From positions 1-52,283 of the forward strand of contig CALQFM020000024.1 of the NCBI GenBank assembly GCA_943329845.2: a stretch of 52,283 bases of DNA, read 5' to 3'. Within the stretch, counting starts at the first letter, position 1, and each line of letters opens with the position of its first letter. Positions 1-52,283 of the stretch are shown here, piece after piece. Below the pieces are notes generated by a model. The model was not told the origin of the DNA. It was given only the letters and a program-made list of their open reading frames with translations, and ran no database searches. Source of the DNA: Candidatus Kuenenia stuttgartensis (GTDB taxonomy: Bacteria; Pseudomonadota; Alphaproteobacteria; SMXS01). The position numbers were made by a program, and so were the translations under genes.

Positions 1-148
1 CAAGCTGTTGCTACGAAAGGCAGCCGAACGATCCGTCGAGGCAACCTGGCGCCGCGTCGGCAACCTGCTCGACGCATTCCCTGCGCACGAATGCGCCAAC
101 TACTTCAGAAACTCCGGATACGCTTCAACCTAAATGAAAACGAGTCTA
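1..148 (+). mobile_element. Right end of an IS630-family insertion sequence
   Basis: The first bases hold the 3' end of an IS630-type transposase gene followed by about 15 noncoding bases. IS630/Tc1 elements insert at TA dinucleotides, and a TA lies at 147-148 just before the unrelated GC-rich hairpin of the next gene, so I place the element end there. The exact terminal repeat cannot be confirmed because the other end lies outside the window. Confidence 0.6.
2..133 (+). CDS. IS630-family transposase, C-terminal fragment (5' truncated by window edge)
   Basis: Reading from base 2 gives 43 residues ending at TAA 131-133. The tail includes ATWRRVGNLLDAF, HECANYFRNSGY and a final AST. IS630-family DDE transposases commonly end with ECxNYFRxxGY, so the identification rests on that motif. 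The catalytic DDE residues lie upstream of the window. The element sits tail to tail with the Crp/Fnr gene on the other strand. I see no frameshift in this piece. Confidence 0.75.
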   Translation, partial: KLLLRKAAERSVEATWRRVGNLLDAFPAHECANYFRNSGYAST

Positions 149-150
149 AA

Positions 151-192
151 GGGGCCCCGTCGAGCACACCCCCTCCCGCTCGGCGGGGCCCC
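151..192 (-). terminator. GC-rich hairpin ending the Crp/Fnr gene
   Basis: GGGGCCCCG at 151-159 pairs perfectly with CGGGGCCCC at 184-192. On the minus strand the hairpin is followed by TTTAGA, so it fits a rho-independent terminator for the minus-strand regulator that stops at 233. The loop of about 24 bases is long and the T run is short, so it may be an imperfect terminator. Confidence 0.5.
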
Positions 193-232
193 GCTTTGCC
201 GTCTGGGCGGAACGGCCCGATTTCGTGCGCGA

Positions 233-958
233 TCACACGGCGACAGGCAACATTCCGGAGGGCTCGACATTCGGCCATTCCGCCCATCCATAGGCGTCGC
301 CGGCTTCGGCTTCCAACGCGGACCTGTTGACGATCGTTACGGCGTTGCGCTTCAGGTCGATCAGCAGTCCTTGCCGCAACTTGGCGAGAGCGGTGGTCAC
401 GCCAGCCCGCCGTACCCCCAGCATGAGCGACAGGAATTCATGGGTCACCATCAACGTGTCGCCATCAACCCTGTCATGATACATCAGCAGCCACCGCGCC
501 AGTCGGGCATCGACGGGAAGATTGGCGTTCACGAATGCCGTATGGGAAACCTGGGCCAGGAAATCATAGACATATGCCAGCAGCACGGACCGCGCGGCGG
601 GACTGCTGTGTATCATCTGGCGGATGATGGCGACGGGGACCCTGTAACCGTTCCCCTCCAACTGGATAAAGCATTTGAGCCTGGGCCTCGCGATGCCCAG
701 GCACGTCGAGACATCGATCATGCCCTCGGAGCCGATCAGGCCCACTTCGGCTTGTCGTCCGCTCGGGCTCGTCACGATGACCGATGCGATGCCCCGCTCG
801 GGAAACCAGCAGTGGGTCATGCCGATCCCCGGCTCTGACAACGCAACATCCTTTGTAAGCACGACGGGCGACAGGTGCGCCTGGAGCACGGCGAAATCCG
901 CCGCGGAGAACTCGCCGAGGAGCTTGTTGCGGATCGACGATTGAAGAACGGAGGACAT
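233..958 (-). CDS. Crp/Fnr-family transcriptional regulator
   Basis: A 241-residue cytoplasmic DNA-binding protein. Residues of about 20-140 look like a cyclic-nucleotide-binding fold, with glycine turns such as GLIGSEGM. Residues of about 161-190 (HEFLSLMLGVRRAGVTTAL) look like the winged-helix HTH. No FNR-type N-terminal cysteine cluster is present, so oxygen sensing through an Fe-S cluster is unlikely, and the ligand is unknown. I chose the ATG at 958 because AGAAAGG lies 9 bases upstream; an in-frame ATG at 988 would add 10 basic residues. It follows the small gene at 1012-1224 on the same strand by 53 bases and may be co-transcribed with it. Confidence 0.85.
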   Translation of the reverse strand: MSSVLQSSIRNKLLGEFSAADFAVLQAHLSPVVLTKDVALSEPGIGMTHCWFPERGIASVIVTSPSGRQAEVGLIGSEGMIDVSTCLGIARPRLKCFIQLEGNGYRVPVAIIRQMIHSSPAARSVLLAYVYDFLAQVSHTAFVNANLPVDARLARWLLMYHDRVDGDTLMVTHEFLSLMLGVRRAGVTTALAKLRQGLLIDLKRNAVTIVNRSALEAEAGDAYGWAEWPNVEPSGMLPVAV

Positions 959-1011
959 GCCGCGCGCCTTTCTCGTTCTGGTCAGCATCGGGGTGCTCCC
1001 GGGCCAGCCAG

Positions 1012-1224
1012 CTAGATCTCGTCCATCGCCGCAGTGAAGAGCCTCATCAGATCTTCCGGTTCACATTCCCCCGCGTCCGCGGCGACGGCCAACCTGAACA
1101 GCCGGCGTTTCAGTTCGGCCTCGCGCTCCTCCGACAACCTCGGATGCATGGCCGCCATCTCCAGCAGGATCACATCGCTAAGGCTGTCGAGGGAAAGCGA
1201 TGGGAGGGAATTTGGTCGGGACAT
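1012..1224 (-). CDS. Small hypothetical protein, 70 aa
   Basis: A short acidic, helical-looking protein starting MSRPNSLPSLS, with a charged middle (LSEEREAELKRRLF) and an acidic tail (DAGECEPEDLMRLF). I do not recognise the family. CGGAG lies 7 bases before the ATG at 1224; an upstream ATG at 1239 is possible. It is directly upstream of the Crp/Fnr regulator on the same strand, so it could be a partner or simply share a transcript. It has no signal peptide or membrane segment. Confidence 0.5.
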   Translation of the reverse strand: MSRPNSLPSLSLDSLSDVILLEMAAMHPRLSEEREAELKRRLFRLAVAADAGECEPEDLMRLFTAAMDEI

Positions 1225-1430
1225 CGAACGGCTCCGCATAGGCGGGAGCGCAGTTCTCTCTCAGGCGGCGGTGCCAGTGTAATGCCCGCCGATGCTCCAT
1301 CATGCGCCGCAGCGCCGTGGATAGCGAGGCAATCGTCCGGTTTCGTACATTAGAGCTTCTGGACAGATCGGGTCGTCAGGCAAACGACTGCCGCGGCAAT
1401 GTACGGAGAGGCTGATCCCCAATGGTAGCT

Positions 1431-2369
1431 TCAGCCGCCGTGGGCCACGTCCACCAACTCCGCGAAGCCTTCGACCTGCCGCTCCCATTCGTCCTCGGTG
1501 CCATCGTCCAGGAAGCGGTTGCTGTCCATGATCACCTCGTCCACGCCGGCCTCGCGCGCCGCGGCCACCTGACCGGCCATTTCCTCGATTGATCCCAGCC
1601 AGTAGGCGACGACGCGGTCACCCATCTGCTTTGGCGCGGTTCGCCTGGAGAATGGTGGAATCGCCCAGACGCGCCAGTAGCAGGGCAGGCGGCCGCGGCC
1701 GAATTCCTCCTGGGCGGCGCGGTTGGCCTCTTCGTAGTCGGCCATGGCCGTCTCCAGGTCCTTGCCGGCGGTCTGCCAGCCGTCGCACAGCTCGGCGGTG
1801 CGGCGCTGGCCTGGCTTGGAACTGAAGCCGCCGATGATCGGGATGGCGGGCTCGCCGGCGTCATTGCGCTGAACCGGCTTTGGGCTGGTGTTGGACGGCG
1901 GGATGTCGAAGAACTGGCCGCGGTATTCCACCGGATCAGCCTTCCAGCAGGCGCGCAGCGCGTGGATGAACTCGGCGCTGCGCTTGCCGCGGGTGTGGAA
2001 GTCGATGTCGCTCTGCCGGTATTCCTCCTTGTTGAGTCCAAGACCGATGCCGAGGATGGCGCGGCCTTCCGACAGCACGTCGAGCGTGGCCGCCTGCTTC
2101 GCCAGCATGATCGGCCGGTGATAGCCCAGGGTGATGACCGAGGTTCCCAGCCTGATCCGGCTGGTCACCGCCGCCGCGAAGGACAGCAGTTCCATGGGCG
2201 ACAGATCCTGGCCGGGTGCGTCCGGGCGAGGCGGATGCTGCGGGTTGAACAGCCGCTCGTGCACCCAGAGGCTGTCGAAGCCCGCGGCCTCGGCGTCCAT
2301 GGCGAAACGCTTGATGACTCTCGGTGTGGCGGCAAGGCCAAGTTGTGGCAGGGCAAGTCCGATGCGCAT
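1431..2369 (-). CDS. LLM-class (luciferase-like) flavin/F420-dependent oxidoreductase
   Basis: A 312-residue TIM-barrel oxidoreductase. The start MRIGLALPQLG and the block RIRLGTSVITLGYHRP followed by ATLDVLSEGRAILGIGLG are typical of bacterial luciferase-like monooxygenases, especially the F420-type Rv2161c-like subgroup. Such enzymes use reduced FMN or F420; which applies here cannot be read from sequence. The ATG at 2369 is preferred because the reading frame further upstream runs into the divergent SDR gene and has no family similarity. The divergent SDR starts 82 bases away, so the two may share a promoter region. Confidence 0.85.
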   Translation of the reverse strand: MRIGLALPQLGLAATPRVIKRFAMDAEAAGFDSLWVHERLFNPQHPPRPDAPGQDLSPMELLSFAAAVTSRIRLGTSVITLGYHRPIMLAKQAATLDVLSEGRAILGIGLGLNKEEYRQSDIDFHTRGKRSAEFIHALRACWKADPVEYRGQFFDIPPSNTSPKPVQRNDAGEPAIPIIGGFSSKPGQRRTAELCDGWQTAGKDLETAMADYEEANRAAQEEFGRGRLPCYWRVWAIPPFSRRTAPKQMGDRVVAYWLGSIEEMAGQVAAAREAGVDEVIMDSNRFLDDGTEDEWERQVEGFAELVDVAHGG

Positions 2370-2451
2370 GGGTGTTTTCGATTGTTCCCGGTTTTTCGTC
2401 GGATAGAGTGTCGCGACTGTAACCCATACGACACGGAAAGCGGGAAGGATC

Positions 2452-3183
2452 ATGTTCAGAAACGCGCTCGACTTCACCGGCAAGACGGTGCTGGTCACCG
2501 GCGGCTCAAGCGGCATCGGTAACGGCATCGCCCGCGCTTTCCGCGACTGCGGCGCGACAGTGGTGATCACCGGCACGCGTGCCTCCGCCGGCGACTACGA
2601 CGATACCGACTGCGCGGATATGCGGTTCTTCCAGCTCGATGTAGGCGACGACAGGTCCGTCGATGCCTTCGATCCGGCCATCGACAGGCTGGACGTGCTG
2701 GTGAATTCGGCGGGAACCGTGGCCTACAAGCGGCAGGAATACGAGATGGAGACGTTCCGCAGGGTGATGGACGTGAACATCATGGGCATGATGCACATGT
2801 GCACCAAATTCCATCCCATGCTGGTCGAGACCAAGGGCTCGATTGTCAACGTCACCTCGGTCGCCAGCTTCCGGTCGACGCCCGGCAATCCGGCCTACAG
2901 CGCCTCCAAGGGCGGCGGCCTGACGCTGACGCGCACCCTCGCCAACGCTTGGGGCCGGGCTGGTATCCGGGTCAACGCCATACTTCCCGGCCTGGTGGAC
3001 ACGAAACTGACAAAGGTGACCCGCGACAATCCGGAACTCTACGAGGCGTCGATCAAGCGAACGCCGCTGCGCCGCTGGGGCACGCCCGAGGAGATGGGCG
3101 GCATCGCGCTGTTCCTCGCGAGCCCGCTTTCGGCATTCGTGACCGGCGAGGGGATCGTGGCTGACGGCGGCGCGAATGTCTGA
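2452..3183 (+). CDS. SDR family oxidoreductase
   Basis: A 243-residue classical short-chain dehydrogenase. The NAD(P)-binding TGGSSGIG is at residues 16-23, NSAG at 85-88, the catalytic Ser near 136, and Tyr149 with Lys153 in YSASK. The C-terminal block ending GEGIVADGGANV is typical of FabG-like SDRs. The substrate cannot be assigned. It is followed 39 bases later by tgt, which has its own start. It is divergent from the luciferase-like gene on its left, and both may act on one small-molecule substrate, but that is inference. Confidence 0.88.
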   Translation: MFRNALDFTGKTVLVTGGSSGIGNGIARAFRDCGATVVITGTRASAGDYDDTDCADMRFFQLDVGDDRSVDAFDPAIDRLDVLVNSAGTVAYKRQEYEMETFRRVMDVNIMGMMHMCTKFHPMLVETKGSIVNVTSVASFRSTPGNPAYSASKGGGLTLTRTLANAWGRAGIRVNAILPGLVDTKLTKVTRDNPELYEASIKRTPLRRWGTPEEMGGIALFLASPLSAFVTGEGIVADGGANV

Positions 3184-3186
3184 TAG

Positions 3187-4362
<1,176 letters not shown>

Positions 4363-4363
4363 G

Positions 4364-4897
4364 TCAGGGGTCGTTGCAAATGGTGTCCGCGATCTGGCAC
4401 CCGGTCGCATACCGTCCGCAGATCGCCAGCGCCTCGCCCTGGGCGCTGGCTTGGGTCGGACCGTATCCCGTGCCGAAGCTGAGGTCCGGCGCGGTGGCGA
4501 TCGCGCCGCAGGCCTGGAAGGTCACCTGAACCTCGCAGTCGCCGGCGCCGCCCGCGTTCGCCTGGCACTCGCCCAGCGCCCGGGACCCTGCCGAGCCGAG
4601 GTTGCCGAAGTTGTAGGCGGAGCCATGGGCGCCCGAAGACGGGGAATAGGCGATCGCGCCGAACCGCGCCCGTGCGGGCGGCGGCGAATAGCTCGGAGAC
4701 AGCGACGATCCTTCAGAGTTCCGGCATGTGGTGACACAGGACTGGAAGCTCTCCCGGCAACCCGAATCGTAGCTGGATCCCTCGCAGCTCCTCAGCTGGG
4801 TCTCGCATTGGTAGTCGTACGAGCACTGGTCGGCCGCGGCGGTGACAGGCAGCATCGCCGCAAGCATGACGGAAACCTGGACGGCGCTTCGGGGCAT
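4364..4897 (-). CDS. Secreted DUF4189 domain protein
   Basis: A 177-residue exported protein with an N-terminal signal sequence (VSVMLAAMLPVTAAA). A Cys-rich segment follows (CSYDYQCETQLRSCEG and further cysteines), then a proline-rich linker and a C-terminal DUF4189 domain (FGAIAYSPSSGAHGSAYNFG, later SQGEALAICG). DUF4189 repeats have no firmly known function. The ATG at 4897 is chosen because GAAGG lies 8 bases upstream and the signal peptide starts there; an earlier ATG at 4942 adds 15 residues. The gene is convergent with tgt, with a one-base gap. Confidence 0.8.
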   Translation of the reverse strand: MPRSAVQVSVMLAAMLPVTAAADQCSYDYQCETQLRSCEGSSYDSGCRESFQSCVTTCRNSEGSSLSPSYSPPPARARFGAIAYSPSSGAHGSAYNFGNLGSAGSRALGECQANAGGAGDCEVQVTFQACGAIATAPDLSFGTGYGPTQASAQGEALAICGRYATGCQIADTICNDP

Positions 4898-5099
4898 CGC
4901 GGGACCTTCGAAACGGGATTTTTCGCCGCCGGATGATAGCATGGAATCTGGACGGCGAGGGTTCGGTTGCGTCGCCCCGCGTGGCTGGACTAAGAATCAT
5001 TGCGGCGGTTCAATGAAGCCGCTATCGGGTACGGACGGCTGGCGCGGCGATTGCTCCCGGCCGGCGGCGGCACAGAGCGAACACAAGGAATCAACCATC

Positions 5100-6635
5100 A
5101 TGGCGGCTGCCTGGACCAATATCACGGACGCCATTTTCGATCACGCCAAGGCCCGGCCGACCGCGGTGGCGGTGGTCGAGGGACCCACGGCCCTGACATT
5201 CCGGGCCTTCGCCGATCTCATTTCCAAGACCACGGCCTGGCTGGCGCAGCAAAAGATCAAATCCGGCGATCGGGTCGGCGTGCGCATGACCAACAGCGCC
5301 GACCACCTGATCCTGTCGCTCGCGCTGCTGCGCATGGGCGCGGCGAAGTTCGAGCTGTCGCCCAACCACACGCCGAAACAGATCGAGGCGATCACCCGCA
5401 AGTTCTCGCTGACCACACTGTTCGTCGAACCGCCGATGAAAACCTATCGCGGCGCGCGGGCGATCATCGTCGACATTACCTGGCGCGCGGCCGTTGAGGC
5501 TTGCGACGGCGACGTGCGCCACGACGACAAGACAGGCAGCCCCTGGTTCGCCGTGCTCACCTCGGGCAGCACGGGCGTCAGCAAGGCCGTCGTCACCCAC
5601 CACAGCCAGGTGCTCAAGCGCTACAACGAACTCCTCGCCGGCTATGGCAACACCGGCATCATTTCCAGCAAGGATCCCGGCACGGCGCTGATGCTCGGAA
5701 GCTTGTCATTCGCCGGCTTTCACGGGTTCGTGCTCTATCAGTTGATCGCGGGCGCGAAGATCGTGGTGCTGCCGGAATTCGCGCGCTTCTACGACATCGT
5801 CCGGAATTTCAGCTACTACGACAACGTCGTTTCCATGGTGATGCCGGACCTGTGCACGGTTTTCCTGTCCTGCGCCCAGAAAGGCACCATGCTGCTGCCC
5901 AATGTCCGGGCGTTGATCAGCGGCGGCCAGCCGCTGCCGCCCGAGAGCAAAAAGGCCATGCTGGTAAGCGTCACGCCCAACTACCACGAGTCCTACGGCA
6001 CGTCTTCGACCGGCTGGATTTCGGCGCTTCATCCAGCCGACATGGCCCGCCGGTCCGAAAGCGTCGGACGGCCGGTGCCCGGCATGGAAGTCGAGATCGT
6101 CGATGGCCAGGGCAACGTACTGCCGGCCAACAAGGTCGGTCGCCTGCGTTGCCGAAGCGCCACCACATCGGAGTCCTTTGTTGTCCCCGAGGAAACCAGC
6201 GAAGAGGGATTCCGTGACGGCTGGTACTACCCGGGCGACCTGGCCATGGTCGACAGCAACCGGTTCGTCTACCTCAAGGGGCGCGTTTCCGACATCATCA
6301 GACGACGCGGCGTCGAGATATATCCCGCAGAAATCGAGGCGGTGCTTGGCGCCCATGCCTCGGTGAACGAGGTCGCCGTGGTCGGTTTGCCGACGCGTCA
6401 GGGCGGGCGCGCACTCGTCGCCCTGGTCGTTACCAAGGGCGCGCCGCAGCACGAGGAACTGGTGCAGCACTGCGCGGCAAAGCTGCCCGAGGAAAAGCGT
6501 CCCGGCGCGCTGGCTTACACCGATGCCTTGCCGCGCACGGCCAACGGCAAGATCGACCGCAAAAAGGTCGCCGAACTTGCACTGCAGGCGATCCGGCGGA
6601 GCCGGACGCAGGTCCGCGCTCCCGGGCTTGCCTGA
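5100..6635 (+). CDS. Acyl-CoA synthetase / AMP-dependent ligase
   Basis: A 511-residue class I adenylate-forming enzyme that activates a carboxylic acid with ATP and usually transfers it to CoA. Core motifs in order: P-loop VLTSGSTGVSK at 153-162, ESYGTSS at 297-303, Asp380 in WYYPGD, Arg395 in LKGRVSD, and the catalytic lysine Lys484 in RTANGKIDRKK. The acid substrate cannot be deduced. AAGGA lies about 9 bases before the ATG at 5100. The SDR at 6652 follows after 16 bases and the MBL-fold gene after that, so the three look like one operon handling one compound. Confidence 0.9.
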   Translation: MAAAWTNITDAIFDHAKARPTAVAVVEGPTALTFRAFADLISKTTAWLAQQKIKSGDRVGVRMTNSADHLILSLALLRMGAAKFELSPNHTPKQIEAITRKFSLTTLFVEPPMKTYRGARAIIVDITWRAAVEACDGDVRHDDKTGSPWFAVLTSGSTGVSKAVVTHHSQVLKRYNELLAGYGNTGIISSKDPGTALMLGSLSFAGFHGFVLYQLIAGAKIVVLPEFARFYDIVRNFSYYDNVVSMVMPDLCTVFLSCAQKGTMLLPNVRALISGGQPLPPESKKAMLVSVTPNYHESYGTSSTGWISALHPADMARRSESVGRPVPGMEVEIVDGQGNVLPANKVGRLRCRSATTSESFVVPEETSEEGFRDGWYYPGDLAMVDSNRFVYLKGRVSDIIRRRGVEIYPAEIEAVLGAHASVNEVAVVGLPTRQGGRALVALVVTKGAPQHEELVQHCAAKLPEEKRPGALAYTDALPRTANGKIDRKKVAELALQAIRRSRTQVRAPGLA

Positions 6636-6651
6636 AGAGCTGGAGAAGCCC

Positions 6652-7473
6652 ATGGCCGCGAAGGTGCTGATGACGGGCGGGGCGACAGGTATCGGCGCCG
6701 CTACGGCCGCGCGCATGGCCGTCAAGGGCGCCGAGATCACCATCCTCGACGTGGCCGAACCCTTCCATGGTCACGGACGCTTCGTGGCATGCGACCTGGC
6801 GGACGCCGTGGCCATCGACGCGGCCCTCGAGGCGCTTCCCGGTCCATGGGACGCGCTGGTCAACGTGGCGGGCATTCCGGGCCCCCGGCCGGCCCAGCCG
6901 GTCGTCGCCGTCAATTTCCTGGGCATGCGCCACCTCACCGAACGGATGTTTCCACGGCTTCGGCCGGGCGGCAGCGTGACGACGATCGCGTCGACCGCCG
7001 GCCGCGATTGGGCGAGACGGGCCGCCGTGGTGAACCAACTTCTCGACACGCCGGGATTCGCCGCCGGGCTGGCGTGGTGCCGTGACAACGCGTCCCTGTG
7101 GGAGAGGGATCCCTACACCTTCTCCAAGCAGTGCGCGGCCGCATGGACCTACCGCGCGGCGGGACTGGCACTGCCATACGGCGTCCGCGTCAACAGCGTC
7201 AGCCCGGGTGGCACCCAGACGCGCCTGACGGAAAACTTCACCGCCCAGATCGGCGCCGAGCAGGTCGAATGGATGAACCGGCAGATCGGACGTGCCGCCG
7301 AGCCGGATGACATCGCCAAAGTCATCGAGTTCGTCGCCCTGGGCGACTGCGGCTGGCTCAACGGAGTCGATATCATCGTCGACGGCGGCTTGAGTGCGGG
7401 ACTGACCGGCGGCTGGATCGATTTTTCCCAGTCACCCGCGATGCTTGCCCGCGCGGCCATGAAGCGGGACTGA
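6652..7473 (+). CDS. SDR family protein resembling 3-alpha-hydroxysteroid/coniferyl-alcohol dehydrogenase
   Basis: A 273-residue NAD(P)-dependent oxidoreductase. The cofactor motif TGGATGIG is at 8-15, NVAG at about 71-74, Ser114 and Tyr155/Lys159 (YTFSK). The gap between Ser and Tyr is about 41 residues rather than the usual 13 or so. That long insertion, including the block GFAAGLAWCRD, is a hallmark of the 3-alpha-HSD/CalA subgroup, which oxidises steroid or aryl alcohols. GGAGAAG precedes the ATG at 6652. It lies in an apparent operon with the acyl-CoA ligase (16-base gap) and the MBL protein (12-base gap). Confidence 0.85.
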   Translation: MAAKVLMTGGATGIGAATAARMAVKGAEITILDVAEPFHGHGRFVACDLADAVAIDAALEALPGPWDALVNVAGIPGPRPAQPVVAVNFLGMRHLTERMFPRLRPGGSVTTIASTAGRDWARRAAVVNQLLDTPGFAAGLAWCRDNASLWERDPYTFSKQCAAAWTYRAAGLALPYGVRVNSVSPGGTQTRLTENFTAQIGAEQVEWMNRQIGRAAEPDDIAKVIEFVALGDCGWLNGVDIIVDGGLSAGLTGGWIDFSQSPAMLARAAMKRD

Positions 7474-7485
7474 GCGGAGGCAGGC

Positions 7486-8217
7486 ATGCAGACCCAGGTG
7501 ACGGAAATTGCCGACCGCATCTACCAGCTGTCGACCTGGGTGCCCGACGTGGCGCCGCCCGCCGGCTTCACCTTCAACCAGTTTCTGATCGACGCCGACC
7601 GGCCGCTGCTGTTCCACTGCGGCCACCGCCGGATGTTCCCACTGATCGCCGAAGCGCTCGGCAGGATCATGCCCCTCGACCGCCTGCGCTTCATCGGCTT
7701 CGGCCACGTGGAGGCCGATGAGTGCGGCGCCATGAACGAATGGCTCGCGGCGGCGCCCCACGCGGAAGTAGCCCACGGCATGACCGCGTCGATGGTGTCG
7801 CTGCAGGATCTCGCCGACCGACCGCCGCTGGCGCTGACCGACGGCGCTGTGCTCGACCTTGGCGGACGGCGGGTGCGCTACATCGACACGCCGCACGTGC
7901 CCCATGGCTGGGAAGCCGGCGTGATGTACGAGGAAGTGACCGGCACCCTGCTGTGCGGCGACCTGTTCACCCATGTGGGCGACGTGCCGGCGCTGGTGAG
8001 CACCGACATCGTCGGCCCGGCGGCGCAGGCCGAGACCATGTTCCTCGCCTCGGCGCTGACTCCGTCGACCGCGCCGACCATCCGCTCGCTTGCGGCGCTC
8101 CAGCCGAAGACGCTGGCGCTCATGCACGGCTCGTCGTTCAACGGCGACTGCGCGGCCGCGCTGAACGGTCTTGCGGATTTCTACCGGGACAGGCTGGCCG
8201 CCGCGCTCGGCGCCTGA
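7486..8217 (+). CDS. MBL-fold metallo-hydrolase / ODP-like protein
   Basis: A 243-residue metallo-beta-lactamase-fold protein. The first metal motif is HVEADE at 74-79, close to the HxExD of oxygen-binding diiron (flavodiiron-type) proteins. Further candidate ligands are His137 or His140, Asp159 (LLCGDLFTH) and His214 (LMHGSSF). The residue after Asp78 is Glu, not the His usual in hydrolases, so a diiron redox or hydrolytic role is equally possible. No flavodoxin domain is attached. GGAGG precedes the start, and the gene closes the ligase-SDR operon. Confidence 0.82.
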   Translation: MQTQVTEIADRIYQLSTWVPDVAPPAGFTFNQFLIDADRPLLFHCGHRRMFPLIAEALGRIMPLDRLRFIGFGHVEADECGAMNEWLAAAPHAEVAHGMTASMVSLQDLADRPPLALTDGAVLDLGGRRVRYIDTPHVPHGWEAGVMYEEVTGTLLCGDLFTHVGDVPALVSTDIVGPAAQAETMFLASALTPSTAPTIRSLAALQPKTLALMHGSSFNGDCAAALNGLADFYRDRLAAALGA

Positions 8218-8220
8218 TCG

Positions 8221-9219
8221 TCAGACCAGCGCCGTCATCCCCACTACCTCCGCCGTGATCGTGTACGATCTCTTGCGCAGTTCGTGGTCGTAGATCTGCG
8301 AGGCGATCATCACCTCGTCGGCGCCGGTCTTGCTCACGAACTCCCCGAGCGTCCTGCGCACGGTCTCCGGCGAGCCGATGGCTGAACGGTCCAGGGTCTG
8401 CTCCAGCAGGTAGAGCTCGGACGGGCCGAGCGTTTCCTGGTAGTTCTCGATGGGCGGCTGGAGCCGGACCGAGCGGCCGGTTCGGATGGCGATGAACGCC
8501 TGCTGCATGGAGCTGGCCAGCAGCCGCGCCTCGGCATCGGTCGGCGCGGCGAACACGTTGTAGCCCAGCATCAGATAGGACTGCTGCAGGAACTCGGACG
8601 GCTTGAACTTGCTGCGGTAGATCTCGATGGCTTGCATCATCTGCGCCGGCGCGAAGTGCGAGGCGAAGGCGAAGGGCAGGCCCAGCGCCGCCGCCAGCGA
8701 CGCGCCGAACAGGCTGGAGCCCAGGATCCACACCGGCACATGGGTGCCCTCGCCGGGAATGGCGCGGACATATTGGTTGGGTTCCGGATCGCGGAAATAG
8801 TTCACCAGTTCCATCACGTCGCGCGGGAACTCGTTGGGGTCGGAATCCAGGTTGCGGCGCAGGGCGCGGGCGGTCATCTGGTCAGTGCCCGGCGCGCGGC
8901 CCAGCCCCAGCTCGACCCGGCCCGGATAGAGCGAGGCGAGGGTGCCGAACTGCTCGGCGATCACCAGCGGCGCGTGGTTGGGCAGCATGATGCCGCCGGC
9001 GCCTACCCTGATCCGCGAGGTGCCGGCCGCCACGTGCGAGATGACGATGGACGTGGCGGCGCTCGCCACCCCCGGCATGCCGTGATGCTCGGCCAGCCAG
9101 AACCGCTCGTAGCCGAGCCGCTCGACATGCTGGGCGAGGTCGCGGGAGTTGCGAAACGCGTCGGCCGGCGTGGCGCCTTCGACGACGGGGCAGAGATCGA
9201 GAACGGAATATTTGGTCAT
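8221..9219 (-). CDS. LLM-class flavin-dependent monooxygenase
   Basis: A 332-residue bacterial-luciferase-like TIM-barrel enzyme of the alkanal-monooxygenase-like group. Key blocks are [20 protein letters not shown] and [22 protein letters not shown], followed by [17 protein letters not shown]. These bind FMN and define the family. The ATG at 9219 has GGGAC just upstream; an in-frame ATG at 9228 is an alternative. It is convergent with the MBL gene with a 3-base gap. The Rieske gene on the same strand ends 109 bases upstream, so both oxygenases may serve one pathway. Confidence 0.9.
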
Positions 9220-9328
9220 GGGTCCCATATAGGCGGCGGAGCAGTTGAGCCAAACCCTAAGGGCAGGCACCGGGAATGGATACCGATTTGACCTGGAGAG
9301 TCCCCAGCGCCTGACTGCCCCGGATTAT

Positions 9329-10747
9329 TCAAACACCAAGATAGCTGTCCAAGGTCATGTGGTCGTGGCGGATGCGCAGTTCCTGGTAGTTGGCCAGCGT
9401 CACGCCAGGCTTGCCCAGGGTCTGCCGTCCACCGGCTTTCATGCCGCGATGAACCAGCGGCATGTTCGCCGTGTCCTGCTCGAAAATCGCGGCGATTCCG
9501 CCCAGTTCGGGCGCCTTGAACCAGCTGTCCTCGAGGCCGAGCTTGGTCATCGGCGCGGGGTCCGGGCGCGGCTTGTCCTGCGGGAAGGCATAGAGCAGCA
9601 TGACGTCCATGATCGAGGTGTCCGGATCGTCGCCGTTCGGCCGGAACCGGAAGACGACCGGCACGCCGCCGCCGCCGCAAGGCATCAGGTTCGGAAACAC
9701 CTGGTACATGGTGGTATCGAGGGTTTCGGAGATCGAGAGCCCGGAGTGATCGACGCCTGTCGTGGCCGTCAGGTTGCCGCGCATCAACGTCGCCATGGCC
9801 TTGCGTGCGCTCCCGCCCGGCGAAATCTCCATTCGCGGCAGCGAGAAGTTCTCGTCTGCGCCGGGGCCGGGCGAGCCGGCGAGTTCCTTGATGAAGCTGT
9901 CCGCGATCTGCTGTTCCTCCAGCGGCGGCAGCAGCGGGCTTGCCACGCCTTGCGGCGTGATCATCCGGTTCACGTGGGAACCGAAGATGTCGTACTGGGA
10001 ATTCACGTCGCCGATATACGGCATGGTCTGCGGATGCGTCGTTTCCACATGCAGTACCTCGATGAACGCCTCCTGGGCGATCTTCCAGTTGCACGGCATG
10101 ATTTTCTGCACGTGGGCCGCGATATAGCGCTCCTCCAGCGGCCAGCGATCGAAGTGGCCCACAAGCTCGCCGAGATAGTCTTCCAGCGGTCCCGCCGTCT
10201 CGTCCATGTTGATGAAGACGAAGCCGCCCCAGGTCTGGGCCTGCACCGGCCGCAGATCGGAATCCGCTTCGTCGACATGCGCGAAGTCCCACTTGGCGGG
10301 AATGTGGGCGAGGCTGCCGTCCAGGTTCCACGACCAGCCGTGGAATGGGCAGGTGATCATGCTCGTCGACACGACCTCGCCCTCGCTGCGGCCGCCGGGC
10401 CGCAGTTGCGTGCCGCGGTGCAGGCATGAATTGAAGAACGCCCTGATTTCGGTGTCGGCGCCGCGCACGATGAGGATCGAATACGAGCCCACCTCATAGA
10501 CGATGCTGTCGCCGATCTCCGGGATCTGCTCTTCCCGGCACGCCATCTGCCAGATCCGCGGCCACAGGCGATCCATTTCCAGGTCGTGCCACGAGCGCGA
10601 GAAGTATCGCGCCTTGTCGATGTCCCCGGAACCCAGCCACGGCGCGTTTTCGGCGAACATCGCCGCAGGCGGAGAGTCGGCGTCCGACGCGAGGATTTCC
10701 TGGAAGGTTGGCCTGGGCCGCAGATCGGAGAGTGGATCGTCACGCAA
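9329..10747 (-). CDS. Rieske aromatic-ring-hydroxylating oxygenase, alpha subunit
   Basis: A 472-residue oxygenase component. The Rieske [2Fe-2S] ligands are Cys108/His110 (SCLHRGTQ) and Cys133/His136 (CPFHGWSW). The mononuclear-iron site includes His233 and His238 (EVLHVETTHP). The C-terminal half is the substrate-binding SRPBCC domain. The start is set by a strong GAGGAGG Shine-Dalgarno 5 bases before a TTG at 10747; a further TTG at 10765 has no such site. No ferredoxin or reductase gene is adjacent, so electron supply must come from elsewhere. The substrate is unknown. Confidence 0.9.
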   Translation of the reverse strand: MRDDPLSDLRPRPTFQEILASDADSPPAAMFAENAPWLGSGDIDKARYFSRSWHDLEMDRLWPRIWQMACREEQIPEIGDSIVYEVGSYSILIVRGADTEIRAFFNSCLHRGTQLRPGGRSEGEVVSTSMITCPFHGWSWNLDGSLAHIPAKWDFAHVDEADSDLRPVQAQTWGGFVFINMDETAGPLEDYLGELVGHFDRWPLEERYIAAHVQKIMPCNWKIAQEAFIEVLHVETTHPQTMPYIGDVNSQYDIFGSHVNRMITPQGVASPLLPPLEEQQIADSFIKELAGSPGPGADENFSLPRMEISPGGSARKAMATLMRGNLTATTGVDHSGLSISETLDTTMYQVFPNLMPCGGGGVPVVFRFRPNGDDPDTSIMDVMLLYAFPQDKPRPDPAPMTKLGLEDSWFKAPELGGIAAIFEQDTANMPLVHRGMKAGGRQTLGKPGVTLANYQELRIRHDHMTLDSYLGV

Positions 10748-10843
10748 GGTGGCCTCCTCGAACAAGATAGCCGGCGGGCTACCGGGACAGCATGTCCCGC
10801 CGCACCCCCGCGGCCGTTTCAGACTGAACCGCCCGTTACGACC

Positions 10844-12109
10844 TCAGCTGAATTCAAGGCTGATCGAATCAGCCCGCATCAGCGCGCCGTCGCCCAGTTC
10901 CTTGCGGCGCACGTCCTTGAACGCCTCGAAGTCGCCGGGAACGACCTGCCAGGTCAGGAAGTGGTTCACACCGTTGATCACCTGCGGGATCGGGCTGAAG
11001 CCCAGCGGGATCATGGCGAAGTCGCCCTTGGTTTCCTTCCACAGGTGGCGGTCGATAAAGTCCAGCCAGTCGTTGAACTTGTCCTCGCGCACCATGTCGA
11101 CGAAGGCGACGCAGCTTTCGTTCTGGGCGCCCACCTTGCGGATCATCTCGGTGGGGAACAGGCCGCCGGTCCAGCGGCAGTTGATCTCGGTGACCATCAC
11201 CTCGTCGCCGGCGATGAAATAGTCGATGCCGCAATTGATGCCCTCGGGCGCCACGAAACCCTGGGCGCGGGCGTATGCGCCCACGTTCAGCAGCTCCTTC
11301 CTGTGCGCGTCGGTCAGGATCACGTCGGGACCGATCAGGTTGCCGACCCAGACGCCGTCGGCGAACATGATCTTGCGCACATTGGCGATGACGATCTCCT
11401 CGGGCGTCACCCGCAGGTCGACGGTCATCTCGGTGAACCGGGTCAGGTCCAGCCGCTGCTGCAGGATCAGCTCCATGCTGTCCTCATATTCGGCGACGTA
11501 ATCCTTCGCCTCCTGGATGCTGGTCACGGTCGTCACGTTGCGCGCGCCGGCGAGGCCCAGGATCTTCAGCATGACCTTGTTGCCGTGTTTGGCGATGAAG
11601 GCGTGCGCCTCGCCCGAATCCAGCGTGCCCTTGGTCAGCACGATGGTCTCGGGCACCGGGATGCCGAAGCCGGGCGCGTTGCGCGCGAAATGGATCTTGG
11701 AATTGACGTTCTGGCTGACCCGGTAGGCTTCCGGATCATTGTGCAGCACGCTGTTGGTGCCGCTGGTCATGTAGAGCGTGATGCTTTCGGTCGGCGGCAG
11801 GTTGCGCGCGATCGAGGGGTAGAAATCGGCCTTGGGATGCAGCACTCGATGCTCGGGCGGCACCGGGTCGATGCCCATGCGCTTGAAGAATTCGGTGATG
11901 GTCGCCAGCCGCTCGGGCCAGGGTGCGACGCCGAATTCCTCGTACATCATGACATAGTCGGCAGGCTTGCCCAGGCCGATATACACGACCTGCAGGAAGC
12001 CCATCAGGTCGGCACTTTCGGCCTCGTCCTTGCGCTGTTTCGGCGTCAGCTTGGCCGGGTCGAAATGCAGCGACATGTCGTCCACGGTCACGGCATAGGC
12101 GGTACTCAT
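10844..12109 (-). CDS. ATP-grasp domain protein, probable carboxylate-amine ligase
   Basis: A 421-residue protein. The N-terminal 130 residues resemble a pre-ATP-grasp domain. The ATP-grasp fold follows, with a nucleotide-binding lysine near 182 (KVMLKILGLAG) and the metal-binding strand EINCRWTGG at 308-316 near the end of the fold. ATP-grasp ligases couple a carboxylate to an amine or thiol through an acyl phosphate. The ATG at 12109 has no strong ribosome-binding site, and a TTG at 12157 is possible. The next gene upstream on the same strand is a stand-alone class I glutamine amidotransferase, which could supply ammonia. That pairing is inference. Confidence 0.75.
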   Translation of the reverse strand: MSTAYAVTVDDMSLHFDPAKLTPKQRKDEAESADLMGFLQVVYIGLGKPADYVMMYEEFGVAPWPERLATITEFFKRMGIDPVPPEHRVLHPKADFYPSIARNLPPTESITLYMTSGTNSVLHNDPEAYRVSQNVNSKIHFARNAPGFGIPVPETIVLTKGTLDSGEAHAFIAKHGNKVMLKILGLAGARNVTTVTSIQEAKDYVAEYEDSMELILQQRLDLTRFTEMTVDLRVTPEEIVIANVRKIMFADGVWVGNLIGPDVILTDAHRKELLNVGAYARAQGFVAPEGINCGIDYFIAGDEVMVTEINCRWTGGLFPTEMIRKVGAQNESCVAFVDMVREDKFNDWLDFIDRHLWKETKGDFAMIPLGFSPIPQVINGVNHFLTWQVVPGDFEAFKDVRRKELGDGALMRADSISLEFS

Positions 12110-12246
12110 GGTCTGGCCAGGAAAGAAAGGGGCTGCGCGCAAGGTTTCGTCTCCCAAATTGTCTTTGGCGGTTCAGCGGGAGCGACTGTATCCCGACAAG
12201 ATCGTCAGATGTAAGCCCGGTTGTTGGGCCGCCACCCATTTCCGGT

Positions 12247-12263
12247 CATCAACTGAGTTGATG
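12247..12263. promoter_or_regulatory. 17-base perfect palindrome, possible operator
   Basis: CATCAACT-G-AGTTGATG is a perfect inverted repeat with 8-base arms around one G. It lies in the 177-base gap between the amidotransferase gene (ends 12287) and the ATP-grasp gene (starts 12109), about 140 bases upstream of the latter. It could be an operator. Arms this short with no T run do not fit a terminator well. Confidence 0.4.
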
Positions 12264-12286
12264 GCTATGGAGGGTGGTTAATCGTG

Positions 12287-13120
12287 TCAGCGGCTGCGAA
12301 GCACGTCGACGCGGTCCAGCCAGTTGCCCAGTTCGGCGGTGCGGACCAGCGGATCGACCACCGGCCTGAGCTCCTCCGGCGCGGCGGAAGGATCTTTCGC
12401 GATCACGGCCAGTTGGTTCATGTCGCCGACGATGGCCGTCGCGCTTGCTTCGGTCAGCGCGCCTGCCGCGATGAGGGCGGGCGCGTTGCCACTGACCAGG
12501 CTGGCGACCTCACGGCCGTCGAACTCCAGGTGATACTGGACCGCCCAGAATTCGCCGCGGCCGCGCCGCAGGATCGCGGCCTGCACATGGGAATGGGCGT
12601 TGCCGGCCAGCAGTTCGGCATTCTCGGGCAATTCCCAGACCGTGTCGTTGTGCCAGCACAGCGCGTCGAACCGGTCGACCTTGCCGCGGTACATGGGATG
12701 GCCTCGGCCCGCGTCGGTCAGGGTCACGTCGCGCGCCCAGCCGATCTCCGGGCCGTTGGGATTAGCTACGACCGAACCGCCGGCGGCGACGGTGGCGAGC
12801 TGGATGCCATAGCAGACTCCGAACTGCGGAACGCCGCTATCGAATACCGCGCGCGCCAGGTCGATCTGCGCCTCGATCAGCGGATTGGGCCGGTGGATCG
12901 TCAGGTTCGAGCCGCTCCAGATGATGCCGTCGAACGCCTCGATGGGCGCGGGCATCTCCGGCGATGTCGTGTCGAAGGTGAGGACCGAGATTTCGGCGTC
13001 CGGCCGGTGCAGCCGGACCGCGCGGGTGAACATGTCGCCCGCCCTCGATCCGCCGACCGAGACGATGCCGGCGCGGCCGTTGGTGGAATAAATATCGGCG
13101 ATGAGCAGCTTCACGGGCAT
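12287..13120 (-). CDS. Class I glutamine amidotransferase (GATase1) domain protein
   Basis: A 277-residue cytoplasmic protein with the full glutaminase triad: nucleophile Cys103 (FGVCYGIQ), His197 and Glu199 (QYHLEF; GMP synthetase has QFHPE). It has no synthetase domain of its own, so it is either a free glutamine or gamma-glutamyl hydrolase or the ammonia-supplying half of a two-protein amidotransferase. The next same-strand gene is an ATP-grasp ligase, a plausible partner. The ATG at 13120 is divergent from the ABC exporter, with 64 bases between starts. Confidence 0.85.
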   Translation of the reverse strand: MPVKLLIADIYSTNGRAGIVSVGGSRAGDMFTRAVRLHRPDAEISVLTFDTTSPEMPAPIEAFDGIIWSGSNLTIHRPNPLIEAQIDLARAVFDSGVPQFGVCYGIQLATVAAGGSVVANPNGPEIGWARDVTLTDAGRGHPMYRGKVDRFDALCWHNDTVWELPENAELLAGNAHSHVQAAILRRGRGEFWAVQYHLEFDGREVASLVSGNAPALIAAGALTEASATAIVGDMNQLAVIAKDPSAAPEELRPVVDPLVRTAELGNWLDRVDVLRSR

Positions 13121-13184
13121 GGCGTCACCATAGCGGCGGCGGCACCGCTTGGTCCATCCATACCGGGCATGCCATCATTGTCCC

Positions 13185-15053
13185 ATGGCTGAAACGAAAC
13201 GAGCAGGTGATGGGCCGCCGTCGCAGACCTGGCGGGAGCGGGTGGGCGCGCTGCGCAACCTGCCGCCGTTCCTGGCGCTGGTCTGGCGCACCAGCCCGGC
13301 GCTGACCGCGAGCACGCTGTCGCTGCGGCTGGTCCGGGCGCTGCTGCCCGTGATCACGCTCTATATCGGCAAGCTGATCATCGACGAGGTGGTGCTGCTC
13401 ACCCGGCTTCCCGGCATGGCGCCGGGCTTGCGCGAATGGCTGGAAAGCGGGCTGCTGACCAGATTGGGCGTGCTGGTCGCGCTCGAATTCGGGTTGGCGG
13501 TGTCGGCCGACCTGCTGGGCAGGCTGGTGGCGCTGCTCGACGGGCTGCTGTCCGAGCGGTTCAGCAACGAGACCAGCATCCGGCTGATGCAGCACGCGGC
13601 CACGCTCGACCTGGAGGATTTCGAGGACAGCGAACTGCAGGACCAGCTCGACCGGGCGCGGCGGCAGGCGGCCGGGCGCATGTCGCTGATGAGCATGATG
13701 TTCTCGCAGGCGCAGGACGTGGTGACGGTGATCAGCTTCGCCGCCGGCCTGATGGTGTTCGCGCCGTGGCTGATCGCGCTGCTGCTGGCGGCGCTGGTGC
13801 CGGCGTTCATCGGCGAGGCGCATTTCAACGCCCAGAGCTATGCGCTGGCGTTCACCCGAACGCAGGAGCGGCGCGAGCTGGACTATGTGCGTCAGACCGG
13901 CGCCAGCGTCGAGACCGCCAAGGAAGTGAAGATCTTCGGCCTCAACGCCTTCCTGATCGAGCGCTACAGGAAACTGTCCGGCGACATCTATCTCGGCAAC
14001 AAGCGCCTTGCCATCCGCCGTGCTGGCTGGGGCGGTGCGCTGACCGCGCTGGGCACGCTCGGCTACTATGCCGCCTATGCCTATCTGGTCTGGCGCACAC
14101 TGGCGGGACAATTCAGCATCGGCGACCTGGTGTTCCTCGCCGGCTCGTTCCTGCGGCTGCGCGGCCTGCTGGAAGGGCTGCTGCTCGGCGTGTCGCAGGT
14201 GGCGGGGCAGGCGCTCTACCTTGAGGACCTGTTCGGCTTCTTCGAGATCACGCCGCAGATCGCGTCGCCGCCCGACGCGCTGCCGTTCCCGCGGCCGATC
14301 CGGCAGGGATTCACCTTCGAGGACGCGGGATTCAGGTACCCCGGCGCGCGGCGCTGGGCCGTGCGGCACCTGGACTTCACCCTGAACACGGGCGAGGTGC
14401 TGGCTCTGGTCGGCGAGAACGGGGCGGGCAAGACCACGCTGGTGAAGCTGCTCGCCCGGCTCTATGACCCGACCGAAGGCCGTATCCTGCTCGACGGCCG
14501 CGACCTGCGCGACTACGACCTCGACGACCTGCGCGGCAATATCGGCGTCATCTTCCAGGACTTCATGCGCTACCACCTGAGCGCCGCCGACAACATCGCC
14601 GTCGGCCGCATCGAGGCCCGCGACGACAGGGACCGCATAGAGCGGGCCGCGCGCCGTGGCATGGCCGACGACGTGATCCGGCGGCTGCCGGCAGGCTACG
14701 ACCAGACCCTCGGCAAGCGGTTCCGCACCGGCATCGACCTGTCCGGCGGCGAATGGCAGAAGATCGCCATCGCGCGGGCTTACATGCGCGACGCCCAGGT
14801 GCTGATCCTCGACGAGCCCACGGCGGCGCTCGACGCCCGCGCCGAGTTCGAGGTGTTCCAGCGGTTCCGGGATTTGAGTGAGCGGCGCATGGCGGTGCTG
14901 ATCAGCCATCGCTTTTCCAGCGTCCGCATGGCCGACCGAATCCTGGTCATGGCAGACGGCCAGATCGAGGCAAGCGGCTCCCATGCCGAGCTGCTGGCCT
15001 CGTCCAGCCGTTATGCCGAGCTTTTCGAGTTACAGGCGGCCGGGTACCGCTAA
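13185..15053 (+). CDS. ABC transporter, fused permease and ATP-binding protein (exporter type)
   Basis: A 622-residue half-transporter of the inner membrane, expected to work as a dimer. The first 330 residues or so hold the six-helix export-type membrane domain (for example TLGYYAAYAYLVW). The nucleotide-binding domain has Walker A GENGAGKTT at about 409, signature LSGGE at about 519 and Walker B VLILDEPTAALD at about 540. The substrate is not predictable. The ATG at 13185 is taken rather than the TTG at 13149. Its stop overlaps the region where the convergent hemerythrin gene would once have ended. Confidence 0.93.
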   Translation: MAETKRAGDGPPSQTWRERVGALRNLPPFLALVWRTSPALTASTLSLRLVRALLPVITLYIGKLIIDEVVLLTRLPGMAPGLREWLESGLLTRLGVLVALEFGLAVSADLLGRLVALLDGLLSERFSNETSIRLMQHAATLDLEDFEDSELQDQLDRARRQAAGRMSLMSMMFSQAQDVVTVISFAAGLMVFAPWLIALLLAALVPAFIGEAHFNAQSYALAFTRTQERRELDYVRQTGASVETAKEVKIFGLNAFLIERYRKLSGDIYLGNKRLAIRRAGWGGALTALGTLGYYAAYAYLVWRTLAGQFSIGDLVFLAGSFLRLRGLLEGLLLGVSQVAGQALYLEDLFGFFEITPQIASPPDALPFPRPIRQGFTFEDAGFRYPGARRWAVRHLDFTLNTGEVLALVGENGAGKTTLVKLLARLYDPTEGRILLDGRDLRDYDLDDLRGNIGVIFQDFMRYHLSAADNIAVGRIEARDDRDRIERAARRGMADDVIRRLPAGYDQTLGKRFRTGIDLSGGEWQKIAIARAYMRDAQVLILDEPTAALDARAEFEVFQRFRDLSERRMAVLISHRFSSVRMADRILVMADGQIEASGSHAELLASSSRYAELFELQAAGYR

Positions 15054-15086
15054 GCGGCAGCGCTGACCGGCACGCCCTGCTTCAAC

Positions 15087-15566
15087 TCATGGCCCATGAA
15101 GCTCCGGGTCTCCGGCGACGGCACGCCGCTCGCCTTGAACTGGGCGGTCAGCTCCTGCTTGCGCGCCAGCGGCGCGGGCCTGGGCGAACAGGCCTTCGGA
15201 CCGCTTTTCCTCCTCCTTGACGTGATGCTCGATCATCTCGGACAGAACGGTGACCTTGGCATCATAGAAATCGTCGTCTGGGGTGCCTGCCTCGATCTCG
15301 GCGATCAGCACCTTGGCACCGTCATGCTCCACGTAGGACTCGTCGAGCAGGTCTTCCTCGACCTTGTCCTTGCAGGCCGGATAGAAGATTTCTTCCTCGA
15401 TGATGGCGTGAACCGTCAGTTCCATGCAGATCTGCTCGGCGAGCTTCTGCTTGCGATCGGCACCCTGGGCCGAGTCGAACTTGGCGAACAGATCTTCGAC
15501 CTTGCGGTGATCGGCTTTCAGCAGGGCGATGGCGTCGGGCTGGGTCTTGGGCACCGGGAACTCCAT
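15087..15566 (-). CDS. Hemerythrin HHE cation-binding domain protein with frameshifted C-terminus
   Basis: A 159-residue four-helix protein binding a non-heme diiron centre, cytoplasmic. Likely ligands: His20 (DHRKVED), His53 and Glu57 (HAIIEEE), His81 (VEHDGAKV), and His114 or 115 with Glu residues in HHVKEEEKRSEG. After residue 133 the reading turns into an atypical Gly/Arg/Ala tail. A second frame continues the family-like tail KQELTAQFKASGVPSPETRS and MGHELKQG down to a TAG at 15050-15052. A frameshift near 15165-15175 is therefore likely. The catalytic bundle is intact. An EcfG-type promoter lies 24 bases upstream. Confidence 0.85.
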   Translation of the reverse strand: MEFPVPKTQPDAIALLKADHRKVEDLFAKFDSAQGADRKQKLAEQICMELTVHAIIEEEIFYPACKDKVEEDLLDESYVEHDGAKVLIAEIEAGTPDDDFYDAKVTVLSEMIEHHVKEEEKRSEGLFAQARAAGAQAGADRPVQGERRAVAGDPELHGP

Positions 15567-15589
15567 GTTGGGGTGCGCTAAGCCTCAAC

Positions 15590-15614
15590 AACGCCGACGT
15601 GCCAAGACCGTTCC
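15590..15614 (-). promoter_or_regulatory. EcfG-type general-stress promoter of the hemerythrin gene
   Basis: On the minus strand, GGAAC (15614-15610), a 16-base spacer, then CGTT (15593-15590). This matches the alphaproteobacterial EcfG consensus GGAAC-N16/17-CGTT exactly. Transcription would start near 15583, about 17 bases before the ATG at 15566. It occupies the whole gap between this gene and the NTF2-like gene. Confidence 0.75.
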
Positions 15615-15615
15615 C

Positions 15616-16164
15616 TCAGCCGAAGCGGCGCGGCGGCAGTTCCCGGTCCCAGGGATCATCCGGATAGCGCGCGCCGCGCGTTTTCAGCATGCCATAGAGG
15701 CCGCCGTCCCATTCCGCCGTCGATGGGGCGTTGCGGTTCCAGTCCATGACATAGAGACGGTCGATGATGCGCCAGTCGCCGTCGCGGCACTCGAAGCGGT
15801 CCAGGTAGCGGCCGCCGACAATGCGCTGGACCGGTCCTGACGGTTCATCGATATCCAGATAGCCGGTGACGTAGGTTTCGCCGCGGGCGTGGATGCCGTC
15901 CGGCTCGATGACGATCCACGCATTGCCGATCTTCTGCTGGCTGCGGCGCATGTTGGCGCGCATGTTGTCTGTCATGAACACGGCGAATTCCCAGGCATTG
16001 CCGTCGAAGGTGCCGTGGGTTTCTGTCGCGTCCGGCCAGTAGGCGGATTTCAGCACCTCGGCGTCACAGCGGTCGATGCCGTGGCAATACCGGCACAGCA
16101 AATCGTAGATGGCGTCCTTGGCCAGCATATCGTCGATGCGGCGGGCGCGCTCCTCGTCGGTCAT
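15616..16164 (-). CDS. Nuclear transport factor 2 / SnoaL-like protein
   Basis: A 182-residue cone-fold protein. The N-terminal block AIYDLLCRYCHGIDRCDAEV and the later YVTGYLDI and DRFECRDGDWRIIDR are typical of bacterial SnoaL-like domains. These include dehydratases, isomerases and small dioxygenase subunits; the true activity here is unknown. GGGAGA precedes the ATG at 16164. The alpha/beta hydrolase gene ends 12 bases upstream on the same strand, so they are probably co-transcribed. Confidence 0.82.
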   Translation of the reverse strand: MTDEERARRIDDMLAKDAIYDLLCRYCHGIDRCDAEVLKSAYWPDATETHGTFDGNAWEFAVFMTDNMRANMRRSQQKIGNAWIVIEPDGIHARGETYVTGYLDIDEPSGPVQRIVGGRYLDRFECRDGDWRIIDRLYVMDWNRNAPSTAEWDGGLYGMLKTRGARYPDDPWDRELPPRRFG

Positions 16165-16175
16165 GGGATCTCCCT

Positions 16176-17120
16176 TCAACGCGAAAGAACCTGGCGCAGG
16201 CAGTCCAGCTGATGCGCGATGGCCCGGCGGCTGACCCGCGCATCGGGCGCGATGAGGTCGAAGCCGTGCGGCGCGCCGGGGAACACGGCCAGGTCGACCC
16301 GGATGCCCGCACCGATCAGCCGGCTGGCATAGGCGATATCCTCGTCGCGGAACAGGTCCAGGTCGCCGGTCATGATGTAGGCAGGCGGCAGTCCCGTAAC
16401 GTCATCGGCGCGGATCGCGGCGGCGTAGCAGGAGGGCTCGCCTTGCGCCTCCACATACATGGACCAGGCCCGCAGCGACACCTCACGGGTCCAGCAATAG
16501 GCGGGCAGGTCGAAGTGGCCGGACGGCGTATGGTGCCGGTCGTCGATCATCGGATAGATCAGCATCTGATAGAGCAGGGCAGGGCCGCCACGGTCCCGGT
16601 TCATCAGCGCCGCGCCCGCCGCCACGCCGCCGCCGCCGCTGGGGCCGCCCAGGATGATCTTCGCCGGATCGATGCCCAGGCTCGCCGCGTTGGCCGCCAC
16701 CCACTCGATGACGGCGCAGGTGTCCAGCACGGCGGCGGGCGAACGATGCTCGGGCGCCATGCGGTAGTCGACCGAGATCACCTTCATCAGCGGTGTGTAA
16801 CGGTAGACGAATGGATCGTCAGCGGTGCCCATGACGTAGCCGCCGCCATGGACCCAGACCATCACGGCATCCGGGAATTCCATCCGATCGGGCGTGTAGA
16901 TATAGACGGGCACATCCGGATTGCCGGGCAGGCCAGGCACGGTCGCGGCTTCCTCGCGGCCGCCGAAGCCAGGCAGGATCAGGCGCCATGCCACCAGCAG
17001 CTCGGCCCATCGGGCGCGGGCGGCTGTCATGTCCGGCCCGATCATGGCGAGCTGCTCGCCGCGCTCGGGCGTGAAGTTCACGCGTACGTCCGGATCGATC
17101 AGGTCCTCGATGGATGCCAT
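16176..17120 (-). CDS. Alpha/beta hydrolase, hormone-sensitive-lipase type
   Basis: A 314-residue cytoplasmic esterase-like protein. The oxyanion-hole motif HGGG is at 91-94, nucleophile Ser161 in GPSGGG (the family is usually GDSAGG), acid near Asp253 or Asp255 (TGDLDLFRDE), and His285 (APHGFD). The serine-motif variant keeps the nucleophile. GGGGAGGA lies just before the ATG at 17120, a strong ribosome-binding site. It is first in a two-gene unit with the NTF2-like gene. Confidence 0.9.
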   Translation of the reverse strand: MASIEDLIDPDVRVNFTPERGEQLAMIGPDMTAARARWAELLVAWRLILPGFGGREEAATVPGLPGNPDVPVYIYTPDRMEFPDAVMVWVHGGGYVMGTADDPFVYRYTPLMKVISVDYRMAPEHRSPAAVLDTCAVIEWVAANAASLGIDPAKIILGGPSGGGGVAAGAALMNRDRGGPALLYQMLIYPMIDDRHHTPSGHFDLPAYCWTREVSLRAWSMYVEAQGEPSCYAAAIRADDVTGLPPAYIMTGDLDLFRDEDIAYASRLIGAGIRVDLAVFPGAPHGFDLIAPDARVSRRAIAHQLDCLRQVLSR

Positions 17121-17244
17121 GCCGTCCTCCCCGTGTCAGCATACCGCGCGACAGTAGCAGAACCGTGCGCCTTGGCCATCGCAAGACGTTCGCCTAGTAT
17201 CCGCGGGTGGGGCGGACGTATGGCTCGGACGGGGGAGTTTCCAG

Positions 17245-19152
17245 GTGTCATTCATTGCTGCGGGGCGCCGGATGGCGATCCCGGTTATTGGGCTCATCTT
17301 GCTGCTTGGGTCGGTCGTCCAGGCCGCGCCCGAGGCGCCGCGCGCCTTCAGCGACTCCTACAAGGGTCCGAAGTTCGCGCTGGACGCGGAGACGACGAAG
17401 CGCGGAACCGAGATCTACACGACGACCTGCGCCATGTGCCACGACAAGGGGCTCAACCGCGCGCCGCAGAAGCGCATGATTGCGCTGATGACGCCGGAAT
17501 CCATCCACCGTGCGCTGACCGAGGGCGTGATGCGCGCCCAGGCCACCGGTCTCTCCGACGCCGACAAGGTGACCGTCGCCGAATATCTCGCCAGCCGGAA
17601 GTTTGGCGCCGCTGGCGACGCGGCACCGCTGATGTGCGCCGCCGGCGCCTCGCCGTTCGACTTCGCCGAACCGCCGCCCTTTGCCGGCTGGGGCCTGACC
17701 CCGTCCGGCAGCCACGCGATCACGACCGAGGCCGCCGGTATCGGCCGCGCCAATGTGGGCAAGCTGACCCTGAAGTGGTCGCTGGCCTTCCCCAACGCGA
17801 TCCGCGCCAGGTCGCAGCCAACGGTCGCCGGGGGCGCCATCTTCGTCGGTAGCCACGACGGCACGGTGTTCGCGCTCGACCGCGCCACCGGCTGCGCCCG
17901 CTGGGTGTTCCACGCCTCGGCCGAGGTGCGCACCGGCATCGTCGTCTCGCCATGGACCAAGGACGACAAGGCGGCCAGGCCGCTGGTCTATTTCGGTGAC
18001 CTGATCGGCAACGTCTACGCGGTCGATGCGCTCACCGGAAACCGCATCTGGAAGACCCGTCCGGATTCCCACCCCAATTCCACCATCACCGCCGCGCCGG
18101 TGCTGCACGGCGACACGCTCTATGTGGCGGTGTCGTCGCTGGAGGAGGGCAGGAGCGGTGACCCCCAATATGAGTGCTGCACGTTCCGGGGCTCGCTCGT
18201 CGCCTATGACGCGCGCACTGGCCAGCGCCGCTGGCAGACCTTCATGACCGACATGCCCGTTCAACAGGGCGTCAACGCCGTCGGCGCAAAACGCTTCGGG
18301 CCATCCGGCGTGGCGCTGTGGAACTCGCCGTCGGTCGACGAGAAGCGCGGCCGGCTCTACATCGCCACCGGCGACAACTATTCGTCGCCGACGAACGAGC
18401 TGAGCGACGCCATCGTCGCCTTCGACATGAAGACCGGCAAGATCGCCTGGTCCTACCAGGCGCAGGAGGGCGATGCCTGGAACGGCGCCTGCGACAACGT
18501 CGACAAGACCAACTGCCCCGAGGAGAACGGCCCCGACTATGATTTCGGCGCGGGCACCGTGCTGGCGAAGGCCAGCGACGGCCGCGACTATGTGTTGGCC
18601 GGCCAGAAATCGGGCATCCTCTACGCCATCAATCCCGATACCGGCAAGCTGGTCTGGGAGACCAAGGTGGGCCGGGGCGGCGTGGTCGCCGGCATCCATT
18701 TCGGACTGGCCGCATGGAAGGACACGGTATTCGTCCCGGTCAGCGACGTCCCCGACGGCCGGACCTATGGCGAGGCGGCGCGGCCGGGCGTGTATGCCCT
18801 GGACATCAGGACCGGCAACTATCTGTGGAAGGCGCCGGCCGAGGATGTCTGCGGCGGCAAGCCGTTCTGCCAGCCCGGCTATGGCGGGACGATCACCGCG
18901 ACGCCGGAGTTGCTGTTCGCCGGCTCGAACGACGGCCATCTGCGTGCCTTCGACACGAAGAGCGGCAAGATCGTATGGGATTACGACACGGTGCGTGAGT
19001 TCAAGACCGTTAGCGGTGCCACCGCGCGCGGCGGCTCCATGGGCGGCGGCGCCGGGCCAATCGCCTGGCGCGGCATGCTGATCATGAACTCGGGCTACGG
19101 CTTCGTCGGCGCCATGGGCGGCAACGTGCTGATGGTGTTCGCCGTCGAGTAG
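17245..19152 (+). CDS. PQQ-dependent alcohol dehydrogenase with N-terminal cytochrome c domain
   Basis: A 635-residue exported enzyme. A signal peptide (MAIPVIGLILLLGSVVQA from residue 10) is followed by a cytochrome c domain with heme motif CAMCH at 62-66. From about 140 comes a beta-propeller with repeated WD-like segments such as GTVFALDRATG and GVYALDIRTGNYLW. The order heme first, then propeller, matches polyvinyl-alcohol dehydrogenase (cytochrome) rather than methanol dehydrogenase. The substrate is uncertain. The GTG at 17245 has GGGGGAG 8 bases upstream; the ATG at 17272 is an alternative. Activity would need periplasmic PQQ and calcium. Confidence 0.88.
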   Translation: MSFIAAGRRMAIPVIGLILLLGSVVQAAPEAPRAFSDSYKGPKFALDAETTKRGTEIYTTTCAMCHDKGLNRAPQKRMIALMTPESIHRALTEGVMRAQATGLSDADKVTVAEYLASRKFGAAGDAAPLMCAAGASPFDFAEPPPFAGWGLTPSGSHAITTEAAGIGRANVGKLTLKWSLAFPNAIRARSQPTVAGGAIFVGSHDGTVFALDRATGCARWVFHASAEVRTGIVVSPWTKDDKAARPLVYFGDLIGNVYAVDALTGNRIWKTRPDSHPNSTITAAPVLHGDTLYVAVSSLEEGRSGDPQYECCTFRGSLVAYDARTGQRRWQTFMTDMPVQQGVNAVGAKRFGPSGVALWNSPSVDEKRGRLYIATGDNYSSPTNELSDAIVAFDMKTGKIAWSYQAQEGDAWNGACDNVDKTNCPEENGPDYDFGAGTVLAKASDGRDYVLAGQKSGILYAINPDTGKLVWETKVGRGGVVAGIHFGLAAWKDTVFVPVSDVPDGRTYGEAARPGVYALDIRTGNYLWKAPAEDVCGGKPFCQPGYGGTITATPELLFAGSNDGHLRAFDTKSGKIVWDYDTVREFKTVSGATARGGSMGGGAGPIAWRGMLIMNSGYGFVGAMGGNVLMVFAVE

Positions 19153-19158
19153 CGCCCG

Positions 19159-19407
19159 CTAATCCTTGAAGCGCAGGGCCGCCAGCTTGCGGTCGATCGC
19201 CGAGATGTCGCTTTGCGCCCCGACGGCCGGCTCCCGCAGGGTATCGCGCATCTGCCGGCGGGTTGCCAGCTTGTCCCGCGCATCCTTGGGAAGCATGTCC
19301 ATGGTGATCACACCGCGTGCGACGAGAACGTCGATCAGGTCCTCGAGGACACGGATGAAATTCCTGTCCTGCTCGTTCATGATCTTGTCGATGATTGGTG
19401 AACTCAT
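19159..19407 (-). CDS. Conserved-looking small hypothetical protein, 82 aa
   Basis: A charged, helical protein (DLIDVLVARGVITMDMLPKD, then ARDKLATRRQMRDTL) with no signal peptide or membrane segment. I do not recognise a named family. The ATG at 19407 has GGGG about 4 bases upstream. It is convergent with the PQQ dehydrogenase, 6 bases from its stop. The reading frame is clean with alphaproteobacterial codon use, so it is likely real. Confidence 0.6.
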   Translation of the reverse strand: MSSPIIDKIMNEQDRNFIRVLEDLIDVLVARGVITMDMLPKDARDKLATRRQMRDTLREPAVGAQSDISAIDRKLAALRFKD

Positions 19408-19691
19408 TTTGCCCCGCGCCTCTATGCCCGGATCAGCTCGCCCCCATGAACGTTGGAGACCCGGGTCAGTATAACGAAGTTGGCCTCAAGCGGATACCCA
19501 TTCTAGGCGCTATAGGCGGCAAGCTCGATGTTAAGTTTTGTAAATAAGAATCTGGTCGCGCAGTGTTTTTTCGGTTCACCGCGACGTACCGTGCCGACTT
19601 TTTCTATATTCATGTCAACTCTGTGAAAATCATCTAAAACCATTGATACTATTAAGATATTCGAGCGCAGGAACTGCTTCGCCGCGCATTG
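19408..19691. other. AT-rich intergenic region
   Basis: No gene seen. The stretch 19591-19665 is about 32% GC against roughly two-thirds in flanking genes and holds runs such as TTTTTCTATATT. It could carry promoters for the minus-strand gene ending at 19159 or bind a nucleoid protein. I found no convincing sigma-70 or EcfG promoter facing left. Confidence 0.4.
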
Positions 19692-19717
19692 GGAACCGTC
19701 GCGTACAAAGGCGCGTT
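19692..19717 (+). promoter_or_regulatory. EcfG-type general-stress promoter of the 60-aa gene
   Basis: GGAAC at 19692-19696, 17 bases, CGTT at 19714-19717. This is an exact consensus match. Transcription would start near 19724, leaving a leader of about 27 bases that contains GGAG before the GTG at 19751. Confidence 0.78.
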
Positions 19718-19750
19718 TGCGAGGGGCATCAACAAGAATGGAGACTTGCC

Positions 19751-19933
19751 GTGCTATACACCGTCGGTTACCGCGTCAACGACGCGTCCGAGCACGTGAC
19801 GCTCGAGGCCGAGGATGCCCTGGAAGCCGCAAAGTTCGTGAAATCCGAACATCCGGAAGCGTCCATCACCTATTCGCGTGCGGCCAACCATGAGGAGCGC
19901 GGCGGCGAGGAGATGACTGCAAGCGGTCCGTAG
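19751..19933 (+). CDS. Small stress-associated hypothetical protein, 60 aa
   Basis: A 60-residue acidic protein starting at GTG (MLYTVGYRVNDASEHV when initiated) with a helical middle (LEAEDALEAAKFVKSEHPEA). GGAG lies 7 bases upstream. The fold looks like a small alpha/beta domain, but I cannot name a function. It is a single-gene unit: an exact EcfG promoter upstream (19692) and a strong hairpin terminator downstream (19969-19992). Confidence 0.7.
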   Translation: MLYTVGYRVNDASEHVTLEAEDALEAAKFVKSEHPEASITYSRAANHEERGGEEMTASGP

Positions 19934-19968
19934 ACGCCGATCGGCCACCTCCAGGTCGGCAAGACCAA

Positions 19969-19992
19969 CCCCGCCGGATCGCTCCGGCGGGG
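19969..19992 (+). terminator. Hairpin terminator after the 60-aa gene
   Basis: CCCCGCCGGA and TCCGGCGGGG pair over 10 bases around the loop TCGC. They are followed by CTGATTT, a weak T tract. It lies 35 bases after the stop at 19933 and before the convergent DUF1236 gene, so it may serve both strands. Confidence 0.65.
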
Positions 19993-20020
19993 CTGATTTG
20001 AACGTCGCTCGAGACCGAGC

Positions 20021-20350
20021 TTACCAGACGTGGACGATACGCCGACTGCTGCGCTCGACGACCATCGGCTTGTTGTTGATGATCGTGTAGCTGTAGCGGT
20101 CTGGATCCTGCACTTTCATGGTTTCCGGCAGGGGATAGACCGCGATCGTGCCGGGCAGAACCACGCCGACTTCCGCGTTCATGGCGGGATCGGTAATCGG
20201 CGCATATTTCTTGGTGGTCGAATATTCCTTGATCACGGTCCCGTCTTCGGCTGTCCAGGAGGTCGTGGTCGTCGTCGTGGTTTCGGCGAAGGCAACGCCA
20301 GCGCTCAGCAGCGCGGACGCGGTAACGATCGAGAAAAGGAATTTCTTCAT
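20021..20350 (-). CDS. Secreted DUF1236 domain protein
   Basis: A 109-residue exported protein. The signal peptide MKKFLFSIVTASALLSAGVAFA is followed by a Thr-rich strand, then a short domain ending YTIINNKPMVVERSSRRIVHVW, which matches the usual end of DUF1236. Its function is unknown. The ATG at 20350 is chosen because GGAG lies 5 bases before it; an ATG at 20362 is too close to its own upstream region. An exact EcfG promoter stands 76 bases upstream, so expression under stress is expected. Confidence 0.85.
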   Translation of the reverse strand: MKKFLFSIVTASALLSAGVAFAETTTTTTTSWTAEDGTVIKEYSTTKKYAPITDPAMNAEVGVVLPGTIAVYPLPETMKVQDPDRYSYTIINNKPMVVERSSRRIVHVW

Positions 20351-20425
20351 CGGTAACTCCATCTTGCCGGATGAGTGGGTCTTCCTGGGCGGCGGAGCGG
20401 CAACGCCGATTCAGATCGCGACCTA

Positions 20426-20450
20426 AACGAATTGTGCACGGTGAAGTTCC
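20426..20450 (-). promoter_or_regulatory. EcfG-type promoter of the DUF1236 gene
   Basis: On the minus strand: GGAAC (20450-20446), 16-base spacer, CGTT (20429-20426). Exact consensus. The predicted start site is near 20418, leaving a leader of about 70 bases before the ATG at 20350. Confidence 0.75.
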
Positions 20451-20488
20451 GCGGGTGATGACGCGTTGGCCGGGAGGCGGCCTAGTCT

Positions 20489-20674
20489 TCAGATACGGAC
20501 ATTGCCGATCGCGCCCAACAGGCCGAAAGCCTGCAGCAGCCAGATGATCACGGCGATGACCACGACGATGTTCAGGATCTTTTTGATCTTCGCATCCATC
20601 GGAATGTAGGCATTGACCAGCCACAGCAGGATGCCGACGACGACGAGTACGATCACTACATGCAGCAGAGGCAT
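20489..20674 (-). CDS. Thivi_2564-type small membrane protein, 61 aa
   Basis: Two transmembrane helices: LHVVIVLVVVGILLWLVNAY and ILNIVVVIAVIIWLLQAF, separated by the polar turn IPMDAKIKK. This pattern is the Thivi_2564 family of inner-membrane proteins of unknown function. AGGAGA lies 4 bases before the ATG at 20674. An exact EcfG promoter lies 85 bases upstream, which fits a stress-response membrane protein. Confidence 0.85.
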   Translation of the reverse strand: MPLLHVVIVLVVVGILLWLVNAYIPMDAKIKKILNIVVVIAVIIWLLQAFGLLGAIGNVRI

Positions 20675-20758
20675 GTCTTCTCCTGTTAGATGCGCCGGTG
20701 AACGGGACTGTGCCTCAATCGGCGGAGCGGCAGCACCGATTGTGGATCGCTGCCTGAG

Positions 20759-20784
20759 AACGTAGAACCTGTGCCGGATGTTCC
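20759..20784 (-). promoter_or_regulatory. EcfG-type promoter of the Thivi_2564-type gene
   Basis: On the minus strand: GGAAC (20784-20780), 17-base spacer, CGTT (20762-20759). Exact consensus. Transcription would begin near 20752 and read toward the ATG at 20674. Confidence 0.75.
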
Positions 20785-20904
20785 GTGCCAGCGCCGATCC
20801 ATCAGCACCGGATTTGTGGTATCCTGGCGGCTGGTAGCTTGCTGACCTGTGCGCATGATACGCGCGATATGGGCCACATTTCGCCCAGGATGGAGACGGA
20901 TGGG

Positions 20905-21240
20905 ATGCGAATGAAAGCTTTTTGGGCGATCCCGTGCCTGGTCGTGCTGATCTCGGCATGCACACAGGAAACCGACGCGGAGCACAAGGAGGCTTATGAG
21001 GCGGGATACGCCGACGCCTCCGTCAAGCTCAAGAACGTGTATGAGCGGAGGGTCCAGGAGATGGAAGCCACTCATCGTCGCGAGGTGGAAGTCTTGAAAT
21101 CGCAGATTCCGGGACCATCCCTCACGCAGAGCACGGAAATTTGCGGTGTCGATGGCGCCAACGTCAATGGCCGCCACATCGATGGCGGCAAAACCGGTTG
21201 CGTACGCATGTATAGCGATGGGCGGTACGAGCGCTTCTGA
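20905..21240 (+). CDS. Small lipoprotein with coiled-coil segment, 111 aa
   Basis: An exported protein with lipobox LISAC, so Cys19 would be lipidated. A charged helical region follows (AEHKEAYEAGYADASVKLKN, then ERRVQEMEATHRREVEVLKS), then a Gly-rich tail with two cysteines (CGVDGANVNG and TGCVRMYSDGRYERF) that may form a disulfide. I do not recognise the family. GGAG lies 8 bases before the ATG at 20905; ATGs at 20890 and 20911 are in frame. No EcfG promoter was seen for it. Confidence 0.65.
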   Translation: MRMKAFWAIPCLVVLISACTQETDAEHKEAYEAGYADASVKLKNVYERRVQEMEATHRREVEVLKSQIPGPSLTQSTEICGVDGANVNGRHIDGGKTGCVRMYSDGRYERF

Positions 21241-21313
21241 GGGCGAAAGCGGTTGGCAGTGTTGGTGAGCCCGTTGGATCGGCGTGGACGCCGTTCTCTT
21301 GCCGGGGATCTTC

Positions 21314-21598
21314 CTAATGCCGGCCAAGGATAAGCGACGTGTTGATGCCGCCAAAAGCAAAGTTGTTGGACATCACGAATTCGGCATCGATCACGCGCGA
21401 CGCGCCGGTCATGTAATCGAGGGAACCGCAGGCGGGATCGGGATCCTGCAGGTTGGCGGTGGGCACGAACCGCGCCGCCCGCATCATCTCGATGGCGAGC
21501 CACGCCTCAATGGCGCCGCACGCGCCGAGGGTGTGGCCGAAATAGCTCTTGAGGGAATGCATCGGCTTGCCCGCGCCGAGGACCAGCCCGTCACGGGC
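21314..21598 (-). pseudogene. Beta-ketoacyl-ACP synthase (FabF/FabB-like) C-terminal remnant
   Basis: The minus strand encodes the last 90 residues or so of a KAS enzyme. It includes the catalytic-lysine/His region KPMHSLKSYFGHTLGACGA, then EAWLAIEMM and the end VMSNNFAFGGINTSLI. The N-terminal 300 residues, including the active-site Cys, are absent. Upstream of 21598 similarity stops abruptly. It lies back to back with a TPR remnant, so both look truncated by one deletion. It is probably not functional. Confidence 0.8.
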
Positions 21599-21645
21599 CC
21601 CCCTGCAGCTTGATTGCGCCTCATCCGCGTTACCTCGCCTAGCCG

Positions 21646-21948
21646 ATGCGAGATGTCGGACGACTTGCCGATGCAGAAGCCCTTGGGATGGAAGCGCACT
21701 TGCTGACCCCAGACGATTTCAGGCCGTGCACGCTGCTTGGCGCCGTCTACATTGAACGTGGGGACCTCATGGCGGGCCACGAGTGGTACCAGAAGGCTGA
21801 GTCGCTTGGGGAGGATCATCGTGCCATGTATCAAGACCTGAAAGCGCTGCTAGCCCGTTCAGAACCCAAGGAACAAGAACGCATCTGCGCCTTCTTGCTT
21901 GCGCAGGATCCGAGGCGGTTCGCCTGGTGCGCCACGACATGGCGTTAG
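21646..21948 (+). pseudogene. TPR-protein C-terminal remnant
   Basis: An open frame of 100 residues resembling the end of a tetratricopeptide protein: ADAEALGMEAHLLTPDDFRP, then TLLGAVYIERGDLMAGHEWY, and ICAFLLAQDPRRF. A stop codon sits just before the first ATG and no ribosome-binding site is seen, so the 5' part is missing. Its missing end faces the missing end of the KAS remnant. Confidence 0.6.
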
Positions 21949-22342
21949 TTGGCAGGCAGCACTAGTGTCGCATGCCGTTGCCGGGCCACCATCGAACGCG
22001 CTCCTCCTTGGCGGTCGGGTCGCGGGCAGTACCACAGCGTTTCATTCACGAGCATTGGGTGAGCAAAGCCGCGTGCCGGTGGCGCTAAAAATTGGGGCTT
22101 ATCCCGTGGGTGCACATTGGCCCGGATCGCCCTTCGTTCTCGAAGGTATCCCCCCGGTCCATCGTGAAACAAGGCGCGGGTCCCCTTTTCAAATCTTCCC
22201 GCTGTCGTCGGGCAGAGTAAAATTACCGGGCGCAGGCTTCATCCCGAGGGGCCGAAACAGATTCGCCTGATTGCTATCTGATTGCTGAAACAGGAATTCG
22301 CAGGCGTTTCTCTGCCGGAAATCCAATAAGCCATTGATTTTA
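21949..22342. other. Noncoding, decayed region
   Basis: About 390 bases before tRNA-Lys. Open frames here have no family-like features or ribosome-binding sites, and base composition is uneven. I see no recognisable gene. It may be debris from the same rearrangement as the two remnants to the left. Confidence 0.4.
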
Positions 22343-22418
22343 TGGTGAGCCCGTCGGGGTTCGAACCCGAGACCCTCTGATTAAAAGTCAGATGCTCTAC
22401 CAGCTGAGCTACGGGCTC
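22343..22418 (-). tRNA. tRNA-Lys (anticodon UUU)
   Basis: The minus strand folds as a cloverleaf: acceptor GAGCCCG pairs with CGGGCTC, D arm AGCTCAGCTGGTAGAGC, anticodon stem TCTGA/TCAGA with loop CTTTTAA (anticodon TTT), and T arm GGGTTCGAACCCC. The CCA end is encoded (22345-22343). Confidence 0.97.
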
Positions 22419-22489
22419 CCGAAAACGCGCGGACCATACGGTTGGCACGGGTGACGGTCAATCCCCGTCGACGGCTCGGGGTTTTTAAT

Positions 22490-22501
22490 AAACAAGCGTT
22501 T
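22490..22501. promoter_or_regulatory. PsrA/TetR-like operator box
   Basis: AAAC-AAGC-GTTT is an inverted repeat in an AT-rich stretch about 104 bases upstream of the SDR start. It fits the AAAC-N2-4-GTTT core reported for fatty-acid-responsive TetR regulators such as PsrA. No TetR gene is in the window. The match is only 8 informative bases. Confidence 0.35.
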
Positions 22502-22604
22502 AAAATAAACTATTGTGCCGCCGCCCGGGCTCGCATAGGGTTTGCTAGTCTTTTGGGGAGCGCGCGGCCGTCGGGCCGTGCCGACGCATGTGGAGAACCG
22601 AACC

Positions 22605-23393
22605 ATGAAGCAGTTGCAGGACAAGGTGGCCATCGTCACCGGCGCGGGCAGGGGCATCGGCCGGGCCATCGCCATCGCCTACGCCCGGGAAGGCGCCAAG
22701 GTCGCCGTGGTGTCGCGCACGCCGTCGACGGTCGAGGCGGTCGCCAAGGAAATCAACGACGCCGGCGGCACTGCCATCGGCGTGGCTTGCGACGTGGGCA
22801 AGCGCGACCAGGTGTTCGCCGCCGTCGACAAGACGGTCAAGGCGTTCGGCACCGTCCACATCCTGGTCAACAATGCCCAGGGCTTCGGTACCGAGGCCGA
22901 TCCGCAGCCGTCGACCGTGTTCGTCGCCATGGAAGACACCAACGAGGACGAGTGGGAATACACCTTCCGCACCGGCGCCACCGCGTCGCTGTGGTTCATG
23001 AAGGCGGTGTTCCCGCACATGAAGGCCCAGCACTACGGCAAGATCATCAATTTCGCGTCGAGTTCGGGCCAGATGGGGTTCCCGGGCAACACCTGCTACA
23101 ACTCGACCAAGGAAGCGATCCGCGCGCTCACCCGCACCGCCGCCAACGAGTGGGGCCAGTACGGCATTACCGTCAACACCATCAATCCGGCGCTCGAGAC
23201 CCGCGCGTTCGACGCGTGGAAGACCGCCCGGCCAGAATTCGTCGAGGCGCTGAAGCAGCGCATTCCCATGCGCCGCCTGGGCGATCCCGATGTGGACGCG
23301 GGCCCGATCGCCGTGTTCCTCGCCAGCCCGGGCTCGGACTACATGACCGGCAGCACCTTCATGCTCGAAGGCGGCATGCACACGCTGCCCTGA
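22605..23393 (+). CDS. SDR family oxidoreductase (FabG-like)
   Basis: A 262-residue classical SDR: TGAGRGIG at 12-19, NNAQG near 90, the Ser in NFASSSGQ, and Tyr165/Lys169 in YNSTK. It has an insertion after NNAQ (TEADPQPSTVFVAMED) of unknown role. GGAGA lies 9 bases before the ATG at 22605. A possible PsrA-like box is upstream and a 12-bp hairpin downstream, so it looks monocistronic. The substrate is unknown. Confidence 0.88.
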   Translation: MKQLQDKVAIVTGAGRGIGRAIAIAYAREGAKVAVVSRTPSTVEAVAKEINDAGGTAIGVACDVGKRDQVFAAVDKTVKAFGTVHILVNNAQGFGTEADPQPSTVFVAMEDTNEDEWEYTFRTGATASLWFMKAVFPHMKAQHYGKIINFASSSGQMGFPGNTCYNSTKEAIRALTRTAANEWGQYGITVNTINPALETRAFDAWKTARPEFVEALKQRIPMRRLGDPDVDAGPIAVFLASPGSDYMTGSTFMLEGGMHTLP

Positions 23394-23425
23394 GCAGCGG
23401 CCACAACGCACCGCAACGCAAGTAA

Positions 23426-23453
23426 GTGACGGGAATCGCAAGATTCCCGTCAC
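23426..23453 (+). terminator. 12-bp hairpin after the SDR gene
   Basis: GTGACGGGAATC and GATTCCCGTCAC pair perfectly around loop GCAA, 33 bases after the stop. No T run follows, so it may act as a weak terminator or protect the mRNA 3' end. Confidence 0.5.
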
Positions 23454-23526
23454 GCCCGCTTGCGAAAGGTTCCGGGTGCGCAATATTTCAATTATCGCCG
23501 CTCATGGCGACTTGGGAGAGACACAT

Positions 23527-24030
23527 ATGATCATTCGCACCCTGGCGACCGCGTCGCTTGCCGTCATGCTGATGTCGTCGGCCGCCTACGCGGCATCCGA
23601 CTACCTGCTGGAACTGGGCGACGTGAAGGGCGAGTCCAAGGCAAAGTTCGGCGGCGGCGGCGGCGGTGGCGCCGGCAGTGGCGGCCAGATTGAGGTCCAG
23701 TCGTTCTCATGGGGCGCCAGCAACCCGACCAGCGTCGGCTCAAGCGGCATGAGTGCCGGTAAGGTGGCCGCGGGCCCGCCGGCGCCGCCGCCAGCCGGTC
23801 CGGGCAAAATCGTCGTGACCACCTCGGGCGCCACCGCAAAATGCGCCACGGGCAAGCACTTCGCGAACGCGGTGCTCACCGCGAGGACCGGCAAATACAC
23901 CCTGGAGGACGTCACCGTCACGGCCTGCGACGTCCATGGCGATCCGCACGTCCAGGAGATGAGCTACGGCAAGGCCTCCTTCAGCGACCTGTCCATCATG
24001 TCGTCGCCGCCCAGGAAGGGCGCCCAGTAA
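23527..24030 (+). CDS. Secreted Hcp-like small protein with glycine-rich loop
   Basis: A 167-residue exported protein. The signal peptide IRTLATASLAVMLMSSAAYA is followed by YLLELGDVKGESK, a seven-Gly run, then IEVQSFSWGASNP. A later block, KYTLEDVTVTACDV then YGKASFSDL, completes the resemblance to the Hcp tube fold, where FLKIDGIKGES, IEVLSFSWG and a later TLxDVxVS strand recur. Tube-forming Hcp has no signal peptide, and no other T6SS gene is here, so this is probably a periplasmic relative. GGGAGA precedes the ATG. Strong hairpins flank it. Confidence 0.6.
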   Translation: MIIRTLATASLAVMLMSSAAYAASDYLLELGDVKGESKAKFGGGGGGGAGSGGQIEVQSFSWGASNPTSVGSSGMSAGKVAAGPPAPPPAGPGKIVVTTSGATAKCATGKHFANAVLTARTGKYTLEDVTVTACDVHGDPHVQEMSYGKASFSDLSIMSSPPRKGAQ

Positions 24031-24048
24031 ACACCTCGGTTATCCGCC

Positions 24049-24075
24049 GCCGGCCGCAAGATCATTGCGGCCGGC
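24049..24075 (+). terminator. 11-bp hairpin terminator
   Basis: GCCGGCCGCAA and TTGCGGCCGGC pair over 11 bases around GATCA, 19 bases after the Hcp-like stop. CCCTCTTGC follows rather than a clean T run. Confidence 0.6.
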
Positions 24076-24113
24076 CCCTCTTGCTGGTTTGATCGGGCAA
24101 AGGGGAGGGAACT

Positions 24114-24743
24114 ATGACCGTCATTCCGTGGGGCGCCTTCGCGCTGATCCTCGGCCTCGCGCTGATCACGGTGGGGTTGGGGATCGTCTATGGTTACGCT
24201 AGGGGCGCGTGGGAATACGCGCCGGGCGCGACAATCCTGAAGAACTTCATGAGGGCGGCCTATGCCTGCCTGATAGCCGGCCTGGCGCTGATCGTCGCCG
24301 GCGCGCTGACCGGCGGCATGCCCAACGCGTCCGCCGGACGCGCCGTGCCGGTCAGCCTGTATTATGGCGCGGCGCTGGGCCTGCTGCTGGTGATCCTGAC
24401 CTACAACGTAATGCATCACCGGGTCCGGATCATGACGGCGCCAGGCTCGCAGGGCGAGGACGAGAAGTCCCAGCGCGTCACCCGCGTGCACGCCAACTTC
24501 ACCGAATATGTGCCGACGGGCCTGGCCCTGCTGGTGATGGTCCAATTGTCCGGCGCACCGGCGATCATGGTGCATTTCGGCGGCGGCCTGCTGGTGCTGG
24601 CGCGCTACCTGCACGCCTATGGCTACACGCGGCATCCCATGGCCAGCTTCGGCCGCATCGTCGGCATCCAGTCGACGATCCTGGCTATCAGCTTCATGGT
24701 GGCGACGGCGTTCTATTACCTGGTGCTGTGCCGGCTGCTGTAG
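24114..24743 (+). CDS. MAPEG-domain membrane protein
   Basis: A 209-residue inner-membrane protein with about five hydrophobic segments. The C-terminal half has the MAPEG signature RVHANFTEYVPTGL and HFGGGLLVLARYLHAYGY. The extra N-terminal helix pair (FALILGLALITVGLGIVYGY) and the loop before MAPEG are longer than usual. MAPEG proteins are glutathione-linked enzymes, but bacterial members are mostly uncharacterised. AGGGGAGGG precedes the ATG at 24114. Its last 50 bases overlap the end of the convergent phytochelatin-synthase-like gene. Confidence 0.88.
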   Translation: MTVIPWGAFALILGLALITVGLGIVYGYARGAWEYAPGATILKNFMRAAYACLIAGLALIVAGALTGGMPNASAGRAVPVSLYYGAALGLLLVILTYNVMHHRVRIMTAPGSQGEDEKSQRVTRVHANFTEYVPTGLALLVMVQLSGAPAIMVHFGGGLLVLARYLHAYGYTRHPMASFGRIVGIQSTILAISFMVATAFYYLVLCRLL

Positions 24744-25446
24744 ACCCGACGTGGACGGCAATCAGTCCCCTCGACCTGCCGCTCGCGGAGTCCCTGGTAT
24801 TGGCGGCACGCCACAGCCGCTCGGTCCGCACCAAGTACGCGCCATAGTCCCGGTTGACGTCGCCGACGAAAACCAGGTCGGGGCCGTCCATATATCCGAG
24901 GACCGGCGAGAAATGGCCGTGACCGCGCCCGAAGAGTGTCCGCCTGTCAAAATTCACGACGTAGCGGCGCGCCGGATCATTCGCGCCGGACATATGCGCA
25001 CGAAACTCGGCGAGGGTCGCGTCACGCACGACCATCACCGGCCAGGGTGCCGCCTTCCGAAGCGCCGCGGCTTCCTCGTCGAGCGTCAGGCCCGACGGCA
25101 GAAATCCCAGGATGGTTCGCTTGGAGGAAAGTCCTGCTACCCTGTCCTGGGTGACCTCGATTCCCGCCGAGCGCAGCAGGTTGGCGGCACTGGCGGGTCC
25201 ACAGAACGAGGCGTTGTCCTGATGGATGAGGCCAGCGCGACGGTAGGACGCCGCGACGGGCAGCTTCCATGCTTGCGCGATCAGGAACCGTTGCAGGTAT
25301 ACCGGATCCCGCTCGACCGAGACAACGGCCGGATCCTGACGCTCAGGAAACGGGCTGAGCGGTGACGCCCAGACCGCGAGGCTGGCCGCGGGGAGCAGGG
25401 TGACGACCGCCAACCAACAATTCCGCCAGGATGGGTTTCGCAACAT
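24694..25446 (-). CDS. Phytochelatin-synthase-family papain-like protein
   Basis: A 250-residue exported or membrane-anchored protein: a hydrophobic N-terminal segment (LAVVTLLPAASLAVWA), then the catalytic Cys82 in NASFCGPASAANLLRS, His178 in GHGHFSPV, and Asp196 in GDVNRDYG. The His-to-Asp spacing of 18 equals that of phytochelatin synthases. Bacterial members usually deglycylate glutathione and lack the metal-binding tail, as here. The ATG at 25446 is used. It overlaps the MAPEG gene by 50 bases tail to tail. Confidence 0.87.
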   Translation of the reverse strand: MLRNPSWRNCWLAVVTLLPAASLAVWASPLSPFPERQDPAVVSVERDPVYLQRFLIAQAWKLPVAASYRRAGLIHQDNASFCGPASAANLLRSAGIEVTQDRVAGLSSKRTILGFLPSGLTLDEEAAALRKAAPWPVMVVRDATLAEFRAHMSGANDPARRYVVNFDRRTLFGRGHGHFSPVLGYMDGPDLVFVGDVNRDYGAYLVRTERLWRAANTRDSASGRSRGLIAVHVGSTAAGTAPGNRTPSPP

Positions 25447-25495
25447 ACCCAGATATTAAGGCAATAAACCGGGGCGTGCAGCTACGCCGGCCGCT

Positions 25496-27115
25496 TTAGG
25501 CGCGCTCGCGGGTCTTGTAGAAATGTACCTTGGGCCATTCCTCCATGGTGCGGTTCAGCTCCCACATGTTGCGGGCGAGCAGGACCGGCGCGCCGTCGCG
25601 GTCCTCGGCCAGCACCGAGCGGCGCTCGTCGAGGAATTTCTTGAGCTGGACGGGATCCTCGCTGTCGACCCAGCGGGCGGTCTCGAACGGCGCCGGCTCG
25701 AAACTGATGGCCACCTTGTATTCGGCCGCGACCCGCGACGCCATCACGTCGAGCTGAAGCTGGCCGACCACGCCGACGATCCAGCTCGAGCCCAGCAGCG
25801 GCCGGAATGCCTGTACCACACCTTCTTCGGACAGATCCTCAAGAGCGCTTCGTAACTGCTTGGAACGGCTTGGGTCTTCAAGACGCACGCGGCGCAGGAT
25901 TTCGGGCGCGAAGCTGGGAATGCCGGTGAACTTGACGTCGTCGCCCTCGACCAGGGCATCGCCGACGCGGAGCGTGCCGTGATTGGGCACGCCGATGATG
26001 TCGCCGGGGAACGCTTCCTCGGCCAGCTCGCGTTCCTGGGCGAAGAAGAAGATCGGGTTGGCGATGGCGAGCGGCTTGCTGCTGCGCACCTGCCTCAGCT
26101 TCATGCCACGCTTGAAATTGCCCGACACCAGGCGGACGAACGCAATGCGATCCCGGTGGTTCGGGTCCATGTTGGCCTGGACCTTGAACACGAAGCCGGT
26201 GACCCGGCTCTCCGAGGGATCGACCGGCGCCGGCTCGGCTGGTTGGGGCTGCGGCGGCGGCGCGAACGCCGCCAGCGCGTCAAGCAGCCGGTCGACGCCA
26301 TAATCCTTCAGCGCGCTGCCGAAATACACTGGCGTCAGATGACCCTCGCGGTAAGCCTGCACGTCGAATTCCGCATAGGCGATCTGCGCCAGCTCGGCCA
26401 TTTCGCGGAACGGCTCCAGCACGTCCGCCGGCACCCGCGATTCCAGCTCCGGCCCGGCGGGCGACGGCGCGTCGATCGCCAGGTCGAACTTCCCGTCGCG
26501 GCCGGCCGAGGAGGTCAGATGCTGTCCGGCCTGCAGGTCGTAGAGGCCATGGAACGCCGAACCCGAGCCGATCGGCAGGGTCATGGGACAAACATTCAGG
26601 GCAAGGGTGCTTTCGATCTCGTCGAGCAACTCGAACGGATCGCGGGCCTCGCGGTCCACCTTGTTGATGAAGGTGATGATCGGGATGTCCCTGAGCCGGC
26701 ACACCTCGAACAGCTTGCGCGTCTGCGCCTCGATACCCTTGGCCGCGTCGATCACCATGATCGCCGAATCCACGGCGGTCAGCGTGCGGTAGGTGTCCTC
26801 GGAGAAGTCCTGGTGGCCCGGCGTATCGAGCAGGTTGAAGGTGATGCCGTCGCGCTCGAAGGTCATCACCGAACTGGTGATCGAGATACCGCGCGCGCGC
26901 TCGATCTCCATCCAGTCCGACTGGGTGCGGCGCCGCTCGCCGCGGGCGCGCACGTTGCCGGCGAGCCGGATCGCGCCGCCGAACAGCAGCAGCTTCTCGG
27001 TCAGCGTGGTCTTGCCCGCATCCGGGTGGGAAATGATCGCGAAGGTCCGCCGCGAGGCATAGGGGGCGGAGCCGTTTCGCTCCCGCACCGCGGCGGCCAT
27101 GCTGGAATCCGTCAT
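25496..27115 (-). CDS. prfC: Peptide chain release factor 3
   Basis: A 539-residue translational GTPase that releases RF1/RF2 after peptide hydrolysis. The G1 motif is HPDAGKTT at about 30, followed by ISITSSVM, DTPGHQDF and NKVDREARDP. The N-terminal block RRTFAIISHPDAGK and the middle GIPSFAPE are typical of RF3, and the length fits. The ATG at 27115 is used; an ATG at 27100 is possible. It is divergent from the TRAP genes, 125 bases apart. Stand-alone expression is likely. Confidence 0.95.
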   Translation of the reverse strand: MTDSSMAAAVRERNGSAPYASRRTFAIISHPDAGKTTLTEKLLLFGGAIRLAGNVRARGERRRTQSDWMEIERARGISITSSVMTFERDGITFNLLDTPGHQDFSEDTYRTLTAVDSAIMVIDAAKGIEAQTRKLFEVCRLRDIPIITFINKVDREARDPFELLDEIESTLALNVCPMTLPIGSGSAFHGLYDLQAGQHLTSSAGRDGKFDLAIDAPSPAGPELESRVPADVLEPFREMAELAQIAYAEFDVQAYREGHLTPVYFGSALKDYGVDRLLDALAAFAPPPQPQPAEPAPVDPSESRVTGFVFKVQANMDPNHRDRIAFVRLVSGNFKRGMKLRQVRSSKPLAIANPIFFFAQERELAEEAFPGDIIGVPNHGTLRVGDALVEGDDVKFTGIPSFAPEILRRVRLEDPSRSKQLRSALEDLSEEGVVQAFRPLLGSSWIVGVVGQLQLDVMASRVAAEYKVAISFEPAPFETARWVDSEDPVQLKKFLDERRSVLAEDRDGAPVLLARNMWELNRTMEEWPKVHFYKTRERA

Positions 27116-27240
27116 CGGTCTCGCAATGCCGTTTGGGTCGGGCGCACATATAGGGCCGTGGACAATGCAATGCCACGCTAATGTTGACCTGACTCGGCGG
27201 TTCCGCTGTGCTTTAGTGGTGTTCCTCCCTGGCCACGACG

Positions 27241-28257
27241 ATGGATGCCTCCGTGACGCAGACCGATCTCCTTGCAAACCTTGCTGTATCGCGCCGCCGG
27301 CTCCTGCAGGTCGGCGCCGGCTTGACCGCCGTTGGCCTTATCGGCCTTCCCTCCATGGCCTGGGCTGCACGGCTGCGGCTGACCGTGGTGACCGGCAGCA
27401 CCGGCGGCGTGTTCTATCCCTATGGCGGCGGACTGGCGAAGGTGCTGACCGAAAAGGGCAAGGATATCCAGGCGACGGCCCAGGTGACCGGCGGCTCGGT
27501 CGATAACATCAAGCTGCTGGGAGAGGAGGCCGACATCGGCTTCTCGACCATCGATTCCGCCTATGATGCCATAAAGGGTGTCGGCGCCTACAAGGACGTC
27601 GGTGCGCTCGACACCAAAGTGCTGGCGGTGCTTTACGACAGCTTCCTGCATGTGATCGTCGGCGCCTCGTCCGGCATCACCAGCGTTGCCGGCCTGAAGG
27701 GCAAGCGCGTCTCGGTCGGCTCGGCGGGATCGTCGACCGAATCCATCGCCGACCGGGTGCTGGCCGCTTCCGGACTCGACCCGATGAAGGATGTGATCCG
27801 CGACAACCTCAGCGTCGCCGAATCCGTCGGCGCGCTGAAGGATGGCAAGATCGCCGGCATGTTCTGGATCGGCGGCATTCCGACCTCGGCCGTGAAGGAC
27901 CTGGCGGCCAGCGGCCAGCCGGCGCTGTCCTTCATTCCGACCAGCAAGGAACTGGCGGTGTTGGAGAAGAAGTGGCCCGGCCTCTACCGTCCCATGACCC
28001 TGCCGGCCAACGCCTATGAAGGGCAGGCGAAGCCGGTCGCCGGCCTGGGCGTGTCCAATGTGCTGGTCGTCTCGGGCGAATTGGCCGACGAAACGGTCAC
28101 GCGGGTGCTGAGCACCATCTTCGGCAATCTGGCCGAAGTACAGAAAATCCATCCGGAGGCGCGCAAACTGACGCTTGCCGGAGCCGCCGCCAAGACCGCC
28201 GTGCCGTTCCACCCGGCGGCGGAGAAGTTCTACCGCGCGAAGGGCGCCATGAAGTGA
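27241..28257 (+). CDS. TAXI-family TRAP transporter solute-binding protein
   Basis: A 338-residue periplasmic receptor. It carries a twin-arginine-like signal (SRRRLLQVGAGLTAVGLIGL then SMAWA). The mature part has GSTGGVFYPYGGGLAKVL and later SAGSSTESIADRVL, typical of TAXI-TRAP binding proteins, which bind dicarboxylates, glutamate or similar acids. The ligand is not known. The ATG at 27241 lacks a strong ribosome-binding site. The stop TGA overlaps the GTG of the permease (GTGA), so the two are translationally coupled. Confidence 0.9.
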   Translation: MDASVTQTDLLANLAVSRRRLLQVGAGLTAVGLIGLPSMAWAARLRLTVVTGSTGGVFYPYGGGLAKVLTEKGKDIQATAQVTGGSVDNIKLLGEEADIGFSTIDSAYDAIKGVGAYKDVGALDTKVLAVLYDSFLHVIVGASSGITSVAGLKGKRVSVGSAGSSTESIADRVLAASGLDPMKDVIRDNLSVAESVGALKDGKIAGMFWIGGIPTSAVKDLAASGQPALSFIPTSKELAVLEKKWPGLYRPMTLPANAYEGQAKPVAGLGVSNVLVVSGELADETVTRVLSTIFGNLAEVQKIHPEARKLTLAGAAAKTAVPFHPAAEKFYRAKGAMK

Positions 28258-30620
28258 GCAGTCCCGCCGCGCGGGACGACGCCGTTCCGCTTTCCGAAGA
28301 AGAGCTGGAGCGGCTTTCCCACGACGAGGACCCGGGCGACGCCTATGGCTGGCTGAAATGGGCCACGGGCGCGGTAGCGTTCGGGCTGTCGTGCTACGCG
28401 CTCTACTGGACCCAGTTCTCGGTCAACACCACCGTCTACCGCGCCAGCTTCCTCGCCATCTCGCTGGCGCTGGTGATCCTGCGCCATCCCCTGCTACGGG
28501 GCAGGGAGCTGCAGACCCGCCGTCCGACCATCGAGGAATGGGCGACGTCGGCGCTGGCGATCGCGCTGATCGGCTTCGCTATTCACGAGAGCAAGCTGCT
28601 CGACAAGAGCGTGTTCGCAAGCGGCGTCGCCATCGTCTTTGCCCTGTGCTTCGCGCTCTATCCGCTCGCCGTCATGAACCGGTTCTTCGCCCGTATCCGG
28701 CCCATGGACTGGATCTTCGTCGGCCTGGTGCTGTGGACGGCCATCTATCTGTCGCTGAATATCGAGACCTACAAGACGCGGCCGACGCGGCCGACGCCGG
28801 ATGAAATCGTGCTCGGCACGGTGCTGATCGTGCTGGTGCTGGAAGGTGCGCGCCGTGCGGTCGGCTGGATCCTGCCGGCCATCGCCGTGCTGTTCCTGGC
28901 CTATTGCTACCTGGGCCCCATGATCCCGGAGCCGTTCGACCACCGGGGCTTCTCACTCAACCGCATCATCGGCCAGAACTTCCTAACCCTCGAGGGCATC
29001 TTCGCCACACCGGTCGAGGTGGCCGTCACGTTCATCATCCTGTTCTCGATCTACGGCGCCGTGCTGGCGCGGGGCGGGGCAGGGCAGTTCTTCATCGACT
29101 GGGCCTTCGCCCTGTTCGGCAAGACACCGTCGCCGTCGGCGCCGGGACGCGCCGTGGTCGCCTCCGGCTTCCTGCTCGGCACTGTGTCCGGATCGGGCGT
29201 GGCGACGACAGTGACGCTCGCATCGCTCGCCTGGCCCATGCTCAAACGCAGCGGCTATCCGCCCAACGTGGCGGGCGGCATGCTGTCGGCGGCGGGCATC
29301 GGCGCGACCCTATCGCCGCCGACCCTGGGCGCGGTGGCGTTCATCATCGCCGAGTACCTGGACGTCGATTACCTGCAGATCCTGATCTACGCCACCATCC
29401 CGACGCTGCTGTACTACCTGTCGTGCTGGCTGATGACCGAGGCGGACGCCCGCAGGCTGAACGTCAAGGCGGTGAAGACGTCCGAGGCGTCGCTGTGGGA
29501 GTTGACGAAACGCTACGGCTATCACTTCCTGTCGCTGGCGGCGATCGCCGTATTCCTGATCCTGGGTTTCTCGGCGTTCATGGCGGTGTTCTGGTCGGTC
29601 GCCATCGCCTTCGTGCTCTCCATGGTCCGGCCCGAAAACCGGCTGGTGAGCCCGAGGGCGCTGGGCGCGGGCCTGGCGGCGGGTGTCGTCGCCTATGCCT
29701 ATGGCGCATCGGGCCTCGCGGCGGCGCACGGCCTGGGCGAGCTTTTCGACGCGCGGCTGTCGGTGACCGCCTTCTGGATCATGGCCGTGGCGACCCTCTA
29801 CGCCGGATATGAGGCGTTCCGGTCGCTGCGCCGCGGTGCGGAGCCGGAGGAACAGAGCACAAGGATGATCGAGGCGCTGACCGACGGCGCGCTGTCGACC
29901 CTGGGCATCCTCGCCACCTGCGCCTGCGCCGGCATCATCGTGTCGGTCGTCAACCTGACCGGCCTGGGCCTCACCATCTCGTCGATCATCGTCAATGTGG
30001 GCGGCGGCGACCGGCTCGCGGTGATCCTGCTGGCGGCGCTCGCCATGTGGGTGCTGGGAACGGCGGTGCCGGTGACCGCCAGCTACATCATCGCCGCGGT
30101 CATGCTGGTGCCGGCGCTGACCAGCGTCGGCATCCCGGAGCCGGCGGCGCACATGTTCATGTTCTACTACGCCGTGCTGGCCGACGTATCGCCGCCCACG
30201 GCGCTGGCGCCGTTCGCCGCCTCGGCGATCACCGGCGGCAAGCCGTTCCGCACCATGATGCAGGCGTGGAAATATACGTTGCCCGCGTTCCTGGTGCCGG
30301 TGATGTTCTGCCTGACCGCCGACGGGTTGCGGCTGCTCGCGCTCAACGCGGATGGCGGCGCGCCGTCGACCGTGACCGACTGGCTGGACATCCTGCTGGT
30401 AACCGGCACGTCGTGCCTGGCACTCGTCGGCCTGTGCGTCGGCCTGACCGGCTACGCGCGGGCCCACGCCAACCTGCCCGAGCGCGTGCTGTGTACCCTA
30501 GGCGGCGCTTTGCTGCTCGCCGCCCATATCTATGCGGACATGGCGGGCGCGGTGCTGCTCGCAGCGGGGCTCGCGCTACACTGGCTTCGCACCCGTCCGG
30601 CGGCGGAATTCACGCAATAA
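28254..30620 (+). CDS. TRAP transporter fused permease (4TM/12TM type)
   Basis: A 788-residue inner-membrane secondary transporter. The small four-helix and large 12-helix TRAP subunits are fused, as usual for TAXI systems. Membrane segments include SFLAISLALVILRHPLL and FIILFSIYGAVLARGG, and the large-subunit signature GTVSGSGVATTVTLASLAWP lies near 305. A second conserved block, GIGATLSPPTLGAVAFIIAE, follows. It starts at a GTG overlapping the stop of the binding protein. It imports the ligand bound by that partner, driven by Na+ or H+. Confidence 0.93.
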   Translation: MSSPAARDDAVPLSEEELERLSHDEDPGDAYGWLKWATGAVAFGLSCYALYWTQFSVNTTVYRASFLAISLALVILRHPLLRGRELQTRRPTIEEWATSALAIALIGFAIHESKLLDKSVFASGVAIVFALCFALYPLAVMNRFFARIRPMDWIFVGLVLWTAIYLSLNIETYKTRPTRPTPDEIVLGTVLIVLVLEGARRAVGWILPAIAVLFLAYCYLGPMIPEPFDHRGFSLNRIIGQNFLTLEGIFATPVEVAVTFIILFSIYGAVLARGGAGQFFIDWAFALFGKTPSPSAPGRAVVASGFLLGTVSGSGVATTVTLASLAWPMLKRSGYPPNVAGGMLSAAGIGATLSPPTLGAVAFIIAEYLDVDYLQILIYATIPTLLYYLSCWLMTEADARRLNVKAVKTSEASLWELTKRYGYHFLSLAAIAVFLILGFSAFMAVFWSVAIAFVLSMVRPENRLVSPRALGAGLAAGVVAYAYGASGLAAAHGLGELFDARLSVTAFWIMAVATLYAGYEAFRSLRRGAEPEEQSTRMIEALTDGALSTLGILATCACAGIIVSVVNLTGLGLTISSIIVNVGGGDRLAVILLAALAMWVLGTAVPVTASYIIAAVMLVPALTSVGIPEPAAHMFMFYYAVLADVSPPTALAPFAASAITGGKPFRTMMQAWKYTLPAFLVPVMFCLTADGLRLLALNADGGAPSTVTDWLDILLVTGTSCLALVGLCVGLTGYARAHANLPERVLCTLGGALLLAAHIYADMAGAVLLAAGLALHWLRTRPAAEFTQ

Positions 30621-30747
30621 CGTTTTGAGCGGACCCGTTTCAACCCTATATAGAGGGCCGGATCACCGATCCTCCACAAGCTGCCGCCAGCGAGAGGGCG
30701 CGTTTGCGGGACCAGGCCACATTCTCCGCTGAAAGACCTGCTTCCGG

Positions 30748-31950
30748 ATGAACCGCGACCCAAGTCAAGAACGCTACCTACTCGGCACTACCATCCCCTT
30801 CATCCTCGCCCATGTGGCCTGCTTCGCCGCCATCTGGACCGGCATCTCCGTGGCCGACGTGGCGCTTTGCGCCGGTCTCTACGCGGCGCGCATGTTCGGC
30901 GTCACCGGCGGCTATCACCGTTACTTCTCGCACAGGACCTACAAGACCAGCCGGGTGATGGCTTTCATCCTCGGCTTCCTCGCGCAGAGCTCGGCGCAGC
31001 GCGGCATCCTGTGGTGGGCGGGCACGCACCGGCATCATCACCGGTTCTCCGACGGTCCCGAGGACGTGCATTCGCCGGTGCGGCGCAGCTTCGTCTATTC
31101 CCATGTGGGCTGGATTTTCAGCACCCGCTACGATCGGACCGACCTGAGCCTGGTGCCCGACCTGGCCAAATATCCCGAGTTGCTGTGGCTGGAGCGCCAT
31201 CCCTATCTGCCGGCGATCCTGACCGGCTTCGTCGTCTGGCTGCTGGCCGGCTGGTCTGGGCTGGTCGTGGGCTTCCTCTGGTCGACCGTGCTGTGCTGGC
31301 ACGCCACCTTTGCCATCAACTCGCTGGCCCATATCCATGGCAGCCGGCGCTACGTGACCGGCGACCAGTCGCGCAACAACTGGTGGTTGGCGCTGCTGAC
31401 CTTCGGCGAGGGCTGGCACAACAACCATCACCACTACCAAGGCTCGGTAAAGCAGGGCTTCCGGTGGTACGAGATCGACGTCAGCTACTACGTGCTGCGC
31501 GCCATGTCGGCGGTCGGCCTTGTCTGGGATCTGCGGCTGCCGTCCGGGCGCGCCATCCAGTACGGCGAGAAACTGACACCCGCCGTGGTCGAGAAGGCCG
31601 CCGGCCAGCTCGCTGCCAGCTTCCCCGTGGAAGGCATCGCCGCCGACCTGCGGGCGCGCCTCGCCGAGAAGCGCGGCCACGTCCAGCACGAGCTGGCCGA
31701 GCTGATCGACCGCTGGCATCGCCAGCTCGACGAGAAGGTCGAGCACCTGCGCCACGACCTCGACGAGTTGTTCCATGCCATCCACGTGCCGGCCATGCCC
31801 ACCATGGCCGAGTTGCGTGAGAAGGCCGCGGGCATGTTCGCCCAGACACCCAATCTCAACGACATCGCCGAACGCACCCGCCAGATCCTGATCGACGGCG
31901 TCCGCGACGAGCTCCTGGGCCGCCGTGCGATGGCTGCCGCCGCCCACTGA
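30748..31950 (+). CDS. Acyl-CoA/fatty-acid delta-9-type desaturase with helical C-terminal extension
   Basis: A 400-residue membrane diiron desaturase. The His boxes are HRYFSH at 57-62, HRHHH at 94-98 and HNNHH at 224-228, with four membrane segments. The core ends near residue 270. The remaining 130 residues or so are charged and heptad-like (ADLRARLAEKRGHVQHELAE, HLRHDLDELFHAIH), an extension not found in typical stearoyl-CoA-type enzymes. A lipid-binding or dimerising helix is a plausible role. No ribosome-binding site is obvious. Confidence 0.9.
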   Translation: MNRDPSQERYLLGTTIPFILAHVACFAAIWTGISVADVALCAGLYAARMFGVTGGYHRYFSHRTYKTSRVMAFILGFLAQSSAQRGILWWAGTHRHHHRFSDGPEDVHSPVRRSFVYSHVGWIFSTRYDRTDLSLVPDLAKYPELLWLERHPYLPAILTGFVVWLLAGWSGLVVGFLWSTVLCWHATFAINSLAHIHGSRRYVTGDQSRNNWWLALLTFGEGWHNNHHHYQGSVKQGFRWYEIDVSYYVLRAMSAVGLVWDLRLPSGRAIQYGEKLTPAVVEKAAGQLAASFPVEGIAADLRARLAEKRGHVQHELAELIDRWHRQLDEKVEHLRHDLDELFHAIHVPAMPTMAELREKAAGMFAQTPNLNDIAERTRQILIDGVRDELLGRRAMAAAAH

Positions 31951-32011
31951 GCGTGGCTCCCCGCCGTTCGGGATGCTAGGGTTCCGCCGAATTTAGGGGA
32001 GCATCACCACC

Positions 32012-32797
32012 ATGACCGTATCGCTTGAAGGCACCGTCGCGCTCGTCACCGGCGCGGGAGGCGGCATCGGCGGCGCCACCTGCGCGGCCTTGCAGGAGGC
32101 CGGCGCGCACGTGATTGCCACCGACCTCGCTTCGACTCCGGCCAGCCGACGCCCGCAAGGCGCCGAATGGCTCGACCTCGACGTGACTGACGAAGACAAT
32201 TGGTCATCGGTCGTCGCCGCCGTCGAGCGGACGCACGGTCACCTCGACATCCTTGTCAACAACGCCGGCATCTCGGTGGTCGAACCCATCGAGGGCAGCA
32301 CGCTCGCGTCCTGGCGCCGGGTGATGGCGATCAACGTGGACGGCGTCTATCTCGGCGTCCGCAGTTGCCTGTCCCTGCTGCGCAAGGCCGGTGAACGCCG
32401 CAGGGGCGGTGCGTCGATCGTCAACCTGTCGTCGAACGCCGGCCTGATCGGCGCGCCGCTCAATGTCGCCTACTGCACCAGCAAGGGCGCGGTCCGGCTG
32501 ATGACCAAGGCGCTCGCCATGGAGTTCAGCGCGCTCGGCTACAAGATCCGGGTCAACTCCGTCCATCCCGGCGGTATCGACACCGGCATGCTGGAGTCCA
32601 TCTTCCAGCGATTCCACGAGCTGGGCATGGCGCCTTCCGCGCAAGCGGCCTACGACGCGTCGGTGGCGGCCCATCCGATCGGCCGCATGGGCAAGCCCGA
32701 GGAAATCGCTGCCGGCATCAGGTTCCTTGCGAGCGACGAGTCCAGCAACATGCACGGCTCCGAGCTGGTCATGGATGGTGGCTACACCGCCGCCTAG
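32012..32797 (+). CDS. SDR family oxidoreductase
   Basis: A 261-residue classical SDR: TGAGGGIG at 13-20, NNAG at about 83-86, Ser near 140 (NLSSNAG), Tyr154 and Lys158 (YCTSKG). The C-terminal NMHGSELVMDGGYTA is typical of cyclohexanol or 3-oxo-ester type SDRs. The substrate is unknown. Its stop overlaps the stop of the convergent secreted-protein gene by 3 bases. AGGGGAG precedes the ATG at 32012. Confidence 0.88.
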   Translation: MTVSLEGTVALVTGAGGGIGGATCAALQEAGAHVIATDLASTPASRRPQGAEWLDLDVTDEDNWSSVVAAVERTHGHLDILVNNAGISVVEPIEGSTLASWRRVMAINVDGVYLGVRSCLSLLRKAGERRRGGASIVNLSSNAGLIGAPLNVAYCTSKGAVRLMTKALAMEFSALGYKIRVNSVHPGGIDTGMLESIFQRFHELGMAPSAQAAYDASVAAHPIGRMGKPEEIAAGIRFLASDESSNMHGSELVMDGGYTAA

Positions 32798-33744
32798 CGG
32801 TGTGCCGGGACCAGCTTGGGACGGTAGAGCGGCGACAGCGGCCATTGCGTGAAGCCGGCGTCGAACTCTTCCATCCGCGCCGGGACGCTGCGCACTGATT
32901 TTCCGTAGCTGGTGCGCGGGTCGTCCTCCGAGTTGTTCACCGGCGTCTCCAGCACCCCGTTCTGCATCAGGCAACGGGTGACATAGCCGGCGACACGGTC
33001 ATGGCTCGCCCTTTGGGGGTCGAGCGCCTCGTACATGCCGGGCTCGCCATTCTTCAAGTATCGGTCCCGCAGATAAATCGCATGTCCCGCATAGGCGCGC
33101 GCCAGCAGATAGACCCGCTGCTGCATCGGCATGCTGCCCAGCCGGGCAGGGTTGTAGTAGACGCTGCCACCCTCGTAGTAGGCGGTACCCTCGGAGTATT
33201 CGACCAGGCTTGGGGAATCCCAAAGGCCCCAGCCGCGCTGGACGCTCTTGTCCATGCAATCGTCGATGGCCTCGGCCAGGCGCTCGATGCCGACATGACC
33301 CGGTCGGCCCGGATAGCGCGGATCGTTCGATTCCCGGTAGATGTCCTTGTTGCCATCGGGCGGCCGGGAAGCATCCTCGCCGCCGCACACCGGCAGGCCC
33401 TCGGCCTTGAACGCCTCCACGGAGTTGGGGTCGTCCGGTGAGGAGATGCATCCGCAGCAGGCGTGCTGCCTGTCGCCCCTGATGGCGTAACAGCCCGGGC
33501 TCCAGCTCTTGCCGCCGGCGATCTTGTCGATGGGAATGACGTTGCCGACGCATTTCTCGCCTTCGGTGCTGCGTCCCTGGGTGCCGAAATAGTCGCGCTC
33601 GCTCATGTTGCCGTCATAGAGCGGATCGCCCTGCTGCCACTGGCCGCCGCTGTCGGTGTTGTATTCGTCGCGGTAGGGCTCGGCGACAGCCGCACCCGCC
33701 AGCGCGACGACCAGCGGGGCGAGGGCGCTCCAGCGGGTCAGCAT
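32794..33744 (-). CDS. Secreted cysteine-containing protein of unknown function
   Basis: A 316-residue exported protein. The signal peptide is LTRWSALAPLVVALAGAAVA. The mature part has cysteines clustered at KCVGNV, SPGCYAIRG and HACCGCISS, then VCGG and DDCMD, with one more near the end. I do not recognise the family. The ATG at 33744 lies within the end of the upstream gene, whose stop overlaps it (ATGCTGA, 7 bases), so translation is coupled. The C-terminal region has many Tyr and Asp residues. Confidence 0.72.
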   Translation of the reverse strand: MLTRWSALAPLVVALAGAAVAEPYRDEYNTDSGGQWQQGDPLYDGNMSERDYFGTQGRSTEGEKCVGNVIPIDKIAGGKSWSPGCYAIRGDRQHACCGCISSPDDPNSVEAFKAEGLPVCGGEDASRPPDGNKDIYRESNDPRYPGRPGHVGIERLAEAIDDCMDKSVQRGWGLWDSPSLVEYSEGTAYYEGGSVYYNPARLGSMPMQQRVYLLARAYAGHAIYLRDRYLKNGEPGMYEALDPQRASHDRVAGYVTRCLMQNGVLETPVNNSEDDPRTSYGKSVRSVPARMEEFDAGFTQWPLSPLYRPKLVPAHR

Positions 33745-34829
33745 GCCGTGTAGACCATGCAGGTGCACGAGCCGCCGTAATATTCGGTGCACGACCAGTT
33801 GCCGCCCTGGCCGGTGCACTGGTAGTCGGTGCCCGCCGTCGGATAGGAGAAGCCGCATCGCTTGCCGCCGCCGCCCTGGCCCTGTGGCTCCGCCGCCTTG
33901 GGATTGAGGCTATTCATGAACGAGCGCATGCCGGCGGCGGCGCGCTGCCATTCGGCTTCCAGATAGGCCCGGTCGCCGCTGACGTCGCCCACCAGCATGG
34001 CACCCGACAGACCGTCCACATACCAGGCCCGCGACGAATCCCGTATCTGCCAGGCCAGCACCGGCGGCCGGCCGTCGGGCGCGAAGATGCGCAGGTCGGC
34101 GGCGTTCATCGCCTTCATGCCGTGCTGGCGCGCCACCTTGGCGGCCTGCGCGAGATCGATGAATCCGGGCGGCAGCGGCGTGGTGTTATAGGTCCAGTCC
34201 TCGACCCGATTGACCTGATAGCCGATGGCGGCATCCGGCATCACCGACAGCGCCTGGCGCGCCCTGGGCGACCAGAAATAGAACCGGGTCGAGGGTTCGG
34301 AGCCGGAGATGCGAACTTCCAGCGCGACCTGTCGCGCGTCCTTCTGCCAGCTGGTCACCCGTTTGGCGATGGTCACCAGATAGTCCGGCAACTTGCTCGG
34401 CACGCTTTGGCCTGCAACCTGAACCAGGGCGACCGGCGGTACATCGGGCCGCGAGGGTCCCATCTGCGGCCCCGCCGCGTTCGGCTCCTTGCGGTTCCAC
34501 CAGACCATGCCATTGCGGCCGGTGAGCTGAAGCATTGACGGATATGGCATCACATAGGTGCCTAAATCGGCCCCTGAGCCGGTCATGCTGAACCTGCCGC
34601 CCGACGCCTCGATCCGTCCGCCGCGCGCGGCCGGCGCGCCCGGACCTTCACCCCTGATGGAATAATTGCCGTTGGCCTGGATATCGAGGGTCATGAACAC
34701 GGCGCCCTGGCTATTCGAGGTCATCACGAACCATGAACCGACCAGGCCGGGATCAACCTTGGCGAAAACCGGCTCGGCCAGAAGCAGCGCGGCGACGGCG
34801 ATCAGCGACCGGAACAGGGTTTTGGGCAC
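33738..34829 (-). CDS. Secreted lipocalin-like protein with Cys-rich C-terminus
   Basis: A 363-residue exported protein. The start is a GTG at 34829, set by GGAGG 6 bases upstream; an ATG at 34847 is possible. After the signal (FRSLIAVAALLLAEPVFA) comes a beta-rich segment (GSWFVMTSNSQGAVFMTLDI) resembling a lipocalin-like fold. The centre has aromatic-rich stretches. The last 40 residues hold six cysteines (RCGFSYP, YQCTG, WSCTE, GSCTCMVYTAC). The family is unknown. It overlaps the next gene by 7 bases and is probably a partner of it. Confidence 0.72.
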   Translation of the reverse strand: MPKTLFRSLIAVAALLLAEPVFAKVDPGLVGSWFVMTSNSQGAVFMTLDIQANGNYSIRGEGPGAPAARGGRIEASGGRFSMTGSGADLGTYVMPYPSMLQLTGRNGMVWWNRKEPNAAGPQMGPSRPDVPPVALVQVAGQSVPSKLPDYLVTIAKRVTSWQKDARQVALEVRISGSEPSTRFYFWSPRARQALSVMPDAAIGYQVNRVEDWTYNTTPLPPGFIDLAQAAKVARQHGMKAMNAADLRIFAPDGRPPVLAWQIRDSSRAWYVDGLSGAMLVGDVSGDRAYLEAEWQRAAAGMRSFMNSLNPKAAEPQGQGGGGKRCGFSYPTAGTDYQCTGQGGNWSCTEYYGGSCTCMVYTAC

Positions 34830-34909
34830 CGCTTTCCTCCAACACATGGGTTGGAAACCGACGCCGCAAGCATTCCACAGGCGCAACGACCGGACAAGGC
34901 GGGCGTTGG

Positions 34910-35488
34910 TCAGAACCAGCCCAGACGCTCCAGCATGAACGCCGCGCGCGCGTCGACCGTGACCTTGGGCAGCTCAACGGTTTCGTACCCCAGTGCCTCG
35001 TATGCCGCGCACAGTGGCGCATAGCTCGCCGCGGCATCCTCGAAGCTGTGACGGCGCTCCGCATCATTGTGAAAGATCTCCGGCCAAGGCGGCGCCAGAA
35101 ACACCAGCCGGCGGCAGCGAAACAGGCGGGCCGCCGTACGCAGATGGTTCGGCAACGGCAGCCCTGCCTAATCCGAGCCGACCACCTGATCGATGATGCC
35201 CCGGTCGAAGAAGGTCAGGCGGCCGGTCCGCGCCGCCGAGATCATGTTGTGCATGGTGCGCGAGATCGTGAGTTCGACGAACTTGCCCGCGTCGGCCCAG
35301 GGCAGGGCATTGCCGCCGATGAAAATCTGCTCCTTGACCACCTGGCGGCCGGCCTCCTCGCGGACGGCATGGCCCTGGCATGCCAACTCCGCCAACAGCG
35401 TCGACTTGCCTCCGCCCGAACAGCCGGAAATGATCACCAGCTGGTCGGCGGCGGGCACCACGAGGGAAGGATCGTACGAGTCTTCCAT
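34910..35488 (-). pseudogene. AAA-family ATPase interrupted by an in-frame amber codon
   Basis: One continuous frame of 192 codons. It encodes a P-loop protein with Walker A SGCSGGGKST at residues 21-30, then TFFDRGIIDQVVG. A TAG at 35170-35168 (codon 107) follows, and the same frame resumes with AGLPLPNHLRTAARLF and LAPPWPEIFHNDAERRH, as in intact family members. A CAG-to-TAG change would explain it. No frameshift is needed. ATG 35488 has GGAGA 7 bases upstream. It may be a true pseudogene or a sequencing error. Confidence 0.78.
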
Positions 35489-35589
35489 GAGCATTCTCCA
35501 TGGCCTTAGGGCATTTTGACAAAGAGGGGATGCTTGGCAACCGCCGGGAAAAGCGGGACACTCGGGGTAGCGTAGGCACGGAGGGTGGC

Positions 35590-36087
35590 ATGGTGCTTGG
35601 GTTGTCTATCGGGGCGTTTACGATATTGCATGTACTCATCAGCCTGATCGCCATCGCGGCGGGGCTTGTCGTGCTCTACGGCATGATCAGGTCGCAGCGG
35701 ACGGCCGGGCTCACAGCCTGCTTCCTCGCGACCACGGTCGCGACGACGCTGACCGGCTTCCTGTTCCCGATCACCGCGCTGACGCCGGCACTGATCACCG
35801 GAATTTTCTCGTCCGTCGTCCTGGCCATCGCGTTGGCGGCGCTTTACGGGTTCAAGCTCGCTGGACAGTGGCGGACGTTCTACGTCATTGCGGCCGTCAC
35901 CTCGCTCTACCTCAACGTCTTCGTGCTTGTGGTGCAGTCGTTCCTCAAGGTGCCGTCCCTGAACGCGCTGGCACCCAACGGGAACGAGCCGCCGTTCGTG
36001 ATCGCCCAGGGCGCCGTGCTGCTCGCCTTCGTCGCGCTCGGATATCTGGCGGTGAAACGGTTCCGACCCGCGCGCGTCCCGGCCTGA
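35590..36087 (+). CDS. Small integral membrane protein, 165 aa
   Basis: About four or five transmembrane helices (ILHVLISLIAIAAGLVVLYG, ATTVATTLTGFLFPITAL, VVLAIALAALYGFKLA, and a C-terminal one ending VALGYLAV). I do not recognise a named family. GGAGGG lies 4 bases before the ATG at 35590, which is why I prefer it to the ATG at 35500. It precedes the purine permease by 12 bases and may be in the same operon. Confidence 0.7.
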   Translation: MVLGLSIGAFTILHVLISLIAIAAGLVVLYGMIRSQRTAGLTACFLATTVATTLTGFLFPITALTPALITGIFSSVVLAIALAALYGFKLAGQWRTFYVIAAVTSLYLNVFVLVVQSFLKVPSLNALAPNGNEPPFVIAQGAVLLAFVALGYLAVKRFRPARVPA

Positions 36088-36099
36088 CGGTACGGCGTC

Positions 36100-37419
36100 T
36101 TGCTCGACAGGTTCTTCCGACTCTCCGAAAACGGCACGACCGTCCGCACCGAGGTGCTGGCCGGCCTGACCAGCTTCCTCACCATGGCCTACATCATCGT
36201 CGTCAACCCGACGATCCTGGCCGATGCGGGCATGCCCTTCGCGGGCGCCGCCGCCGCCACCTGCCTTGGCGCGGCCATGGGCTCGATCCTGATCGGCCTC
36301 GCCGCCAACTCCCCGATCGCCCTGGCGCCCGGCATGGGGCTCAACGCCTATTTCACCTACACGGTGGTAAAGGGCATGGGCTTGCCGTGGGAGGCGGCGC
36401 TGGGCTGCGTGTTCCTGTCCGGCCTTGCCATGTTGCTGCTGACGGTCGCGGGCCTCCGGCAACTCATCATCGCCGCCATCCCGCAGTCGCTCTACGCCGC
36501 CATCGCCGCCGGCATTGGCCTGTTCATCGCGTTCATCGGCCTGCATGGCGCGGGCATCGTGGTAGCCAATCCAGTGACGGCCGTGAAGCTGGGCGATCTG
36601 GCGACACCGTCGGCGGGACTTGCCGTGTTCGGCCTGGCGCTGACCGGCGCGCTGCTGGTGTGGCGGATACGCGCCGCCATCCTGATCGGCATCGTCGCGA
36701 CGACGGCGCTGGCCTGGGTTCTCGGCGAAGTGGTGATGAAACCGATCGACTACAGCGTCGCCGCGCTGACCTCCACCGCCTTCCGCCTCGACATCCCGGC
36801 GGCGCTGGGCCTTGGCGGCCACGGCGCCGGCATCGCGCTCGTCGAGATCGTCTTCATCTTCCTGTTCGTCGACCTGTTCGACAATGTGGGCACGCTCGTC
36901 GCCGTTACCCAGCGCGCCGGATTGATGACACAGGACGGCCGAATCCCGCGCCTGAGGCGCATGCTGTTCGCCGATTCGGCCGCCAGCATGGCGGGTGCGG
37001 TCGCCGGCACCAGCCCGGTGGTGAACTACATCGAAAGTGCGTCGGGCGTATCGGCCGGCGGGCGCACCGGGCTGACGGCGGTGGTTGTCGGCCTGCTGTT
37101 CCTCGCCGCGCTGTTCGCCGCACCTTATGCCCAGGCGATTCCGGCCGCGGCGACGGCGCCCGCGCTGATCCTGGTCGGCGCCATGATGATGGCGCCGCTC
37201 GCCAGGGTCGACTGGGCGGACCCGATGACGGCGATCCCGGCGTTCCTGATCCTGGTCGGCATTCCGCTGACGTTTTCGATCTCCAACGGCATCGCGTTCG
37301 GCGTCATCGCCTATGTGGTGCTGAAGCTGGTGAGAGGGCAGGCGGGACGCGGCGACTGGCTGATGATCCTGCTGGCCGCCCTGTTCGCGGTGCGCTTCGT
37401 CTGGCTGGCGGCCGGCTAG
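36100..37419 (+). CDS. NCS2-family permease (guanine/hypoxanthine, AzgA-like)
   Basis: A 439-residue inner-membrane purine permease. The AzgA-type signature is visible in TSFLTMAYIIVVNPTILADA and LAPGMGLNAYFTY. IAFIGLHGAGIV, DLFDNVGTLV and PVVNYIESASGV follow. It takes up purine bases by proton symport. It begins at a TTG with only a weak ribosome-binding site; I see no better start. Its stop overlaps that of the convergent glycosyltransferase gene by 4 bases. Confidence 0.92.
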   Translation: MLDRFFRLSENGTTVRTEVLAGLTSFLTMAYIIVVNPTILADAGMPFAGAAAATCLGAAMGSILIGLAANSPIALAPGMGLNAYFTYTVVKGMGLPWEAALGCVFLSGLAMLLLTVAGLRQLIIAAIPQSLYAAIAAGIGLFIAFIGLHGAGIVVANPVTAVKLGDLATPSAGLAVFGLALTGALLVWRIRAAILIGIVATTALAWVLGEVVMKPIDYSVAALTSTAFRLDIPAALGLGGHGAGIALVEIVFIFLFVDLFDNVGTLVAVTQRAGLMTQDGRIPRLRRMLFADSAASMAGAVAGTSPVVNYIESASGVSAGGRTGLTAVVVGLLFLAALFAAPYAQAIPAAATAPALILVGAMMMAPLARVDWADPMTAIPAFLILVGIPLTFSISNGIAFGVIAYVVLKLVRGQAGRGDWLMILLAALFAVRFVWLAAG

Positions 37420-38645
37420 AGCGAGCCCCGAAGCTTGTTGCGGATCATCAGCGGCACAAGCCGTGCGGTCTCGCGGACGCCAGCCCGGCGAATCGAGCGC
37501 ACGCCAAGGCCGAGGCCGTCCCAGACCGCGCCGAGCGAGATCAGCGCCATGGCGGCGGGCCGGCTGATCAGCGCCTCCAGCCGGTCGTGGGCGGCAACCT
37601 GCCGCAGCACCTCGCGCGCCTTGGCTGAGTCGCCGAGTTGTTTGAGCCCCAGGGCGAGGGCAAGCTGGGTATTGGCATCACCGACGCCATGGACCAGCGC
37701 CTGCTCGAAGGATGCAGCGGCGCCGGACCGGTCTCCCATGCGCAGCTGCAGGCAGCCGAGATGCGTCCAGTTGGGTCCGCTGGCCGGACTGGCGGCGAGG
37801 CGCCAGCGCAAGGCCCTCAGCGAAGCGGCATCGCGGGGCCCGAGTCCCTCGACCCGGCTCATTTCCTCCTGCGGAATGATGTAGCCATTGACCGATCCGG
37901 TCTCCCGCACGGTGTATTCCAACAGCTCGACATGGCTGGTGAAGAACGGTCGCTCGAAATACGGGTGGGCGACGGCCGCTTCCGGAGACATGCAAGGCAG
38001 GTCGCGGGATATCGCTTGATACGGCACAGCCAGCACCGAAAATCCGTGCCCCTCGATCTGGACCCGGCAGCGGTGACCCTGAAGGCCGCCGACATCAACC
38101 GGCTCCCAGACCGGGTCCAGGCTTGCCAGCAACTGGTTGAGCGCGACCTGCTCGCGGCTGTGGTACTTGAGACGTTCCTGCCAGCGGGCGAAGAAAGCGC
38201 GCGTCGCCGGGGTGGACCGGGCACGATAGAAGCCGACGCAGAGCACGAAACCCCATCTGGCGGCCAGATCGCGGGGAATGCCGTACTCGACCGAACAGAC
38301 GATGTCGTCCGGATGATCGTCCAGCAGCGGCCAGGGCGAGCGCTGCCAGAAGGCGTCGATGTCTGTGTGGAGAATGTCGTGGCCGGCGTCGAGGAAGCCG
38401 CGAAAGAACGCCATGTGGCGCACCAGCAGGGAATGGCGGCTGTCCCGGGATATCGCGAGTTGCGGCAGCGCGGACGGCACGACACGGTCCAGGGCGAGGC
38501 ACTGCTCGAACGACGCGTCATCCATGCAGCCGACCTGCAGGTCGCCGCGCATATGCGGCGCGGACTGGGCGAGCCAAAGCCGCAACAGGCGCATATAGGG
38601 CGCGTTCACCGAAGCGACGATCTTCGGGGTCGATTGTGTTTGCAT
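37416..38645 (-). CDS. Glycosyltransferase (nucleotide-sugar transferase type) with TPR C-terminus
   Basis: A 409-residue protein. The N-terminal 250 residues or so look like a GT77-type nucleotide-diphospho-sugar transferase domain, with DxD motif Asp95/Asp97 (LHTDIDAFW) and RHMAFFRGFLDAG before it. The region around 280-360 is TPR-like (WTHLGCLQLRMGDRSGAAAS, ALGLKQLGDSAKAREVLRQV). The sugar and acceptor are unknown. It is cytoplasmic or peripheral, with no signal peptide seen. It faces the NCS2 gene tail to tail. Confidence 0.75.
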   Translation of the reverse strand: MQTQSTPKIVASVNAPYMRLLRLWLAQSAPHMRGDLQVGCMDDASFEQCLALDRVVPSALPQLAISRDSRHSLLVRHMAFFRGFLDAGHDILHTDIDAFWQRSPWPLLDDHPDDIVCSVEYGIPRDLAARWGFVLCVGFYRARSTPATRAFFARWQERLKYHSREQVALNQLLASLDPVWEPVDVGGLQGHRCRVQIEGHGFSVLAVPYQAISRDLPCMSPEAAVAHPYFERPFFTSHVELLEYTVRETGSVNGYIIPQEEMSRVEGLGPRDAASLRALRWRLAASPASGPNWTHLGCLQLRMGDRSGAAASFEQALVHGVGDANTQLALALGLKQLGDSAKAREVLRQVAAHDRLEALISRPAAMALISLGAVWDGLGLGVRSIRRAGVRETARLVPLMIRNKLRGSL

Positions 38646-38750
38646 CCGGATAGAGAGTCCGTTGGGCTGGCGAAATTACGCTCTAAGAGTCGCATAATTG
38701 GCGGCGCGGGAGAACCCGATAGCAACCTTTCGCGATGCGTTCGGAGAGGT

Positions 38751-38824
38751 TGGCTGGGGGACTAGGATTCGAACCTAGACTGGCGGAGTCAGAGTCCGCT
38801 GTCCTACCGTTAGACGATCCCCCA
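38751..38824 (-). tRNA. tRNA-Gln (anticodon CUG)
   Basis: The minus strand folds as a cloverleaf: acceptor TGGGGGA pairs with TCCCCCA, anticodon stem GCGGA/TCCGC with loop CTCTGAC (anticodon CTG), and T arm TAGGTTCGAATCCTA. The CCA is encoded (38753-38751). Confidence 0.97.
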
Positions 38825-38906
38825 ACGAAGGCGGGCGGAACATAGGGAGACAGGCGCATCCTGTCAACGATTTGCACCGCGTTTTTGGTGTGCGAAACGG
38901 GAGGCA

Positions 38907-39245
38907 GTGATAGGCGCATTCCTTGTCGTCAGAGTCGCCGAAGCCGCGCTTTGCATCCTGCTGCTCGCGCTCGCCACAATGATCGGCGCGCCGCATGCCG
39001 GCGGCGTTCCGGCGGACGCATCGGCAGCTTGGGCGAGGCACGAGTTGCTCTACGGCTTCGTGGTCGTTCAGGCGCTGGCATGGCGCGGCTTCGGGCGGCT
39101 GATCGAGTTGCGGGTCATCGCGCTTACCGTCGCCGCTGTGGTTTATGCGCTGGTCGCGGGCCATGGGTTGGCGTTCACGCTCTGCTTCATCGTGGCGCAG
39201 GCAGTCACCGAACTGGGTGTCTGGTGGCGCATGCAGCTTATGTGA
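38907..39245 (+). CDS. Small membrane protein, 112 aa
   Basis: Three hydrophobic segments (VVRVAEAALCILLLALATMI, FVVVQALAWRGF, VIALTVAAVVYALVAG) plus a final amphipathic stretch. The family is not recognised. It starts at a GTG with GGGAGG 2-3 bases upstream, close but usable. It lies between tRNA-Gln and ppx, 95 bases before the phosphatase start. Confidence 0.6.
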   Translation: MIGAFLVVRVAEAALCILLLALATMIGAPHAGGVPADASAAWARHELLYGFVVVQALAWRGFGRLIELRVIALTVAAVVYALVAGHGLAFTLCFIVAQAVTELGVWWRMQLM

Positions 39246-39340
39246 AACAGCCGCCCGATCCGGCGCGGCCTTGCACCATCGGGAAAGCACGTTACATTGG
39301 AGTGAATTCCCAAGTCTTTGAACCGGAGCCCAAAAGCCAA

Positions 39341-40376
39341 GTGAGTCACGCGGCCGACCATATCGAAGCCAGGCCCGGGAACGGGCAGGGCGCCGGCCGT
39401 TGGGGGCACACCTATGCCGCGGTTGATCTGGGCACCAACAACTGCCGGCTGCTGATCGCCAAGCCGACGGGCGCCGGGTTCCGCGTCATCGATTCGTTCT
39501 CGCGCATCGTCCGGCTGGGCGAGGGCGTTGCCAACAAGGGCGCGCTGTCGCCCGAAGCCATGGGCCGCACCATCGAGGCGCTGAAGATCTGCGCCGACAA
39601 GATCGAGCGCCGGGGCGTCACCCGCCAGCGCCACGTGGCGACGGCCGCCTGCCGCGCCGCCAGCAACCACGAGGAATTCCTCGACAAGGTGCGCAGCGAG
39701 ACCGGCTTGAACCTGCACGTGATCACCCCGGAGGAAGAGGCGCGGCTCGCCGTGTCCGGCTGCATATCGCTGTTCGACGACGGTTCCGAATTCGCCTTCG
39801 TGTTCGACATCGGCGGCGGCAGCACCGAGCTGATCTGGGTTGCCGCCACGCCGGACAAGGCCTGCGACATCCGCGCCTGGACCTCGCTGCCCTGCGGCGT
39901 GGTGACGCTCGCCGAGACCTTCGGCGGCCGCGAGGTGACGGCCGAAATGTATCGGAGCATGGTTCGCCACGTGGAAGATCTGCTCCGGCCGTTCGAGCAG
40001 CAGCATCGGTTGCGCGACCGGGTGAAGTCGCACCAGGTGCAGATGATCGGCACCTCGGGAACGGTGACGACCATCGCCGGCATCCATCTGGGCCTGAGGC
40101 GCTACGACCGCAGCCGGGTGGACGGCATGTGGATCGGCCGCGAGCACATCCACGATATCTCCCGCCGGCTGACCGGCATGAGCTATGAGGAGCGCATGGC
40201 CGAGCCCTGCGTGGGCAAGGACCGCGCCGATCTGGTCATCGCCGGCTGCGCGATCTATGAGGCCATCGCCAACATGTGGCCCTGCGACCAGCTCCGCGTC
40301 GCCGACCGAGGCCTGCGCGAGGGCCTGCTGCTCGACCTGATGATCGACGCCGACACCGAACAACGCCGGAACGGGC

Positions 40377-40396
<20 letters not shown>
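39341..40396 (+). CDS. ppx: Exopolyphosphatase / guanosine pentaphosphatase family (Ppx/GppA)
   Basis: A 351-residue cytoplasmic phosphatase acting on polyphosphate or pppGpp. The ASKHA-fold motifs are [14 protein letters not shown] at the N-terminus, [14 protein letters not shown] in the middle and [10 protein letters not shown] later. It lacks the long C-terminal HD domain of E. coli Ppx/GppA and so is the short form common in alphaproteobacteria. The GTG at 39341 is a tentative start; a GTG at 39302 is in frame. It overlaps rlmE by 20 bases, beginning the housekeeping block. Confidence 0.9.
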
Positions 40397-42634
<2,238 letters not shown>

Positions 42635-42640
42635 CCGATC

Positions 42641-43918
42641 ATGAGGGAAGGCGCCCGCATCCAGGCCGCGATCGACCTGGTTGCGGCGGTCGACAATTCC
42701 ACCCGCGACGGCGGCGCGGCCGCCGATTCCATCCTGCGCGACTATTTCAGGCAGCGCCGCTATGCCGGTTCGAAAGACCGGCGCGCCGTCGGCGACCTCG
42801 TCTATGCGGTGCTGCGCCGGCGCGGCGAGCTCAACTGGCGGCTCGGCGACGAGACCGGCGGCGCGCGGCTCGCGGTGCTGGCCCAGGCGGCGCTGTCCGG
42901 TGCCGATCTCTCCACCATGAACGGCGAGTTCGAAGGCGATCCGCACGCGCCGGCGCCGATCGACGAACAGGAAATGTCGCAGCTGCAACAGGCCCTTGCC
43001 GCCGATTTCTCGACCGCGCCGTCATGGGCGCGGCTGAACTTCCCGGCCTGGCTGGAGGACCAGCTGGCGCGCCGCTTCGGCGAGCGGCTCGAGCAGGAGA
43101 TGGCGGCGCTGGAGGGCAGGGCGCCACTCGACCTGCGGGTCAACCTGCTGCGCGGCACGCCCGAGGACGCCCTGACGCTGCTGCCGGAAGCCTCGCGCGG
43201 CGGCTTGATCTCGACCAGCCTGCGCATGCCGACCAGCGAGGACATCTCCCGCCACATCGCCTATCTGGGCGGCCTGGTCGAGATCCAGGACGAGGCCTCG
43301 CAGATCGGCGCGCTGCTGACCGGTGCGGGCAAGGGGATGCAGGTGCTCGACCTGTGCGCGGGCGGCGGCGGCAAGACGCTCGCCATGGCGGCGATGATGG
43401 GCAATTCGGGCCAGATCTATGCCTTCGACACCGACCGCAGGCGGCTCGAGCGTCTGCGGCCGCGCGCCAAGCGGGCCGACGCGCGCAACATCCAGTATGT
43501 CGACAGCCCGTCGAAGCTGCCGTCCGCCGTCGATCTGGTGGTGCTCGACGTGCCGTGCAGCGGCACCGGCACCTGGCGGCGCAACCCCGAACTGCGATGG
43601 CGGCTGACGCCGGATCGGCTGGCCGCGCTCACCCGGCTGCAGGACGACCTGCTCGACCGCGGCGCCGCGCTGGTCAAGCCCGGCGGCCAACTGGTCTACA
43701 TGACCTGCTCGCTGCTGCCCGAGGAATGCGAGGCCCGCGCCGACGCGTTCCTGGCCCGCAATCCGGCCTTCGCCAGCGTCTCGTGGAAGGAGAACTGGCC
43801 GGCCACGGAAGCCGTGCCACCCGCGACCCTGTCGCGCTGGCCCGACTACCTGGTCCTCACGCCCGCCACCCACCAGACCGACGGCTTTTTCGTTGCCGTC
43901 CTGCAACGCTCGCCATAG
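42641..43918 (+). CDS. RsmB/NOP family rRNA cytosine methyltransferase
   Basis: A 425-residue SAM-dependent m5C methyltransferase. The N-terminal NusB-like RNA-binding region (RDYFRQRRYAGSKDRRAVGD) is followed by LDLCAGGGGKTLAMAA and the catalytic-Cys motifs VPCSGTGTWRRNPEL and MTCSLLPEE. It methylates 16S rRNA, probably at C967 as RsmB does. The start ATG at 42641 lies 6 bases after guaB ends, so it is co-transcribed. Confidence 0.93.
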   Translation: MREGARIQAAIDLVAAVDNSTRDGGAAADSILRDYFRQRRYAGSKDRRAVGDLVYAVLRRRGELNWRLGDETGGARLAVLAQAALSGADLSTMNGEFEGDPHAPAPIDEQEMSQLQQALAADFSTAPSWARLNFPAWLEDQLARRFGERLEQEMAALEGRAPLDLRVNLLRGTPEDALTLLPEASRGGLISTSLRMPTSEDISRHIAYLGGLVEIQDEASQIGALLTGAGKGMQVLDLCAGGGGKTLAMAAMMGNSGQIYAFDTDRRRLERLRPRAKRADARNIQYVDSPSKLPSAVDLVVLDVPCSGTGTWRRNPELRWRLTPDRLAALTRLQDDLLDRGAALVKPGGQLVYMTCSLLPEECEARADAFLARNPAFASVSWKENWPATEAVPPATLSRWPDYLVLTPATHQTDGFFVAVLQRSP

Positions 43919-43930
43919 GGTCCAAAAACC

Positions 43931-45478
43931 ATGACTGAACACGTCCTCATCGTCGATTTCGGCTCCCAGGTGACCCAGCTGATCGCCCGCCGCGTGCGCG
44001 AGGTGGGCGTCTATTGCGAGATCGTGCCGTTCAATAAAGTCGACGGCATGATCGACGCCTTCGACCCCAAGGGCATCATTCTCTCGGGCAGCCCGGCCAG
44101 CGCCAATGCGGACAACGCGCCGCGCATCCCGCAGAAGGTGCTGGACCGCGGCGTGCCGATCTTCGGCATCTGCTATGGCGAGCAGGCGTTGTGCGCGCAG
44201 CTCGGCGGCTCGGTGGAGAATTCCGACCACCGCGAGTTCGGCCGCGCGTTCCTGTCCGTAACCGAGCGCTGCGCCCTGTTCGACGGCGTCTGGGCGCCGG
44301 GCGAGCGGCACCAGGTGTGGATGAGCCACGGCGACCGGGTGAACGCCATCCCCGAGGGCTTCAAGGTCGTCGGCGTCAGCGACGGCGCGCCGTTCGCCGC
44401 GATCGCCGACGAGGCGCGGCGCATCTATGCCGTGCAGTTCCACCCGGAGGTGATGCACACGCCCGATGGCGGCAAGCTGCTGAAGAACTTCGTGCTGAAC
44501 ATCGTCGGCTGCGTCGCTGACTGGTCCATGGCCGCGTTCCTCGAGAGCAAGATCGCCGAGGTGCGCGCCCAGGTCGGCAGCGGCCGGGTAATCTGCGGCC
44601 TGTCGGGCGGCGTGGATTCGTCCGTGGTCGCGGTGCTGCTGCACGAGGCCATCGGCGACCAGCTGACCTGCGTGTTCGTCGACCACGGCCTGCTGCGCGC
44701 CGACGAGGCCGAGCAGGTGGTGAGCCTGTTCCGCGGCCACTACAACATTTCCCTGGTGCATGTGGACGCCGCCGACCTGTTCCTCGGCAAGCTGGAGGGC
44801 GTCACCGACCCCGAGCAGAAGCGCAAGATCATCGGCGGCACCTTCATCGACGTGTTCGAGGCCGAGGCGACGAAGATCGGCGGCGCGAAATTCCTCGCCC
44901 AGGGCACGCTCTATCCCGACGTGATCGAGAGCGTCTCGTTCGGCGGCGGCCCCAGCGTCACCATCAAGTCGCACCACAATGTGGGCGGCCTGCCGGCGCG
45001 CATGAACATGGAGCTGGTCGAGCCGCTGCGCGAGCTGTTCAAGGACGAGGTGAGGGTGCTGGGCCGCGAGCTGGGCCTGCCCGAGACCCTGGTCGACCGC
45101 CACCCGTTCCCCGGCCCGGGCCTCGCGATCCGCATCCCCGGCGCGATCGAGCGCGACAAGATCACCCTGCTGCAGAAGGCCGACAAGATCTACCTCGAGG
45201 AAATCCGCCGCGCCGGCCTCTACGACGCCATCTGGCAGGCCTTCGCCGTGCTACTGCCGGTGCGCACCGTGGGCGTTATGGGCGACGAGCGGACGTATGA
45301 CTATGTGTGCGCGCTGCGGGCGGTGACCTCGACCGACGGCATGACGGCGGACTATTACCCGTTCGACCACGAGTTCCTGGGGCGGGTATCGAGCCGGATC
45401 ATCAACGAGGTGAGGGGGATCAACCGGGTGGTCTACGACGTGACGTCGAAGCCGCCGGGGACGATTGAGTGGGAGTGA
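43931..45478 (+). CDS. guaA: GMP synthase (glutamine-hydrolysing)
   Basis: A 515-residue enzyme converting XMP to GMP with glutamine and ATP. The N-terminal amidotransferase triad is Cys81 (GICYGEQ), His171 and Glu173 (QFHPEV). The ATP pyrophosphatase P-loop SGGVDSS is at 225-231, and the dimerisation domain ends the protein ([16 protein letters not shown]). The ATG at 43931 is 12 bases after the previous gene. This shared operon with guaB fits the synteny of alphaproteobacteria. Confidence 0.97.
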
Positions 45479-45526
45479 GAACGAGCTGCATCCTGACGGT
45501 AGCACACCCACTCCATGAACATGGCT

Positions 45527-46366
45527 CTACAGCAGCATTGCTTGATAACTAGTTGCCATCAGTGAAACATGTGCCTCCAACGGAGGGCGCAGTTCAAAGG
45601 CGCGGGGCTCGCGCGCGAAGTTCCAAAGACGCACTAGCCGCCAGTCCTCGCGTCGAGCTTCCGCGACCTGGAGTTCATTGCGCGTGATATGAAACGGCGT
45701 TCGTTCCCAGCCATTGGTGGTCTTGACCTCGATCAGCCGGCTGTTGCCAGCGGTTTCGAAGCTTTCAATGTCATAGCCAGCACCATCGCCATCCACATTC
45801 GATGTCCAACGGATTCGGTTCGCAAGGTCAGTTCGACCGGCAGCGCGCAGGTTGGCATATTCGTGGGCTAGCACGCGCTCCTCGCCGGCGCGTCCAAGCG
45901 TCCGGTTTCGCGCGTCCCTTTCGGCAACGTCGTATTTCCGTGCGATTGCGGTCATCTGTTCGAGTTCGATTGGGGGAGGCTGATTGCTCTGCGTCGGCGG
46001 CGGGCCGATCCACAGGATCGACTCCTCGCCAAACGCGGCCGGCATACGGTTCGGGCCAGGCCGCGCGACTGGTGCGAGCCAAGCCGGATGCAGGTCAAGC
46101 CAACGCTTCACCACATCGGCTAGCGAAGCCTGAAAGTTGAAGGCCGGCTTGTAGCCGGGAATCCAGGTTTCCCCCAATCCCAGCAACACGGCGCTGATGT
46201 TCTGGTGCTTGTACTCGATGGAGCCGCGAGGCCGGCCAATTCTCACCTGCAACAGACGATTGTGTTCGGCCTTGCTGTATGAGCGTCCGGCGATGTCGTC
46301 GGCGAGCATGGCGAAATAGTCCGCGACGATCGCGTCGTTCTGCTCGTCGGTCCAGTCGCCGGCCAT
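45527..46366 (-). CDS. DUF3883-type PD-(D/E)XK nuclease-like protein
   Basis: A 279-residue protein. The N-terminal part resembles a DNA-binding helical region (QNDAIVADYFAMLADDIAGR). The C-terminal half matches DUF3883: GRAGEERVLAHEYANL, then GYDIESFE and IEVKTTNGWERTPF, giving an Asp...Glu-x-Lys core typical of restriction-type nucleases. DUF3883 domains often occur in defence genes. AGGA lies 6 bases before the ATG at 46366. It follows the toxin-antitoxin pair on the same strand. Confidence 0.82.
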   Translation of the reverse strand: MAGDWTDEQNDAIVADYFAMLADDIAGRSYSKAEHNRLLQVRIGRPRGSIEYKHQNISAVLLGLGETWIPGYKPAFNFQASLADVVKRWLDLHPAWLAPVARPGPNRMPAAFGEESILWIGPPPTQSNQPPPIELEQMTAIARKYDVAERDARNRTLGRAGEERVLAHEYANLRAAGRTDLANRIRWTSNVDGDGAGYDIESFETAGNSRLIEVKTTNGWERTPFHITRNELQVAEARREDWRLVRLWNFAREPRAFELRPPLEAHVSLMATSYQAMLL

Positions 46367-46393
46367 CGGTGATCCTGATTAGGTAACGCTCTA

Positions 46394-46828
46394 CTAAATC
46401 TGATCCAGATCCCTGACGTGCACCATCCGGTCCGAAAGATACGGATGCCGTCTCACTGTGTCATAAAATCGCTGATCTGCGGTGACGACAGGGTATTGCT
46501 CCTGCAACGCCAGCGCGAGATAGACGCAGTCATAGACCGGGTGGTCGAGATCGAGAGCCAGTTGGCCGGCGGCACCGATCAGTCGGCTCGTGGGGACGGG
46601 CACGGCGATGGGCGCCGCCTTGAGAACGTCCATGGCTTCGGCGAAATCGTCCTTGCCGATATCGCCGCGCCGGCTCATGGCCCAAAGCGCATTTCCCGCC
46701 TCCGCAAACAGAAGCTCGGGCGCGATGCGCGTGACGTCGTCGCGCAACAGCCGCAACGCCCGGTCCGAGTACATTTCCGTCACCAGCCACTTCACCGCCA
46801 CGCTGGCATCGACGACATAGCCGCTCAT
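46394..46828 (-). CDS. PIN-domain toxin (VapC/FitB-like)
   Basis: A 144-residue ribonuclease of a type II toxin-antitoxin system. PIN acidic residues include Asp7 (YVVDASVAV), Glu43 (LFAEAGNALW), Asp near 98 (PVYDCVYLAL) and Asp near 117 (VTADQRF). It cleaves RNA when free and is inhibited by the antitoxin. The ATG overlaps the antitoxin stop (ATGA), giving the usual coupled translation. Confidence 0.9.
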   Translation of the reverse strand: MSGYVVDASVAVKWLVTEMYSDRALRLLRDDVTRIAPELLFAEAGNALWAMSRRGDIGKDDFAEAMDVLKAAPIAVPVPTSRLIGAAGQLALDLDHPVYDCVYLALALQEQYPVVTADQRFYDTVRRHPYLSDRMVHVRDLDQI

Positions 46829-47061
46829 GCGGCGTGATCGCGGTCACGGTCGGCACGGATGATATCGGCGCTGTCTGCGGTGGACCGAAGCCGCTTTCGC
46901 AGTGACGCGGCGCGATCGGCAAAGGAAGCGCCGCTGTCCATTAGCGCGGCACGCAGAATTTCCCGGTGCTCCGACTCGGCCGAACGGCCGTGTTCGGCCG
47001 CACGTTTCCTCAACGCCTTCACGACTTGGTCGTCGACCTTCCGCACGGTAAGCTGCGCCAT
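46825..47061 (-). CDS. FitA/VapB-like antitoxin, ribbon-helix-helix type
   Basis: A 78-residue antitoxin. The N-terminal RHH-like DNA-binding part MAQLTVRKVDDQVVKALRKR is followed by HGRSAESEHREILRAAL, which closely resembles FitA, then a charged toxin-binding tail. The ATG at 47061 is chosen because the FitA-like domain begins there. A sigma-70-like promoter lies just upstream. It likely represses its own promoter with the toxin. Confidence 0.9.
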   Translation of the reverse strand: MAQLTVRKVDDQVVKALRKRAAEHGRSAESEHREILRAALMDSGASFADRAASLRKRLRSTADSADIIRADRDRDHAA

Positions 47062-47097
47062 TGCGATGCGTTCATTGCCTATGTCTTCAATGCCTGC

Positions 47098-47126
47098 AGT
47101 ATAGGCCACTTCGTGCCCGCCGACAA
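47098..47126 (-). promoter_or_regulatory. Sigma-70-like promoter and repeat of the toxin-antitoxin operon
   Basis: On the minus strand: TTGTCG (47126-47121), 17 bases, TATACT (47103-47098). Transcription would start near 47091, about 30 bases before the ATG. An inverted repeat CATTG...CAATG (47073-47092) at the start site is a candidate operator for the antitoxin. Confidence 0.55.
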
Positions 47127-47354
47127 CGGATCAACGCCGGTATGACGCCGGTTACGGCGGCAATTTGCGAAACCTGACGTTAGCAAGTGAGCGACGCGCA
47201 TGGCCTTGTGTAAACAGACACCCCCGCAGATCGACCATGGCCGAAACATACTCGAGTGAAGCGCCTAGAGCGCCGGAGTCATTCACGCTTTCAAGGAATC
47301 GCGATAAGCTTCCACATCCGGGGGGATGGGCCGGCCCGGGGGGAGGGATTTCGC

Positions 47355-48167
47355 ATGGGTCGAAGATCAGCGGCAATTCTGGCATTCACGTGTATTGGCG
47401 TGCTGGCGGCGTGCGGCGAGGCGCAGACCTCGGGCGACCCCGCGGCCGCGTCGGCGGCAGGGCCTGCGACACAGCCCGCAGGTCAGACCTCGGCCACGGC
47501 CTCGGACGCCGGCCAACCGTCCCCGGGCGCGGGACCGGCGCGGAAGCCGGGCGGCGGCCTTGTCGCCGAGGAGTCCGGCCTGGAAGGCAACCTGTCCATC
47601 CAAATCAGGTGGAAGTCGGAGATCGTCACCGGGAACCCCAACGAGGGCGTGATGACGCAGACCTACAACCGTGTCGCGCAACTGCTCTGTCCCGTCACCT
47701 CCAGCGGCGAATCCGCTTATTCCTACTTCGCCACCTACGATAATCCCAACGGCGATCCATTCGCCGCGACGGGTTCCTACCAGCCCTGGTTCAACGAGGA
47801 CTGCACCGGGAGCCTGACGATTGACGACACCTACCATCTGGACGATCCGACGCTCGCCGGCCCGGAGCCGGTCGTCCACACGACCGGAACCCGCCCGCTC
47901 AGCACCGGGGATACGCCGCTCACCGTCGAGACCGACCTGAACCGCGCGCGCACCCGCTACATGTTCATCTCGCCCAGCGCGGGCGGCTTCCAGCAGCAAG
48001 AAGCGCCCGGCTATCCGGCCAAGCTCGTCACCGCGTCCGCGGCGCCCATGGCCGTCATGGATTTCACGCTCGAGGGGCCGATCGGCGGCGGCAAGCGCGA
48101 GGTCAAAGTCCAGGGCGGCATGCTCTACGTCGACTGGACGTTCACCCGCGGACGCCATCAGCGCTAG
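47355..48167 (+). CDS. Lipoprotein of unknown function, 270 aa
   Basis: Signal sequence with lipobox VLAAC, so Cys20 would be acylated. A low-complexity Ala/Gly/Pro/Thr linker follows (TSGDPAAASAAGPATQPAGQ). Then comes a beta-rich domain (LSIQIRWKSEIVTGNPNEGV, YHLDDPTLAGPEPVVHTTGT). I do not recognise the family. GGAGGG lies 8 bases before the ATG at 47355. The toxin-antitoxin promoter region is divergent to its left. No EcfG motif was seen. Confidence 0.72.
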   Translation: MGRRSAAILAFTCIGVLAACGEAQTSGDPAAASAAGPATQPAGQTSATASDAGQPSPGAGPARKPGGGLVAEESGLEGNLSIQIRWKSEIVTGNPNEGVMTQTYNRVAQLLCPVTSSGESAYSYFATYDNPNGDPFAATGSYQPWFNEDCTGSLTIDDTYHLDDPTLAGPEPVVHTTGTRPLSTGDTPLTVETDLNRARTRYMFISPSAGGFQQQEAPGYPAKLVTASAAPMAVMDFTLEGPIGGGKREVKVQGGMLYVDWTFTRGRHQR

Positions 48168-48223
48168 CGAGGACGCCCTGTCTGCGTGCTGCCTCCACTA
48201 CGGCTTCTCAGCCTTGCCGCCAG

Positions 48224-48249
48224 GGAACCGCCGGGCGTCGACCAGCGTT
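48224..48249 (+). promoter_or_regulatory. EcfG-type promoter of the SOUL gene
   Basis: GGAAC at 48224-48228, 17 bases, CGTT at 48246-48249. Exact consensus. The predicted start site (about 48256) is nearly at the ATG at 48258, so the mRNA would be leaderless or nearly so. Confidence 0.65.
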
Positions 48250-48257
48250 CGTGCCTG

Positions 48258-48878
48258 ATGCGTAATGAACTGCTCGCCTTGCTGTGTATCTTTTTCCTGT
48301 CCGGAGGCGTGGCCATGGCGACCGAGGAACCTGCCTTCACCGTCGTGCTTGGCGAAGACTCGTTCGAAGTCCGCGACTATCCCGGACTTGTCGCCGCGGA
48401 AGTGAGCGTCAGCGGCACCCGCGACGCAGCCGCGAATGCGGGGTTCCGGTTGCTTGCCGGATACATCTTTGGCGGCAACACCCGGCGTCAGAGCATTGCC
48501 ATGACGGCGCCCGTCGTGCAGGAGCGCGCCACCGGCGAAACCATCGCCATGACCGCGCCCGTCACCCAGTCCGGCGGGGCCGGCGCGTGGGTTGTTCGCT
48601 TCATGATGCCGGGCAAATACACGCTGGACACGCTCCCGACGCCCAACGACGCACGCGTTCGTCTCGTTCCCCTCCCGCCGGCGCGCTATGCCGTGGTGCG
48701 ATTTTCCGGCCTGGCGCGGCCGGCCGAGGTGGAGCGCAGGACCACGACCCTGAGGGCCTTCATCGAGCGGCGGGGCCTTCGCGCGCTTGGCCCTCCGTCA
48801 CTCGCACGCTACAACCCGCCCTGGACGCCCTGGTTCATGCGGCGCAACGAGGTCTGGATTCCGATTGAGCGCGTATGA
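48258..48878 (+). CDS. SOUL-family heme-binding protein
   Basis: A 206-residue exported protein. The signal peptide is LLALLCIFFLSGGVAMA. The SOUL/HBP domain is seen in FEVRDYPGLVAAEVSVSG, IFGGNTRRQSIAMTAPV and the final PPWTPWFMRRNEVWIPI. SOUL proteins bind heme or tetrapyrroles, and their role in bacteria is unclear. The ATG at 48258 has no ribosome-binding site, and an exact EcfG promoter points to a leaderless transcript. Confidence 0.88.
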   Translation: MRNELLALLCIFFLSGGVAMATEEPAFTVVLGEDSFEVRDYPGLVAAEVSVSGTRDAAANAGFRLLAGYIFGGNTRRQSIAMTAPVVQERATGETIAMTAPVTQSGGAGAWVVRFMMPGKYTLDTLPTPNDARVRLVPLPPARYAVVRFSGLARPAEVERRTTTLRAFIERRGLRALGPPSLARYNPPWTPWFMRRNEVWIPIERV

Positions 48879-48977
48879 TGACGGCGGCGTGCGACCGCGC
48901 GTTGCCGCGGATCCGGCGTTTTCCCTCGCCGGTGCCGCTGGCGTGAGTATCGATTGCGGTGTCGATCGGGGGTGACA

Positions 48978-49061
48978 ATGTCGATTTTCCCAGAAGGGGA
49001 TGTGGCGCAGCTGTCGTGCAGTGGCGAGGCAGACGGCCACATCTTCGGTAGCGCTGGATGA
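48978..49061 (+). CDS. Small leader open frame upstream of the exporter adaptor, 27 aa
   Basis: ATG at 48978 preceded by GGGGGTG (3-base spacing); the 27 residues include MSIFPEGDVAQLSCS. Its TGA at 49059-49061 overlaps the adaptor ATG at 49058 (ATGA). The adaptor start itself has no ribosome-binding site, so coupled translation from this frame is likely. Whether the peptide itself matters is unknown. Confidence 0.5.
   Translation: MSIFPEGDVAQLSCSGEADGHIFGSAG
48999..49043 (+). promoter_or_regulatory. Long-loop hairpin within the leader open frame
   Basis: GATGTGGC (48999-49006) pairs with GCCACATC (49036-49043) over 8 bases, just before the adaptor start. It could control access to that start or the leader frame. 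The loop is about 29 bases, so stability is uncertain. Confidence 0.35.
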
Positions 49062-50227
49062 TCGACACCGTGCGCGTCCCGGAACCACTACCGCCACCGG
49101 CCGAAAGCCAGGCGCCAGTTCGCGGCCTTACGGCCCGCATCCTATCAGCGTGCAAGCGACATCCACGCGTCGTTGCGGGGGCCATCGTCGTCTCGGTGCT
49201 GGGCGCCGTGCTCGGCTGGTGGATGCTGCGACCGCCTGAAGTGGCGGTCCTCGAGATCAAGCCCAGAAGCGTCGAGATCTCGCTGTCGGTCGTCGGCCGC
49301 GTTCGTCCGGAAAATCTCGTCGATGTGCGCTCGCCGAATGCCGGGCAGATCGTTGGCCTGCTTCACGACGACGGCGATATCGTGGAAGAGGGCGCGCCTC
49401 TCGCCATCGTCCGCTCCACTGTGGAGCAGGCGCAGACGGATGCCGGCGGCGCGCGGGTGAGCGCCGCGCGCGCGGAGGTCAACCGGGCGCAACTCGCCTT
49501 CAACCGGACGCGCACCCTGGCGGATCGGGGCTACGCCTCGACCGCCGCGCTGGACGAGGCGCGCGCCACGCTCCAGTCAGCCGAAGCGAGCCTCGCGGCG
49601 GCCGCCGCCGAACGCCGCGCGTCGGCGGCACTGACGGGCGAGTTCACGATCCGTGCGCCGATGACCGGTGTGGTCCTGGTGCGGCCCATCGACAACGGCC
49701 AGGTGGTGTCGCCGGACACGACCCTGTTTCAGCTTGGCTCGCGCGACGGCGGCGAACTCCAGGCGGAGGTCGACGAAGCCTATGCCGACGCCTTGCGGCC
49801 GGGCATGCAAGCGCGCGCCGCTCTCTCGGGATCGGCCGCCATCTTCCTCGCGCGCATTACCGAGGTGTCACCGCGGGTTGATCCGGCCACCGGTGGGCGG
49901 CTGATCAAGTTCGCGCCGGATGTCGCGCAGCAGCTCCCGCCAGGGCGCTCGGTCGATATCACCATCATTGTCGCGCGGCGCGAGGCAGGCATCGTCGTGC
50001 CACGACAAGCCGTGGTCGACGCCACGACGGAGCCCAAGGTCTATGTCGTCGATCGGCAGGGCAGCGTGCGAGCGCGGCGCGTCCGGATCGCCGACTGGCC
50101 ATCCCTGAATGCCATCGTCGAGCACGGGCTTGCCGCCGGCGACCGTGTCGTGCTGGCGCCCGCGGAAACCAGGCCGTCCGCCAGGGTGCGCCCGCGCATG
50201 CAGCCAATGCCGGCGCAGGGAAGCTGA
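49058..50227 (+). CDS. HlyD/MacA-type periplasmic adaptor of an ABC exporter
   Basis: A 389-residue membrane-fusion protein. A single N-terminal anchor (VVAGAIVVSVLGAVLGWWML) is followed by a biotinyl-lipoyl half (DVRSPNAGQIVGLLHDDGDI), a coiled coil (EVNRAQLAFNRTRTLADRGY, EARATLQSAEASLAAAAAER) and then beta-barrel domains with APMTGVVLVRPIDNGQ. It links an inner-membrane pump to an outer-membrane channel. The ATG at 49058 depends on the overlapping leader frame. The permease starts 4 bases after its stop. Confidence 0.88.
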   Translation: MIDTVRVPEPLPPPAESQAPVRGLTARILSACKRHPRVVAGAIVVSVLGAVLGWWMLRPPEVAVLEIKPRSVEISLSVVGRVRPENLVDVRSPNAGQIVGLLHDDGDIVEEGAPLAIVRSTVEQAQTDAGGARVSAARAEVNRAQLAFNRTRTLADRGYASTAALDEARATLQSAEASLAAAAAERRASAALTGEFTIRAPMTGVVLVRPIDNGQVVSPDTTLFQLGSRDGGELQAEVDEAYADALRPGMQARAALSGSAAIFLARITEVSPRVDPATGGRLIKFAPDVAQQLPPGRSVDITIIVARREAGIVVPRQAVVDATTEPKVYVVDRQGSVRARRVRIADWPSLNAIVEHGLAAGDRVVLAPAETRPSARVRPRMQPMPAQGS

Positions 50228-50231
50228 GGCC

Positions 50232-51437
50232 TTGTTCGCGCTCACGGTTGCCCGCCGCTATCTGCTTTCGAGCCCGGCCCAGACGGCGCTGCTGATCGCC
50301 GGGGTCGCGCTGGGCGTGACGGCATTCGTCTTCATCACCGCGCTGATCCAGGGATTGGCGATACGCCTCACCGACGATGTAACGGCCAATAGCGCTCACG
50401 TTTCGCTCGAGCCCATGACGCGCGTCGCGCGAGTGTTGCCCGGCGCCGGTGCCGACGTGGAATCCGTCGCCATCATCTCGACCTTTCAGCGCCGGCAGAT
50501 CCGCACCTGGAGTTCCACCGTTGCGCTGTTGCGGACCCAGTCGTCGGTGTCGGCGATCAGCCCGCAGATTTCAGGCAGCGCGTTCCTGGTCAAAGGCGAG
50601 GCCGTTGCGCCCGTCGCCGTGACGGCGATCGATCCGTCCGGCCTCGATGCCATCTCGCCCATCAGCACAAAGATTATCCGCGGCGACTCCACCCTTGGCG
50701 CCGACGGTATTCTCATCGGTGTGCTGTTGGCGGAAGACCTGGGCCTGTCATCGGGGCAGCCAGTCCTGTTTCGCACCGATCGCGGCATCGATCGGCTGCT
50801 GGTCGTGCGCGGCATCTTCCAGACCGGCCTGGAGAGCCTCGACGAGAGAGTGGCCTTCATCTCGATCCAGACCGCTCGCCCGCTCTTCCTCCTGCCGGAA
50901 GGCGTGACCAATATCGAGATCAAGTTGTTCGACCCCAATCGAGCGCGTGAGTTCGCGGCTTTCCTGCACGAGGCGACCGGTCTGCGGGCAACGTCGTGGC
51001 AGCAGAGAAACACCAACCTCGAGGGTGCGCTGACCGCGCAGGCGCGGACGGGCACGCTCATTCAGGTTTTCTCGCTGATATCCGTCCTGATCGGAATTGC
51101 CAGCGCACTGAGTCTCTCCGCCAATCGGCGCCGGGGCGAAGTCGGCATCATGCGGGCGTTCGGTATCTCGAGGCTCTTCATTGCCGCCGTATTCATCTTT
51201 CAGGGGCTATTGATCGGTGTCGTCGGCGCTGGCCTCGGTTGTCTCAGCGGCTTCGCCTTATGTTCTTGGCTGGCGACGCTGACGAAGCCGGATGGGACCA
51301 TGGCCTTGCCGGTCGCGCCGGCCGAAGGTGGCTATGTCGCGGTATTCCTGCTGACAGTCCTCGGCGCCGTGCTGGCCTCGGTCATTCCGGCGCGGTCGGC
51401 TGCCCGCCTCGATCCGCTGGAGGCAATCCAGCAATGA
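50232..51437 (+). CDS. ABC exporter permease, MacB/DevC-like
   Basis: A 401-residue inner-membrane protein. A first helix (TALLIAGVALGVTAFVFITA) is followed by a large periplasmic MacB-type domain, then three helices near the end (LIQVFSLISVLIGIASALSL, AAVFIFQGLLIGVVGAGLGC, YVAVFLLTVLGAVLASVIPA). The end [16 protein letters not shown] is typical. It starts at TTG 50232 with GGAAG about 9 bases upstream. The gene order adaptor-permease-ATPase equals DevBCA. The stop overlaps the ATPase ATG (ATGA). Confidence 0.9.
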   Translation: MFALTVARRYLLSSPAQTALLIAGVALGVTAFVFITALIQGLAIRLTDDVTANSAHVSLEPMTRVARVLPGAGADVESVAIISTFQRRQIRTWSSTVALLRTQSSVSAISPQISGSAFLVKGEAVAPVAVTAIDPSGLDAISPISTKIIRGDSTLGADGILIGVLLAEDLGLSSGQPVLFRTDRGIDRLLVVRGIFQTGLESLDERVAFISIQTARPLFLLPEGVTNIEIKLFDPNRAREFAAFLHEATGLRATSWQQRNTNLEGALTAQARTGTLIQVFSLISVLIGIASALSLSANRRRGEVGIMRAFGISRLFIAAVFIFQGLLIGVVGAGLGCLSGFALCSWLATLTKPDGTMALPVAPAEGGYVAVFLLTVLGAVLASVIPARSAARLDPLEAIQQ

Positions 51438-52138
51438 GCGCCGTGCTCGACGCACGGGGAATCGGCATGACCTTCCCCAATGGCGATGAAGTGACCGAAG
51501 TCCTGAAAGGCGTCGACCTCACGCTGGAGTCGGCCGAACTGGCAGCGCTGCTTGGCGCTTCGGGCTCGGGGAAGTCCACGCTGTTGTCGATCGTCGGGTT
51601 GCTGCTCAGACCGACCGCCGGAACGATCGAGATCGCCGGCCAACGCGTCGAAGGGTTGTCCGAGGTCGAGCGGGCGGTGTTCCGCAACCAGCGTCTCGGT
51701 TTCATTTTCCAGTTTCACCACTTGCTGCCGGATTTCACCGCCACTGAAAACGTGGCGTTTCCCGCCGCAGCGCCGGCAGGCGGCATGACGGCCCCCATGC
51801 GTCAGCGGGCGCGCGAGCTGCTCGCGCGGGTCGGCATGTCGGACCGCATGGATTTTCGCGCCACGCGGCTTTCCGGCGGGCAAAAGCAGCGGGTTGCGAT
51901 CGCGCGTGCGCTGATGAACAAGCCGGAACTCGTGCTCGCCGATGAACCCACGGGAAGCCTTGACCGGGTAGCGGCCGACCAGGTCATCGACCTGATGCGC
52001 GAGATCAATCACGAAGACAGGACCACGTTCCTGATCTGCACGCATGACGAACACGTCGCCGACCGCTGCACGCGGCGCATCATGCAGAAGGATGGTCGCG
52101 TCGACGGCGCGTCTCCGGCGGCGAAGGCATCGAGCTAG
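51434..52138 (+). CDS. ABC exporter ATP-binding protein, MacB/LolD/DevA-like
   Basis: A 234-residue ATPase. Walker [10 protein letters not shown] is at 41-49, the signature [15 protein letters not shown], Walker [13 protein letters not shown] and the switch His in LICTHDEHV. It powers the adjacent permease. The stop TAG at 52136-52138 consists of a TA followed by the first base of the IS630 element, so the original last residues may have been replaced. The length is near normal, so activity is probably kept. Confidence 0.92.
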
Positions 52139-52283
52139 TGTCCTGGTTCAGAAGTTCGCTGGCTCACTGTGCTGGCTCGGCTGGCGTGTTGTATAGACAG
52201 AATCGCTCGATGGACGCGAGGATGTCATCGGCTGATTTGGTCCATCGGAAGGGTTTTGGATCAGCGTTGTGGCGGTCGATGAA
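52138..52283 (-). mobile_element. IS630-family insertion sequence, left part (continues past window)
   Basis: Starts at GTGTCCTGGTTCAGAAGTTC right after a TA at 52136-52137, the usual IS630 target. The minus-strand transposase tail follows inside. The other end is outside the window, so target duplication and inverted repeats cannot be confirmed. Confidence 0.7.
52164..52283 (-). CDS. IS630-family transposase, C-terminal fragment (truncated by window edge)
   Basis: The minus strand reads FIDRHNADPKPFRWTKSADD, then ILASIERFC and a stop at 52166-52164. This FxxxHNxxPKPFxWTK end is characteristic of a different IS630 subgroup from the one at the left edge. About 39 residues are visible, and the catalytic part lies outside. 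Confidence 0.85.
   Translation of the reverse strand, partial: FIDRHNADPKPFRWTKSADDILASIERFCLYNTPAEPAQ

What the first reader, a model, noticed from the sequence alone, without database searches (positions are those of the whole stretch)
19692..20784. Three exact EcfG promoters within 1.1 kb, each facing a small gene
GGAAC-N16/17-CGTT occurs at 19692-19717 (+), 20450-20426 (-) and 20784-20759 (-). Each points at one start: the 60-aa protein, DUF1236 and the Thivi_2564-type membrane protein. For a 9-base pattern with two spacers on both strands, chance predicts about 0.8 in the whole 52 kb at equal base use. Clusters of such small genes form part of the alphaproteobacterial general stress response. 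The 60-aa protein has no known function and would be a stress-induced candidate.
Basis: partly seen in the sequence, partly recalled or inferred. Interest (0 to 1): 0.75.

Follow-up and report, generated by a model that had tools for sequence, protein, structure and literature searches.

The report
Stress-sigma promoters with shared leader element
Three small genes side by side carry what are very likely switches for the general stress response of alphaproteobacteria, and two of them, encoding unrelated proteins, also share an unexplained 20-letter stretch at the start of their messages that is kept in related genomes.

Summary
In detail: GGAAC-N16/17-CGTT is exact at all three places. The window has six such sites, not three (shuffles 0.67); none of 359 permuted patterns reaches six. 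The genome has 94 (reversed control 49). By my gene caller 58 of 94 lie outside genes (about 15 expected), 50 of them within 250 nt of a same-strand start. Downstream genes include CsbD, PRC-barrel, hemerythrin, SOUL and Fe-SOD. NepR and an ECF sigma gene beside an HWE kinase are present. The site before the 60-aa gene is exact at -55 to -59 in four genomes. EcfG control is well supported but untested by expression.

New: the DUF1236 and Thivi_2564 leaders share ATCGGYGYTGCCGCTCCGCC just after the promoter. It is exact in 3 of 50 EcfG leaders here; the other 47 have at least 6 mismatches. Eight of nine DUF1236 leaders of the genus have it with 0-3 mismatches. No Rfam match; 0 of 17 model matches outside the genus have an EcfG motif. 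RNA structure is not supported over shuffles. Function open.

The parts
19692..19717 (+). EcfG-type promoter of the 60-aa gene (GGAAC-N17-CGTT); expected transcript start about 19724 (inferred)
   Evidence: exact in 4 genomes at -55 to -59 and in a fifth at -92; degenerate in G002
19751..19933 (+). 60-aa conserved protein without a family, predicted beta-beta-alpha-beta
   Evidence: orthologues in 5 of 6 other genomes of the genus; no Pfam or NCBIfam match; best model mean pLDDT 78.6, pTM 0.56; no significant Foldseek match
20426..20450 (-). EcfG-type promoter of the DUF1236 gene (GGAAC-N16-CGTT)
   Evidence: exact motif before 9 of 9 DUF1236 genes above cut-off in the genus
20391..20410 (-). 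shared 20-nt leader element, copy in the DUF1236 leader (ATCGGCGTTGCCGCTCCGCC)
20021..20350 (-). DUF1236 protein, 109 aa, with what looks like a signal peptide by eye
   Evidence: PF06823 47 bits, cut-off 32.4
20759..20784 (-). EcfG-type promoter of the Thivi_2564 gene (GGAAC-N17-CGTT)
   Evidence: exact at the orthologues seen in G003, G006, G007
20721..20740 (-). shared 20-nt leader element, copy in the Thivi_2564 leader (ATCGGTGCTGCCGCTCCGCC)
20489..20674 (-). Thivi_2564 family membrane protein, 61 aa
   Evidence: NF041949 79.1 bits, cut-off 33
   Evidence: an exact motif lies before the hemerythrin gene in G003 and G007 too; PF01814

Best explanation
The three sites are promoters of the alphaproteobacterial general stress sigma factor EcfG. 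Under stress an HWE-type kinase drives PhyR to take NepR off EcfG, and EcfG-RNA polymerase then starts transcription about seven bases after each CGTT, making the 60-aa protein, the DUF1236 protein and the Thivi_2564 membrane protein together with perhaps 40 or more other genes (50 candidate sites, some of them chance). In the DUF1236 and Thivi_2564 mRNAs, whose proteins are unrelated, the first 35 or so nucleotides carry a common 20-nt element. Its most likely role (about 50%) is a shared post-transcriptional control site, bound by a small RNA or protein or acting on translation or stability, which sets these genes apart within the regulon. Shown by sequence: motif, position, conservation, genome-wide enrichment, the shared element. 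Inferred from established knowledge of the EcfG pathway: EcfG dependence and transcript starts. Pure inference: the function of the element. The confidence below is for the promoter part; the element's role carries its own 50%.
For: Motif exact and clustered beyond chance. 94 sites genome-wide against 49 for the reversed control; 58 of 94 outside genes, 50 of 94 outside genes and within 250 nt of a same-strand start, null 16.2%, binomial 4e-23. Ten downstream genes, chosen of 50 because they looked recognisable, are hemerythrin, SOUL, a sigma-70 factor, CsbD, DUF1328, PRC-barrel, Fe/Mn SOD, DUF3096, DUF4142 and topoisomerase IB. NepR twice (47.8 and 26.3 bits, cut-off 25.7); an ECF sigma gene next to a response regulator, an HWE kinase and nepR; intact phyR divergent from nepR in G002 and G004, and beside an HWE kinase in G005 and G007 (PhyR model over cut-off for the two tested, G004 and G007). 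Conserved site before the 60-aa gene and before 9 of 9 DUF1236 genes. Leader element: exact in 3 of 50 EcfG leaders, at least 6 mismatches in the other 47; best 20-mer identity between leaders 18-20 against a shuffled maximum of 15-16; the 8 hits with 0-1 mismatch in seven genomes all lie in such leaders. GGAAC-N16-CGTT is the published GSR motif of Sphingopyxis granuli (PMC7083833, passages) and GGAAC-N17-20-GTT that of Sphingomonas melonis (PMC6599016, passages).
Against: No expression data. phyR is not intact in this assembly: the contig ends beside nepR after about eight recognisable codons. Which ECF gene is EcfG is not settled: four places match PhyR_sigma2, and the one in the stress locus has the lowest score of the four (47.7 bits). 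The motif before the 60-aa gene is degenerate in G002, lies further off in G004, and is absent at the second copy in G005 and before four more distant homologues. For the element as RNA: leader MFE is no lower than in shuffles (z from -1.4 to +1.1), Shine-Dalgarno pairing is no higher than in shuffles, and covariation of the hairpin is at the shuffled level.
Confidence: 0.85

Rival explanations
1. The shared 20-bp element is a DNA operator: its dyad CGGYG-N9-CGCCG just downstream of the promoter binds a transcription factor that blocks or tunes EcfG transcription of these genes.
For: The dyad arms are nearly invariant in 13 leaders; cells paired are 80.8% against 20-53% when the arms are slid, yet no covariation beyond shuffles is seen, as a DNA dyad would also give.
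Against: The distance from CGTT to the dyad varies from 15 to 20 nt, which a protein acting in a fixed geometry with polymerase would tolerate poorly. In the seven genomes searched no copy with 0-1 mismatch lies outside these leaders.
Confidence: 0.3
2. The element is a relic: promoter plus leader was copied between neighbouring genes and has simply not diverged yet.
For: The DUF1236 and Thivi_2564 genes are neighbours in this genome and in G007, and the two DUF1236 copies are paralogues.
Against: The promoter spacer and much of the rest of the leader have diverged while the 20 nt stay alike in two non-homologous genes across several species.
Confidence: 0.2
3. The three motifs are chance matches in GC-rich DNA and the genes use other promoters.
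For: About half of the 94 genomic matches are expected by chance.
Against: Cluster and position, conservation at orthologues; 0 sigma-70-like sites in 19400-21000, though shuffles give only 0.8.
Confidence: 0.04
4. The element encodes a conserved upstream peptide (LPLRR-like) or an N-terminal extension.
For: By eye, the element reads CTG/TTG-CCG-CTC-CGC-CGN in one frame in most leaders.
Against: By eye, from the GTG the frame ends in a stop before the gene in the own Thivi_2564 leader but runs into the gene in those of G003 and G007; not all substitutions are synonymous; no evident ribosome site before it.
Confidence: 0.03

Closest known systems
EcfG (RpoE2, SigT)-dependent promoters of the alphaproteobacterial general stress response
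   Same: GGAAC -35, CGTT -10, spacer 16-17, mostly short leaders, CsbD, PRC-barrel, SOD and small envelope proteins downstream; NepR and HWE kinase in the genome.
   Different: Two leaders here (three in the genome) carry a further common 20-nt element, which I did not find in the passages read of PMC6599016 and PMC7083833.
GsrN, the SigT-dependent small RNA of Caulobacter that pairs with mRNA leaders (PMC5869019, passages)
   Same: Precedent for post-transcriptional control of general-stress mRNAs at the 5' leader.
   Different: GsrN has a C-rich loop and G-rich targets; here the leader itself is C-rich. No partner RNA was identified.

Membership tests
EcfG-type promoter | GGAAC -35 and CGTT -10 with 16-17 nt spacer | tested here: met
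EcfG-type promoter | Located upstream of a start, on the same strand, enriched outside genes genome-wide | tested here: met
EcfG-type promoter | Conserved upstream of orthologues | tested here: met
   60-aa gene: exact in 5 of 6 genomes that have it, degenerate in G002; DUF1236: 9 of 9 genes; Thivi_2564: 4 of 4 seen in the genus, partly circular, 0 of 2 outside it
EcfG-type promoter | NepR and an EcfG-like sigma factor encoded in the genome | tested here: met
   NepR 47.8 bits, cut-off 25.7; ECF sigma with Sigma70_r2, Sigma70_r4_2 and PhyR_sigma2 matches beside an HWE kinase. Assignment to the EcfG group itself was not tested, and three other places score higher on PhyR_sigma2.
EcfG-type promoter | PhyR encoded in the genome | tested here: inconclusive
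   no intact phyR in this assembly, contig ends beside nepR; phyR over the NCBIfam cut-off in G004 and G007
EcfG-type promoter | Transcription depends on EcfG | not testable with these tools
   needs RNA-seq or reporter work
DUF1236 (PF06823) | Profile score above gathering cut-off | tested here: met
   47 against 32.4 bits
Thivi_2564 family (NF041949) | Profile score above curated cut-off | tested here: met
   79.1 against 33 bits
Known Rfam leader or small RNA family (for the shared element) | Match to any of 4227 Rfam models | tested here: not met
   0 matches up to E 5 in 19400-21400; seven further loci, most holding leader copies, gave only two tRNAs and two sub-threshold reverse-strand matches to them
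Structured RNA regulator (for the shared element) | Stability or covariation beyond shuffled controls | tested here: not met
   the hairpin does exceed slid versions (80.8% of cells paired against 20-53%)

The most novel reading that the evidence does not exclude
A genus-specific second layer of general-stress control: a 20-nt leader element, placed immediately downstream of EcfG promoters of unrelated envelope-protein genes (DUF1236 and Thivi_2564), ties them into a sub-regulon through an unidentified RNA or protein partner. One possibility is that its CUCC segment masks the GGAG ribosome site until stress releases it.
Probability: 0.45. Interest if true: 0.6.

Novelty: new member of a known kind. 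Interest (0 to 1): 0.42.

Why it matters
It assigns a 60-aa protein without any family, and two poorly known envelope families, to the general stress response, and gives a list of about 50 candidate EcfG-controlled genes for this genome. The shared leader element is a concrete, small test case for whether alphaproteobacteria add a post-transcriptional or operator layer to subsets of the EcfG regulon, for which GsrN is the precedent I met in print (PMC5869019, passages).

Tried and rejected
RNA switch hidden in the leaders: by eye the 3' half of the element can pair with CGGC and GGAG at the ribosome site, and one genome (G004) seemed to have compensating changes. Ensemble folding of 13 leaders against 200 shuffles each gave no excess (SD pairing at or above the observed value in 8-99% of shuffles). 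RNAalifold kept only a five-pair hairpin with no two-sided change. Counting eight pairs, two had a two-sided change, against a shuffled mean of 1.6. Kept only as a possibility.

Search for the element outside the genus: the covariance model matched 21 of 385 class genomes at E 0.01, 17 of them outside the genus. A first check looked at the most element-like 20-mer of each locus and even missed the true site in G004, so I repeated it at the exact model coordinates: the G004 control shows its motif, 0 of the 17 has an EcfG-like motif (up to one mismatch) just before the element, and 12 of 17 lie inside called genes. The best of the 17 (G345, E 3.6e-5) is not inside a gene and has no motif. The model search used strict filters and scored 15 candidates in nearly every genome listed, so distant copies may have been lost.

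Partner small RNA: eight orphan EcfG sites without a start within 250 nt were examined; duplex energies with the element run from -13.9 to -33.2 (L104), no shuffled control was run, and I name no candidate. One orphan turned out to point antisense into an mmgR RNA.

Upstream peptide: rejected by frame and by the kind of substitutions seen (by eye). Function of the 60-aa protein from its fold: 0 Foldseek matches at E 0.001, no solved relative by sequence (best E 0.51).

Limits of my counts: the Thivi_2564 leaders of G003 and G007 came to view through the motif beside the 60-aa gene and that of G006 through the element, so their 4 of 4 is partly circular; the independent family search covered a class sample in which G004 and G005 have no such gene. 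The DUF1236 count (8 of 9 with 0-3 mismatches, the ninth with 8) comes from an independent family search. My gene caller is home-made; the 58/36 split depends on it, and it set at least two starts wrongly (L158; hemerythrin in L041). The null of 16.2% comes from the window alone.

Full report
Observation. The three motifs are real and exact. The window holds six exact matches, not three. Chance predicts 0.67 by dinucleotide shuffling, with 0 of 100 shuffles reaching six. With the letters of the two boxes permuted, 0 of 359 control patterns reach six, and of 360 patterns only the true one has three sites within 1.1 kb. In the whole 3.68 Mb genome there are 94 matches against 49 for the reversed pattern, so the motif alone is about half noise and position must carry the argument.

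Genome context. I classified all 94 matches with a home-made codon-score gene caller: 58 outside genes, 36 inside; 50 of the 58 have a same-strand start within 250 nt. A random 25-mer in the window is outside genes 16.2% of the time, giving a binomial probability of 4e-23. Ten of the downstream proteins, which I chose of 50 because they looked recognisable, match Pfam families hemerythrin, SOUL, sigma-70, CsbD, DUF1328, PRC-barrel, Fe/Mn superoxide dismutase, DUF3096, DUF4142 and topoisomerase IB. In Sphingopyxis granuli the published GSR motif is GGAAC-N16-CGTT with csbD, catalases and an mscS channel among targets (PMC7083833, passages), and in Sphingomonas melonis GGAAC-N17-20-GTT, enriched within 100 bp of the start (PMC6599016, passages). 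Here 35 of 50 lie within 100 nt.

The regulator. NepR is found twice above cut-off, at 47.8 and 26.3 bits (cut-off 25.7). The better copy lies at the end of contig C6 beside an HWE kinase, a response regulator and an ECF sigma factor with a PhyR_sigma2 match. Three other places match PhyR_sigma2 with higher scores, one of them with a stop inside, so which gene is EcfG is inferred from location. PhyR was not found intact in this assembly. Intact-looking phyR lies divergent from nepR in G002 and G004 and beside an HWE kinase in G005 and G007; of these I tested G004 and G007, and both pass the NCBIfam cut-off of the PhyR model. The own contig shows only about eight matching codons before it diverges and ends, so an assembly break is the likely reason.

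The 60-aa gene. Orthologues occur in 5 of 6 other genomes of the genus and in 0 of 3 other genomes of the family; at 71-90% identity to the window protein they form a clean alignment. In a class sample of 385 genomes, 8 match, 4 of them outside the genus and weaker. The one named relative found is a metagenome-assembled Sphingomonadales bacterium. The EcfG motif is exact at -59, -57, -55 and -57 in the own genome, G003, G007 and G005, and at -92 in G004; in G002 it is degenerate, and at the second, diverged copy in G005 it is absent. No motif was seen before the four more distant homologues, whose starts I did not establish. The protein has no Pfam or NCBIfam match. Its predicted fold is beta-beta-alpha-beta, with residues 1-40 at about 87-91 mean pLDDT from a two-sequence alignment, and no solved structure matches significantly.

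The two minus-strand genes. DUF1236 (47 bits, cut-off 32.4) and the Thivi_2564 family (79.1 bits, cut-off 33) are confirmed. A family search found nine DUF1236 genes above cut-off in the genus, and all nine have an exact GGAAC-N16/17-CGTT about 96-108 nt before the start. Two further matches below the cut-off have no exact motif. Thivi_2564 is rare: 3 of 289 genomes of the class, and the two outside the genus show no exact motif.

The shared leader. Between promoter and start the DUF1236 and Thivi_2564 leaders, of unrelated genes, share ATCGGYGYTGCCGCTCCGCC. A pattern search of seven genomes finds it exactly three times in this genome: in these two leaders and in that of a second DUF1236 gene on contig C4, again behind an EcfG motif. 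All 8 hits with 0-1 mismatch in the seven genomes lie in such leaders, and 1 of 5 with two mismatches; with up to three mismatches the totals are 82 hits and 82 for the reversed control, so weak matches mean nothing without their place. Of the 50 EcfG leaders of this genome, 3 have it with 0 mismatches and 47 have at least 6 (some of these leaders are under 40 nt). The best 20-mer identity between leaders is 18-20 against a shuffled maximum of 15-16, also where the genes are unrelated. In the independent DUF1236 set, 8 of 9 leaders have it with 0-3 mismatches; in G004 it is changed, with 8. The distance from CGTT to its CGG is 15-20 nt in 13 leaders, which places it entirely in the expected transcript. 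It has no Rfam match. Outside the genus 0 of 17 model matches have an EcfG-like motif just before them and 12 lie inside called genes.

What the element does. I first thought it was an RNA switch masking the ribosome site. The controls do not support that: folding energies are not lower than in shuffles, SD pairing is not higher, and covariation equals shuffled, although the hairpin is better paired than slid versions. Its sequence conservation is strong, its structure unproven. A post-transcriptional site (RNA or protein partner) is my first choice because it lies in the transcript at a variable distance from the promoter; a DNA operator is second, a relic of promoter copying third. GsrN in Caulobacter is the precedent for leader control in this response (PMC5869019, passages).

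Print. I searched a library of open-licence papers for EcfG with DUF1236, motif, leader and hairpin terms, for DUF1236 alone (3 papers) and for Thivi_2564 (0 papers). In the listings I saw nothing that describes this element or links these genes to EcfG; I read passages of three papers only, and most subscription papers are not covered.

Verdict. The leader element is what deserves follow-up.

Noticed in passing
L004 1501-1525 (-), G000:C1:88745-88769: An orphan intergenic EcfG motif points antisense into an mmgR/suhB small RNA (RF00519, L004 1413-1491 +). The motif is exact in G006, has one mismatch in G007, and was not found in G002, G003, G004 and G005, suggesting possible stress-induced antisense control of mmgR in some species.
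   Followed up: partly
L111 3142-3167 (+), G000:C30:27641-27666: An EcfG motif faces, by eye, a 22-codon ORF with a ribosome site encoding a single hydrophobic helix (MNNIIYIVGLVVVVGAVLAFVF), a candidate stress microprotein (sequence).
   Followed up: no
L047 about 7100-7336 (end of contig C6): phyR seems to start (about eight matching codons by eye) and then diverges up to the contig end; no intact phyR found elsewhere in the assembly.
   Followed up: partly
window 19969-19992: A perfect 10-bp inverted repeat (CCCCGCCGGA-TCGC-TCCGGCGGGG), seen by eye, sits between the convergent 60-aa and DUF1236 genes and may be a shared terminator; the scan lists no terminator here, presumably because the T run is short.
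   Followed up: no
window 48645-48670 (-): The sixth exact motif lies antisense inside the SOUL gene and is probably chance.
   Followed up: no
L043 (G005:C1 around 609000): A second, diverged copy of the 60-aa gene, without a start codon at the usual place or an EcfG motif, lies beside a DUF1236 gene that has both motif and element, as if the cluster had been duplicated and partly lost.
   Followed up: partly
window 19520-19660: The stretch upstream of the 60-aa promoter looks unusually A+T-rich for this genome, and the same is visible by eye in G003, G007 and G005.
   Followed up: no
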